Part shown: one piece after another, positions 1-64,000 of the stretch | Position numbering within the stretch: position 1 is the first letter of the stretch | Layout of the letters: each line of letters begins with the position of its first letter | Source: Margaritispora aquatica | Lineage: Eukaryota > Ascomycota > Leotiomycetes > Helotiales > Discinellaceae | Direction of reading: 5' to 3' | Assembly (NCBI GenBank): GCA_007644065.1 | Contig: VJWN01000005.1 | Span: 620,001 to 684,000 of the forward strand | DNA length: 64,000 nt | Position numbers and translations under genes: made by a program | Notes under the pieces: generated by a model | Databases searched by the model: none | What the model saw: the letters and a program-made list of their open reading frames with translations, nothing else | Told to the model about the DNA's origin: nothing

Positions 1-1724
1 TTTTACGTGCCCTAGGACGCTACAACGACGTTGATTTGGGTTCAACCACAGCCTTCACTTTCATGAAAGAGATTGGAGTGATTCCCCCATGGGAAAACAA
101 GGCAGCCTACATATTGCGCCTACCATACACTGGTCGTCGCCTTGGAGTCGAGTACGGCTATACTCCTCACACAGGGTTCACAGCCGATAAAGTCGCACAT
201 CTTCGGAAAGACTGGAAGGATCTTCCAGTGTACTGCATTGATGATCAGAACGCTCATGAGATTGATGATGGCATATCTGTAGAAGCCACAGACAACCCGG
301 ATGAATACTGGATTCATGTCCATGTAGCGGATCCTGCTGCTCATATGGATCCCAAAGGTGCAGCTGCTCAATATGCTGAGTATGTGACAGAAACCATTTA
401 TTTCCCTGAACGCCGCGTGCCTATGTTGCATGAAGATAAAGTCGCTCATGATTTCAGTCTGGCTCCTAACAGGCCTTGCTTGACATTCAGCTCTAAACTA
501 AATGTCAATGGCGACGTCATAGATACTGCCATAACTCCAGGCTTCATTCGGAATGTTACGTACATGACCAATTCGCTGGTGCAAGAAGTAACTACAGGCA
601 CTCCCGAACGAGAATATAAGGTGTACGGCGATACTGTAGATATCGTACCAAGTAGCCATTTACAAGGTCGCCCACTTCTCAGTGCTGAAATGTTATCTGA
701 GTCTCAGAAGGGCGATCTTGCTATTCTTTACAAACTCTCCGCTGCTCGAAGCATGTACATGCAAAATAAAGGAGGTGTGTCACTTTCGCCTGATCGAGCT
801 TCGCTTAGTGTATCCTTTGATGGAGCGCCTTGGACCAAGCCGAAATCCAGGCATAGCTACTGGCGTTATGGCGATCCGAAAATCAAGCTTTCTGTGCCGA
901 AGGGAACAGCTTCTTCATCGGAATTCAGTGTTGTTGTGTCTTGCATGTTACTAGCTGGCGAGTGCGCTGCGAAATGGTGTGCTGCACGGAATATCCCAAT
1001 AACATATCGGATCACGCCTCAGCAACCAGACAAGGATCCTAGCAGATTTTATGAGGAGCATGTAAGGCCATATCGAGATAGAAATGAGGAGATCCCAGTC
1101 GAGGTGTTGGGAAACTATTTCAATACTATAGGGAAAGTCCAGCCCTCGATCGTGCCTGGCCCTCATGTGGCGATTGGCGCCGATATGATAACTCGATGCA
1201 CGAGTCCTTTGCGTCGATATAGTGATCTGGTAGTAGCGTGGCAGATCGAGGCTGCGCTACTAGAAGAAGCGCGTACTGGCAAGTCACTGGTGGGGAATAC
1301 CCAAGACATCGCGTTGCCCTTCACAAAAGAGAAATTGGAATCCATGCTTCCTCGAATCTCACACAGGGAGAAATTCATCAGCCATTCGTCTTCCAGGGCA
1401 GAACGATTCTGGACGACTCAATTCCTGGTTTATGCGTGGAAATTTGAGAAATACGCCAAGCTTCCCTCCCCTCTTTATTTCAGGATACGAAGTATCAACG
1501 ATACCGCAAATAGTTCTGGTGGTGTACTGACTGACCTGGCAATCGGTGGACAAATGTTTAAACCTCAGTGGATTAAGAGAGACGACTTCAAGATCGATGA
1601 TTTGTTCGAGGTCGAGATTGAGCATGTGGACGTGTGTAATCAAGTCGCCCATTACAAAGCTGTTCGACGGATTGAGTCGGAGGGTGTACCTGTCAATGAC
1701 TCTGCTGAGACTGTTGCTCACTGA
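1..1724 (+). CDS. cyt-4: Mitochondrial RNase II-family (RNB) exoribonuclease, 3' part of gene
   Basis: The gene enters the window already open (frame from base 3) and ends at the TGA at 1722-1724. About 574 codons are visible and the N-terminal part lies upstream. The visible protein is an RNB catalytic domain. Near the start is the acidic metal-binding stretch CIDDQNAHEIDDGISVE, and about residue 400 is the RNB signature RCTSPLRRYSDL. This family degrades RNA 3'-to-5' processively. The fungal mitochondrial members (Dss1 in yeast, CYT-4 in Neurospora) work in mitochondrial RNA turnover and processing. Assignment to the mitochondrial branch rather than Dis3/Ssd1 is inferred from overall resemblance, because the targeting peptide is outside the window. 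No intron is seen in this part. Confidence 0.82.
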   Translation, partial: LRALGRYNDVDLGSTTAFTFMKEIGVIPPWENKAAYILRLPYTGRRLGVEYGYTPHTGFTADKVAHLRKDWKDLPVYCIDDQNAHEIDDGISVEATDNPDEYWIHVHVADPAAHMDPKGAAAQYAEYVTETIYFPERRVPMLHEDKVAHDFSLAPNRPCLTFSSKLNVNGDVIDTAITPGFIRNVTYMTNSLVQEVTTGTPEREYKVYGDTVDIVPSSHLQGRPLLSAEMLSESQKGDLAILYKLSAARSMYMQNKGGVSLSPDRASLSVSFDGAPWTKPKSRHSYWRYGDPKIKLSVPKGTASSSEFSVVVSCMLLAGECAAKWCAARNIPITYRITPQQPDKDPSRFYEEHVRPYRDRNEEIPVEVLGNYFNTIGKVQPSIVPGPHVAIGADMITRCTSPLRRYSDLVVAWQIEAALLEEARTGKSLVGNTQDIALPFTKEKLESMLPRISHREKFISHSSSRAERFWTTQFLVYAWKFEKYAKLPSPLYFRIRSINDTANSSGGVLTDLAIGGQMFKPQWIKRDDFKIDDLFEVEIEHVDVCNQVAHYKAVRRIESEGVPVNDSAETVAH

Positions 1725-3590
1725 GCAACAAGTAACGGAAGCAAGGCCTAGATAGCATCAAGTGCTGGCTGTTGCTGCTGCATAGACTGCAGTGAACTGT
1801 ACTATTTGTATGTTATGTATCACACTTGTATAATACTGTACGACATTATGACACAATCTCATGTCTGTAAATTAGAATTTCTCCTTTCGTGTATTCTTTC
1901 TTGTCTGGCACTAGCTACAGTCTCGCGCCAATGAGATGTTATTTGATCGAGTAGTCATAAGTAGATGATGAGCCTCGACGATAAATGATTTTCGCACCAC
2001 TTTGATCCCGGAATGAACAGTAGCCAAAACCACACACTTGATGTGTTTCAACCGCTGGTGAATGGAATACACGGGACCAATTCATCCTACGGAAATAGTG
2101 GTAATGATTTCGAATTCCGCCAAGATTTGGCTATGTACCGTGTGAATGACAACGAATAATTAACTCGAGTTCTGATTCGATCTTTCGATAGTTCGGTACC
2201 TATATTTAAACTACCCAGCGCCCTTGAAGAGCCCCTCTGTGTCTACGTAGTATTGCTTCTCGTGAGACCAAAGCCATCAATCACGACTCAACATCGCTCG
2301 CTAAAGCAATAGAAGTGGGTCCCTACCCCTGATTTCAACACTCGCAATTTTTACCATCAAACAATCAAACAAATACAAATGACCATAGTTCATCCCGAAA
2401 AGCTAATATCGATAGCCATGAGCCTGTGGAATGCAGACCTATCTCTTGCGACACAGTAGATGACTATCTAGAGCAGTTAGGTACTGGCTGGTACCTGACT
2501 TCGCTTCATCACCAGCTATACAACGTGCCAGTACCTACCGTATCTGTGGGTTTATACGGCTCAGAGGGCCCAGATGGCCAAACTAGCAAGACAAGCTAGC
2601 AAAACCCGTAGATTCTCGAGTTGTCGATGTTCTGCGCTCCTGTCATCGTCGTCACACTGCGCAGAGTCACAGTTTGAGATGCCGAGATTTTGTGGGAACG
2701 AGGCCGGGATGCTGCTGAGATGGACATGTATGTGAGGGCGGGAGAGGGAGAAGTGAAGGAGAGGAGACTGGGGGCTCTTGAGGAAATAAAAGGGGGGAGG
2801 AGGGTCGACTTATTCGGGTATAGATAAGTTGTGTTACATTGCGGAGGATGGTAACTGGTTTGGAGAGTGTTCTGTTATTGGAGCACGTCTTGGAGCTCAC
2901 GCGGGATTTTATTGTTTTGATTATTTGATCGCAAGTGCAGTACAAGAAGGAAGGGGTAGGAGAGAAGAGGGATACGCATGGCTGGGCAATACATATGTAA
3001 TAGAAGGGAAACATTTATTCAATTCGAGCCGATGTCAGTGAGTGTACTAACCATACAGACGCAAGTAAATGGGAACACCTGCCATGGACGTCATGCGTTT
3101 CTGTCAAACACAACCGAAGAAAACTCTGAAAGTTCTAGAGTCTAAACCTGAGAATATTCTGACCTCGGCGTATCAAGAATGCGGTATATACACCATCCAC
3201 TTCACAGCCAAAGCTCCAGTTTGGAGTTGTAGTATACCTAGAAGTATACTGTATATGCCAGCTAAATTGAACGTGTCTCCTGTTTAGATATCGAAACCGA
3301 AAACAGATAGTGTGCGCAGTCGAATATAGCACTAGAGAAAGCAAGCAGCGTATACACTATTGTACTTTAAAATGTACCTATCTAAGCCTTACAGACATTC
3401 ATTCATTCATATACCCATCCATGAATCCATCCATGTATTTTATGCCCAAAGCCCAAGCCCAGTACGCCAGAAAAACCCATGCGGAACAAGGGTATCAAAT
3501 GCTACTCCATATATGCAAATTAGCCTCCCAGATATGTACTCGTTCTTCTCTGTCCGTGATACAAAGTAATCTCCGCTTTGTTCAAATTAA
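1725..3590. other. Intergenic spacer, no gene seen
   Basis: About 1.9 kb lies between the 3' ends of the convergent RNB and CAP genes. Only short non-conserved ORFs occur. Small imperfect repeats such as CATTCATTCAT and CCATCCATGAATCCATCCATG lie near 3400-3435. I see no RNA gene or mobile element. Confidence 0.5.
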
Positions 3591-4501
3591 CTACGACGAC
3601 AATCCAACACCAAGTAATACTGCAGCGACGAGAACGCCGCTACCCCATCTCTCATCATGAGGCCTACTCCCGGCGCTCAAGGCAGTCGTAGTCGCTGCCG
3701 TCGAAATAGACGTAACACTCACTCCATCTTTCACTGTATCTGTCGGATTGCCATATACTTGTGCCTTCACGTTGTCTTTGAAGTATTGATTGTTGTTCCC
3801 CACAACGTTTCCAGCTGGGAAGTACTCGCAGACTACATAGTATCCTGGGGTTTCTGCGAATTTTTATTAGCCTTCGAACGATTGATATTGGTCAAACACA
3901 AGACTAAAAAAATGACATGGATGTGTTGGTGCCCTGGATAACCACTCACTATTTGTCCCATTACAATTTGTCCTTCCACAACCCACACTCGTTGTATTGC
4001 CCCATACCATTGCTGTGAAATGTCCGGTTGCTTCCGTGAAGCCGGTCGGTTTCTTGAAATCATATAGCAACCGCTCAATCCCCCAAGCATCTATACTGGC
4101 TGTGGCATTCGGATAGCCGGCAGCCAAGTTCTCACCCGTAGGTCCATTCTGCAAGCCATCAGCAGAGCTCACCCAATTGACTCTTTCTCACAATCCAAAT
4201 CTCCTTCTCCTTCTCTTGCAGATCCACAGGTGTAGGAGGAACATACACTATGCTCAAAAACACAGCCCAAACTGTAATTCGCCCCCGTCTTCGCACTGGT
4301 ATCGTTCCACGTCAGATTCTTGACCCCATGCTCTGTCCTGTAGAAATTGTGTGCCACCAGCATGTCATTCTTAAACGTCGTATCATCAACAAAGCTCGTG
4401 CTCGCTGGTGCCGGGGCTGCCGTGACGGTGACAATCGTTGTGCTAACTGCTAATGCTGCTGGCAGAGCCAGCAGCATCAGGAAGAATTGTGAGGACTGCA
4501 T
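3591..4501 (-). CDS. Secreted CAP/SCP (PR-1-like, Pry-type) protein
   Basis: Three exons (4247-4501, 4149-4246 intron, 3950-4148, 3854-3949 intron, 3591-3853) join in frame to 238 residues. A signal peptide (MQSSQFFLMLLALPAALA) is followed by a short Thr/Ala-rich linker. The CAP domain then shows HNFYRTEHGV, CVFEHS, GENLAAGYPN, GHFTAMVW and PGYYVVCEYFPAGN, the usual CAP signatures with the conserved His, Glu and Cys residues. Family members are secreted and some yeast members (Pry1/2) bind sterols or fatty acids. The C-terminus is Ser/Thr-rich and ends in a hydrophobic stretch (VLVAAVLLGVGL), which suggests a GPI-anchored wall or membrane form. The intron after CVFEHS splits the CAP domain at a phase-0 site. 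Role in sterol export or plant interaction is inference. Confidence 0.85.
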
Positions 4502-6239
4502 CGTCGAGTGATGTAATGAAGTTGATGGTGTTCATGTGAGGCCAATGGGTTCAAGTTGATTCTGTTCGTTTCCAATGGTTCCTAATGGTAATACAAATCG
4601 AGGAGAAAAGTCGTGAATAAGAGAAATAGCAACGCTGAAGCTGATTCGATGTTCAAGAGAAAAGCAAGATGGAAAGACGAATATGTGAGGTAACACAAAC
4701 ACACTATTCCAAAAATACTGCAGGAACCAAAAGCCGTCAAAGGTCGAGATCGAGAATGAAGCAGGAAAAAAAAAAGCTACCTTGGATTGAAGCTAGAATC
4801 GAAGCTAGCATGTCACCTCACCTCATCTCTTCTCCAAACTCCAGAAAACCAGCCGAATGTCTCAGTCCCATCTTCAATCCCCATGTGGTGCTAGCATGGC
4901 CTTGTTTTCTTTCTCTCCACCCAGCGTAGATCGGGTTCGTTCTTGTGCTTCTGCACTGGCTTGCACAAATACAGTCCAGGTAGCTTGCAGTTGAACTTCC
5001 ATTCCTCTCCATTCCTGGCTAGCTGACACGGGCCACCCCTCCTAGCCACTCGATCAGTAACCCCGCAAAGTGTAAAGCAAGGTCTACACGAGGTCAAGGA
5101 TACCTATGAATACGTGGTACGGGAATGTTGCTTGTGGTACGTTCATCATGAACTTTGGATGATCGATGGACCACGTATCACAGCAACACACACAAGTGAG
5201 TAGGGTCGCGTATGTGGTTGAATTCTGCGGTGCGGTACAAGAGGACGCGACGAGGGGGCGAGAAAAGGATCGAGAAGTGAAAGAGATCAGTTTCTTGATT
5301 TCGCGGGTCAAAGAGGTTGGTTGGACGGAAGAGGCTGGAATGACGTTGTCTGTGCACGGATCTTTTCTTTTGTTCTGGCTCGACGATGCGGGAAATCAGG
5401 TGATTGGGGTGAGCTGGCTGGACGGGGAGTCTTTCGAAGGTCAAGGTCAAGGTCAAGGTCAAGGTCTAGGTCTAGGTCCATTTAGGTCGAGCTTTCCCTT
5501 GAAGGAAGCAAGGACAAGGATCTTTGAACAAATTCAGGAATAGCATCAGTTTTCGGGAGGTAAATTAAGCATAATAGGGGACACAGTATGACACAGCAGT
5601 ACGCATAGAATACACGAAATACACACATAATCTTGATGAGACAAGTTGTCTCAATTGATTTCATGCCAGTGAAGCAAATGCCCAGCTACATCAAGGTATC
5701 ATGCTGAAAGCGCTCTAATATCATACCACCCTGGCAACAAGGTAACCTCCCATACAGGTATTTTTTGATAATCTTACAAATGTTTGAAAAAGCACCCCAG
5801 ATGTCATTGATTCGTTTATCATGAACAATGGTAAATGCCATAGCCATACTGTTCTGAGCAATGGGACGTATGAGATGTTAACCGCCTTTCTTTTGAAAGC
5901 CTCACCACTATAAAGAGTGTATGCAGTTGCCAATCATATCTCAGTTTGCCATCCCCTTGCTCTGCCAGCAAAATACAACTCCTTCCCTCAGAGTACAAAA
6001 ACGCCTTTCCATGCCATGTACTTCGTACCTGTCATCTTGTCCCATGTGCCATTGATAACGTTCATGAGGGAGCCGCCTACAGAAAACGCCAAGAGAAAGG
6101 TTTACCTAAAGAGTGAGTTTTGTGTGTCGTAATGTTGATCGCCATGAAGACAAGGAAGTGATGGATATGAGGTGTATAATGATGTGACGAATGTGGTGGA
6201 TGTGTGTTGGATGTGATGTATGTGACGCGAGGATCAAGC
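4502..6239. other. Intergenic spacer with a hexamer tandem repeat
   Basis: About 1.7 kb without a supportable gene. It holds the promoter of the CAP gene on its left and the 3' flank of the trehalose gene on its right. The only clear structure is the GGTCAA/GGTCTA repeat near 5439-5480. Confidence 0.45.
5439..5480 (+). repeat. Hexamer tandem repeat (GGTCAA)n then (GGTCTA)n
   Basis: Four copies of GGTCAA run directly into two copies of GGTCTA and a partial seventh unit. It is a short non-coding microsatellite with one base changed in the last units. No function is implied. Confidence 0.85.
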
Positions 6240-9200
6240 TCATGCAAGGCTAGCGAGCCTCTGCAGAACGGTTAGGACACCTTCAGTGCCGTTAGCTATT
6301 GGTTCTTGTTCTTCTTCAATCGGTTTGGGAGATGTACCAGTCACTCCTTGTGTAAGGGTGCAGCATGCTTCGGTATTTCGACTACCCAGACTGACTGTGG
6401 TAACGCTTTCAACGGTCTTGTCAAGTCCGAGGTCGTTGGCCCAGCGGAAAATGACTTCGTCATCTCTGCCATCGCCAGCGACCATCAGAAAATCGACTGG
6501 TGACTCGTGCTGAGCATCTGCTTCCATGCCTTTCTTGAGGTCTTCGAAGATTTGCATAGCAGCGGTTCCCTTGGACCAATCGATTGGCTCGACGATAACA
6601 GCACCTTACACGAATTAGTACTTGAGCTTTACTGGAAGAGAGAGATCATGGGTCTACGTACCTTCAATTGGAATGGCTCTAACACGTTGCTCCTCGCAGG
6701 CATCGTTGATGTGACTAGCACAATCACCAGCTTGACGGCTAGCAGTCTCTTGGTCTTCACAACTCTTAATGTGAAAGACGATACTGCAGTGACGTGTCTC
6801 GATCCAGGAACCAGGAGTACGTTCGTGGTAATACTTCATAATACCTCCCACAGACTCCTTCCAATCACGCATCTTCTGTGGATCGGCCATTTCAATCCAT
6901 TTGGTATGACCGAACGGCTTGAGAAAGCAACCGTTCTCACCGATTAGGCCAAGATTGGGGACACGTTTGAATAAACGGTCGAGCTCCTCTGGCTGTCTGC
7001 CTGACATGACATAGACGGTGTTCCGTACATCTTGCAGAATATCATTCAAGGCATCAATAGTACGCTAGAAAAATTAGCAGGAGGGAGAGGGAATAAAATG
7101 ATTGAACTTACCTGGGGACTGGTCAAGATGATGTCGTTAACAGAACCCCAAGAGGCAAGAGTTCCCTCGTAGTCAAGAATGAAGAGTCGACGTTCGGAGT
7201 TCTGATACTGATGAGCTAGAGAGTTGATAGAGAGGCGGGGAACTGAGGATGTGTCGCGACGATGTTGCTCCTCGTGAACCTTGTCCAGGCGGTTTAGGAA
7301 CTCAGTAAACCAATGCTCGGCAGTGTGGTGCATGATAGCATCGTATAACTTATTCCAACGAACACCCTTTTCTTCGGCTCCCATGTCAAGAGCCAGTTTG
7401 ATAGCCTCGGCGCACTTTCTGTAATCCCATGGGTTGACTGATAATTCATTGCCACCAAAGATTGACGCACTTCCAGTGAACTCGCTGAGAATCAAGGATC
7501 CAAATTTATTGCTATCCTTTGATTTACCATCTTGGCAAAAGAGATACTCATGGCAAGTTAGGTTCATACCCTCCCTCTGACTCGTGATCATCAGAGCGTC
7601 TGCAACAGTCAACAAGGCAAGGTATTGACCGTAACTGATATCCTGCTTGAGGTAGACAAGAGGCTGGTAGGCGAGATTAGCCCACGAAGAGTTAACTCTC
7701 GTGACAATGTCGGAAACAGTCGCATCGAGCTCAGCCTGCTCTGTCGTTGAAGTAGCAACTTGAATCATCACAACCTTATCGCGCCATTCAGGATATTTGT
7801 TCAAGAAGAGCTCGTAAGCCAACAACTTCTGGCGGACACCACGGACATGGTCAAGCTTGTCACGGGCGACAATCAATTTCTTCCCACGGTATCGCTCTTG
7901 CATGGTTGTCAACCAGTGCGAAACATCTGCCTCTTCACGATGCTCACTCAGAGCAACAGGATCAATGCCAATCGCAAGATTAATGACATCGACAAAGCGA
8001 TCCTCGAGTTGTAGGCCGTCGTTTGTAGCTTCAACGCACAGAATTCTGCTGCAAGTTTGAAGGAAATGACGAGCGTACTCATGGATCTGAAAGCCAATCA
8101 GATTAGCTCCAAGCATACCCTCCAACAGCTCCTTGCGGACGGCCAGGCAGCGGAAGACCTCAGAGGAAGGGAATGCCACGTGCAAAAAGAATCCAATCTT
8201 AGCATCAGGAAGCTTCTTTCGGATCATAGCTGGAACCAATAGCAAATGATAATCGTGCACCCAGATCACATCTCCACGCTTGTAGTTCTTGACTACCTTA
8301 TCTGCAAAGGCTTGGTTTACAGCAACATAGAAAACCCACGAATGGTCTTCATAGGCCTTGCTCTTCGGGTTATCGGGAATCTGATAATGAAATACCGGCC
8401 ACAAGATCTGCTTGCAATAGTGGGTATAGTGGCCATCGAAGTCGCTGTCCTTACAGAAAACGGTCAATGAGTCGAATTCCGTAGCTAGACGATCTTCGAT
8501 ATCCTGCTTGGCTTGAGTGTCCTCAAGAGCATCTGTTGGCATGCCCAAGGTTCCTACCCAGATTTTGTCCTCTAGCTTTTCACTGCGGACGGCGGCTTGC
8601 ACAGCATTTCGAAGGCCACCGTTGCCCTGCTCAGCAGGCACGACAGTCCACTGAGCTTGAGCAAAAACTTTGTCGTGACTAACACTCCTCCCGATTTGGG
8701 GTTGTCGAATACCACTTCTGCCAAGTGCCTCTGCCTTGTCCACAATTTTATTATGCTCGAGGATACTCTTAGGAGGGGGCGAGCTTGCCCTCGATGTTGG
8801 CTGAGTGAACAATCGACCAGCTCCCCAGGCTGGAGAATGAGGATCATTAGGGGCGGCTGCCGAACGTGATCCTTGTTGCTTGGGAAAATGTCCTCGGAGG
8901 TCCAAGTTCTCTTTTTGAGCAAAGAAACCATCATCGTCAGCATCGATGATTGGTGTTTGTGGAGGTGTCAAGTCTCGTTGGGGTGCAAATAGACTTGGCT
9001 TTCCAGACGTATCAATCTTGGAAGTCAACTTCCTAGTTAACGCAGGAGGAATTGTTGGACTACGACGACCTCGCGTAGTGACAGGAACGGGTGTGCTGGG
9101 CAATTCGAAATTGATCGTGTTCGGGAGGAACCTGTGGTAATTGCTGTTAGTGACTGTGATGCACAAAAAGTATGCTCCAGAGCATAATTGGGTCCTGCGG

Positions 9201-9366
9201 GGTACTCATGCTCGATCTCAGAGCTATGGTAAGCTATGTGTCGAAGCTCGGAAGCTATCTTCACATGCTAAACAGCTCGTCTCCAAAGTTCCAGATGGTC
9301 CGCCAGGTGTTGCACTGCAGAGGATATATATGGCTTGACTTACAATGAACAGACAAAGACCGTCAT
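6240..9366 (-). CDS. tslA: Trehalose-6-phosphate synthase complex regulatory subunit (Tps3/Tsl1 type)
   Basis: Four exons (9344-9366, 7112-9131, 6662-7064, 6240-6604) join in frame to 936 residues, a normal length for this family. The first exon codes only eight codons, giving MTVFVCSLFLPNTI, the usual start of fungal Tps3/Tsl1. After a Ser/Pro-rich N-terminal region (to about 170) comes a GT20 domain with HDYHLLLVPAMIR and GFFLHVAFPSSEVFR, then a HAD trehalose-phosphatase domain from about residue 655. Both catalytic centres look altered. The synthase loop reads SQREGMNL instead of the usual DGMNL, and the HAD motif reads LDYEGTL instead of DYDGTL. This fits a non-catalytic scaffold or regulatory subunit that holds Tps1 and Tps2 together. 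The intron 3 branch site TACTAAT is perfect. Confidence 0.85.
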
Positions 9367-12300
9367 CTTGAGAACTTGGGACAGGTACCAGTTGTCGCTA
9401 CGAAGGAGACAAGCTTGAAAGTGGTTTGTGGGACCCAAATTGCGCAACCATAAAGCTTGGTTGTTGATAGATGAAAAGAAGTTGAAGAAAGTTGGGAAAG
9501 TTGTTGAGTTTGGAGAGGTCGAGTGGTTCGAAAGATTGGCAAGAACAATCAAGGCAGGGCCTTTGAGAATGACCTAGTGCTCGTCTGTTCACAAAGATGA
9601 GTATGTGGGGAGAACGACGTTGTTGATCGATTGCGTGCCCACAGTAACTTGAACAATACTGATGTGGAAAGTGAAACTTCTCTCACAGATGAAGTGATCA
9701 AAGATTTCCAGATCTCGAGATATTGATGAGGAAAAGGAAGAAGGGGAGTTGTCGCAAGCTTATGTTCTTGCAGCCGTCGCAGGGCTGACAGGTCTATGCG
9801 AGATGTCGAAGATGGGTTGCACCAAGGGAGGTCATACGCTGAGTCGATTTCAGCTGATGAGAGATCACTTGCAGTTCCAGGAAACTTGAGTTGAGGTTGC
9901 AAAGTATATGTTTGGTTGAGTCTCTCCAAGTAACCTTAGGGTTTAAGATATTTTTCCATACGTCAGATCCATGCAGCCATTTTGTCAGTTTATGACCAGG
10001 ATTGAACGCAAGTTTCCAAGGCTGGTCGAAACACATGCATGCCCTACCAACGGCAGAATACCTACCCTAGAAGGAAAGAATTTCTCAAGCTCCAGTGGCT
10101 CATCCCAACGCTTAGTTATTCCGCCGGGCTACTGTGTTTAGTATCAAACTCTAGGGATGGTGGTCACTTTAGGGACATTGTTACGACTGTCACTGGTGGC
10201 TAGCAATTTAGCAAGCAAAGCCCCTGCAGGTGTCAAGCAAAAAAGAACATGGTAATCGGAAGTTGTCGGTGCGAGGGAGTAAAGCTGTCTGAGAATTCAC
10301 ATCTTGATGCTGGTAAAGATGATGAGAGATTTCGATGCAAGCGGCAGAGAAGGCCAGCTATTCCTACGCGAGAGACATCAATGTTCACCTAGAAGCTTTG
10401 ACTGCTTCATTTCTTCCAATGCATGAAGCTCAATTCTACAAACGAATGCCTTTGAGGCAATTGTTGGTGAAGGTTTGCGATATTTTCCTCCACAGAATTC
10501 CAGACCTTTGTACGAAACCTTGCTCACCAGCCACGATTTCACCGCTTTCAGAAATTGTCTAAGCTCTGGCTTCTGGGCATCATGGTCCCGCAAACGAGGA
10601 TGGCTTGTGGATGGTGGATCGTGGATGGATGCTAAAGTCAAAAGTGATCCTCCTAAACGACGGCCACCAAGTTGTCTGTTAAGTTGATAGACCAGTACCA
10701 AGCGGAGACTAAGGGCGTGTTAACTTTACTGGTCCTAGCTGCTCCAACCAAATACCCGAGTTTGATACCATTTCTATTTGATATCAACTTTAGGTGTGTC
10801 TTGTTTCCGAATTTCTCACTCATATTCAACCCCTCCATGAGTCCATATGCATTTAATGCAGGAGCCGATTGTTCCCGAACCCCATTGAATTGCTTGCGGA
10901 TGCCCTGCATGGTGCAGAAGGACGAACCATCCGCACATGGCGTCTCGGTGGAATAATGCAAAAATACCGCCATCACTCCTTCTGGATTGTCTCATAAGGT
11001 CCAATTATCGTTGCGTTGGGCAGCTATTCGATTACATTCCCCATCACATATCACACTTGCACGGCCCGCACCATACTACTGTGAACAGGGCTGTGATTCA
11101 AGTTTTGATGGCGTATCTCGTGGCTTAGACTTCGCCTCGATGTGCCAAGTAGCGAATCACTGTTGGCTTCTTGACAAAGTAAAGGAGAGGGCTCTGGTAT
11201 GACTTAGTCGCCAATAATCATGTAGGCAGCACGCAAGACCACATTGCATGATCGAAGCACTCAGGCAACTCAACGCCCAATTACATAGCGAAAATCTCAT
11301 GATCTGAGAAGCCAAAAGCCGAGCTTATTAGCAATTGCGGGGGAAGCTCTTCGATTGTCAGACGGCTCCAACCTTCAACGTCCTCGGTGCTATGGAAGTC
11401 GGGGTTGTCGTGTGGAGTGTCTTGGAGCTGACAGACCGGACGGCATACTTCCCGGCTATCCCAGATTTCGGGTCTAATTATATCCCAGAACAAGAAGTGC
11501 CTCTCAATCAGCCAAAATAACCAGCCTTTGACCCCTATTTCTCATGTGAATCTTCTCGCATAAATATATCACATGACCAATGACTATTAGGAAGAACACC
11601 CTCTTTGTCTAAGGAATGAAGGAAGGGCAACTTCCTGTCCTCTTTGGGGTTTTCTTCTTGCATCAAGACCCCGCTGCCGATTCATTCTGTTATCTATGCA
11701 TGGTTTTTCGACCTGTAGTCTGCGCACACTTAGCCGGGCTTGAGACTCCGCGCCGTCAAAGATTTTTCTTTTGCAAAATCACATTGCGGATACTTTCCCC
11801 AGGTCCAAGAGAGGCTCTAGGAAAGAAGGAGGAACTCCTCTTGCGGGTCAAAGTGGATTTAGCTTCACGTTTCTCCCCGAGCAACAATTCGGCAATTTGG
11901 ATATATCATCGGAGTGAGTTTCCGATAACAGTATTATCAGACATGTTATGGAGGAGTCTTGTAATCGGAAGCTAGAATTTATTACAATAGAGTGGTTAGC
12001 GCGCTTGTTGTAACAATCGATGTAGATCGTAGGATGAGCTGATAATCGTGGAAGTGCGGAGAGCTGAACGATATCAGCTCACCAAAACCTCCACGTATCT
12101 GAGACCATGGCCTCTCGGTAATTGTTTCCTCGGATTTGCGGGGTGTCATTTGTTTACCAGCCAAATTTGATCAATTGATGTTGATTAAGCCTTGAAACTT
12201 TGCCTATCATTCGCATTGCAGCACTATGCCTTGAGTTTTAATAACAATCTAAAATTCGCGCAAACATTACAAAGTAATAGAGCAATCGAGATTTAGTGAG

Positions 12301-12551
12301 GTTGTTTATTTAGTGATAGCACAACCTTTTCATAATCGTGTGCTTGTATGCCGCTAGATCCCGGAAATACAGAAAATACAAACAAATGCTAAGCTAGTGT
12401 TCTTCGCTTAGGTATTGGACTATGTTTGAGCAATTTGGGTGATGTTAATCTGTGTTTACTAGGTTAAAGTATATAAATTAAGTAGAAGTTCAATTTTTGT
12501 ATTCATCGATCTTTTATCATCAAAAAAAATACACTTTGCCAGATTTTACTC
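9367..12551. other. Long intergenic region, no gene supported
   Basis: About 3.2 kb. The first part is the promoter of the trehalose subunit gene. Several ORFs of 60-110 codons occur on both strands (for example minus 10653-10976 and 11281-11493), but none has recognisable motifs, good codon bias or splice partners I could defend. The part at 12165-12550 is AT-rich. Confidence 0.4.
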
Positions 12552-15137
12552 TTACCAAGCCCATTCATTAGTATCACAATGCCATCCGTCAACACAATTA
12601 TGAGCACCGTCCAACAGCAACTTGCTCATTTCCGCCATAGCTGGTAGATGGACACCGTCCATCATAGTATCCTTAACCAGGTCGATGTACTTAGCGAGCA
12701 GTTTGGCCAGCTTAACCACGTCAAGCAAAGCACGGTGGGAACGGTGGACCAACCCATCTTCGAACAACAGGGCATACATATGTGCTTGCCTATGCGATGG
12801 TAAACCAGGGAAAACTCGTCGTAACGCGTGGTAGAGCGTGTATGAGTTCTCGCTAGGAGGGAACACCAGGCCAGATGCTTTCCCAGCTTGATGCAACAAC
12901 CTCCAATCGCAAAAACCCGCACTGTATTCTATGATAATACAATCCTTGGTCAGACCAAGTTTCGAGAGCGCTTGCATAGCTAAGTCGAGTGAAATGGCTG
13001 GCTTTTCGTTCATGAGGACGCTTGCATTGAAGAATTTGTTGAACGAGAGTCGGGATGCGAAATGAACGGTGGGCTGCATGAGTCGAGTCCGAAGCTCTTC
13101 GACAGATATATCAGCAGGCATTACCCGACTCTGATACTTAGTGCCAACGAGATTCATTGCTCCAATTTCTAACGCATGATATGTACCTGACTCAATACAG
13201 AATTCCCAATCTATGAGCCAGATGTTGTTAGGCGGTGTTGACAGCATGCGATTGAGAAGTCTCAAACCATGTACGGCATCTGGGAGAATCTTGCCCGAGT
13301 TCAACAACAAGGATTGCATTTCTTTGTAAGATGTGATTCCCTGACCCAAGCCTAGTCGCAGAATTCGGCTTTTTGACAATTCTTTGAACCGCATTCGAAG
13401 GGTGTTTTCGTGGGATATGTTGAGATGATGCGAGCAAAGAGTAAATCCACAGACCCTTTTGCTCATACATGCCTGGGTACCTTGACACACGTCCAGCCCC
13501 TTTTGAAGATTAGATAGTTGCAAATTTGTTTTGCTTTGAACCCATTTGCGTTGCCCATGGTGCCAGGAACAGAAATAACAGCGTTCAAAATAGAGACAAC
13601 GTGTAAAAACGTTAGCTTGTAAGTTTGAATAGCACTTAGGCCACAAGTGTGCCGTCTCGGCAGACAACATAACCTGATGAGGACATGGCCATACGTGACC
13701 ATCAACATCTTCGAAGCCTGGACAGCGTCCAATCTCAACTGCTTCGACAATTGGAGCAGCGAGCTTTAGACGAACATGCATAGATGTCCAGTGGTTGATG
13801 AGGGCATTGTTTCTCATTTTGAGTATACCTCGCACTGTATCAGAGTAACCTTCAGCTTGTAGTTCAGTGATTGAAGGTACAGTGTCATCCTCATCATGTT
13901 CTTCGGCACCTTCGCTTGCAACCACGGCGTCCTGGTCAGGCATCACGAATTTGAACGGTGTGGAGAACTCAAGCTGTTTCTTCCGTAATGCTTGCCGATC
14001 GTGCTGATACTCCTGAATCTGTTAGTACTTGAATGTAAAATTCAACATAAGAAATTGATTGATTGAAACATACCTCCCGCTGAGTGTCAGTCAGCTCGAG
14101 AATCCAGGCATGACTAGTATTCTCGTGCCATCGAAGGTCGCTAGGTTTGGTGTATTCATGACCAAATTGGGTGCACAAAGGCTCTGTACAGTTCCGCTCG
14201 AGGCGCTTATTGTCTTGATCGATATCTCGAAGACTCGCCACATCAATATTGTAGGGAGCCGCGATATGTTCCGGGCTTGATGCATGTCCGGTTTTTTTAT
14301 CATTCCAATGCTTGCTACCAAAGTATTTTCCAAAGCCAGGGCACGAGGAGATTGTGCATGTGCTCAATGCTGGGTCCGCATGCCATGTAACTCGATGGCC
14401 AGAAAAGTTATGCTTGGTTTTAAAGTCTTGACCAGAGCTTGGGCAATTTGTTTTCACACAAACAAATGGACGCTGTCCTTTAGGCTGATACTTCGTATTG
14501 TACTCGCCGCTATGCCAGTAGTAATCGTGTTCAAGGTACTCTTCAGGAGTGAAAGCTTGCCCGAAGTGCAGACAATATGGAGTATAACATTTCAGACTAG
14601 ATAGATCAGCAACGATGCTCGTTATAGATGAAAGAGAGAGGAAAAGAGGCAGACATACTCCGTGAAAATGCAAGACTTCTTGACTTTCCTACAATTCCTG
14701 CAGTTCGGGAAAGAGACACAGATCAAACCCCTTTCTTTGCAGCGATCGCAAGGAGGTGGAGGACGACGAACACCTTGATGTCGGCCAGGCCTCTTAAGTT
14801 TGTCCTGGTCATCAATAGCTTCGAGATCAATGTCCTCATCCTCGACAGTAGACAAGGTACGCTTTTTGGCCTCCCGGATCAAGGGTGATAGAGCGGTGAC
14901 AGGAGAGACTCTGAATGAAGTAGTAGAAGGACTTGTATTTTCAAGAGAGAGTAGTGATGAGGAACTACTAGATGATGAAGTGATGGACGGCGTCCAAGCT
15001 TTTGAGGGACTTGGGCAAAGAGTTGCTGATGTACGGGCGATGGCCTCCTGTACAAGACGGAGTACCTCTTGATTGTGTTGTCTGCCTACTTGGTGATTCT
15101 TCTTGACTTTTGGCTCCTGGCTCTCCATGAGTGGCAT
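12552..15137 (-). CDS. Zn2Cys6 + C2H2-like zinc fingers fused to a DEDDh 3'-5' exonuclease domain
   Basis: Three exons (14659-15137, 14074-14596, 12552-14018) join in frame at both junctions to 822 residues. Residues 130-156 hold CX2CX6CX5CX2CX6C, the exact spacing of a fungal binuclear zinc cluster. About residues 163-320 hold four C-x4-C ... H-x4/5-H units that look like a C2H2-type array. The C-terminal half has an RNase-H-fold exonuclease signature: WLIDWEF (Asp and Glu of Exo I) near 602, AGFCDW (Exo II Asp), and SHRALLDV (Exo III His and Asp) near 760, so all five DEDDh residues seem present. A Ser-rich linker lies before the zinc cluster. The start used is the ATG at 15137; an ATG at 15128 is the alternative. 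The substrate is unknown. Five copies or near-copies of a GGACNNNGTCC palindrome lie within its exons. Confidence 0.75.
12602..14995. repeat. Dispersed palindrome GGAC-RSY-GTCC, block 1 (five sites)
   Basis: Exact GGACNNNGTCC occurs at 12650-12660, 13720-13730, 14468-14478 and 14985-14995. A near-copy (one mismatch in the left arm region) is at 12602-12612. All lie in exons of the Zn-finger/exonuclease gene but in different reading frames: MDGVH, GRCP, GQRP and WTPS. The central triplets (ACC, AGC, GCT, GGC) also follow the self-complementary pattern RSY or nearly so. The eight fixed bases are expected about once per 64 kb by chance. Confidence 0.75.
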
Positions 15138-15947
15138 TGACAGTGAGGAACGAGAGTGGACACGAGGGATGGAAGGGAGTTGATGTGAAGATTGGGGGTG
15201 AGAAAGTGGGAATTTTTCCCTGTATACATTTTGCCTGAGAAGGAAAGAGCGTCGCTGGGTTGAGTCTAACAATGGAAAGTGCTCCCTCTGGTGCTGTTCT
15301 GTACTGGGGACGAATGAAGAAGGAAGGACTCATACTGGACCACAGAAATTAGCTGGACAGTGTCCGAAAATATGCGGTGGGGATTCTTTTGAGAATGTCT
15401 ATGGGAGACTTTAATCTCAGCGCCTTAGAGAAAAGATATGTGCTTTACTTACAGAAGCTTGTGTGCGATTTGGTCCCGCTGACCTGTGTTATTGAGGGCT
15501 GAAGTCAGGCCTTCGTAGGATTAAAATCCTAGTATGAATGAGAGGAAATAGTTTGACTACATTATAATGACCTTGATCAAGCCATTTTCTTACAGTCAGA
15601 CGGCTCATTGGCACTCTATGAGTAATGTATAGAAGGCTTAAATTCAAAATTCATCAAGAGCTTTGATAGCTAGGTAAAATAAGGTTGTTGATCCCGTGAC
15701 TATATCGAGAGCATTACAGAATGAACTGAGTCTTACCATCAGATTTCTGTCCTTGGACCTTGAAAAGAGTTTATAGCACTTGCCAGTTTCTCAGTTAGCA
15801 GGGAGCTGGTAATTTTGCCTAGAGAAATCCAGCGTGACCGCGAGAGACAATATTTTGGGCATGGCTATGAAGAGATAATGGTTTACTCAAATTATACCGT
15901 CATACAATTCTCCCTGAGCGCTTTGAAGGATGTTTATCTTAGCAAAA
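15138..15947. other. Intergenic spacer between exonuclease gene and enolase
   Basis: About 0.8 kb. It contains the 5' flank of the Zn-finger/exonuclease gene and the 3' flank of enolase, both on the minus strand. An ORF extending the exonuclease frame upstream to 15272 begins with TTG, so it probably belongs to the 5' leader. Nothing else is seen. Confidence 0.4.
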
Positions 15948-19626
<3,679 letters not shown>

Positions 19627-20949
19627 ATGTCCGATACAGATATGGAGCGAGAGCTTGCGCTGACCAATTTCGCCAGCAAGTTATTGGAGTCTAGAGAATG
19701 GGAGGCAAAGCTGAAGGCATTACGGATAGAGATCAAGGGCTTGCAGAAGGACTTTGATCACACCGAGGAGAATATCAAGGCTCTGCAAAGCGTAGGGCAA
19801 ATCATTGGAGAAGTGCTGAAGCAGTTGGATGATGAGAGATGTTAGTACCAACCAGCTACGTTCTGTTTACAACTCTAACAGTTCTCAAAGTTATCGTGAA
19901 AGCTTCATCTGGTCCCCGATATGTTGTAGGCTGCAGATCCAAAGTAGACAAGGCGGCACTGAAACAAGGAACTCGAGTTGCGCTGGATATGACCACTCTC
20001 ACCATAATGCGAATGCTACCAAGAGAAGTCGACCCGCTTGTTTACAACATGTCCTTAGAAGATCCTGGCCAAGTCAGCTTTGGTGGTATTGGAGGATTGA
20101 ATGAACAGATCAGAGAACTGAGAGAGGTCATCGAGCTTCCATTGAAGAACCCAGAACTTTTCTTGCGAGTGGGAATCAAGCCACCTAAGGGTGTACTTCT
20201 CTATGGACCTCCAGGAACCGGAAAGACCTTGTTGGCTAGGGCAGTGGCTAGCAGTTTGGAGACAAATTTCTTGAAGGGTGAGTCCTCCGACTATGTCCTT
20301 CTGCCATAGCTGATCCATTCTAGTTGTGTCCTCGGCGATTGTCGACAAGTATATCGGAGAGTCTGCGCGCCTGATCAGAGAAATGTTCGGATACGCCAAG
20401 GAGCATGAGCCATGTATTATCTTCATGGATGAAATCGACGCTATTGGAGGACGAAGATTTTCTGAGGGAACATCCGCAGATCGTGAAATTCAGCGAACAT
20501 TGATGGAACTTCTGAATCAGCTGGACGGATTCGATTACTTGGGAAAGACAAAGATCATTATGGCTACAAATCGACCTGATACTCTTGATCCTGCTCTCCT
20601 CCGTGCTGGACGTCTGGACAGAAAGATTGAGATTCCTCTTCCTAACGAGGTTGGCCGGTTAGAGATCATGAAGATTCACGCAGCAGGTGTTGTAACAGAA
20701 GGTGATATTGATTTCGAGAGTGTGGTCAAGATGAGTGATGGGCTCAATGGTGCCGATTTGCGAAACGTCGTGACGGAAGCGTATGTACACCCTCCAACTC
20801 TTATACACCACATACTGACTTTCCATAGTGGTCTCTTTGCAATCAAGGACTACAGAGATGCCGTCAATCAGGATGATTTCAACAAGGCAGTGAGAAAGGT
20901 AGCGGAATCAAAGAAGTTGGAAGGAAAGCTGGAGTATCAAAAACTTTAA
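19627..20949 (+). CDS. RPT4: 26S proteasome regulatory particle AAA-ATPase subunit Rpt4
   Basis: Four exons (19627-19840, 19891-20277, 20324-20780, 20829-20949) join in frame to 392 residues. It is one of six ATPases in the base of the 19S regulatory particle, unfolding ubiquitylated substrates for the 20S core. The N-terminal coiled coil is followed by the OB region ([15 protein letters not shown]), Walker A GPPGTGKT, Walker [15 protein letters not shown], the second region of homology [21 protein letters not shown], and the helical lid ending [11 protein letters not shown]. For intron 1 the acceptor at 19890 was chosen over an in-frame one 9 nt earlier because it restores the conserved DERFIVKASS. 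The earlier acceptor would add three residues. Confidence 0.95.
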
Positions 20950-23138
20950 GTGGGGCAGTCTGGTTCTTGCGTTGGCGCTACGGCATACAGTTAAGCATTA
21001 TGGCGCTTGACTTTGTAACAATACCATATGAAATGCATAGAGGCTGCATAATGACTTTGCTTGATCTAGTTTCTTCTCTCTTGGCTCCATTTTGTGTAGA
21101 GGCTAGTACCTCTGAATAGAATAACTGCGGCACAAATGCTCAACAAGCACTTGTGACGATCTACAGGGCTTCATCGTGAGCGTTATATGATCAAACCAAG
21201 CCGGGCTAGTTGCAATGCCACAATATGAAACTCGAAAAATCAAACCCTGGCGATGCAGCTGTAGCTGCAGCTTTTCCTATAATGTAAGAAGAACACCATG
21301 CTTGAATATTAACAATATAAAAAATCAATCAATAGATTGGCTGCGTCGAAAGCCAATCAGATCCCTGCTACCGCGTTGCATCATTTTCGTGAATCTTGAA
21401 CTAGCTACTTTTGTTGTCATATCTTCACTCTTGTGCATTCACTCTCATTCTTGTAATCTCGAAGGGTTATGCTCGCTCAGTATTAGTTATATTTTGTAGC
21501 TACTTACCTAGTCATTCTTCATGTGCTGATAAACGGTTGGAAAGTCAACCCTTCCTGTGCTTAAAGAAAATTCACGCAAAGATCTTCCATTCCCCTTAGC
21601 TTTGTTCTTGACAAGCAAGCTGCTTCTTCATGTGGCGGGAGGACTGGTAACTTGACATGTATTTATCTTTCTCAAGTCGACGCGGTGGTGGGTTAATGTA
21701 GCTTTTGGTTGGTAGGTGAGTTCTTGTCATGGTGAATTCACTCGGTGTTGGGTTTGGCAGATACATGATAAGTGAATCGTTGAAAATGGATTGTGCTCTG
21801 AAAAGCCAACTGCTGTTGTAATAACAGCAGCAGAGAATTCCTGACTTTCCAGCTTCGGCAGACATATGGTGTCTATATCTATCGGGGAGGCGAGCTGTTG
21901 CACTCTTAGCAAAAAGCTTTAAACTCGGCCTCGAGACCATGGGCTCTCCTCTGGGATGAACTATTTGGCCTTGGATGTGTATGTGCAGGACTGAGATGCC
22001 CATATTCTTGCAGATATTTATCCAGTAAGTCACTGACGAGGCTGTTTTATTCTCAGAGCTGTAGTTGTGCTGGTGGAAGTACGAGAAGTAGCGAGTGAAT
22101 CTGAAGCTTTTCCGAGGTTAGGGTTGAAGCTGGAGCTGGTTTACTTCGCGTGTTGTAAATAGAGCCTAGTAGCTACTAACCTGTTGATGTCTTGGACATG
22201 CCGAAACTGTGGTAAAGACTCCAAAGCCAGCTTTAAAACCTTACTTGATATTGGATGTATGGAAACACTTCTTAGTATATGTATTTTTACTGCACTGCTA
22301 CCGGGCCTGTATGATCTATTTGCGATCGGAGACAAGTAAATTACCTGTTGCTGATACAACAGCGATTGAATTCAACTAGAAATATAAACCTTGTTTAGAA
22401 TTGATAAAGATGCTTGGTATCTAGAATAAATTTGGCCCCAATTCTGGAGTGATATTTGAATATGACCAATCTACAGAAAACGGCGTGGTGGCTGAAATCA
22501 CCTAAATGTTCCAATTGCAAAACATAATCTTGAGCAAACCGCAGCACCCACCACTCTAATGTGTTACCCTTACAAAGCAACAACCCGCCACCCGCCTTTA
22601 GACTTTTATGGTCCACAAGCACAGCAGTAACCCGAAGCAGGTACCAGCAATTATTATCTTGAAATTCCACGATAAACGCTATCTATTCTGCACTGTTGGC
22701 GATAGCTTCGAGGCGATCGTATTGTTAACAGTAGCACTTCTGTCCAGAAATCTTGTATTAGAATGTCTTGTGCTTGGTAAAGAGGTGCATGATAATACTG
22801 ATGGTGTTGGGACTCAGAACTTGGACCCTGGCGGGGATAGGGGCTAAGCGAGATTGTATTAGTAAGCTCGCTTATGGTGGGTCGAGCCTGCCTAAATCTT
22901 GAAATCACTTCACGATCTACCTACCAATGACTTTGACTCATACATATTAAAGCTGGTAATAAGATAAAAGAGTCTTGAAGGTTAGATTAATCCTCAAATC
23001 TGGAACTTGTATTCCTCTCTCAAGTTTAACATCGCCAAGTCTCTTACAACAAAGCAGCATTTGAAAATTATTAACGTGTGGTCAAAGAACGAGGATTCAG
23101 GATTTTTTATCAGCCAACATAATCAAACGGCTTTCAAA
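20950..23138. other. Intergenic region, no gene supported
   Basis: About 2.2 kb between RPT4 and the esterase gene, both on the plus strand. It holds the RPT4 3' flank and the esterase promoter. Short ORFs on both strands lack motifs, and no repeat stands out. Confidence 0.4.
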
Positions 23139-24146
23139 ATGGATTTACCAAGCACCAACAGCGCCTCTCAAATGAGCTCTCATCGATCTCCAGCAAGCGA
23201 AATTACAGAAGGCGAGGCCAGCATGACCTCCCTCTTAAGAGGCATCAAAGCCCCCTCCCATCCAGCAGGAGTCTACCCTGAGCCACTCATCTACCAGCCA
23301 ACCTCGACACACAAACAAACATTCATCATCCTCCACGGCCGCGGCAGTTTCGCCTCTCGCTTCAGCACCGCCTTGCTCGCCACCTCTTCTTCCTTGTCTT
23401 CCCAACAAACCACACCACAAACCCTACAAACCGTCTTTCCCAACGCAAAGCTCATCCTCCCAACCGCGCCCCGCACCCCAGCAACGATCTACGGCAACAA
23501 GCTCACGCACCAGTGGTTCAACAACTGGCACCTGGAGCAACACACGCAGAGACAGGAGTTGATGACCGAAGGGCTAAAGAGGAGTTGTGAGTATGTGCAT
23601 GAGATTTTAAAGCGAGAGATTGAGGTGGTTGGGAGTGAGAATGTGGTGCTTTGGGGACTGAGCCAGGGGTGTGCGGTTTCGCTTGCGGCGCTGTTGACGT
23701 GGGAGGGAGAGAGGCTTGGGGCCGTGGTGGGGATGTGTGGGTGGTTGCCGTACGGGAATCTGGTTGAAGCAGTTGGTGGATATGGTGTGAGGGATGGAAG
23801 TGATCCAATCTCGCGATTGGATAGAAATGTGAAGAATAGCGATGACGGTGAGGATGATTGCCGCTTGACAAATGAGAAAGGCTTATCGATGGAAGCAGTT
23901 ACTTCCTTCCGAGAGAAGCTACAAATGGGGGATAACGCAGGCTCAGCTTTCAAGAATATCCCCGTTTTCTTAGGCCACGGCACAGCAGATGAAAGAGTGT
24001 CGATTGCTTTGGGACGAGAGGCAAAAGAATGTCTGGATATATTAGGGGTTGAGACTCAGTTTGTCGAGTACGAGGGTCTTGGACATTGGTATTCCCCCGA
24101 GATGCTGCGTGATATTCTCAACTTCTTGAACGAAAAACTGGCATAG
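23139..24146 (+). CDS. Serine esterase, acyl-protein thioesterase / phospholipase-carboxylesterase family
   Basis: A single exon of 335 residues. The open frame continues 44 codons upstream, but the first ATG is at 23139 in a good context (CAAAATGG). An alpha/beta-hydrolase fold is indicated by FIILHGRGSFASRF, the nucleophile motif GLSQGC (Ser about 175), GHGTADERV (Asp about 284) and GLGHWYSPE (His about 316), which complete a Ser-Asp-His triad. The family includes acyl-protein thioesterases that remove palmitate from proteins, and small carboxylesterases. At 335 residues it is longer than the typical 220-240 of Apt1. The extra length is an N-terminal Ser-rich tail and an insertion (about 215-265) before the Asp strand, so it is probably a paralogue with another substrate. 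No signal peptide is seen. Confidence 0.8.
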   Translation: MDLPSTNSASQMSSHRSPASEITEGEASMTSLLRGIKAPSHPAGVYPEPLIYQPTSTHKQTFIILHGRGSFASRFSTALLATSSSLSSQQTTPQTLQTVFPNAKLILPTAPRTPATIYGNKLTHQWFNNWHLEQHTQRQELMTEGLKRSCEYVHEILKREIEVVGSENVVLWGLSQGCAVSLAALLTWEGERLGAVVGMCGWLPYGNLVEAVGGYGVRDGSDPISRLDRNVKNSDDGEDDCRLTNEKGLSMEAVTSFREKLQMGDNAGSAFKNIPVFLGHGTADERVSIALGREAKECLDILGVETQFVEYEGLGHWYSPEMLRDILNFLNEKLA

Positions 24147-24571
24147 TGTGGACAGAGAACGATTGAGGAAGTCTTTGAGAACGGGTTCGTTAGATACCGG
24201 GGTCAGGGACTGTAGATAGAGGATATGAATGGATGAATGGATGAATCACTTGAATTATCTGCATTACCTGAGGTGGTCTTAAGTTTGATCATTTACAGAA
24301 CTTTTTGGGCTTGAACCCTCCTCTCACTGAACAAGAGGGAGACTAGACAGTCACAAGAGTTTAATAAAAAGACTACATTATTCACTTAGGCATCATCGAA
24401 GAAAACATATGTGGAGATACTGCAGGTATGTTAAAAATAGTATAATTTTGGTATCTCATGCGCCTCTTTGTATAAAAATATCAAACAACCAATCCAATCA
24501 AAGCCCATCATTCATCAAGCAAGTGTTACTGTACAACTCCGACTAAATAATTACAAATCGTTCTCAAGAAG
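24147..24571. other. Convergent intergenic spacer
   Basis: About 425 bp between the 3' ends of the esterase and the nitrate transporter. It holds short AT-rich stretches and a GGATGAAT direct repeat near 24230, and no gene. Confidence 0.5.
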
Positions 24572-26233
24572 CTAGCGACCACCAATCTGTCCCTTAGGGA
24601 TAGGGTTGATCCAGCTAACCGCCAAGTTAATGCCAATGGTCATAACACCAATGATCCAGAAAGTCTTGCCGTAGAGACCTGGCTGGTACCTGAAGATAAT
24701 AGCGAAGACGATACCGCCAAGGTTACCCGTCGCGCCCGTAACACCGGAGATGATGCCATTCGCCTTAGGGTGCACATGCGGCACCAGCGCGAAAATAGCA
24801 CCATTCGACGCTTCGAGGAAGAAAGCCATGCCAGCGATAAGGCCAAACATTGTCGAATGATCATGTGAGTTCAAGACACCAATGGCGATCTGGAAGGCAC
24901 CACAGCAGATGGCAAGGGAATGTAGCCAGATCTTCTTGGACCAGACGGATCCTGTTTTTTGGTAGATAAAGTCGGCGAACAGGCCACCGAGCGGGCGGAA
25001 GACCACGTTAAGGAGGCCGAACATGGCAGCCCAGCTACCTGTGCCGGTTTGGCCTAGACTAGGGAAGTTCTTGAGGTAGTAGGCGCCCAGGATGGAGTTG
25101 ATGGCGAGCTCAGCGCCGAAGGAGCAAAAGTAGCAGAGGGCAATCATGGCGGTTTGGGGAGAGAAGACGACTTCCATTGCTTCGCTGAAGGAGGGTTTGA
25201 CGACAACCTCGCCGCGGGCGGTGTCGAGCATGTCTTTCTCGCCCATAGTAGCTTCGTGGTTGAAGGAGCCGTGCTTGGCTTTAGCGAGGTCGGCTTCCTC
25301 ATCTATGCGCTTCTCAGTGCCGCTGTCGGTGGGAGTATTAGTGCCAGTATCCTTGCGATCTGTGATTGCGCCTGGGATGGCAACTATGGCTGAGTCTGCG
25401 CGAACGCCGTGGGCTTGAAGATTTTGCTGTACAGCGAGTTCACGGTCTGCCCACTTGCCTGTGGGTGTGTCTGCACAGAAGATAAAGAGGCAGAGAGCGA
25501 CAGAGACGATCATAATGAAGGGTACTACGAAGGCGACTCTCCAGGCGACGTGGACGGAGAGGTGGCGGTCACGAACCAGGGAGTCAAAGATGGCTGGCAT
25601 GACGAAGTACGTAATACCACCACCTGCGTTACCCCATCCGGCTGTCAAGGCGTTGGCTGTTCCGACCACGTTCTTGTCGAAGAAACCGGTCGACCACACT
25701 TGACAAGGAACGAAAGAGCCTCCGAGAATGCCAATGAAGAACCTGATCACATAAAGGCCTGCGGGAGTTGAGATTGTACCGGCAAGTACTGTTGGGAGGG
25801 CGCCGATGAGAAGACATGCCGCAAATGTCACTCTAGGTCCAAATCGATCACATGAAGGTCCAGCAACAAGACGAACGAGGAGACTAGATGAGTTAGCTTA
25901 GACTGGCGCAATCAAATACTATTAACTTACGTTGCGGTTAATGCAATGATGTTGGAGTTTGCAATTTCGTTGTTGCTGAGATGTAGATCTTGCTTGATGG
26001 AAATTGGAAGAAGTGGCGGAAAGGCGTACCACGACAAGAATGCAATCACTTTCAAACTGTTAACGCTGTAGTCAAACGTTGCTCTTCGCCTCAGACTTAC
26101 TGAATCCAAACCAGGAGAAGAAGAAAACACGGCCATATTTGTTGAAAGGATTCAGGATTGGAATAGAACGAGCCTTTCCATTGACTGGATTGATCTCTGG
26201 CGCTTTCCACAGAGTTGTGACGTCGAAACCCAT
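24572..26233 (-). CDS. nrtA: High-affinity nitrate/nitrite transporter (MFS, NNP family)
   Basis: Three exons (26101-26233, 25931-26048, 24572-25883) join in frame to 520 residues, close to the 507 of Aspergillus CrnA/NrtA. It is a 12-helix major-facilitator protein that imports nitrate with protons at the plasma membrane. Both nitrate signatures are present: [16 protein letters not shown] in the first half and [16 protein letters not shown] in the second. [14 protein letters not shown] in TM1 is also typical. A hydrophilic loop of about 90 residues (roughly 225-315), rich in charged residues and Thr, separates the two halves, as in fungal members. The intron 1 acceptor at 26049 gives FMIAFLSW; the nearby alternative AG creates a stop. 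No nitrate or nitrite reductase gene is adjacent in this window. Confidence 0.93.
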
Positions 26234-26569
26234 GGCTGCTAAGCGAGGCAAAGTGCGGTTTTAAATTGTAAATAAGGCTTTGGAGCAGGGTATGAAAGCG
26301 ATGAGGAGAATGGCGTATGATATCAAAAGCGATACTCGGCTGTCAAGGGCTCTTATAAAGATGACCTGCGGGAGCATTGACGTGCAGTCAAGACATCTCC
26401 GGTCTAAACATCCACTTACCTAGCTCAAGCTAATCGGCGGCGTCTCCATTGTACAGGCCTCACATATCCTTGTCGGAGATCTTTCTGTTGAAAGACGGCA
26501 AGATTGTGGAGGCACCACTCCAGTTTGGGTTTTGAGGAAGCTATGGGTAACCAATGCAGGGACGTCTAA

Positions 26570-26759
26570 TGATAAGACCAGCCAAACCATACGGTTGGAC
26601 CACCCCAGACCTCTCTTTTATCTCTTCTAAAACAAGTAATTCTGTAAATCCCAGGAGATCGTCGTTCACTTGATCTCAGTATCTCGAACGAAGTGTGCCA
26701 GAGGGCTTGCAAGCAATCGTGTGGTCGAGAATGACTTGCGATTGTAGATCTTGTTATCT
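26570..26759. promoter_or_regulatory. Cluster of GATA-factor (HGATAR) sites upstream of nrtA
   Basis: Three HGATAR matches lie 340-530 bp upstream of the nrtA start: TGATAAG at 26570-26576 and AGATAA (reverse) at 26618-26623 and 26754-26759. GATA factors of the AreA/NIT2 type activate nitrate genes when ammonium is lacking. The matches are short and could be chance. I did not find a convincing NirA site (CTCCGHGG). Confidence 0.3.
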
Positions 26760-28338
26760 GCGCATGTGTGCTTCAGCAAACTATCGTTGCAACGACCAGC
26801 AGTACTATATCTCATTCACATATGATGGCTATTGTTGAACCTACAGAAAACTTCTTGTGGCTGATAATATTTGGAATGAAACAGGAATGTGATACCGGAG
26901 AATAAATGCTTGGAAATGCTTGGATAAGCGGGCGGGAAGGTTTGGGAGAAAGGTTTGTCTGAATCTTGGGGACAAAAGTAAAACAATGATACCTGAAATT
27001 GATAACTTCGCAGATACCTCCGGAGGAAATACACCTACCTTGCCTACCTATGGGAAAGTGGTACAGGTGTTGTAGATCGTACTTGTATGTGTGGCCCCTT
27101 TGGCTACTGTATAAACTAGTGAGCTTCTTATCATAGGGGCGACATATAGCAGGATGATTTCAGCGGTCAAGCCAATCATAGTATGGCTATGCAGTAGAAA
27201 CCTTGAACCTGTCACCCTCACATTTGCAGTGATGCCGTTGTCTGGCGTAACAAACGATCTCCTCCTAGGAATGGATATGTAGGCTTCATGAGCGTCGTTG
27301 TGTTCTCGAAGTCAGAACTCAGTATGTTCGTACAAGGTTATCGGTATCGCCAAGTTTCGTGATGAAAGAGGCGTGAGAAGGCTGAGCCAGATCTTGTAAG
27401 GCGTCACGGACGTCTAGGGTTCTTTTCGCTTCCTTTCGGTGTCTGTCTTATCTGTGTCCAGTGAGAAAAAAAAGCTAAATCAGGCTTTCCGAAAACAGAC
27501 CAAGTTTTCATGCCGACCCACTAAGATAAACAAGCATTGTTGAGTGACAATCACATATAAAGGAACACGATCTCCGCGGCCTATGCTGTTGTATGCTGTA
27601 ACACTCGCTTGCAGACCTGACTCAAAGGTTTGCCAAGTGAACTCTGCATTCTTGGGCGTTGCTTGAAGATTGAACAACAGGGAGATTTGTATGGGATTTC
27701 GACTTTGCCACAAGACACCCGCCGTGGCATCGCATGCCAAGTCGGAAAGATCTGGTTCATGGTATCAATTACCCCAGATTCTTTTCTCGCTTCACCAAGA
27801 CCTCCGACGACATTCCTCGTAACACATAGAAGCCTTCAAGTGCGACTTCTTTTTCGACATCTTGACCCAAGTTGACATGTTCTTGGTTCCTGAGAGACTG
27901 AACCGCAATGCAAAGAATTATTTCTTGCCCCGACGCATGTAGCGTTATCTTTCATTAACTTGGCCAATCAAGAAAGATCAAAGTGGGTTTGGACGGATTT
28001 GCGGCACCAGATCGTCCCGCTGTCGGGAATTCCATAGCTGCCGAGAATGGTATTGCTTTGGGCATACCAAAGTTGATTTGACGACTTTGTCCTCCATAGA
28101 AGTATTACTATCGCCTGATGAAACCGAGACGTGAAGGTCAGAGTGCTGTCGTAAAATACTGCTTAATGAATTTGACAGTAGCAGGAAGTCCTTCGCTTAG
28201 TCTTGAAAGGGCTATGAGTGATTGAGGGGCTTTCCATGAGTGTGCTTTGCTTTTCGAGGAAGACAATTTCATCGGAAATATCTTTCGCATACAAAAGTCA
28301 TCTCAGCAAATACAGCTGCTGTGATGGGGTGGTTTTCT

Positions 28339-28354
28339 GGGGGGGGGGGGGGGG
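28339..28354 (+). repeat. Poly-G run (16 nt)
   Basis: An uninterrupted G homopolymer in the spacer upstream of the RecQ gene. It could form G-quadruplex-like structure; no function is claimed. Confidence 0.85.
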
Positions 28355-29157
28355 TCAAGGTCGCTTCATAGCTATGGATTTGGCGTGCTTGTAATTGCGA
28401 GAATCCTCATGTAATCCGACATTGAGTTGTACGAAAATGTTGCTTCGTATACCTTAACAGATTGTTCACGAGATGGAATCCTATCGAATAGTCAGATATG
28501 ACCTGATTCTGTTGAACAGGAGAATCAGGACAAGAAGGAAAACCAATGGGCGCAGGTAAAGCATGAATGTGCACATTGGGAGGACATTTCGCTGATTGAC
28601 AGGTAAGATGCTTGCTCTGAAGCATAGGAAGACAAAATCAAAAAAGGCTTGAAGTTGAATATCTTACTCCGAGCAACGATCCACAGAGATTTCAACCTGT
28701 CTTCCATTTTGCCCATCAAGAGTGTTGCCTGGTGATGGTTTATGCGATCTCGATCTTGAAAATGATATAATAATGCCACATTACTACTTCAAGTACATGT
28801 AAAGTTAGTAACGTCAATTAACGAAATTAAGGTAAAATAACAATGTTGTGAGCGCGCCTCAATAATAATGAGATCAAAAGAAAAACAATAACCATTGAAT
28901 TCACAGATATGTATTGTTAAGTTGCGCGTTGAGTGTGATTTTGATTAACGATATGGCCAAGTCCACTTGCCCCGCTTAGAGGTCATGTGATTATGTGAGC
29001 AGCAGGGTAGATTGGTAGGAGCGCGTCGACGCGAATGAATACTTGGATGAGTGGAAATATCAGCTATTATCCTCACGACAAAACACCCAAATCTCTCTAA
29101 AGTGCCTGAGAATATGCCAATGGATCTGTCTGGAAGCTCTTGTGGCAGGATTTCCTC

Positions 29158-32100
29158 ATGACTCGACACAACCTGGACGGTCATATTGCCTGGTTATTAT
29201 CCCACCAAGTCACTCCTCGCGCGGATGTGCACGCTGTGAATCCCACGAATATTGCTAGGCTGGCAGAACTAGAGGATCAGGAAATTCTGGATTGGGAGGA
29301 AGAAGAAGAGGAACAGGAGCTTAAGGTCGCAAAATCACCCCGTCAGGATACTCGAATTGCTGCTGTTGTCAATGTCGGTCAGGATAAGGAAGAATTTGTT
29401 CGCCCACCGCCTCCTACATTTGCGACTTCAGATGTAGTAGACATGAAGAGCACTCCGATGTCTTCTAGCAGGCCTCAAGATGTGTCAATGTCCAGGCCAC
29501 TTCCGAGGTCACGCTCGACGAGGCCAACTTTGATGTCCCAGGCACAATTAGCCACTCCAGCTTCAACAACATCAACAGTAGCACCAACTTCGCTTGCGCA
29601 AAGTTACAGCAGGCTTCTAAGTGAAGGTATGGCTTGCAACAACTCACTCTAAATTGGTTGCTAATAATAGGCAGGGGTATCTACACCATCAGCCAGGACT
29701 CAAGGTGATCGACCACCAAACACATCGGTGGGCATCTTGCAAAATGCTCGCACCCCTCAGACCCCCCGACAAACACCCAGGCAGACTCCAAGGCCTACGA
29801 ACGAGCGTGTCAAGATTGAATCAGTGGATTTGACAGGAGACGATTATGGAGCAGCTATGTCGCGATCGAGTAGTTCGGATATTTTATGGGGCGATAGTAA
29901 AGAAGTATGGAATGAATCTGCTGCTTCTAGACCGGAACCTCTCCCAAGGACATCTAAGAAGCGGAAAAGCGACGACATTACAGCTCTTGGACATGTGAAG
30001 CGCACGAACATTCGCAATACGCCGCGTCAAGTAGAAAGATATGACGAGAACATGGACGACTTCATGGACATCGAAGATTTTGATTTGCGGCCTTCTCTCT
30101 CCACGGCACCCATAGCGAAGTCGAGCGGGTCTAGAACGCTCAAGGCCAGTATCGAGGCTGTTGGGCGTAAGAATAGCATCCAAGAACAACTCGAAGTTAC
30201 CGAGACGGTGACCCGCACCGAGACAAGAACTCGCAAAAGCATCAGTAGGGTACCTTCAATGACGGATGCCATTCCGGATCGGTCGTCAAATAATGTACAA
30301 ATTCCTGGGACTCCTCTGGCAATCACATACCCCGAGATTACAAAACCACTTACCCAAGAAGTAGGTTCGTCGAGTACCCTTGATGATCCTTCCTTGATGC
30401 ATGTTTATACCCCTCGAAAACAGAAGCCTCGCCATGTGAAAACAGAAATCCAAGATTCGGACGATGAGGATTGTCTTTCCGAAGTTGAGAAGAGGTCGGC
30501 ATATTCGCCGTCCCCTAAGAGAGAAACCTCACACACCAATATCAACACTCCTAGGACGACTCTTCTGCTTCCATTTTCTTCCCCCGAACGCAAGCTCAAC
30601 AGCATTCAAAATTCGAGACCAAGAGTTGGTAGTCCACTCCGACCAATGTCAAAAAATATATACTCAAATCAGGAAAGTGTCCCGTCAACAAATTACCGCG
30701 AACCACGCACTTCAACATCAGAAAAGATGGTAGAACAATCACCAATTCAAGGTGCCCCAAATTCATCACTTGTCCCCGATGAACAAGACATCGTCGACAA
30801 GTATCTATCAAAACCTTCTGAGATCAATATTTACCGTCACAGAATTAGTAACTTACTTGGCCAAAGCTCGATTGCTTGTATGTCCTATATGGATGCCAAT
30901 ATAATAGCTCCAGCGAATTTAAGAGAGGAACGAATAGCATTGCTCGATATGAATAACGCATACAAGGCTCTTGAGGCACTAGGTAAGCAACATCAGGCTA
31001 TACAGGCTGAGAAGATCGACATCGTGGACAAAATCGTGAAGCTAGTCAAGGTCAATCGTGATGCAAGTGAGCAAGAAGAGCTGTCAGTCAAACTAAGCCG
31101 AGATCTTCGAGCTATTAGAATCGAGATAGCGCACCTGCTGCATGTCTCTGGGGCTATAAAAGATGGGTTTGGAACAGGCTATTCCTCCGGCGCAGCACAT
31201 GTTACCAGTCCGTTCAAGGTGAAGGATGAAGAGAGTCTTGTACCTTTACCTTCGGGATCTGGTACAACCGGAAGTGCTCAGGTCATCATGCAGACACAGT
31301 TTCCTTCACTGTCAAAAGAGAACACAACCAGTTCTGTGAAAATGAGTATGGAATCTGCTCCAACCCGCTCACCCAACAGAGGACGCCCTATGACTGCTTC
31401 AGCAAGTGACCACGAGCCGGCATCACCCTCGGCCGTCCGCTATACCTCATCCACAATTCATCAGAAAAGGCCTCGGGCTCCACCGCAGCCCAAGAACAAG
31501 TCTTACCAGGGCTTTGATCAACCAGAATTTCAGCGTCGAGATCCATCTCCTATACCTTACGATCTTGACGATGAAGCTTTTGACGATCTCCTTCAAGACG
31601 AACAGGACTTCGTGTCATCAAATAAGTCGAGGAATGTACAAAATTCTTTGGATCATCCTGATGACAATTATGGCGATAGCGATTTCGGCGATGATATGGA
31701 GAATTTTCTTCAGGATGTCGAGAAACGGCATTCAAGCGCTAGGGTTCCAAGTCCGCCCCCAGTTCGACACAAGCAAACAACGATATCCAGTGGCAACCGA
31801 TCCATACCTGGTGCGTCGCGACAAGACACCTCCAAGCAAAGAAGTGATATGTATTCGCACGTGGATGTTGAAAAGGCAGGTTTGTTGAAGCATGCGTGGT
31901 CAGGCGATGTTAAGCGGGCTCTTAAGGAACGATTCAGGCTTAACGGCTTTCGGTATCATCAGCTTGAAGCTATCAATGCTACTCTAAGCGGGAAGGACGC
32001 TTTTGTTTTGATGCCAACAGGCGGTGGAAAATCTTTATGCTATCAGCTCCCTGCTGTTGTACAGTCTGGGAAGACTAAAGGAATCACAATCGTAATTTCG

Positions 32101-34706
32101 CCTTTGCTCAGTCTCATGAAGGATCAAGTACGGCATCTCTTGGCACTCCACATTCGTGCCGCAACCATCAATGGCGAGACCACCGCTGAGGAAAGATCAG
32201 CCATCAAAAAGTGTTTGAGACAGAAGCATCCCGAACAGCATCTCCAGTTGCTCTATGTGACGCCCGAAATGATGACCAAGGGCGTCAGTTGGGTGAATCA
32301 ATTCAAAGAATTGTATAGAAACCAAAAGCTCGCCAGGATTGTAATTGATGAAGCGCACTGTGTCAGTCAATGGGGCCATGATTTCCGCCCAGACTACGTG
32401 GCTTTGAGCTCATTGCGAGATGATTTCAGTGGTGTTCCTATCATGGCATTGACAGCTACTGCCACTAAAAATGTACAGATGGATGTGATCCACAATCTAC
32501 AGATGGGCAAAGACTGTCCTCTCTTCTCCCAAAGCTTCAATCGTCCGAATCTTCACTACGAAGTACGAAGAAAGCTGAAGGGCAAATCTCAAGAGACATT
32601 GCAAGAGATGGCCAAGCTGATCAATGAGACATACAAAGGTCAGACTGGTATTATCTATACACTATCAAAGAGAAATTGTGAGGAAATAGCTTCGAAATTG
32701 TACCACGAGCACAAGATAAAGGCATTCCATTTTCATGCAGGAATGGATCCAAAGGACAAATCAGACACCCAGGAACAGTGGCAGAGTGGCGAGATTCAGG
32801 TAGTCGTTGCTACCATTGCATTCGGCATGGGCATTGACAAAGCTAATGTACGCTTTGTTATCCATCATATGATCCCAAAGAGTTTAGAAGGTTACTATCA
32901 AGAAACAGGCCGGGCTGGAAGAGATGGAAAGAAGTCGGGATGTTATCTCTTCTACGGATATGCCGATACAACGATGCTCAGAAAATTCATTCAAGAGAGT
33001 GAAGCCAGCCACGAACAAAAGGAACGGCAGCGGAAAATGCTCCAAAGTATGATACAATACTGTGAAAATCGAGCTGATTGTCGAAGAGTACAAGTTTTGC
33101 GCTACTTTAACGAAACATTCGATAAAGACAGGTGCCAGAACACTTGCGACAATTGTGTTTCTGACTCAGTCTTTGACGATGTCGACTTTAGTAAATATGC
33201 TGTGGCAGCATTGCAGCTCGTCAAAAAGCTAGCAGGCCAGGATGTTACTCTGCTCCATTGTGTAGATGTGTTGCGTGGTGCAAGCAATACGAAGATCAAG
33301 AGTATGAACCACGCAAGCCTAGCTGAGTTTGGGTTCGCAAAAAATCTTGAAAGAACCGACATAGAGCGTCTCTTTTTCAGATTGGTTATGGAGAACGCAC
33401 TCGATGAGTACAATGTCATGACCGGAAGCGGGTTTCCAACACAGTATATCAAAGTAAGTTGCTATCCATTTATGTGTCAAAGGCTATACACTGACATATG
33501 TAGCTTGGACCTAACCATTGGAATTTCATGCATGGACAGCGAAAAATAACGATGTCCGTCCAAGTTGGCGGATCTTCGACGGCTGCCCCTACCAAAAAAC
33601 CAAGGTCTATCAAACACCCGACCTCTACGATGTTGACATCTCCATTATCGCCTGCTGTGCGATCACCCGCTGTGCGAAAGAAGAAGACTCCCAAAAACAC
33701 CATTGCTGAAGATTCAGATAGTTTTGATTACGACGATGGAGAAAATATGCATGATTTCATTGATGAGGATGAAGACATAGATTATGGGAAAGGCAAGGAG
33801 CGGGAGCGAAGTTTTACAAATGCTTTTGAGCAGATGCACAAGCCCAAACCAAAACCTCGACAGCTAGAGACAAGAAGAGTCGAGGAGCTAGGCTCACCTA
33901 TTGTTTCTGACCGTCGCATGGAACACCTACCAGAAATCCATCAGATCATGGTAGAACAGTTTGTCGAAAAGGCCAAAGAACTTGAAGAACGCATCCGTAA
34001 CGGGACCACTGCAAAAAGACCGTTCTTCTCAGAGTCGAATTTCCGAGACATGGCTATTTTATGGACTCTCAACCTGCCTGACATGAGGAACATACCCAAT
34101 ATAAATGCCGAAAGGGTACAAAGCTACGGGAAAAAATTTCTACCTCTGGTAAAAAAATTTCATGATGATTACAATGAGATGATGAATAAAGAAGAGGACT
34201 GTGATCGCGACCCAAATCATCAGATCATGATAAACCTGTGTTCAGATGATGAGAATGAGGTCGACTTGGAAGAAGAAGAAGAAGATGATGATGATGATGA
34301 AGACATGGGTGATGATGAGCCGGGGGAGCAAGCTACATCTCAGTACTTCGCAAACGAACCACAGCCACAACGAGCACCTCCGACACGGAATTTGCCATGG
34401 GCTCCCAACCACCAGGCCAGTAGCAGTCTAATAGGTGCGAAGAAACCGTTCCCTGCCAGAGGCTCGTACCTGAAAGGACGAGGGCGAGGCGGTGGTCGCA
34501 AGGCAGGAGGCTCTCGAAAGAGCTACGGGTCAAATTCAGGAGTGAGCAGTGGTGGTGTACCCAAGAGGAGATCATCCGGAGGCGCGAAGAAGTCCCGCGC
34601 CAAATCAAGTACGACGGGGGCGTCTTCGAGGAGTTATAGAGCTTCAGGTGGTGGCGGAAATGGTGGAGGCGGGGGCGGCGGTAGTATTGGTATGATGCCA
34701 GTTTGA
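29158..34706 (+). CDS. qde-3: RecQ-family ATP-dependent DNA helicase (SGS1/BLM/QDE-3 type)
   Basis: Three exons (29158-29626, 29675-33453, 33504-34706) join in frame to 1816 residues, in the size range of Neurospora QDE-3. These 3'-5' helicases act in homologous recombination, replication-fork repair and, in Neurospora, repeat-induced RNA silencing. The N-terminal 870 residues are low-complexity, with a TPRQTPRQTPR repeat and acidic patches. The helicase core begins near 905 (FRYHQLEAINATL). It has Walker A MPTGGGKS (about 935), the DEAH box VIDEAHCVSQWGHDFRPDY (about 1047), ALTATATK and QETGRAGRDG. A Zn-binding RQC segment follows with CRRVQVLRYFNE and CDNC. An HRDC-like segment (about 1585-1640) and a Gly/Arg-rich tail end the protein. 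The start at 29158 gives MTRHNLDGHIAWLL, typical of fungal orthologues. Confidence 0.93.
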
Positions 34707-35229
34707 AGTTTCTCGTGGTGCTTTTGTTACGGAGGCTATTCTTCTCGCTGACCGCGTTGCTATTGTAATATTTTGCTTCTGGAGTAGGGTTTGGGACCTG
34801 GCATAGCAAGCGGCGTTTGGATCTCGGGAAGAGAAAAGAGACGGGGAGAGTGGGCACGGAGTATAAAGAAGTTAGGCGACAGGCGCATTCTACACGATCT
34901 TTTTGATGATGACCATTTTATGAGATTGCGGTATGGGGCTTTGTTCATATCACTTTGTGTGGGCTAGAATTCTGGTAGAACCTGCTGCAGCGTAGGCAGC
35001 TAGAGAATCAATAGAGAGTTGGGTTCGTGTCAGAGACTTGCTCCTTGTTATGTGCTCTGATCTTTCCATTGTGATGCTTGGCATATGCTCAAGACGTTCT
35101 ATTGACTTAACTCACGTGCTCGCGTATTCCTCAATAACTTCAACTTCAAACCGTGGTATAAATCTCACGATCTCTTACTCAACCGACCAACACCCACCCC
35201 ATTGACGCTATCCCCTACTATCAACCAAT
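34707..35229. other. Spacer between RecQ gene and the unrecognised-gene block
   Basis: About 520 bp, holding the RecQ 3' flank and the promoter of the next gene. A TATA-like TATAAAT lies near 35158, about 70 bp before the next start codon. Confidence 0.45.
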
Positions 35230-36114
35230 ATGGACGGCATCCAAGTAAGCAGATGTTATCAACAAGGAATAAATAAAAGAAAGGTCGCTAATATAAAGAC
35301 GTAGGAACCTCGATCCAAGCACGCAAGGATGAACTTCACAATCCCCCGTAGCATCCCAGGCGAAGTCAAAAACCAAATTTACCGTTGCGCTGCCCTGCCA
35401 AATGACACGGAACCCGAGCAACGTACGTTCAAGACAGTTACTTTGAAGGGAGAAATATCGCCTTTAGACACCATCCAGTCTTTCTACATGGACACCGTCG
35501 ATTCGTATGGAAAGAGCTTGTTATTCGCAAAGGAAATCCTCCAGGTGGCCGCGTTTACTCAGGAGGTTCTCACGCTTGTGATGCCACACATTATGTTCAA
35601 GTTTCCCTCGCTGTTTGCTTTGCAAATTTTCGTCGAGAAATTTGCCGCTCATCTCAGTATATGTACAGTCGTGCCAGAACTTCAAATCGAAATAGACTTT
35701 ACAACGGGCATGAGCGAGAGCGAAAAGACGTTACTAGGTAGATGGGTTGAATGCAAGCTGCCTCACGGAAGAGAGATTGGCATGCATGACCAAGTTGAAG
35801 GATGGATGTTAGCTACTCAGCCCCTACCCGAAGGTATAACTATCCACCTCATCTTCTCACAAATCTGGAGAGACTTTCGAGAGCTCCGCGGCCTATCGAA
35901 GAAGTATGGCCTTCCAACACGGAACGTCACTTTCCAATTCCCGACGCCGTCCAATCAGTACCCCGAGCACGATTTCTGTGTTGCTCAAACTATGGCGGCA
36001 GTGAAAGATATTGAGGTCCCCGAAATGGCTGAGATAAGTAGCGATAGGAGAGCTCAGCTTGTCAAATTTGGCTGCAGAGGTTTCAACGGGAATGGACAGC
36101 GTCGAACTGGCTGA
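35230..36114 (+). CDS. Unrecognised protein with an F-box-like N-terminus
   Basis: Exon 1 (35230-35244) codes only MDGIQ; exon 2 (35305-36114) follows after a GTAAGC..GTAG intron, giving 274 residues. The segment IPGEVKNQIYRCAALP near residue 21 resembles the start of the F-box/2EXR-like domains of many filamentous-fungal proteins (consensus LPxEIRNxIYRxAL), but I cannot name a family with certainty. There is no signal peptide or membrane segment. The protein ends in a basic stretch, NGNGQRRTG. Three copies of the GGACNNNGTC motif lie in the gene, one directly over the start codon. It is transcribed away from the RecQ gene and converges with the next gene. Confidence 0.6.
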
Positions 36115-36293
36115 AACCATCAACTGGGACGGAAATTGGAGATTGGCAAGATTTTACGTTGGCGAACACGAACTACATGATGTATGGCGAGTGGAATTCA
36201 CTGGGCTGAAGACGTAGCGAGCATGGCATTCTGAACAAATAGAAAGCAAGTCTATATGAAAACCACCATTCATTGTAAACTAACTTAAGATAA

Positions 36294-37856
36294 TCAAGAA
36301 GTGCTCGCTAGAGCTTCTTCTATCAAAGCAATAAGCTTCTGAATGTGCTCTGCACCAGTACTGTTTGCAGTGGCCAACTGCTCGGCGTGAATGGCGAAGA
36401 CTTGTTCATTCAAAGCCTTCAACGCGGTCCTATCCACACAATTTGCAATCTTGTTCATCAGATCTTCAATAGATGCATGGTTAGTGATTCCTCCGTGCTG
36501 CTCCCGAAGTTCCTGTGCCTGTGCACTCCAGAACCTGACTATCTCCTCCAAAGCGAGATGTACTGCCCGAAGTAAAAGGGTTAGGTCGCCTTCTCCTTTC
36601 TCGATCTTGGACGTCGTCCGTGATGATGTTATGGCTTGAATTTCATTGAAAATTTCAATATCGTGGATGATATCAGCCACCGCTTTCTCCACATCCCCAT
36701 CAGACATTGCTTCATGTACACGGTCGTGGCCTATTCGGAGAAAGTGGACAAAGCTCTGGTACGGCAATTTCCCCCCAAGCCTCTTACGTCTGAGTGCAGA
36801 ATGTAGGGTGATAACAATGTCAGGACTCATTGCGGGGCTCAGTGCTTGCAGGTTGGGATAGGTTTCCTAATCGCATCTTAGGGTTAATGGGAATATGAGA
36901 TGCATGGTGGCACGTACCTGGACCGACTCGATTGCTCTCTTAGCATCATCCAAGTCAAGATCATCCTCAAAATCATAGAACGCTAGGACGCCTTCATCGG
37001 TTGGCTTTTTGAGGAGGTCGGGGAGGATATTTTCCAATGTTTTTTTCAAGGCGTGGATGCTAGCAGGGTCGCTGGACAGCATTGAAACGGAATATTGCAT
37101 CAAGATCTGGTTTGCAGCATTGACCGAGGGTGTAATAGATAAAACATTGGACGGTGTCGAATTCCTAGAAGCAGATATTGTAACAACGGCTCGTTGTGGT
37201 GGCTTCTTGTCCCGAGCTGCATGTGTCTTGCATGCCATGCCAAGGTCACCTCTCCTAGTCTTGACATTTTTATTCGCATCGACTTTCTCCCAAATCTCTG
37301 CAAAGTAGAAAATCTTGTCTGATGAAATGACGCGCATATTGCAGAGTCCGTGTGTTTGGTGACACGCGACATAATACTTGATGCTGGCAGAGGCGATGTT
37401 GTCGGTTACTGGTACTATAGCTCGAAGAACATTTGTTTCCTTTGGAAGAACACCTCTGGCTTCACGGTCGACCACCCGTTGTTTATCTCTGGATTTGCCA
37501 CTAGCTTTGGTAGAGTACTTTGCGGGATCTAAGGCCAATACTAAACCAACAACAAGAAATTCCATGGTCTCCGTTCGAGATTCGATCTCCTCCTTTGTTG
37601 GGAGGATGGGGATCAGTAGATGAGGTGCTGGTGCGTCTGCCTCTGGGTTATATGGGTTCGTTGTCTTACTGCCCTTAGCGTTGGTTCGGACGTAGATTTT
37701 CTGCAAACGTCGTCGCCCTGGGACTCCAACGATGATTTTTTCTAGAAGCTCATTCGTGGCAATGTCCTGCTCCGCATGTAAAACGAGGTCAGGTTCCACA
37801 GCATCATCATTTGGACGCTGTCCTGAGCTCTCAGCTTGAGTCCTGGAAGAAGACAT
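36294..37856 (-). CDS. Unrecognised 503-residue protein
   Basis: Two exons (36918-37856, 36294-36866) separated by a GTACGT..ATTAG intron join in frame to 503 residues. The start used is the first ATG (MSSSRTQAESSGQ); a longer upstream frame begins with TTG. I cannot place it in a family. The first half has a basic, strand-rich region (KIIVGVPGRRRLQKIYVRTNAKG). The second half, from about residue 320, is mostly helical and charged, suggesting a coiled or helical-bundle domain. There is no signal peptide or membrane segment, so it is probably intracellular. It shares a 346-bp divergent promoter with the gene at 38203. Three palindrome sites lie in its exons (36609, 37149, 37813). Confidence 0.65.
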
Positions 37857-38202
37857 CCTTATAGAGTGTACTTGATATCGTGATTTTAGCGCGCGAGACG
37901 ATTGTGATTGACCTTTTGTTTCGATAGGTATTCGCAAAAGGAACTGAAATGGTTGGAGTGGTTGTAAGAATTTCGCTTTTGCAAAGTTACAGCTTCGAAA
38001 TATTCGAAAGTTGAGGTTTGGCGAATGAACGCGTGAATCAATACTGGGTTGACTTGGTTTGCAGACCGAGTCGTAACTGAATTTGCACCTGCGTCAAAAG
38101 ACTGTGATCTGCACGCCATTCATCGAACGTGATCTCGAAACGTGGGAACAACCTCACGATCAGTTGCCCGAAATCAGTTTAGGAAGTGTTTATTACATCA
38201 AG
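37857..38202. promoter_or_regulatory. Divergent promoter region
   Basis: 346 bp between two divergent start codons (37856 minus, 38203 plus). An open frame runs into the right-hand gene from 38083 but starts with TTG. Bidirectional expression is inferred from layout only. Confidence 0.4.
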
Positions 38203-39031
38203 ATGGACGGAGTCAAAGATTCAACCTGGTTAAACTTTTCCTCGAGTCTTGACGCTATCGCGCGCAATCTGGCGAGACCAAAGCAGCGCGGCGTGCGAGG
38301 CAATGGATCTCAAACCTCAGATGGTCTATATGTAACTCTGAGAGGTGATTTGGCTTCAATTGTGACCAGTCCACTCTCACAGTTGGAGAGGTTAGACCCA
38401 ATCCGCAACTTGAGTGCAATTCAAATCGAGGCGATTCGAGAGTTGTACACCTTGATTGACGTGGGAGAAAGTATGGGGAATGGCTTAGAAATGGCTTTGA
38501 TGAGGGTTGTGAAGCTGCTCAATCCGAGTTCTCAATTCAATGGAGGCGATGAGGAGGATGGAGACGATAAGAAAGAAGGAGACGATGAGGAAGATAGCGA
38601 CGACGGGGACCCTACCAGTACGTTACATGTTCAGTATATTCACGTTTCTGTGGAGACTAATATTATCTGTTGTAGATGAGCCTACGCATGGACAGCGTCG
38701 AAGTGCAAGGTTATCAAAGGTGGTAAAGCGTTCCTATAATGAAGAGGATGAGGATCCTGACTTTTGGCTGGAAGAGGATGTCGCCGACGATGATGACGAG
38801 ACAGATATAAAGGAAAAAGAGGAGACTGATGATTCGGAGATTGATGGCGGACATGCACAGGAGCAGGACTTTGATGAGGAATTCAAGGCCAGTCTTTACG
38901 ACGATGCGGGTGATGCAGAAGAGGAAGACCATACAAACATAAAGGAAGATGAGGAGACGTGCGATGATGGGCAAGACGAAGACGACGAAAATGATTACTA
39001 CTACCCTGATAATGAGGTGGAGGATTGGTAG
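38203..39031 (+). CDS. Unrecognised acidic protein (256 residues)
   Basis: Two exons (38203-38617, 38676-39031) join in frame to 256 residues. The start is the first ATG in the frame and overlaps a palindrome copy (MDGVKD). The N-terminal 115 residues look globular and helical. The rest is dominated by acidic runs (GGDEEDGDDKKEGDDEEDSDD, then repeated DDDDE, EEEDH and DEDDEND), broken by a basic patch THGQRRSARLSKVVKRS. Such acidic tails are common in nuclear histone-binding or chromatin proteins, but no family is recognised. Palindrome copies lie over the start codon, in exon 2 (38690) and 37 bp after the stop (39068). Confidence 0.6.
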
Positions 39032-39185
39032 GCATCGAGATTGCGAATCGAATGATCACACGAGTTTGGACAGCGTCAAATGTCCGGAGCATACTTCTAT
39101 TACGTGTAATAATAATGATGATAATAGCATAGATTGAATGCTAGCTATCAACTAAAATTTCATCAGAACCCAGTTGTTATTCCCA

Positions 39186-41432
39186 TTAGAGATCATGCCA
39201 GACCTGAGGCAGATTGCCATCTTCCCTAGTAACATTTTTGATGATCTTGGAGTTATGTCTGTCCTTTTTGTTGCGCAAACCCGCCTTGTATTGCTCGACG
39301 TTACAGTTTTCCGCACTGAGCCTAATAACAAAGACTTCTCTTAGCTGGCCAGGGCGATGGGCACGCTTAATGGCCTGTCTCTCCCACTCCATTTTCCACC
39401 AAGGGTTGAGCAGGATAACGATGTTGGCTGCGGGAATGTTCAGCCCAACTCCTCCTGCAGCTCTTGAGATCAGAAGCACTTTAATCCCCCGTGTCTCCTC
39501 AAAGTCTCGTAATAACAAATTGCGCTTCTCAGGAGCTTGACGTCCGTCGTACCGTGTGCATTCTATTGGGTCATACATGTTTGCCAAGGCAATTTGGACG
39601 ATGTCTAAGAAGTAGACGCTCTCGTCGAAAATGAGCAGAGAGCATTCGGGATCTGTATCTCTGAGCTCGTTGAAAACGTCAATTAGGGCCGTGATGCGAG
39701 ATGACCTCCAAGTGTCATCTTGCAGCAGTCGTTCTTTCCAGACGATCCATTCTTCGATATCTTTGGCTTCGTACAGCGCGTCATCAGAGGCTTGTGCAAT
39801 GCCTAGCTCGGTCGAGTCTCGTGTAAGATGCATGATACGAACCAGTTCTGGATGACTCGCGTGCTGACTGGCTTTAGTGAGCTGACCCCAGCCCGCCATT
39901 CTCAACTCGGCTGCTTGTTGGACGCCGTCCTTCTTACTCATATGTTTGATGTCCAAATACTTTTGAAAATGGTGATTCGAGTCCCCTTCCTCCGTTGAGG
40001 TGAGACTGAAGGTAACGGTCCTCTCATGAAGGGCTGGAAGGTCAAGGATTTCTTCTGGTCGACGAACGATGAAGCTGTTGAGTAGCTGAACAAATCTGCT
40101 GAATTTGTTGCCCGTTGGGGGACGAAGTTTGCCTGCGATGGTGTGATGGGCAAAGAGTAATCGCATGATACGCCTGCTTCTGATGGTATGGTCCTGAAGG
40201 AACTGGAGATACGCGTAGATGTCCATCCAAGTGTTGTCCACGGGGCTACCAGTAAGCATGACACATGTGTCGGCTAAGCTTCTGAGTTTCTGTATAGCAG
40301 CAAATGTGATCGACGATGAATTCTTGACTGCATTAACCTCGTCAAGAACCAGGTATGGGCATTTCACCCCTTCTTGGAGGCTGAAAATATCCGAGAAGAT
40401 GGTGAGACTTGGACGCTCAAGATGGCCAACGCGACCGGTTTCCTGTGCCTTTCCAACACCACTGAGGTACTTCTGAAGCTTTCGGTACTGGGACATGACA
40501 AAAGGGTACGACATGAGGATCACATCGTACTTGAAGAGTGTCATTGGAGACGTGCTGGAGTCCCGGAGCACCAAGACTTGGACGGCGTCCTAGTTGAGGA
40601 ATGATTAGTACAGGGAGATGAGATCTTTAGAAGAGGACATACCGGAAGGAAGAACTTTTCGAATTCCGCTTTCCACTGGTCGAGGCAGCTTGGAGGAACG
40701 ACAGCAATAGAGAATCGCTTTGATTTAGAGATTGCCTTGACCATCGCCATCATGGCAGGGAGTGTCTTCCCCAACCCAGGAGGATCGCCAATCATTACCG
40801 CCTTCAATGAGCTATCACGAGTGTATTCAATTTTAGCAAGGGCTGTGTTTTGGTAATCTTTTGGCTGGATTGCAAGATGTGGGCAGGGTATAGTAGCAGC
40901 CTGCGTGGCGTGGAGATTGGTCTGGAGGCGTGTGAGTGCACGAAAGGAAGCAAATGGACAGCGTCCTCGAGGAAGATTAACTTACGATATGATGTTTGAT
41001 GTGGTTCAACCATGTAACCTCTGCGGCGCATTCTGTATCGCTTTCTTCCATAGACATTTCCTCATCTTCGTCGGTGGCATCAGCATCATCGACGTATTCA
41101 GCGTCTCCGTCCGTGGGATCGCCTCGAGGGTCAGCCTGAACAAACAATGACTGTTCTAGAGACTCTGCTTCGCCCATTGCCACATCTCCGTCATCGTCAG
41201 CGTCACCAGCGACCTGAAAATCAACCAGGCCGTCACCCGGGACAAAAGCATCAAGGAGGACGCGGTTGCTGGACACGTGGACTTCGCGATCACGCAGGAT
41301 GGTTTCCGCGAGTCGAGTAATCTCAATCGTGATAGTTGCAATTGATTTTATGGTAGTAGAAGGAGTTTGCGTAGCCTTTGCTTGGGTAGAGGCAGTGGAG
41401 GAGCTAGTACTGCGTAGGTTGGACGGCGTCAT
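39186..41432 (-). CDS. SNF2-family DNA-dependent ATPase / helicase-like protein
   Basis: Three exons (40986-41432, 40643-40921, 39186-40589) join in frame to 709 residues. The motor is compact. Walker A GDPPGLGKT is near residue 195. Motif II reads VLDEVNAVKN (a DEVN box instead of DEAH/DEGH) near 325. MLTGSPVDNTWMDIYAYLQFL follows, and the C-terminal lobe has SRAAGGVGLNIPAANIVILLNPWW and RAHRPGQ near 657, the classical SNF2 motif VI. An acidic region (about 100-140) precedes the motor. SNF2 proteins use ATP to translocate on DNA and remodel chromatin or displace proteins. No accessory domain (RING, HIRAN, bromo) is seen, so the branch is uncertain; it is nearest the Rad5/Rad16-like style. 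Four palindrome copies lie in it, one abutting the exon 3 acceptor and one inside intron 1. Confidence 0.82.
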
Positions 41433-41721
41433 GTTGATTATTGAAAGAATTCTGTATGTGTGTGAGGTGTGAGCTAGAAATCGTATTCATGTGAGAGAAA
41501 ACTCGAAACTCCACAAGAGGCAGGCGCGGTTTGATGCGTCTGCTTCAAAGTAAAGTGAATTGTTGGGGAAGGGGGTTTGATATATCAACTCGCTCGAGGA
41601 ACAAAATCTATCGCGAGATCGCAAGACCACGAAGCATTAATTCCTGCTCAACCTCAATTTTTCAACTTCGATTTTTTTTCAAGCAAAAGGTCCAAAACAT
41701 ACGCAGCTTTCGATCGCAAAG

Positions 41722-42342
41722 ATGGCAGGCAAGAAGAGAGCCACAGTCAACAAACCTGGCAAGAAGAATAGCAAGGACGGTGTCCAAACAGATAAAGTCA
41801 CCTTGCCAAAGAGCACACGTGAATGGGAGGAACTATACGAGCAGACTCGTGCTCGTATTGGACCTCCGGGGACACGCTTCAAGAATGTCATCGATAAGCT
41901 CGAGTTGAAAGCAATCAAGGACCAAGAGGTAAGACGTCATTCGTGATTTGCAAAAATGGAGGCTTACATGTTCTCCTAGGGCAGAGAACTTGGTGGTGAT
42001 ACCGATGATGAGAGCGATGAGGAAGAAGAGAATGATGATAACTTCGAGGATGCTATCGAGGAGGATGAGGATGAGGAGGAGGAAAAGGATGAGGAGGAGG
42101 AGGATAAGGAGAATGCTCCATTGACTTCAGACGAGATTCTCAACATTCAGCGTGATGCTGCTAATCCTAGCACCCGACTTGGTCCTATGCCTGGATCTAT
42201 TCTCGCAATGGTGTACAATGAGGATAAGGATGACACCTCTGACTCTGACTTTGAGGATTTGGACAGCGTCGAATCTATGGATAGTGAGGATACCCTTGAG
42301 GAATTGGATGACAACGATGAGGAGATGCTTGACATCAACTAA
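41722..42342 (+). CDS. Unrecognised small acidic protein (189 residues)
   Basis: Two exons (41722-41928, 41980-42342) join in frame to 189 residues. The N-terminus is basic (MAGKKRATVNKPGKKNSK). A short conserved-looking helix follows (STREWEELYEQTRARIGPPGTRFKNVIDKLELKAIKDQE). The second half is strongly acidic, with long Asp/Glu runs and GPMPGSILAMVYNEDKDD between them. The basic-head, acidic-tail pattern suggests a nuclear or nucleolar protein, but I do not recognise it. It is divergent from the SNF2-like gene, 289 bp apart. Palindrome sites lie at 41775 (KDGVQ) and 42261 (LDSVES). Confidence 0.6.
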
Positions 42343-42547
42343 GCTAAGAGTGGATGGCATTTATCGTTGTATTTAAAGACTTGGTTTACTCGACTGAAAA
42401 TCAATACTCGATGTTTTCTTCTTCCTCTTCTTCTTCTTCTTCTTGTTCTTCTCCATCTTATACCTACGGAGGTATGTTGTCGTTACTCCAATTTTTTTTT
42501 TCGTTTGCCACTTGGCATTCCCCACCCGATTTTCCCCTCAAACGTAG

Positions 42548-42715
<168 letters not shown>

Positions 42716-43520
42716 GTGTTTGCGGAGGTTTAGATAATGGGATTTGGTAGGATGAATGGCTGGGGATAGCTTTATGATACCAGTTGGTGGGCTTGCGAGG
42801 AAGAAAATCCGAAAGCAAGCTCTGATGAGAAATGAAGCATGAATACAAAATGATGCATTCTTTGTTTCCTATGGGTTTGTCCTTTGCTCCCTTGTGTCTC
42901 CAAATAGTAAGGCAAGTCAACCAATGAATTTGAAGTTCGAGAAGATTCAGCAGGTTCAAGCCACACATTGAGTGTGTGGCCACCCGGACGCGGACGGGGC
43001 CAAGCGTAAAAATGCTTTTTGAAGAATGCGTGGAATGACATGTCTCACCCCTGACCTGAACTTCATCACTGTGCATGAGAATCACCATGAATGACTGTGA
43101 ATGGATTCGACGACTTGCAGAAGACAAAGCCATGATAGCTGCATCTTCTTTTGATGATGGTGACAACTTTCCAGCAATTGATGAATCACAACCACACTCC
43201 CACAAGTTGGCGGCAAAAAAAGAAAAAAGATCAAATGGAATGTGTGACACGTGAAGGCACTTTTGGACATATTTAGTTTGCGATTCCGGGCAGTTTCACA
43301 GCGTCATCCCTGTAAAATCAGGCTCGCACTGACTGAACTGTACCTAAAAGCCCCTCGCTCCCACAACAATTCATCCACCACTTCCCCCTTCCCTTCTTCC
43401 CAAGTCTAACCACCAACTCTTTCACAAACTTTCAAGTCGCGATCGAATTCAATTCAAAATCGTATTAAATCATCACAATCAAAACTACACAACTTCAAAT
43501 CACCTTTACTACCGTTCAAA
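42716..43520. other. Spacer and promoter of the eIF3j gene
   Basis: About 0.8 kb. The last 200 bp before the eIF3j ATG are C/A- and CT-rich, as in promoters of highly expressed fungal genes. No other gene is seen; the long minus-strand ORF here (42705-43250) has no motifs. Confidence 0.45.
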
Positions 43521-44576
43521 ATGCCTGAGAAGTGGGGTGAGTGGCCAAATCTCCTTTCACGCGTCAGAGAGTGTGCGACCGTTCAATCGAACGCAGTCGA
43601 CAAAACAGCCGTTCTGGCATCATTCGTACGGTTCGATGATAGGATCGACACTGCATGAGGATATGCAGAGTATGTTTTATTTTAAGGGACATTTCACTGA
43701 CCGCTATTCAACCGAGCAGATGATGAAGCTGAGGACAGTTCTTCAAGTGCTGAATCCTCCTCCGATGCCTCCTCGTCGCCTGGAACCGGAGCAGTGCGTG
43801 GTGTCGCAGCCCCTGTTACTACAAGAAGAAAGTTCGACGATGAAGAGGATGATAGCGATGTCCTAGACAGCTGGGATGCTGCTGAGGATTCCGAAGTCGA
43901 ACGCGAGAAGGCCAAGGTCGCTGCCGAGAAGAAAGCCAAGTCTGATGCTGAGGCGGCAGCCAACAAGAAGAGCAAGGCACAACGTATTGCTGAGAAGAAG
44001 GCCGAGAATGCACGTAGGCTTGCAGAGCAAAGTGAGGACGAGAGCAGCGATGAGGATGAGTCTGCCCGTCGTGAACGTCTCCGTCGCACTGAGCAGGAGT
44101 CCGACTTGAAGCACGCGGAAGATTTGTTTGGAAACATTGGTATCAGCAACAGCCGCAAGGTTACAACTGCTGCCAACGCTGTCCAGATTGACGCCAAGGA
44201 CCCTACTGCTACCGTCGACTTTACCACTTTGCCCCTTTTCGACCCAAAGACCAAGTTGCAATTTGAGAAGCTCCGTGATACCATGGTTCCAATCATTGGC
44301 AGCAACTCCAAGAAGGCACAATACGTTATCTTCTTGCAGGAGTTTACCAAGCAATTGGCCAGGGAACTCCCATCCGACCAAATCAAGAAGATTGCAAGCA
44401 CTCTCACTGCTTTGAGCAATGAGAAGATGAAGGAGGAGAAGTTGGCAGAGAAGGGTGGAAAGAAGAGCAAGGCTCAGAAGACCAAGGTCGCCCTCGTTGC
44501 AAGCAGGAATACTGCATCTGTTGCAGATACACACTCCTATGCCGATGACGACTACGGAGATGATGATTTCATGTGA
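43521..44576 (+). CDS. HCR1: Translation initiation factor eIF3 subunit j
   Basis: Two exons (43521-43536, 43720-44576) join in frame to 290 residues. Exon 1 codes only MPEKW plus one base, and the 183-nt intron follows at once. The protein has an acidic Ser-rich N-terminus (DDEAEDSSSSAESSSDASS) and a long charged Lys/Ala/Glu helix. Conserved eIF3j stretches follow: LKHAEDLFGNIGI, LPLFDPKTKLQFEKLRDTMVP, and a C-terminus ending SYADDDYGDDDFM. eIF3j (Hcr1) sits near the 40S decoding centre, regulates mRNA entry and helps ribosome recycling. Length and domain order match fungal orthologues. Confidence 0.93.
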
Positions 44577-45217
44577 AGGCACCACGCTCTTCACTTTGTT
44601 CCCCTCTGCCCCCCTCCAACGAGCTTCTCAGCACCAAACGCCTACAGTGGTCTTCAGACGATGCAGCACAATATCACAGTACGATAACCACCGTCACCTT
44701 ACATCAGAACACCCGCCATCACCACGACAACACATCGGCACTTCCAATACGCCTGCACGAATCGAAGAAGCAAGAAACATTCTATTCAGATGCATTGGCG
44801 AGGATTGGCAGTTAGGCATGCTTGGGGATGTAGGCTCGCGCCGGAGGGGAGGATAACGAGTAGCAGGGGCCCTTTCCTTTCACGTCACAGATTGCAAGAT
44901 AGCACAGCACGCATGGTAATGGCAGAGCGCAGGGTAGACGCATGCATTGGTCTTCACTATAGCGCTTAAATGAGTGGTTTGTCTTTTATAGTTTGAGTTT
45001 GCATTTGCGCAATAGCTTGGAGGCAGGTGTCAGACAGCTACCTAGTCTAGATTGCACCACCATGCAAATGGAAAAGTTCTCCCAGATTGTTTAAACACCG
45101 TTGTGAACCTTGCTATTCTATTTAATTTTCTTATTACTCGTATTCTGCAAGCGCAGTTTTATCTCTATCTTTCTATTCGTCTCGCGAGATGGGGAATTTC
45201 TAAATCTCACCTCATCC
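44577..45217. other. Convergent intergenic spacer
   Basis: About 640 bp between the 3' ends of the eIF3j and thioesterase-like genes. Nothing notable is seen. Confidence 0.45.
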
Positions 45218-46372
45218 TCACAGCTTACTCACCCCCGTCTTCCTCTCAGCAATATTCCTCTCAGCTGGCACCGCAAAGCCCACATGGTTACTAATAGCCA
45301 CCAAGTCCAAGCCCTCATCGAAAATCAGCACCTCCAAATCCACCCTCCCATTCTTGATCATCTTCGTGTGCGTCCTCACGAACAGCCACTCCACGCCTTG
45401 CTCCGGCAGCGCCTTCTTCATGTCCAAGTTCAGCAGCAATGTCGGGTACCAGTACTTGGTGACCGTCTTGAACGCGGCCTGGTTCGCCGCGTGCTCTGGC
45501 GATGTCACGTCGTAGGTTTTCGGATCGTAGGGGTTGAATGGGTACGACGACGCTTCGACAGGCATGGGCCACATGTCGCTCGCGAACCCGAGCGAGGCGT
45601 TACTCCAGCGCTCGCCTGGCGAGGACAGCCGGATCCATTCGTCTGAGCAACTTCGCGAGCTTTGGCCTTGCCGCGGGAAGTAGAATTCGATTCTCTGCGT
45701 CGCTTTGCGGAACGAGGCGTACGGCATCTCGGGCTGCTGGACCCAGTTCGGATCTCCGCCTGAAGGGAGCAGGGACGGCGTGCATGGCGCTGGCGGCGGA
45801 GACAGCGTCCAGGACGTCGGGAACGAGGGCCCGGTCTCTAGGGGGATGTTGGACAGCGTGAGCGTGCCGGTCACTTCGGTGCGCGAGTCTTGCGTCAGTG
45901 TTATGTGCAGCACGGTGGCTTGGCGCCCGAGTTTGAGGTCGACGATCGTGAAGAGCGCGGGGCCTGTTTGTGTCCGGCGCAGGAAATCGAGGTGCAGCGC
46001 TAGGACGTGCGGTTGGTTTTGTGAGGAGAGCGTTGTGGATGCGTGGAGGGCGGCGGCGGCGAGGAAGGTCCCTGTTACGTAGCCGCCTTGGGGGACTGGG
46101 AGGGTTGTTAGTTGAGTATTTTACGGGAGAGGAACGAGCAGGTTTGTTTGGAAGAGGTGAAGGAGAGGTTGGGAAGGTAGGTAGTTGTAGAAGGTAGTGA
46201 AGAATTTGGAGAGAGAGTATTTTGGAGTGATGGTGGGGTAGTGAGTGTTATTCTGAGGAAGGGTTATAGTACCTGAGCCTATGCACCATTCGTCTGGGAA
46301 ATCGGCCTCGTATGTATGCGATGAGGTCGGCGTCAGGGCAGATGCTTCTGCGAAGGTTTTGGGAATCGACAT
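45218..46372 (-). CDS. Thioesterase-superfamily (hotdog, TesB-like) protein
   Basis: Two exons (46273-46372, 45218-46095) join in frame to 325 residues. The splice restores CIGSGVPQGGYVTGTFLAAA, the typical first hotdog strand and helix of acyl-CoA thioesterase-like proteins. A second hotdog-like half follows, with SSPGERWSNASLGFASDMWPMP and a C-terminal VEWLFVRTHTKMIKNGRVDLEVLIFDEGLDLVAISNH. This matches the double-hotdog architecture of fungal thioesterase-like superfamily proteins. The likely role is hydrolysis or binding of acyl-CoA; the substrate is unknown. No targeting signal is obvious. GC content is clearly higher than in neighbouring genes. Degenerate palindrome copies lie at 45800 and 45851. 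Confidence 0.8.
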
Positions 46373-47569
46373 GGCGAATACAAAGTATATATATTTCTTG
46401 CTTCTGATCAATCACTAATGATCGATGGACATCAACGCAGCGCAGTCGATCCAGGTCGGTTGCTAACGGGATATATTAGACACCTCGACAATGAGGTGAA
46501 CGAATGAGGTCAATTGGACATTTTCCTCTGTTGCTTCTTTTATACTTCTAGAAAATAAGAGGCTCGTAATTTGATACTCAAACACAGTCAGAGGTCAACT
46601 TGAAGCCAATGAAGAGCTCGAGGTCGAGTCGGCTTGCCGTGAACCGAGGCTGTCTCTGAGATGAGGGATGGGTCTGTCTGTCTTATCGATAAGATCGCCC
46701 TCGCTACCCTACTGTATGTACAGTATGTACCTGATGTCGGTGTTGGGTCTCAAGACACGAGGTGAGGGTGAGGGCCAAGCGAGACAGAGAACGGTGAAGT
46801 GAGGTGAGGTGCGATGCTTGTGATGCAAGGCAAAGAAAGAAAGACATGGTGCACTGCATGATCCTGTATGTATGTAGGTCGTGTGCCTGTATGCATGGGG
46901 TGAGTGGAATGTATTGTAAAATTTATATAAAGTATATAAAGCGTCACTATGGAAGTCTTTCGGCAGAGAGACAGAGATCCTTTCCATGATTCCATTAGCT
47001 CTGAGAACCTCGGAGTGTTGCCGTGAACAAACTAAACTTGGTCTCTCGTGTCTTAACTGCCGCTGGCGCCAGGCGCTCAAGTGTTGGGAATACAAAACGG
47101 AAACATATCTTGGGCGTTTGGGCATGGCCAGGCCAGGCCAGGCCAGGGCACAGAAATGTGGAGAGGCCAGATGTTGGTCACAGACAGATACAAACGGTGT
47201 CGAGGTACTTTTTGAGTATGATTTGGAACAGAACCTATACTACTGACTAAAACAAAGGAGTTCACAATACTGTATATCATATATATATATAGACATGTGT
47301 TGCCTGCCTGTGAGTGACGAGGGAAGTGAGACAGTCACCAGGCACACGAGTTCATGATGCACTTGATATTCACAGCCTCATCTTCGTCCTCGAGGCCCAG
47401 TCATTTCTTACGTAGGTAGCTAGCTACCTTACCTTACAGTAACAGTCAATACGCCTGCACTACGAAAATGACTGACCTCGGGTTCCTGTTCCCTTGTGGC
47501 TTTAAATATTCTCCCTAGGTAGACGCCTCAATATTTGCCCTTCGTAAAGATCACTCCAAGCACTCCCAG

Positions 47570-47584
47570 CCCCCCCCCCCCCCC
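47570..47584 (+). repeat. Poly-C run (15 nt)
   Basis: C homopolymer in the ArfGAP upstream region, followed by CCATCCATCCAT. Confidence 0.85.
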
Positions 47585-47653
47585 TTCGCCAGCATCCATC
47601 CATCCATATTAAAAACCTAAACCTACTTAATCCTTCTTATATCCACCTGTCAA

Positions 47654-47676
47654 GAGTGCAGAGTGCAGAGTGCAGA
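47654..47676 (+). repeat. Tandem heptamer repeat (GTGCAGA)3
   Basis: Three exact head-to-tail copies of GTGCAGA in the spacer upstream of the ArfGAP gene. It is a simple microsatellite. Confidence 0.8.
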
Positions 47677-48139
47677 TGTCCATGTTCACGTTCATTTTAT
47701 CCAATTCTACGTCTTTCATGAAACGAGCCCTGTTCGTCTTGTCTATCTGAAACGCTAAAAGTGCAGCACCCAAACAGCGCATTTCGAATTTCAACCCTCA
47801 AATTACCCTACCCTCCCCCAAGGAACCCAGGAACACCCGCGTCCCATTCGCGAAAAAAGTCCCTCGTTCTGATAGGGTTCCTCACTCAACTCGCTCGCTC
47901 GCTCGACCCCCATACATTTTCAGAAGAGAACATCATTCTACGACTCCATCTCCCAATTATTCTAGAATTCATTTGCGTATCTTTCCTTTAGATAAGCATT
48001 CCTTTCGCAGTACCCTACTTCATCTCACCTTAGATGCGCTACATTGCTGGAGGCCTCCGCCCGCATTGTCTCGTTTGAATCCCTGGAGCGAGCCAGCCCG
48101 CGCCTTGGTGGGGTAAAGCAACAGTGAGAGACGAGGAAG

Positions 48140-51100
48140 ATGGGCAATGTGAATAGCAGGCCCGAGGAGAGCGCGGCGCTTTATCTGAGGGATCAAAGTA
48201 GATGTATGGCCATCTCTGCGGAACTTGTGTGAGGGCATTGCTGATTGTGCTGGCTGATAGTATCCATTACGTCCTTGTCGGTGACGAATTCGAGGCGGAG
48301 GACTATCCTTAATGTCGTTCCCAATGCATTTCCTGCCACCAGAGTATCTGCCACGAGGGATATGGGCGATGCGAGTGTAGTGGAATATGTCCAAGTATGT
48401 GGTGGACCATGCAGCTATACAGAAATAATGCTGATACATATTAGGATCCGGAGCCAACGTCCCCTGGGTTTACGCCTAATTTTATTCTAAAGCTCAACAA
48501 CGATGATGAGCTCACATTTAATTTTACCTTTGTAATTAGACAAACACAGCAAGTCAACCAAAGCGCAAATGGAGCACAGGAGCTGGGAAGTCTTGTGGAT
48601 ACAACACTCAATGGTCTCACATATGTGTCTGCCTCGACCGCGAAGGAGGTCGAAACCCTAGTCACTCGAGAGTTCCATGCCGACCCGAATCTACACAAGA
48701 ATGCCAACGTTCAGCTTGTTGGAGACTTTGCGACAGGTGGGAGCCAATCAGTATCGTTTGAATGGTCCTGGAAGTGGAGGCCACCGAAGGTGGCAGAGGA
48801 CAGAGGAGGCGGATGGAGAAATGAGTGCAGTGTATGTTGAACTTGCCCCGCGGCGCAACATCATGCTAATTTCTTCAAGTTTGTGGAATACGACCAACGT
48901 GCCCATAGACTTGTCACTCTGGCAAGCTTCTCCTTCTGGGTTTCAAGTAGGCTTATTCCGAACCTTCCTTCTACACACTTGACTTACATGAATGCTAGAT
49001 AACAACCAGTATATGAGCCAACCCAACTCTCCCTCTCCGCTATTTAACTTAATACCTCCTCCAAAGCTTCGCCTTCCATCCACACAGTCCGTAGAATCTC
49101 GATTGAGTGCACAGGACAACCGCGAGTACGAAGATCCTCCTTCGCCTGATTATTTGAAGCCAGCTGAGACGCTTAATGTGCCATACAAGGACGCCATCAA
49201 GGTCGATGTCTCCTGCCAGCGTCCTGGAGAGGACATGAGCGCTACTGAGGATGGTCCCCTATTTCGAGCCACGATGAAGGCTCTGGAGCAGAAGACTGGA
49301 AACATGCGGCAAAGGATGAAAAAAGTCCTCAAGAGGGCAGAAGCTGTCTATAACGCACAACTGGAGAGCAACGATGCTGTGGCAGGGTTTATGGAATCAC
49401 TCCGAGAAGCATCTTCTTCGAACGCAAACGCCGTACAACCTGCTTTAGAGCATTATTTTGATAAGATTGCACGAGAAATCTTGGGTTACGAGAAGCAAAA
49501 CACGATCAATCTCCAAAGAATCATCATCGATCCTCTGACAAAGCTGTATCAATTGGACATCAAGCAGGCTGAGTCCAAGAAGCGTGATTTTGAGGAAGAA
49601 AGCAAAGACTATTATGCATACGTTTCACGTTATTTGGGTCAACGCCAAGACTCTCTAAAGCAAAAGAAGCGAGCTGAGAGCGACAACAAGTATCAGACAA
49701 AGCGACGGAATTTTGAGCTGAAGCGTTTTGATTATTCTTCGTTCATGCAAGATTTGCATGGAGGTCGAAGAGAGCAGGAGCTTTTGTCGCAGTTGACCAA
49801 GTATGCAAACGCGCAGGCAACAAGCTTCTTGTCGACTGGCAAGAAAGTTGAGGAGATGCTACCACAGCTGGATGCTTTGAGCGAGGAAGTGAGGAATGCT
49901 GATAAGGAGTTCCAGTATCAAAGAACCGAGAGAGAGGAGAAACGAAGGAATCTCGAAAAGAGCACGGTAACTTATGTTGAGCCTGATACAGTCCCAGCTA
50001 TTAGCATGGGAGCTCCACCTCCATCCTCTGCAGCCAGCTCAACCACTGTGTACGTCTCGGATTCCGAGCTCAATCGTTCTGACAGTACTGCATCGCAGCT
50101 TCGCCCGGTTACAACCAATAGTACCGTTGTTATGGCATCCCCAAATGGGGGTGCTACCGCTTTCTCAAGGTCGCCTGGTAGTCTTGGGTCAGGCCCTGGT
50201 TCTATGAGCAGTCCTGGTGCCAATTCAAAGTTCCGCGGCATTCGCGATCTGGAGGAGAAGGACCACACTCAGGTCTCTGCGAACAGTGGCACCCAACGCA
50301 AGGAAGGTCTGTTATGGGCTCTGAGTAAACCTGGCAGTCATGTCGATCCAAGAGGCTTGAACAAGCAGGCTTGGCACAAGTAGGTTTTAAAATCCTCGTG
50401 GGCTTATATGTTACTAACAATGTCAGGTTTTGGATCGTTCTTGATGCCGGAAAGGTATCGGAGTACAGCAACTGGAAAGAAAAGCTTGATCTTCACATGG
50501 ATCCCATTGACTTACGCATGGCATCTGTTCGAGAAGCCCGAAATGCAGAGAGAAGGTTCTGCTTCGAGGTAATTACTCCTCACTTCAAGCGAGTGTATCA
50601 AGGGACCTCCGAAGAGGATATGAATAACTGGATCTCGGCCATTAACAATGCCATTCAAAGTGCCGTCGAGGGACGAGGAGACATGCGGGATCTTCCATCT
50701 CCAGTACCAAGCTCTGAGCCATACTCAATCAGGAGGGATATCGGATCGATTTTGACTGGCAAGAGCTCGTCCATGAATCATGGGAACAACCATCCTACAA
50801 GAGATTCGGTTTCAAACAACAACAACGTCTTTAGGAGGACGACAGTTGGTGCGCGTCCTGCATACACCAGGAAAAACAGCAATGGGTTTGATGAACCGGA
50901 TAAGCTACTTCAACTGCTTCGAGAGGCTGATCAAGGCAACTGCTGGTGTGCAGATTGTGGGTCGAACGTTAAGACCGAGTGGGTTTCCATCAACCTGGCC
51001 ATCATTTTGTGCATAGAGTGCAGCGGCATTCACAGATCCCTCGGAACGCACATCAGCAAAGTCCGCTCGCTTACCCTGGATATCAATTCATTCACCACAG

Positions 51101-51744
51101 ATATCGTGGAGCTACTACTTCTTGTGGGCAATCGAATCTCAAATATGGTATGGGAAGCAAAGCTAGATCGCTCGGTTAAGCCTTCACCTACAGCTACGAG
51201 AGAAGAGCGTCTAAGATTTATTACGGCCAAGTACGTGGACAGACTATATGTTGAACCAATTTCGGCGACTCTATCCCGCTATGCCACTCCAGATGAGACA
51301 CTACTAGCTGCTATCAAAAAGAACGAGATCCAACAAGTGCTTTATGCACTGGCTTTGAGAGCAAATCCGAATGTCGCTGATAAATCACGAGGGACGCATT
51401 CTATATTCTTGGCACTTGCTGCAGCTGACCCAGCTGCTCCCTCACCCATGGCAACTCCAACTCGACCAGATTCTTCCGCTGGGAGAGTCACGGCATTCCC
51501 TATAGCGGAATTGCTTGTTCAAAATGGGGCCGAGATTCCAGGTGTTTTACCAATGTTTCCATTGAGCCGAAGCGCAGCATTATATATTGAGCAGAAGACT
51601 GCTCGAGGGGTAATTAACGACAATCTAGGCTCTCTGCCTCCATCAAATCCTATCGAGAGACAGCAGAAAGAGCGTGAGGCTCGCCTACAGAAGCGAGTGA
51701 GCGCAGGTGGACGGCTTGCAAAAGCTCCAATACCTGAGCGATGA
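48140..51744 (+). CDS. csx2: BAR-PH-ArfGAP protein (Csx2-like Arf GTPase activator)
   Basis: Six exons (48140-48203, 48261-48394, 48445-48831, 48880-48946, 48999-50379, 50427-51744) join in frame to 1116 residues. The N-terminus (MGNVNSRPEESAALYLRDQSR) is a possible myristoylation site. A BAR-like helical region lies at about 260-520 (MKALEQKTGNMRQRMKKVLK onward). A PH domain follows at about 675-770 (FWIVLDAGKVSEYSNWKEKL). The ArfGAP zinc finger (CADC ... CIEC, spaced CX2CX16CX2C, with GIHRSLGTHISKVRSLTLD) is at about 849. The C-terminal region carries ankyrin-like segments (DETLLAAIKKNEIQQVLYAL). ArfGAPs of this ACAP-like design couple membrane curvature to Arf GTP hydrolysis in endocytic and secretory traffic. 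Confidence 0.92.
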
Positions 51745-53041
51745 AGAATCGGTTGGAAGTAATGATGTGATGAACGGGAAATACCACAGGACGAGCATAT
51801 AACTGGCGTTTTGCATTTGGTATATTGGTTGCATTGGTTGGAAGGGAAGTCCATAGCCTTTCTGCTATGTGTTCAAATGAAGAGTATCGACATGGCAACG
51901 CTGCGAGGAGGAACAGAGCAATGACGAATTGGAAAGGCTGCTGGTTAATGACAAAGCGTGGACTATGGAATATGGATAATGTTAATGGATCACTGTATTC
52001 GTACGTGATGCCTCAGCTTGAGGTTTATCACTCTCGCTTGGAAATGGAATTGTCATGATCTTGAAGAGTCACTTGTTAGTTGTGAGTCAAGTGAGATGTC
52101 GTGATACCGCATCGTGTTTAACAAGACAACCGGCCATTTTCCATTTTTGGTTTCTAGACCTGCAGAGGGCTTGTTGATCTGATCTTCCCTTTTGTCCCAC
52201 ATTTCTGGAACACGAACTACCGGTACGTGATCTTGATTGGCATCGCATTGTTTGTGCAGCAAGGGTGCAGTATACAATGACGTAGGTGTGGGCAGGGGCA
52301 GCTTTTTATCTCGCAAACCTCACTCACTCACTCACCCACTCACTCACTGTAAGGCATGCATGCACATCTGCGGCGAAACTTTCTGCCCCCCAAAAAATGT
52401 GATAACGGATCTTAGAAACTAAAGCAGAGTAAAACGGATACGAGGGGGAAATCTTGGAAGTTGGCTATGGTGTATTATGTTTAGTGGGAAGGCTAATAAG
52501 AGGTACTGATGAGATGTTGACCGTCCATTAATTAATTACCTACTGTACTGTATACTGTATACTGTATACTGTATGTATGTTTATAATTAACCCCCAGCCC
52601 CCCCCCCCCCCCTCGTCACCAATCTTGGCCAAGAAATTTCAGCCCTTCCCTTCCCTTCCCTTTCCCTTTTGTCGTTCATCTTGGCAAAAGCTTGACTGTT
52701 CTACAGGCCGAAATCCCGATACCAAACAAAGGGTTCATTCATACATTCATACCAGTCCCCATTTGACTTACAACTTCTCGTTCATTGGAGCATTGTACTT
52801 CTACCGCAGATTCTGTACAGTACAGGATCATCGTGCATTCTCCCACGCCGCTTCTTCCGCAGCGCTGATACGTCGACAGCGACGTAGACATTGCGACGGT
52901 TTTCAGCTCGACGGCAATAATATTGCGACTCGACAGCTTTTGCGATCACTAGTATCGTTGCCAAGTCATAACATGTAAATAAACTCCCCTCACCCCACCA
53001 ACGTCCTCACTCGAGTCCAAATACTGATTACCAGCAGCAAC
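51745..53041. other. Intergenic region with microsatellites
   Basis: About 1.3 kb. It holds a CTCA repeat (about 52319-52349), ACTGTAT repeats (about 52541-52579) and a poly-C run (52598-52612). The final 400 bp form the promoter and leader of the C2-domain gene. No gene is seen. Confidence 0.45.
52541..52579 (+). repeat. Tandem heptamer repeat (ACTGTAT)n
   Basis: About five near-perfect copies of ACTGTAT/CTGTATA, ending in GTATGTATGT. It is followed closely by the poly-C run at 52598-52612. Confidence 0.8.
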
Positions 53042-54858
53042 ATGTCGGAAAACGAGAAGCCCCAACCGAATGGCGCGCAACAGCCAGAATCCGACGCAAT
53101 CAACGACGGGAATACACAGAACGGGGGCGGGGACGTGGAGAAAAGCGAAGAGCACCACTCAAAATTCGAAGCTGCAAAGGACAAAGTGACGGACAAGCAG
53201 AAGAAGATCCACGATAAGAACAATCCTCCTGGCGGATTCGACGCGACACCCATCCCCTCAGCTCCAGATGGCTACACTATCAAGTTCACTATCCATCGCG
53301 CAGAGAACCTGCCCATGGCGGATCTCAACTCGGGCTCCTCCGACCCATACGTGCATGCGACGCTGACTTCTGCGCTGCCGAAGCGTCATAAGGATGACCC
53401 CGACATGCTGCTGCGCACCCCTACCGTGCACAAGAGTACGGATCCGGTGTGGGAATACGAGTGGACTGTCGCGGGCGTGCCGTCGACTGGTTTTCGCTTG
53501 AAGTTCAGACTATACGACGAGGATGCTAGTGATCATGATGATCGGCTGGGGAATGTCACCATCCATGTCGATAGTGTGGGGCCGAATTGGGAGGGCATAA
53601 AGAATAGGAACTACAGTATTCAGAAGAAGATGGGGAGCAAGAGAGCGTATTTCTATCGGGGGTGTGCGGCGCTTTTCGATAGCAATGTCCATATGAATGG
53701 TCACCTCTGGATCAGCGCAGAGTATATTGGTGAGTCTGAGAAGCCGCATGGACGTATGTATACCGTGGGGAAGACTTCATGGATTAAGCATTACTCTCCC
53801 ATGATCGGGAGACTTGCTGGTACGAAAGCGCCGGGAAGTGATAGTTCTGGTGATGGATCACCAAAGGCGGAGAAATATGAGTATGTACACATGGTCTACT
53901 CTCATGAGTTCCACTAACAAAATCTAGCTTCCAAGCAAATCAATTCCAACTTCAAGGGCCAGTGCCGGCTGAGTTATACCATCGCTTTGTGGAATTCAAA
54001 CCCTTTGTCAAAGGCATGTTCTCGAAAGCTGGTCTACGAGGTCGTGTCCTGAATAAAGCGCTGCATCACCAGCATGCGCGTGTCTACAATTTCAGCAATT
54101 CCACAGAATATGGCGATGTGAAACCTAGATCTGAGGAAGCCGCTCTTCAATTTCTCAAGATGGTTCACTTCGACGAGGGTGGCCGTATCTTTACCTATGT
54201 CCTTACACTTGACGGTCTCCTTCGCTTCACTGAAACTGGAAAAGAGTTTGGGATTGATATGTTGTCAAAACACACCATGCACAGTGATGTGAATATCTAC
54301 ATTGCTTGCTCTGGCGAGTTCTTCATCCGTCGTCTGGCGCGTCCGGACGAGCCAGTAGATTCAAAGAACCAAGAAACACATCCCAACTCCGACCTTCCAG
54401 GCGGTCCACCCGATGCGCCTCCACCCAAGAATCCACGCAACTACGAGCTAGTGATCGATAACGACTCAGGCACCTACCGACCGAAAGGTGACCTTTTACC
54501 TCTCCTCAAGAAATTCCTCAAGGCGAACTTCCCAGGCCTCCACGTTGTTACAAAGGAATGCATGGATGACAAGCTGGTAAAAATGAAGAAGGAACAGGTG
54601 GAGCGGAAGAAGAAGGAAGGTTCCAATATGCAGGTCATGCAGAATAGCGACGATGAGATCTCGTCGAGTGATGAGGAAGATCTGGATGATATGGCGGGTG
54701 GCAAGAGGAAGAAATCCGGCAAGCAGAGGGCGTATGACGCGTTGGAGGATCCGGGGCAGGCGTTTAGGGATTTGATGCCTGGGCATCAGGGCAAGTCGGA
54801 GAGGATCGAGAGGGAAGAGGTTGGGGATAGTGTTGAGACTGGGGGGAAGAAGGCGTGA
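53042..54858 (+). CDS. C2-domain protein (fungal-specific, cytosolic)
   Basis: Two exons (53042-53880, 53928-54858) join in frame to 589 residues. After a charged N-terminus, a C2 domain spans about residues 78-210 (IKFTIHRAENLPMADLNSGSSDPYVHATL ... FRLYDEDASDHDDRLGN). It keeps the Asp residues of both calcium-binding loops, so Ca2+-dependent phospholipid binding is likely. A conserved region follows, with YHRFVEFKPFVKGMFSK and RIFTYVLTLDGLLRFTETGKEFGIDMLSKHTMHS, as seen in uncharacterised Pezizomycotina C2 proteins. The tail is charged (DDEISSSDEEDLDDMAGGKRKK). No signal peptide or membrane helix is present. Exact cellular role is unknown. Confidence 0.85.
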
Positions 54859-55385
54859 ATCTCAGACGGAGTGAGGTGGTGATGTACAAGGAGGAATTTT
54901 TTCTTCTTCTTGAGCTTGGGTTTTAATCGGTGGTGGTTCTTTGGCTGTTCTTTGGCTGTTTCTTTTTTGATACCATGGGGATGTATGTGGGAAGCTTCTT
55001 TGTCAAGCGAGGTCAACTGCTTCGAGCGTGGGATGGTATGGTAATTATTGCTTTGCGAGTTGGGTTGGAAAGAATGCCAGCTTGGCTGTGTATTGGTATA
55101 CAGTCACGACAGTGAGGAACGGTCCTGAGATGTGATGATCAAGGTTTAATTTCTATTTACATGAGTAGCGTGCGCGCGTGCTTGTGTGCGTGGGCGAGGA
55201 ATTGAAAAGTTGTATCTGAGATGTTGAACTGCTTTATATTGTCTGCTCGGTTGTGATACTTTGATACGAATTCTTGTAGCATGCCCATTCATTCATTCTG
55301 TTTACACGTCCTCTAACTAGCTGACTAGCTGGCTGCCTGGCTGACTACTTGGCTTTCTTGGGTTTGAAACACGTGAGGTAAGTTA

Positions 55386-55423
55386 GTAGGTAGGTAGGTA
55401 GGTAGGTAGGTAGGTAGGTAGGT
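55386..55423 (+). repeat. Tetranucleotide repeat (TAGG)n
   Basis: About nine tandem TAGG units, running into GGTTGGTTGG and GAGGTTGAGGTT variants to about 55460. It is a simple microsatellite, not the telomeric TTAGGG unit. Confidence 0.88.
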
Positions 55424-56445
55424 TGGTTGGTCGGTTGGTTGAGGTTGAGGTTGGTAGGTTGAGATTTGAGATGCGGGGGTATTCGGGGTATGTATCGTGA
55501 AACAGAAAAATGCTATTTTCTTAGTCATTCTAGAGGATTAAGCGAGGTGTGCTGTGTTGTGCTATCTTGTGTTGCTCAGAAAGTGGAGTTGCTGCCATTT
55601 ACCTATAATGCCGAACTGTTGATGTCGTTGATTCCCTACTTTCACTGTCATCTCATCTCAACCTATCTCACCCATCCCATCCTATTCATATTTCTTCCGC
55701 TATCAAACACACCCACCCACTCACCCACCCTCGTTCACTTTCTTCCTGTCCAGGTGAAAGTACCTTAACATGAGAAAGATATATGAAAAGTACGAGATGA
55801 ACACGTTGCTTTTATAAAGATCGTAAGGTAGTTCATGTAAAAGCCATCACGTGCTAAAAGATGAGGGAGGAGATGCGTCGTTTCACTCCCATGAAATTTT
55901 ATGTGAAAGCGAAGTGTTTGATTTCTATGGAAGGTAGGAGAGGGGTGGGGGTTGGGGGTTTTATAGTTGTTGGGTGTTTTTTTTTGCGGATTTAGTGGTG
56001 GGAATTCAGTTCAGCTTTGAGGTCAAAACCTAACCTTTTACTATTTACCTCTTGTGGTGTAAGTTCTTTACTTGTACTCCTCGAGCTCACCAGAACTTCA
56101 ACTAGCCTCCAGGTTTCAAGGTAGGTTTTGATCGATTTCGCTTTTAACGTCCACGATGCCAATGATCTTGTAGAATCACTCTCACCAAGTTGGGATATCG
56201 GGATATATAAACACCTCGCTATCGTAGAAAGAAGCTGTTCCTCGTATCAACAAGAGAGACAGACCTAATTTCACAAAGTTACAGGTATGGGTCTCAGCTG
56301 TGAGTTTCTTGCACTGTTGCTCGCTGAGTCCGAGGTTTTGCTGTTTTGTGTTGAGATATTCTGGTTGATGGTCTGGGAAGTAGGTCGGTGTGATGTTGAG
56401 AAAAGAGAAAGAGGGCATACATTGGTGACTTGGGTGAGTTTGGTT

Positions 56446-56467
56446 GGGGGGGGGGGAGGGGGGGGGA
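56446..56467 (+). repeat. G-rich run (G11 A G9)
   Basis: Two G homopolymers separated by a single A, in gene-poor DNA. Confidence 0.8.
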
Positions 56468-57877
56468 GGTGAGAGTGAGGGTAAGAGTGGTTGAGGTTTT
56501 GTTGTCATTTTCTTCTGCTGTTGTGTATGTACACTGCTGTTATCTACCTCAATACTTACTTCCGAAGCATGGCTGTGTAAACAGAGGAGATAAATTCCAA
56601 CCTATGAGTTGCACGCGAAAGAATACCCAAAGAATAAATATACCACGAAAGAGCATAGATACGATAAAATGCGCAATAGTACAGCTACTACATAACCCAT
56701 GCTTCGATCCTAGCGAAGACCTCACACTCCAGACCCATTCTGTTGTTTCGTTGGTAAGGTATATATAGAAATGTGAGAAGAGTGGAACGTGGTTTGAGCT
56801 ATTAGTGTTAAGCGAGATATTGGGGAGGACTGAGGAAGAGGATAGTAACAAGAAGGTCAGATGAACCAAAGGCCCTAGCCTTTCGAATGGAAATGAGATT
56901 TAAGACTTATCTTTGTCATTCTAGTATAGTACGATAGAGAAACTGCCCTCAATGTATTTTGTATTTTCCTGTCAAACATCCTCTAAACACAATACATCCA
57001 CCACCTCTACTACCACAGAGAAAGGATAAATACAAAGCCTCGTCTCGATATCATTTTCGCTTCGAAATATAACAGTATCTAGAGAGCCGAATTAGAGCTC
57101 AATGAATCGTGAGTGAGCTGTGCAGCAAGCTCATTCATTTTTGGCCATGGATAGTTTGGTGATACTGTTTTCGCAGCTCAAATGATCTTGGTCTTTTTAT
57201 AGCAATACATTTGTTTATTCTTCGATATTGGGAGAAGGCCCCAAATGTAGAAGAATCTCGAGTTTCTACTATAATGCAAGAAGATGCAAGTAATTTCTTA
57301 CAATTTGTACAATTATTACTATCTCCACTCATCAGCTGCGCTTCACTTTCAATCTCCTCAGTTTCTCAATCATGAAAGTAAGCAAACCTCAATTCCACGT
57401 TTATCATAGCAGTCCACACATTCACATGGATACGTCGTCTATTTAATACTATGTTTTCCTTGATTACCTGCTTTTATTACTATCGCATCTTTGGCACAAA
57501 CCCCGCAGTGAAAAGAGTGATGCAATAGTGCTCGCTCACTTATGCCGTATATTTTTCGACACGGAGTAAATAGCAAGGAAGTCAGACAGGTGAAGCTTGA
57601 GAGATGTTGATACTTTGCTTGTGTCTCAGGGCATCTTGCCATCGAAGTAGAGTTGAGGGTGTATAAATATACCTCGAGTTTCTTTACGATCCGTGATGAT
57701 GATTTGAAGAGCTTCTGGCAATGGTGCTGCATATATATCTTGGTGTCACAGCTCAGGAATTTGACATGGGATCTTTATTCTCTGCAATGGTTGATCTCTT
57801 GATCTCTTGACCAATAATTGCAACACAGACAGTAACTATGCTCCTTGAATTTGCTAGAACAAGTTACATATTTCATC

Positions 57878-59819
57878 TCACACGATCCTGTAAACCCTTG
57901 TTGACACACCCTCAAATGGCCTGTTTGGCTTCCACTGGAACATGCCGACACGCCGAAACGTTCCGTCACCCACTGCTATGATCAGGAGCCCTGTGACCTC
58001 ATTATTACTGTTGTGACGGTAATGTCCCATCCTTAAGAACAACAGGTCAGTAATTAGGTCATCAGTCTCTGGAAAATCCAAGTGGGTCATGCCCTTATCC
58101 AACCCAGAATATTGTTTCATGGCGGAATAGTCACATGCTGTTGTAATAAGGTCTACATAGCCACTCTTGATCTTTCCCAAAGGAGCGTTGCCGTCGAGCG
58201 GGACGATGGAAAAACTGTGCACGGTAGCGGTGATACTGCGGATTAACGCAAAGTGGTCGACTTTGTTGGGGACTGCCAACCATGACCAAGAAGGAGCAAT
58301 GTACTGATGAGTTCCATTTGGATGGCGATCTAATGGAGCGGGTTCGACAATCCATAAGAGATTGGCAACGAAAGAATTCCTCCATAGGCCTGCCACATAT
58401 ATGTCTTTCCAAATTCCCTGCAACTCAGCAGCCACGCCTGCTAAAGCCGGTAGACGATCTCCAAAGAATGTTAGCTTGCGCCGAGAATACTCTTTCACAA
58501 TTTCCTCCCATAGGAATTGCTGTGTTTGTCTAGCACTTGGATCAAAACTAGATATTAAGCTCGGAAGTTTGGGGATATCGGCATCTGCCGAAGGAAATGG
58601 CTCGAAAGGACTTGACAGAAGAGGCTCGAAACTGCTGGTTCGGCACTGCCAGCCAATTCCGTGAAAATTGAAAACTAGCTGTCGAGGGGACAACATCTGT
58701 TCTTGCATGCTCCAAGCTCTTGTATGTAGCGGCAACGGCAATTTGCGAGGCCCCGTTCCACTTGGTACAGCGATTATCGTCTTGATGGAACCGTCAGGTA
58801 ATAGAAATGGGAGCTCGCATCCAGAGAAGGGAGCATTTCCCTCCAGAAATCCGAGATGTGCACTTTCTGAGTGAGCGGCTACAATGGTTACTGTAGCGTT
58901 TTTGTAGATGCTACACATGTTATTGATCTCGCGGGCTACATCATTGGGACTATCCTGAATAATGCACAGTGCATCAACCCACAAAAAACGGATTCGAAGA
59001 GCTCGAGTAACCCTCACCGCATCCTGGATTGCTTTAGATAATGAAGTTAGCAGAACTCCATTTTCTAATTCCTGTGCGCGGCCCAGAATGAGTGTCTGTT
59101 GAGGAATCTTTCCCCAGCAATAGCTAAGCGTAGCATATCTACCCTTCTCGCGATATGAAGAAATGTGGATCTTGACAGTTGACTGATCCCCGGAATAGCC
59201 AACATCGATAACTCTCGTTGGAAGAAAACCTTCAGCTCCAAAACATCCTATATGAGACCCATGGCAAACTTGCATCTTGCGCAGGGCTTCGTTGATATTT
59301 CTGTAGTCCGAGAAATCATACGGAAAAGGTGGCAGGTTTAGGTATTCAGTAATTCTGGAGTCTGATGGTATTAGTTCAGGACTAGGAAAGTACTAGCTTG
59401 TACGAACCAGAATCTGTGTATAATGTGAAGAAAGTCGCATTTTCTATAGCTAGGTTCGGATTCCAAAGCGATATTATTTTAATAAGCAATATCTTGCTTG
59501 GATATTTAGACATAGCAGGCACCATGCCTTCGTCGTTAAACTCAGCATGAATGTGAAGTTCGTCAGACCAGCGGGAGCCTGGTGGTATAGTGCCATGAAG
59601 AATGAGTAAATTGCAAAGCTGGCAGCCAAGTCTCGAGAAATCGATATAGTGCCGTTTCTTAATCTTTAGGCCACCCGGAGATAGCAGATTTTCGAGATTA
59701 TTAACGCTGGTAAAGAGCTTAGAGCATTCTACACATATGTTTTGAGAAGGAGTAGGTGACTTGGCTTTTGGCTTTCCTGTGAGCAGGTCCAAGATTGCCC
59801 TGACTTTGCGAGCTGCCAT
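57878..59819 (-). CDS. Heterokaryon-incompatibility (HET) domain protein
   Basis: Two exons (59408-59819, 57878-59361) join in frame to 631 residues. The donor (GTTCGT) is non-standard but is the only one that keeps the frame. The three HET blocks are present: YATLSYCWG (about 208), IRFLWVDALCIIQDSPNDVAREI, and CSIYKNATVTIVAAHSE. A downstream TRAWSMQEQMLSPRQLVFNF stretch is also typical. The N-terminus has paired Cys residues (CVECSKLF, CQLCNLL). HET proteins trigger programmed cell death when unlike fungal individuals fuse, and they form large, rapidly evolving families. There is no NACHT or WD40 extension. Which partner it senses cannot be told. Confidence 0.9.
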
Positions 59820-61412
59820 TTAAGATTGTATGAAGGTTGTTACCACGAAGTAAAAATTTAGGATATGCTCTCAGCTATAATCCCAAAGACTGAGCCACAG
59901 CCACATATCAACCAATAGGATCGAGAAGCCAATACAGGTAGATAAAGCGATAAAATGTATGTTAGCCAAATGAATGAGGCGTCTGTCGAGTGCTAACATC
60001 TTCATGTGAAGCTCTTCTGCTTGGTCTTTCTGGACGACCTGTTTATTGATGCTGGGGCTTTTGTAGCCAGCATCAACAGTTCAGACTGTCTGCGTTCTTT
60101 CTTAGACTTTCCCTTCACGTGGTCTTCCAGAGCGACATTTTCCACACGGGGAGTCAGGGCTATAGTTCGATCCCGTTCGCTCATGGATTGCCTACTCGAG
60201 ATGTTTTCATCATCGTCAGCACTCCAATTGGTAGGCATTCCAAGATTTTGCAGCAAAAGCACTTTTACATCAAAGAAGGATCCCAGTCGCCATCCAATTT
60301 CTCTTTTTAGAGGGAGTCTAATAGCCTCCTTCGTCTCTTCTATTGGATTTTATAGTCGGCAACAAGACACGACCTCTAGATTTTTGTGCCTACTCAATTG
60401 TCGCTTTTCGTCCTCTATCTCCTAGATCGTAACATGTGACATGTTGGTCTTTGTTTGCCTTTTGTTTAGTGTACCTACTGTTCCTTGGCTGGGCAGGAAG
60501 CCACAGTGAGTCTTATCTGAGACAGCCAGGTGCACCGAACATCGTAGAATGTCGTATTCTTTGAATGATCACTTGATGGATGAGGGTAGAACTGTTGCAA
60601 AGCTCTGCCCCAAAAAATTACATAGGCCGACGCATTATTTTCAAACTTTCGCCTTCATTCCTATCTGTTGCCGATCTGGAATCGACCTGCGACTATACAA
60701 GGCTTTGGCAGCTTCTTCAACTTCGATGACACGCAACTTGTGATATGTTCCACCAAAGAGACCAAGTGCGTACAGCTATCCCGATCGCTTCATCATAAGA
60801 ATATCGTATGATTCGTATCGAGGCTGTTGAGTGTGAAAGTACCTTTTTTCCTCCTATGGCCATGAATGAGAGTGTGGCAGATTTGGGAGCAGACTGATAC
60901 TGTTTTTACGTCATATATATCCTGAAATTGTTTTTATGGGTATCCAAGGCCCGTTTAGATCATTTTGCTTGAGATTTGGTGGATGTGCTCTTCTGAGATG
61001 GGTTCTCAATTTCAGGCATTAGAACCTGCGTGCCCATGGACTTCTGAGACATCGCAAGAGCTTCGATTCTTTTTTCGACTCGCCAAATTCATGGCGGCCC
61101 AAACGTTCTCAACCTTTCGTTGCTCTACCAAATTAGTGCAAAATTTGTTATCCGGAGACATGTTCAAACCGATGTTTGAAAGCCATATATTTCTTTGCAT
61201 TTTTTGAGGCGGATTAGAAGAATGGTCAATTATATTTGAATACTTTTGCTCCAATCGATAGAAAGACAGAGGCGTCTCGGTAGGCTTTAGTACTGGATCT
61301 TGAGCAGTATATTTTATGCTTGCGACTGGTACGGAGTATGGAACATGGATTTTGCTTGGTATGCCACTAGTGAAGATTGTCGACGGTATAGTCTTGACAG
61401 AAGAGGAGCCTA
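59820..61412. other. Gene-poor spacer with a possible decayed ORF
   Basis: About 1.6 kb between the HET gene and the next gene. Apart from the possible relic at 60002-60422, nothing is supported. Confidence 0.4.
60002..60422 (-). pseudogene. Possible decayed coding remnant
   Basis: On the minus strand two overlapping frames look protein-like. The upstream one (EIEDEKRQLSRHKNLEVVSCCRL) ends at a stop near 60352. The downstream one (IEETKEAIRLPLKREIGWRL and onward) starts in another frame and runs to a stop at 60002, ending in basic KKERRQSELLML and TKQKSFT stretches. Neither begins with an ATG; the first in the longer frame is at MPTNWSADDDEN. A frameshifted remnant, or exons with an unrecognised intron, would both explain this. 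No family is recognised. Confidence 0.3.
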
Positions 61413-62293
61413 TCAGGAGCCTATCTCGTCGTAGGCGGAACTAGGTTGTGGATACGGAGGACAGCCTGCACAAGGTACTAGAACTTGTGGTAGGTAATTG
61501 TACGTGTTAATGGCGCCAGTCTGTGGATGTACGACACTATACGGCACATGCTGATTTTGACTCACATTCTTGTGAGAGCTAGCGGATGGGCGACTAGCTA
61601 CTGTTGGCTGGCCATTGTACTGCGCTGCATATGCAGTAGATTGCGATTTGAGTTGATTTGGTGGAAAATTCGAAGGAAGTGGACTTGCTGTGTACGAAGC
61701 GTACATAGGAGGGGCAACGCCAAATTGGTTACTAGGGTAATCCATAATAGACAAGTGATACGTTGTCACCGGGCTGCTGGTAGAGTGGTCGGCGTTAGGA
61801 GGTCTACACAGTTTGTTAGTGTTTAGTGCATTACGTTGTGCAAGCACGGGACTGACTGAGGAATCCCATTTGCCTCTCTAGTTACCATTTCAATGCCCTC
61901 ATCAACCCATTTCCTCATCAATGTGTCAATTTCTTCAGAAGACATCAGCGAAGCAGCAGTTCCCACGTTGTTCCTGCTCGCGTTTTCCTCGGACCCCACC
62001 ATGTCACGCGTGAGCGGTTTCGAGAGTGGTATATTCTTGTCGCAAGACTTGTAAGAAAAATTGGCTTTTTCTTTGCCGTTCCCATTAATATCCTTTTCTG
62101 CGAGCACATTTGTAGGCGCAGGACCGAATAGTCGTGCTTTCTTGGGTGGGGGTGGTAGGTCTTCATCATCGGACTTGGACAAATCGATCATGGGGATTTC
62201 TTTTCCGTCATAGAAGTATTTTGGGCTCTCGTCGTCGGACATGATGTGAATGACCTCCTTCGCCTTCTTTGGCGGCATGCGACGTCGAGACAT
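61413..62293 (-). CDS. Unrecognised Ser/Pro/Tyr-rich protein with acidic N-terminus
   Basis: Two exons (61857-62293, 61413-61803) join in frame to 275 residues through a 53-nt intron with a GTCAGT donor and a CACTAAC branch site. The N-terminal half is charged (MSRRRMPPKKAKEVIHIMSD, then LSKSDDEDLPPPPKKARLFG) and contains a short helix SSEEIDTLMRKWVDEGIEMVTREANG. The C-terminal half is low-complexity and Pro/Gln/Tyr-rich, with YASYTASPLPSNFPPNQ. A nuclear protein is plausible from the basic/acidic patches, but no family is recognised. It is the same strand as the lipase gene upstream. Confidence 0.6.
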
Positions 62294-62627
62294 ATTGATT
62301 GAAGGGAAGCGCGTCGTCGCACTTGCTTGATGTCTGTTAGTTCATTCTCGCAATCGACAGCTTCGAACGCGTTTCGTGAATGTGGATGTCTAGCGCCTGT
62401 TCCCGTGAATTTGTGGGCCTGCATCTTCAACTTCACCTGGGACATCTTCTTGAACTTTGCTAAAACATACTGACCGCTCAATCCAATAGGCAATTGCTCA
62501 ACAGAAATGCTTAGATGATAGCATATTTCACGGACTGTGTATTAATATTGAAAACTATTGTACACTATTGAGCTCTTCTACAGTACAAACCAATAATGAG
62601 GACTTGTGCCCCAACGTCATTCTTAGA
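62294..62627. other. Short spacer between two minus-strand genes
   Basis: 334 bp that serve as the 3' flank of the lipase gene and the promoter of the acidic protein gene. An open frame with Lys/Gln-rich composition crosses part of it, with no supportable start. Confidence 0.4.
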
Positions 62628-63758
62628 TCAAAGATCTTCTCTTTCGTCTGCTTCTGACTGTTCAAGGTCATATCGATGTCTTCTCCAATCAAAAGGATCA
62701 CCGCCCGGTACACAAAGACCAAGTCTCCAGAAGTAATCTCGATGTGCAAAGAACAGCTGCCACATCTTATACCTTGCAGGAATCGGGATGCTCCAACGGC
62801 CACCACGATGGAACCATGAGCCACCCCCTTCTAAACCTGCGATGCAGTTTTCATCCTCGTCTCCTACGCATCGACGGATATCTGAGACTGCGGGCTGAAG
62901 CGAGGATTTCGCGATGTAGATTTCGCCAGCATGAGATTTGTAACCCCAGCTGTGAAGGGGAAGCAAGGGAACAGGATCGTCCATATGTGTGACACGTCTG
63001 TATCTGCTATGGTCGCCGTTTTGAAGGCCAAAAGCAATATCGACATAATCTCTAAGACCTTCATTCCCAATCCTCGGTTCTCCGAAAGTCGTTACGACTG
63101 GTGACCATCCAGCAGCATTGAACTCAAGTGCAGCAAGGGCCGCGACTGCACCACCCAATGAATGCCCGACGAGATTGAGCTGATAGCTGGGATACTTTGC
63201 TCGAATGTGCTCAAGATTGCCGATAACATACGGCCGAGTATTTTGCCATGTCATCCAGAAGCCCATGTGAACTGTGCAATCCGTACATTGGATTGAGTCT
63301 TTTGGGGAAAATCCCGTATTGGTCGAATTATGAGAACCAGGATACGGAACATACTCCTGAGGAATAGTACTCAAGTCGGCAATGGTGTTTGCAATACTGT
63401 ATGTTCCACGGAATGCGACGACGATCCTCTTCTTTTTGTGATCAAGCACTATGTATCCACAGCTGTCGCTAAACAAGTGACCAGTGTTGAAAGTATCAAC
63501 CAGCTCGAAGTCTGGAAATTCATGACACCGACTGACGCATTTGAAAGGTTTGTAGATGCCGGAAGTGCCCACACAATAAGAGATATCCACAAGCCTAGCT
63601 AATTCCTCCAACTCAGCAAACAGCTGGGCTGAGAACTCTCGACTCCATTCTGATAGGTCAGGTTTTGATGCTTTGGTGGCAGAATTCTGAGTTTCTGATG
63701 CGTGAGTGAATGCTAGGAACACCAAAGTAAGCAAATTAACGATGTTCGGGAATCGCAT
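62628..63758 (-). CDS. Secreted class-3 (fungal) lipase / feruloyl-esterase-like
   Basis: A single exon of 376 residues. A signal peptide (MRFPNIVNLLTLVFLAFTHA) is followed by a short linker. The alpha/beta-hydrolase domain of lipase class 3 has the oxyanion-strand motif IVVAFRGTYSIAN, the nucleophile GHSLGGAVAAL (Ser about 197), HMDDPVPLLP (Asp about 262), and a downstream HRDYFW segment supplying the likely His. Several Cys (YCVGTSGIYKPFKC, CTDC) probably form disulfides. The family hydrolyses triacylglycerols; some fungal relatives act on feruloyl esters. The protein is secreted, consistent with saprotrophic or plant-associated growth. Confidence 0.92.
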   Translation of the reverse strand: MRFPNIVNLLTLVFLAFTHASETQNSATKASKPDLSEWSREFSAQLFAELEELARLVDISYCVGTSGIYKPFKCVSRCHEFPDFELVDTFNTGHLFSDSCGYIVLDHKKKRIVVAFRGTYSIANTIADLSTIPQEYVPYPGSHNSTNTGFSPKDSIQCTDCTVHMGFWMTWQNTRPYVIGNLEHIRAKYPSYQLNLVGHSLGGAVAALAALEFNAAGWSPVVTTFGEPRIGNEGLRDYVDIAFGLQNGDHSRYRRVTHMDDPVPLLPLHSWGYKSHAGEIYIAKSSLQPAVSDIRRCVGDEDENCIAGLEGGGSWFHRGGRWSIPIPARYKMWQLFFAHRDYFWRLGLCVPGGDPFDWRRHRYDLEQSEADEREDL

Positions 63759-64000
63759 CTTTTCTTCTCCTCGTTACATGTTTGAGAATTTGATGAGACA
63801 GAAAGGTTGAGAAAAATGAAGGGTTTTGATCGAAATGAAAGACATAGCAAGGGGTCTCGTGCATCATGATTTAAGCCATGCCCAGAAGGTGCTAGCACCC
63901 CGCACGCATCATTGACAAACAGAAACGACTTCACCCATTCACATGATACCTTCAGCTGTTACAAAATGATCACCAAAGTCACCAAGTGGTGGCATAGTTA
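63759..64000. other. Upstream flank of the lipase gene
   Basis: 242 bp at the window edge, holding the lipase promoter. Nothing else is seen. Confidence 0.4.

Follow-up and report, generated by a model that had tools for sequence, protein, structure and literature searches.

A dispersed 15-bp palindrome marks putative homing-type mobile elements in conserved genes of the fungus Margaritispora aquatica

In a 64-kb window of the genome of the fungus Margaritispora aquatica (the whole stretch of DNA analysed here), a 15-bp palindrome, P1 (WTGGACRSYGTCCAW), is repeated through two gene blocks, A and B, and it is concentrated elsewhere in the genome at genes resembling tyrosine recombinases and GIY-YIG nucleases. 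We favour, with moderate confidence, an explanation where P1 is the site of a predicted homodimeric protein, repeated about every half kilobase over the full body of each larger homing-type mobile element, and where blocks A and B would have formed a single enolase element of ~10-11 kb, later split by an inversion. Binding of P1 along the whole body would then act as a self-tag, common to elements with unrelated enzymes.

The symmetric consensus of P1 reads W-T-G-G-A-C-R-S-Y-G-T-C-C-A-W, with little information beyond these 15 bases, and such symmetry would most naturally point to a dimeric DNA-binding factor. The exact core, scanned as GGACNNNGTCC, occurs 11 times in the window against about one expected, which bears out the excess reported by a first-pass annotation of this DNA (ten cores), and is split between two blocks, with five copies at 12650-15355 and six at 36609-41775. 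With up to one mismatch there are 36 sites (mean 19.1 and maximum 31 in 100 shuffles), 18 of them within 35232-42271, and the form TGGACN3GTC, which requires one flank base on either strand, is found 22 times (mean 2.0 and maximum 6 in 40 Markov sequences), 21 of them inside the two blocks. As read from the gene layout, this symmetric and dispersed motif falls in codon frames 0, 1 and 2, in an intron, in flanks and over start codons, just as the annotation had claimed, and codon bias or a protein motif is therefore rejected as its source. The block at 12.6-15.4 kb, adjacent to enolase, was not counted by that annotation as belonging to its finding.

Table 1. Features of the window; PWM counts inside the blocks are circular, because the P1 PWM was built from sites of this window (16 in block B and 5 in block A).
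Feature	Position	Strand	Remarks
P1 site ATGGACACCGTCCAT	12648..12662	.	coding, frame 0, MDGVH
P1 site	13718..13732	.	coding, frame 2
P1 site	14466..14480	.	coding, frame 2, GQRP
P1 site	14983..14997	.	coding, frame 1, WTPS
P1 site	15353..15367	.	5' flank of block A frames
Block A frames	12552..15272	-	216 aa, Zn2Cys6 cysteine pattern; 234 aa, C2H2-like fingers; 464 aa, DEDDh-exonuclease-like motifs (IDWEF, HRALLD), by eye alone
Intact enolase	15948..17519	-	Pfam Enolase_C
Block B	35230..42273	.	17 P1 sites, PWM score >= 14
P1 starts in block B	35230, 35488, 35940, 36092, 36607, 37147, 37811, 38203, 38688, 39066, 39594, 39918, 40578, 40954, 41419, 41773, 42259
261-aa frame	35329..36114	+	Pfam: no match
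178-aa frame	36294..36830	-	open reading frame, family not evident
356-aa frame	36867..37937	-	open reading frame, family not evident
Two overlapping acidic frames (198 and 163 aa)	38083..39031	+
SNF2-family helicase gene with introns	39186..41432	-	Pfam SNF2-rel_dom and Helicase_C on 39186-40574; homologs; exon layout by reading
Displaced enolase 3' end (ending FRTAVNL*)	42556..42715	+	against intact 3' end: 78% over 82 bases, 73% over 71 bases

Under the two definitions that are independent of the PWM, block B holds 18 sites with up to one mismatch (35.2-42.3 kb; mean spacing 413 bp, CV 0.38), an evenness equalled in 4 of 400000 uniform placements, and 16 TGGACN3GTC sites (mean spacing 451 bp, CV 0.29), equalled in 1 of 400000, all sites under each rule being included. 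The even dispersal through a block of ~7 kb, first noticed by eye, is thus confirmed. At other tagged loci, the departure from random spacing towards evenness is weak at C23 and C11 (P 0.012 and 0.034) and absent at C6 (P 0.19). In a comparison of the window, C6, C11 and C23 from which weak sites were dropped (35940 in the window, one at C23 and one at C11), the tags span the insert, with no gap above ~1.1 kb.

Throughout the genome, GGACRSYGTCC shows no excess (49 sites versus 50 in the control), and 10 of the 49 lie in the window (0.15% of the genome). Of the outcomes that the annotation named as refuting its proposal, a genome-wide count equal to expectation does occur, but the sites cluster strongly by locus, so that the refutation is only half borne out. 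All three further clusters (at least two exact GGACRSYGTCC within 3 kb) lie on tyrosine-recombinase-like/C2H2 zinc-finger genes, and among the first 100 of 145 strand matches there are three further pairs of TGGACRSYGTC within 2 kb, two on GIY-YIG-like genes (C2 and C45:301k) and one elsewhere (C33), where no element was seen. At a PWM score of at least 14, P1 is present at 10 of the 13 recombinase or nuclease loci scanned, five of these ten having been first chosen through P1, and so too the locus that contains a sixth (C23:2149k). P1 is present at C45:292k, and one copy each occurs at C1 and C2:823k, whereas the recombinase loci C47:778k (decayed), C13 and C29 have no P1 at this score and no copy, with up to one mismatch, of a second palindrome, P2 (AAAAGTACTTTT), which marks a set overlapping that of P1; dense tagging is therefore not required. 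Single tags escaped the blind palindrome scan because it required two to four copies. A pair of P2 sites at C46 was discarded as an element, having no long frames.

Five paralogous GIY-YIG-like genes all carry P1 at the same score (9 sites in 19.3 kb), including three loci found by protein and not through P1 (5 sites in 11.5 kb). The comparison background holds no P1 in 211 kb of other sequence with known sites masked, a masking which removes the sites of seven loci that an earlier background set had included and that had been chosen for having one. P1 looks like a feature of larger inserted elements, so that the tiny spreading element, one of the possibilities first raised, is not favoured; as a 15-bp insertion sequence P1 is disfavoured overall, although individual sites may be of this kind.

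At three loci the 3' end of an intact host gene adjoins an insert, and a displaced old 3' end stands on the far side: enolase in the window (rearranged), an acyl-CoA dehydrogenase gene at C11 and an ARC1-like gene at C23. The order of intact gene, insert and displaced 3' fragment is seen at C11 and C23, and at enolase only assuming an inversion. The second 3' copy of the ARC1-like gene is recognised in the DNA (76% over 84 bases, E 7e-10), and that of acyl-CoA dehydrogenase by tblastn (36 bits, E 3e-9 in 1.4 kb, against at most 15.8 bits for 30 shuffled peptides), its DNA matching only at 70% over 50 bases (E 0.07). Neither a restored host gene nor a displaced 3' fragment was seen at C6. The insert at C23, of ~4.5 kb, shows DUF3435 above cut-off, and the recombinase-like proteins of C6 and C11 belong to one family, with the R, HxxR, H and Y read by eye and a weak Pfam Phage_integrase match at C6 (E 0.17).

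In the window, the 3' end of the intact enolase faces block A and has an intron missing from the displaced remnant. We infer that an element would have entered the 3' part of enolase, supplying a replacement 3' end and pushing the old one to its far side; the layout suggests that an inversion of ~12.4-35.2 kb then probably parted blocks A and B. The frames of block A are probably a single gene with introns, in which the Zn2Cys6 pattern remains under the Pfam cut-off (Zn_clus, E 0.057); for its 464-aa frame, scoring 7996 candidates gave no homolog at E <= 1e-5, a PDB sequence search returned nothing of note, and the predicted fold was uninformative (pLDDT 35). Most frames of the window are orphans: Pfam recognised no transposase or integrase in blocks A and B and no HO/intein-like endonuclease among the frames scanned, no tyrosine recombinase gene was found in the blocks, and Rfam gave no match in the window.

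The SNF2-family gene of block B carries P1 in exons, in one intron, at an intron-exon border and at the start codon. One of these sites falls in a variable loop; the peptide that it encodes fits D[AGST]V[QR] in 11 of 17 aligned sequences (16 of 36 homolog matches plus the protein of the window, itself one of the 11), and the RSY centre of P1 encodes exactly A, G, S and T. The residues are in line in the nearer homologs, and a small insertion may have occurred here, because four more distant ones show short gaps; in IMG/VR, the SNF2 relatives are five distant loci. When 40 GIY-YIG-like proteins are aligned, the signature left by the codons of a first P1 site recurs at the same columns in one (the query itself) and within a few residues in eight, and that of another P1 site in four. 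The conservation that the first-pass annotation proposed to check, followed here via proteins, is thus suggestive in the SNF2 gene and weak in the GIY-YIG-like family.

Other explanations of P1 have to be weighed against these data. That a host transcription factor uses P1 to co-regulate a gene set including these is unlikely: dimeric regulators do typically bind symmetric sites of about this kind (15 bp), and some copies lie at start codons (35230, 41419) or in a 5' flank (15353), but those of the window run regularly through coding sequence, intron and 3' flanks instead of gathering in promoters, and a core without genome-wide excess argues against co-regulation. It is also quite unlikely that P1 offers loading sites or waypoints to recombination or repair proteins during element copying (homing or excision), a role which would fit the tags spanning the four inserts and the P2 sites just within both host-gene ends at C11, but not the several related loci with one tag or none; moreover, no enzyme is known to us that would act on sites of this type. 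Very unlikely is a host silencing or surveillance factor that binds P1 as a mark against elements, since harmful sites should be lost, yet one is apparently retained among SNF2 homologs from other species, and the even spacing in the window also speaks against it, even if P1 does occur at loci that look like elements and runs along the length of the larger ones. A by-product of codon usage, repeated peptide or chance, which the genome-wide count would fit, is scarcely credible given the codon frames, intron and flanks, the shuffles, the Markov controls and the masked background.

The favoured explanation, a self-tag on homing-type elements, has partial precedents. The prophages e14 and P21 are tyrosine-recombinase elements that enter the 3' part of icd, replacing its 3' end and restoring the frame, and both the DNA uptake sequences of Neisseria and the enterobacterial matS, a palindrome with a variable centre, are short sites dispersed in coding DNA. 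In contrast to these prophages, the putative elements described here belong to a fungal nuclear genome, encode zinc-finger proteins and bear dispersed tags, and P1 clusters are confined to inserts, whereas uptake sequences and matS are bacterial and range across all or much of the chromosome. The WHO homing elements, located at FBA1 in Torulaspora and Lachancea, likewise have on one side an intact housekeeping gene whose 3' end has been replaced and on the other the old fragment that was displaced, according to the part of their description consulted (PMC7282813). That part presents WHO proteins as intein/zinc-finger fusions like HO and makes no mention of dispersed palindromes (PMC7282813), which are present here, where the enzymes are tyrosine-recombinase-like at C11 and C23, with neither kind recognised in the window. 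Mirusvirus shintrons (PMC12768974) have GIY-YIG-type nuclease genes within GT-AG introns of conserved genes, a setting that our GIY-YIG-like loci appear to share, and differ from these loci in the fungal nuclear host genes, C2H2-finger ends and P1/P2 tags found here. In the account of Arabidopsis VANDAL/VANC (PMC5735166), a particular set of mobile elements is, as with P1, rich in a short motif, which there is read by a sequence-specific anti-silencing protein; VANC21 motifs are asymmetric, dense, in the same orientation, often in tandem repeats and mainly non-coding (PMC5735166), unlike P1, a palindrome that recurs about every half kilobase in the window and is found in the coding sequence of unrelated elements.

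By analogy with VANC, anti-silencing would be the most likely role of P1, binding of which would keep the insert unsilenced, its genes expressed and the element copied. A broader idea, which we hold as tentative, is that unrelated homing-type elements share a palindromic passport, where P1 (and P2) tags in coding and non-coding DNA, evenly set in larger elements, would be recognised by a single dimeric protein for which any DNA so tagged counts as one and the same element. The tags would then form a self code at the DNA level, selected on spacing and density instead of position. The elements appear akin to known kinds (WHO elements and shintrons), and the shared tag appears new: in the open-licence literature searched there was nothing on point about palindromes joined with recombinases, Cryptons or Starships, and the GGACNNNGTCC string occurs there in one paper, on maize. 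If true, conserved nuclear genes of a filamentous fungus would harbour homing-type elements whose enzymes differ from the HO-like proteins of WHO, and P1 would be a sequence tag for finding them, one that makes testable how mobile DNA remains active within a heavily used host gene and how it is distinguished from the DNA of the host.

The five GIY-YIG-like genes interrupt host genes (ATP synthase beta, pyruvate carboxylase, DEAD-box helicase, HEAT-repeat and clathrin), with GT-AG intron borders read from the sequence at the first three, and their proteins end in C2H2 fingers. Rfam at gathering scores gave no match, and hence no group I/II intron signature, in eight loci including these five; Foldseek with a model of the GIY-YIG-like protein returned nothing at E <= 0.001, and IMG/VR held no relatives of the family. 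In five public proteins ATP synthase beta appears to be fused to the nuclease carried by the intron, and in one further protein the partner appears to be a V-ATPase A-like sequence; annotators should be warned that such nucleases have apparently been merged into host proteins in public records.

P1, the 15-bp near-palindrome reported in the first-pass annotation, is indeed present in the window: all 11 exact GGACNNNGTCC cores lie inside blocks A (12.6-15.4 kb, next to enolase) and B (35.2-42.3 kb, with an SNF2-family helicase gene), and cores with at most one mismatch number 36 against a shuffle mean of 19. The pattern TGGACN3GTC has 22 sites versus a Markov mean of 2.0, with 21 inside the blocks and none among the other genes that fill the 20 kb separating them. 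The symmetric consensus is WTGGACRSYGTCCAW, and flanking bases add little information. A single P1-like 11-mer occurs beyond the blocks, at 45799. Site-by-site reading agrees with the earlier description: copies lie over start codons, inside an intron, in flanking DNA and in each of the three codon frames, 0, 1 and 2 (Table). Spacing in block B, measured as the CV of gaps, is far more even than uniform random placement: CV is 0.38 for the 18 sites of the original rule (at most one mismatch), matched by 4 of 400,000 placements, and 0.29 for the 16 TGGACN3GTC sites, matched by 1 of 400,000.

Genome-wide, the core is clustered but not in excess: GGACRSYGTCC occurs 49 times in the 42.36-Mb assembly versus 50 for the reversed control, yet 10 of the 49 fall within the 64-kb window (G000:C45:620001-684000), whose genes mark it as fungal. 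At least two such sites within 3 kb were found outside the window in three places, on contigs C6, C11 and C23, all on tyrosine-recombinase-like genes with C2H2-type fingers (weak by Pfam at C11 and C23). The C23 protein matches DUF3435 above cut-off, and those of C6 and C11 are paralogs, with R, HxxR, H and Y identified by eye. Evenness is weaker at these loci (P 0.012 at C23, 0.034 at C11 and 0.19 at C6). The wider pattern TGGACRSYGTC gives 145 strand matches; among the first 100 listed, at least three extra pairs lie within 2 kb, aside from the clusters at the window, C6, C11 and C23. Two are on GIY-YIG-like genes (C2:288k and C45:301k), and at the C33 pair no element was seen on inspection of the locus.

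Features of the window and of related loci (positions in the window unless a locus is named)
Feature	Position	Strand	Remarks
Intact enolase	15948-17519	minus	Pfam Enolase_C; 3' end adjoins block A
Enolase 3' remnant	42556-42715	plus	adjoins block B
P1 site	40954		in SNF2 gene intron, by reading
P1 site	40578		spans intron-exon border, by reading
P1 sites	35230, 41419		over start codons, by reading
P1 sites	15353, 39066		in flanks, by reading
Intron-borne GIY-YIG-like gene (putative)	L013 7601-9521		C2
Intron-borne GIY-YIG-like gene (putative)	L022 about 4652-6212		C45
Intron-borne GIY-YIG-like gene (putative)	L042		C23
Host gene 1			ATP synthase alpha/beta family by Pfam; read as ATP synthase beta
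Host gene 2			pyruvate carboxylase, Pfam
Host gene 3			helicase by Pfam; read as Ded1-like, DEAD-box type
Host gene 4			HEAT-repeat gene, EF3/GCN1 kind, Pfam
Host gene 5			clathrin, Pfam

Five GIY-YIG-like paralogs all interrupt conserved genes (Table), and GT-AG borders were read around those in the ATP synthase beta, pyruvate carboxylase and helicase hosts (L013, L022 and L042); judged from sequence, these three genes would be intron-borne putative nucleases within cellular nuclear genes. The evidence for the nuclease assignment is the invariant residues together with a structural match of middling quality to UvrC; neither Pfam nor Foldseek confirmed it. P1, scored with a weight matrix (PWM) trained on the window's own sites, reaches 14 or more at all five loci (9 sites in 19.3 kb), including 5 sites in 11.5 kb at the three loci found by protein, independently of P1, versus none in 211 kb of masked background. 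Homologs number 62, the named ones from what we take to be several classes of Pezizomycotina. ATP synthase beta sequence adjoins the nuclease in five of them (P0064, P0065, P0066, P0068 and P0077): P0065 has the join after ALTG, as in the M. aquatica gene, and in three of the other four ATP synthase beta resumes with the residues that follow ALTG in M. aquatica. In P0047 the nuclease is joined to a V-ATPase A-like sequence, by reading. These six fusions, all public proteins, are probably misannotated introns.

Host-gene ends also appear to be displaced at several loci. The intact enolase has an intron in its 3' end that the remnant lacks, and if 12.4-35.2 kb were inverted, enolase, block A, block B and remnant would be collinear, with P1 sites along the line. 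A second enolase-like match, at G000:C18:294607-294759, is 54% identical to the remnant. The C11 insert has beside it the end of an intact acyl-CoA dehydrogenase gene (Pfam; read as glutaryl-CoA dehydrogenase), whose last residues are duplicated past the insert (36 bits by tblastn against 1.4 kb, compared with no more than 15.8 bits for any of 30 shuffles; the DNA-level match is weak, E 0.07). Past the C23 insert lies a decayed repeat, 76% over 84 bases, of the terminal part of an ARC1-like gene (Pfam Arc1p_N_like and tRNA_bind). C6 does not follow this pattern: the recombinase-like insert splits an MFS transporter gene of the host, which has no intact copy next to the insert, and a short segment is repeated beyond it (L007 8655-8760, L008 about 1960).

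Cross-species preservation, the remaining proposal, was judged on proteins and fared unevenly. The window SNF2 protein, whose best named-organism match is from the helotialean fungus Cudoniella acicularis, was aligned with 16 of 36 hits. Of these 17 proteins, 11 have D[AGST]V[QR] at P1 site 39918, although the site lies within a variable loop, and those without this signature are, P0003 excepted, among the more distant homologs. RSY codes for precisely A, G, S and T; this retention may point to site conservation but is suggestive only, because these are also interchangeable small residues. When the GIY-YIG-like query is aligned with 39 of its 62 hits, giving 40 proteins, the signature of the first P1 site is at the same columns in the query only and within a few residues in eight, and that of the second is in four. 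Sites therefore seem to turn over, as though density outweighed position.

By position, attribution of the P1 tag to homing-type elements is well supported, and we infer that the tagged elements are mobile. On the analogy of the VANC anti-silencing proteins of Arabidopsis VANDAL transposons (PMC5735166), our preferred reading is that P1 may be a dimer-bound self-tag spread over the whole body of the element, because a function limited to promoters or ends would have no use for a site in each half kilobase. No link between the block A product and P1 was seen; block A encodes zinc-binding motifs (a Zn2Cys6 cysteine pattern, which Pfam scores at E 0.057, short of its cut-off), and could be the source of a putative P1 binder.

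When 15 regions were scanned blind for palindromes present in several copies, P1, a second palindrome (P2), their sub-motifs and an AT repeat at C6 came up. P2, AAAAGTACTTTT, has 20 genomic copies versus 8 for the control. Two or more lie within 3 kb in four places, three of them recombinase-like or GIY-YIG-like loci (C11, C23:34k and C23:2149k) and one, C46, neither. With at most one mismatch, P2 occurs at four of the five GIY-YIG-like loci, versus one occurrence in the masked background. Across 13 recombinase-like or nuclease loci, six originally met via P1, P1 (PWM at least 14) is found in 10 and P2 (at most one mismatch) in 8; C1 and C2:823k carry a single copy of each, and at C47 (decayed), C13 and C29 neither was found at these thresholds. 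By eye, the zinc-finger codons (IDGVH) at a decayed P1 site of C47 (L031 981-995) resemble those at one P1 site of the C6 paralog. P2 sites in L009, L010, L021 and L042 mark recombinase-like and nuclease loci, a set overlapping that of P1.
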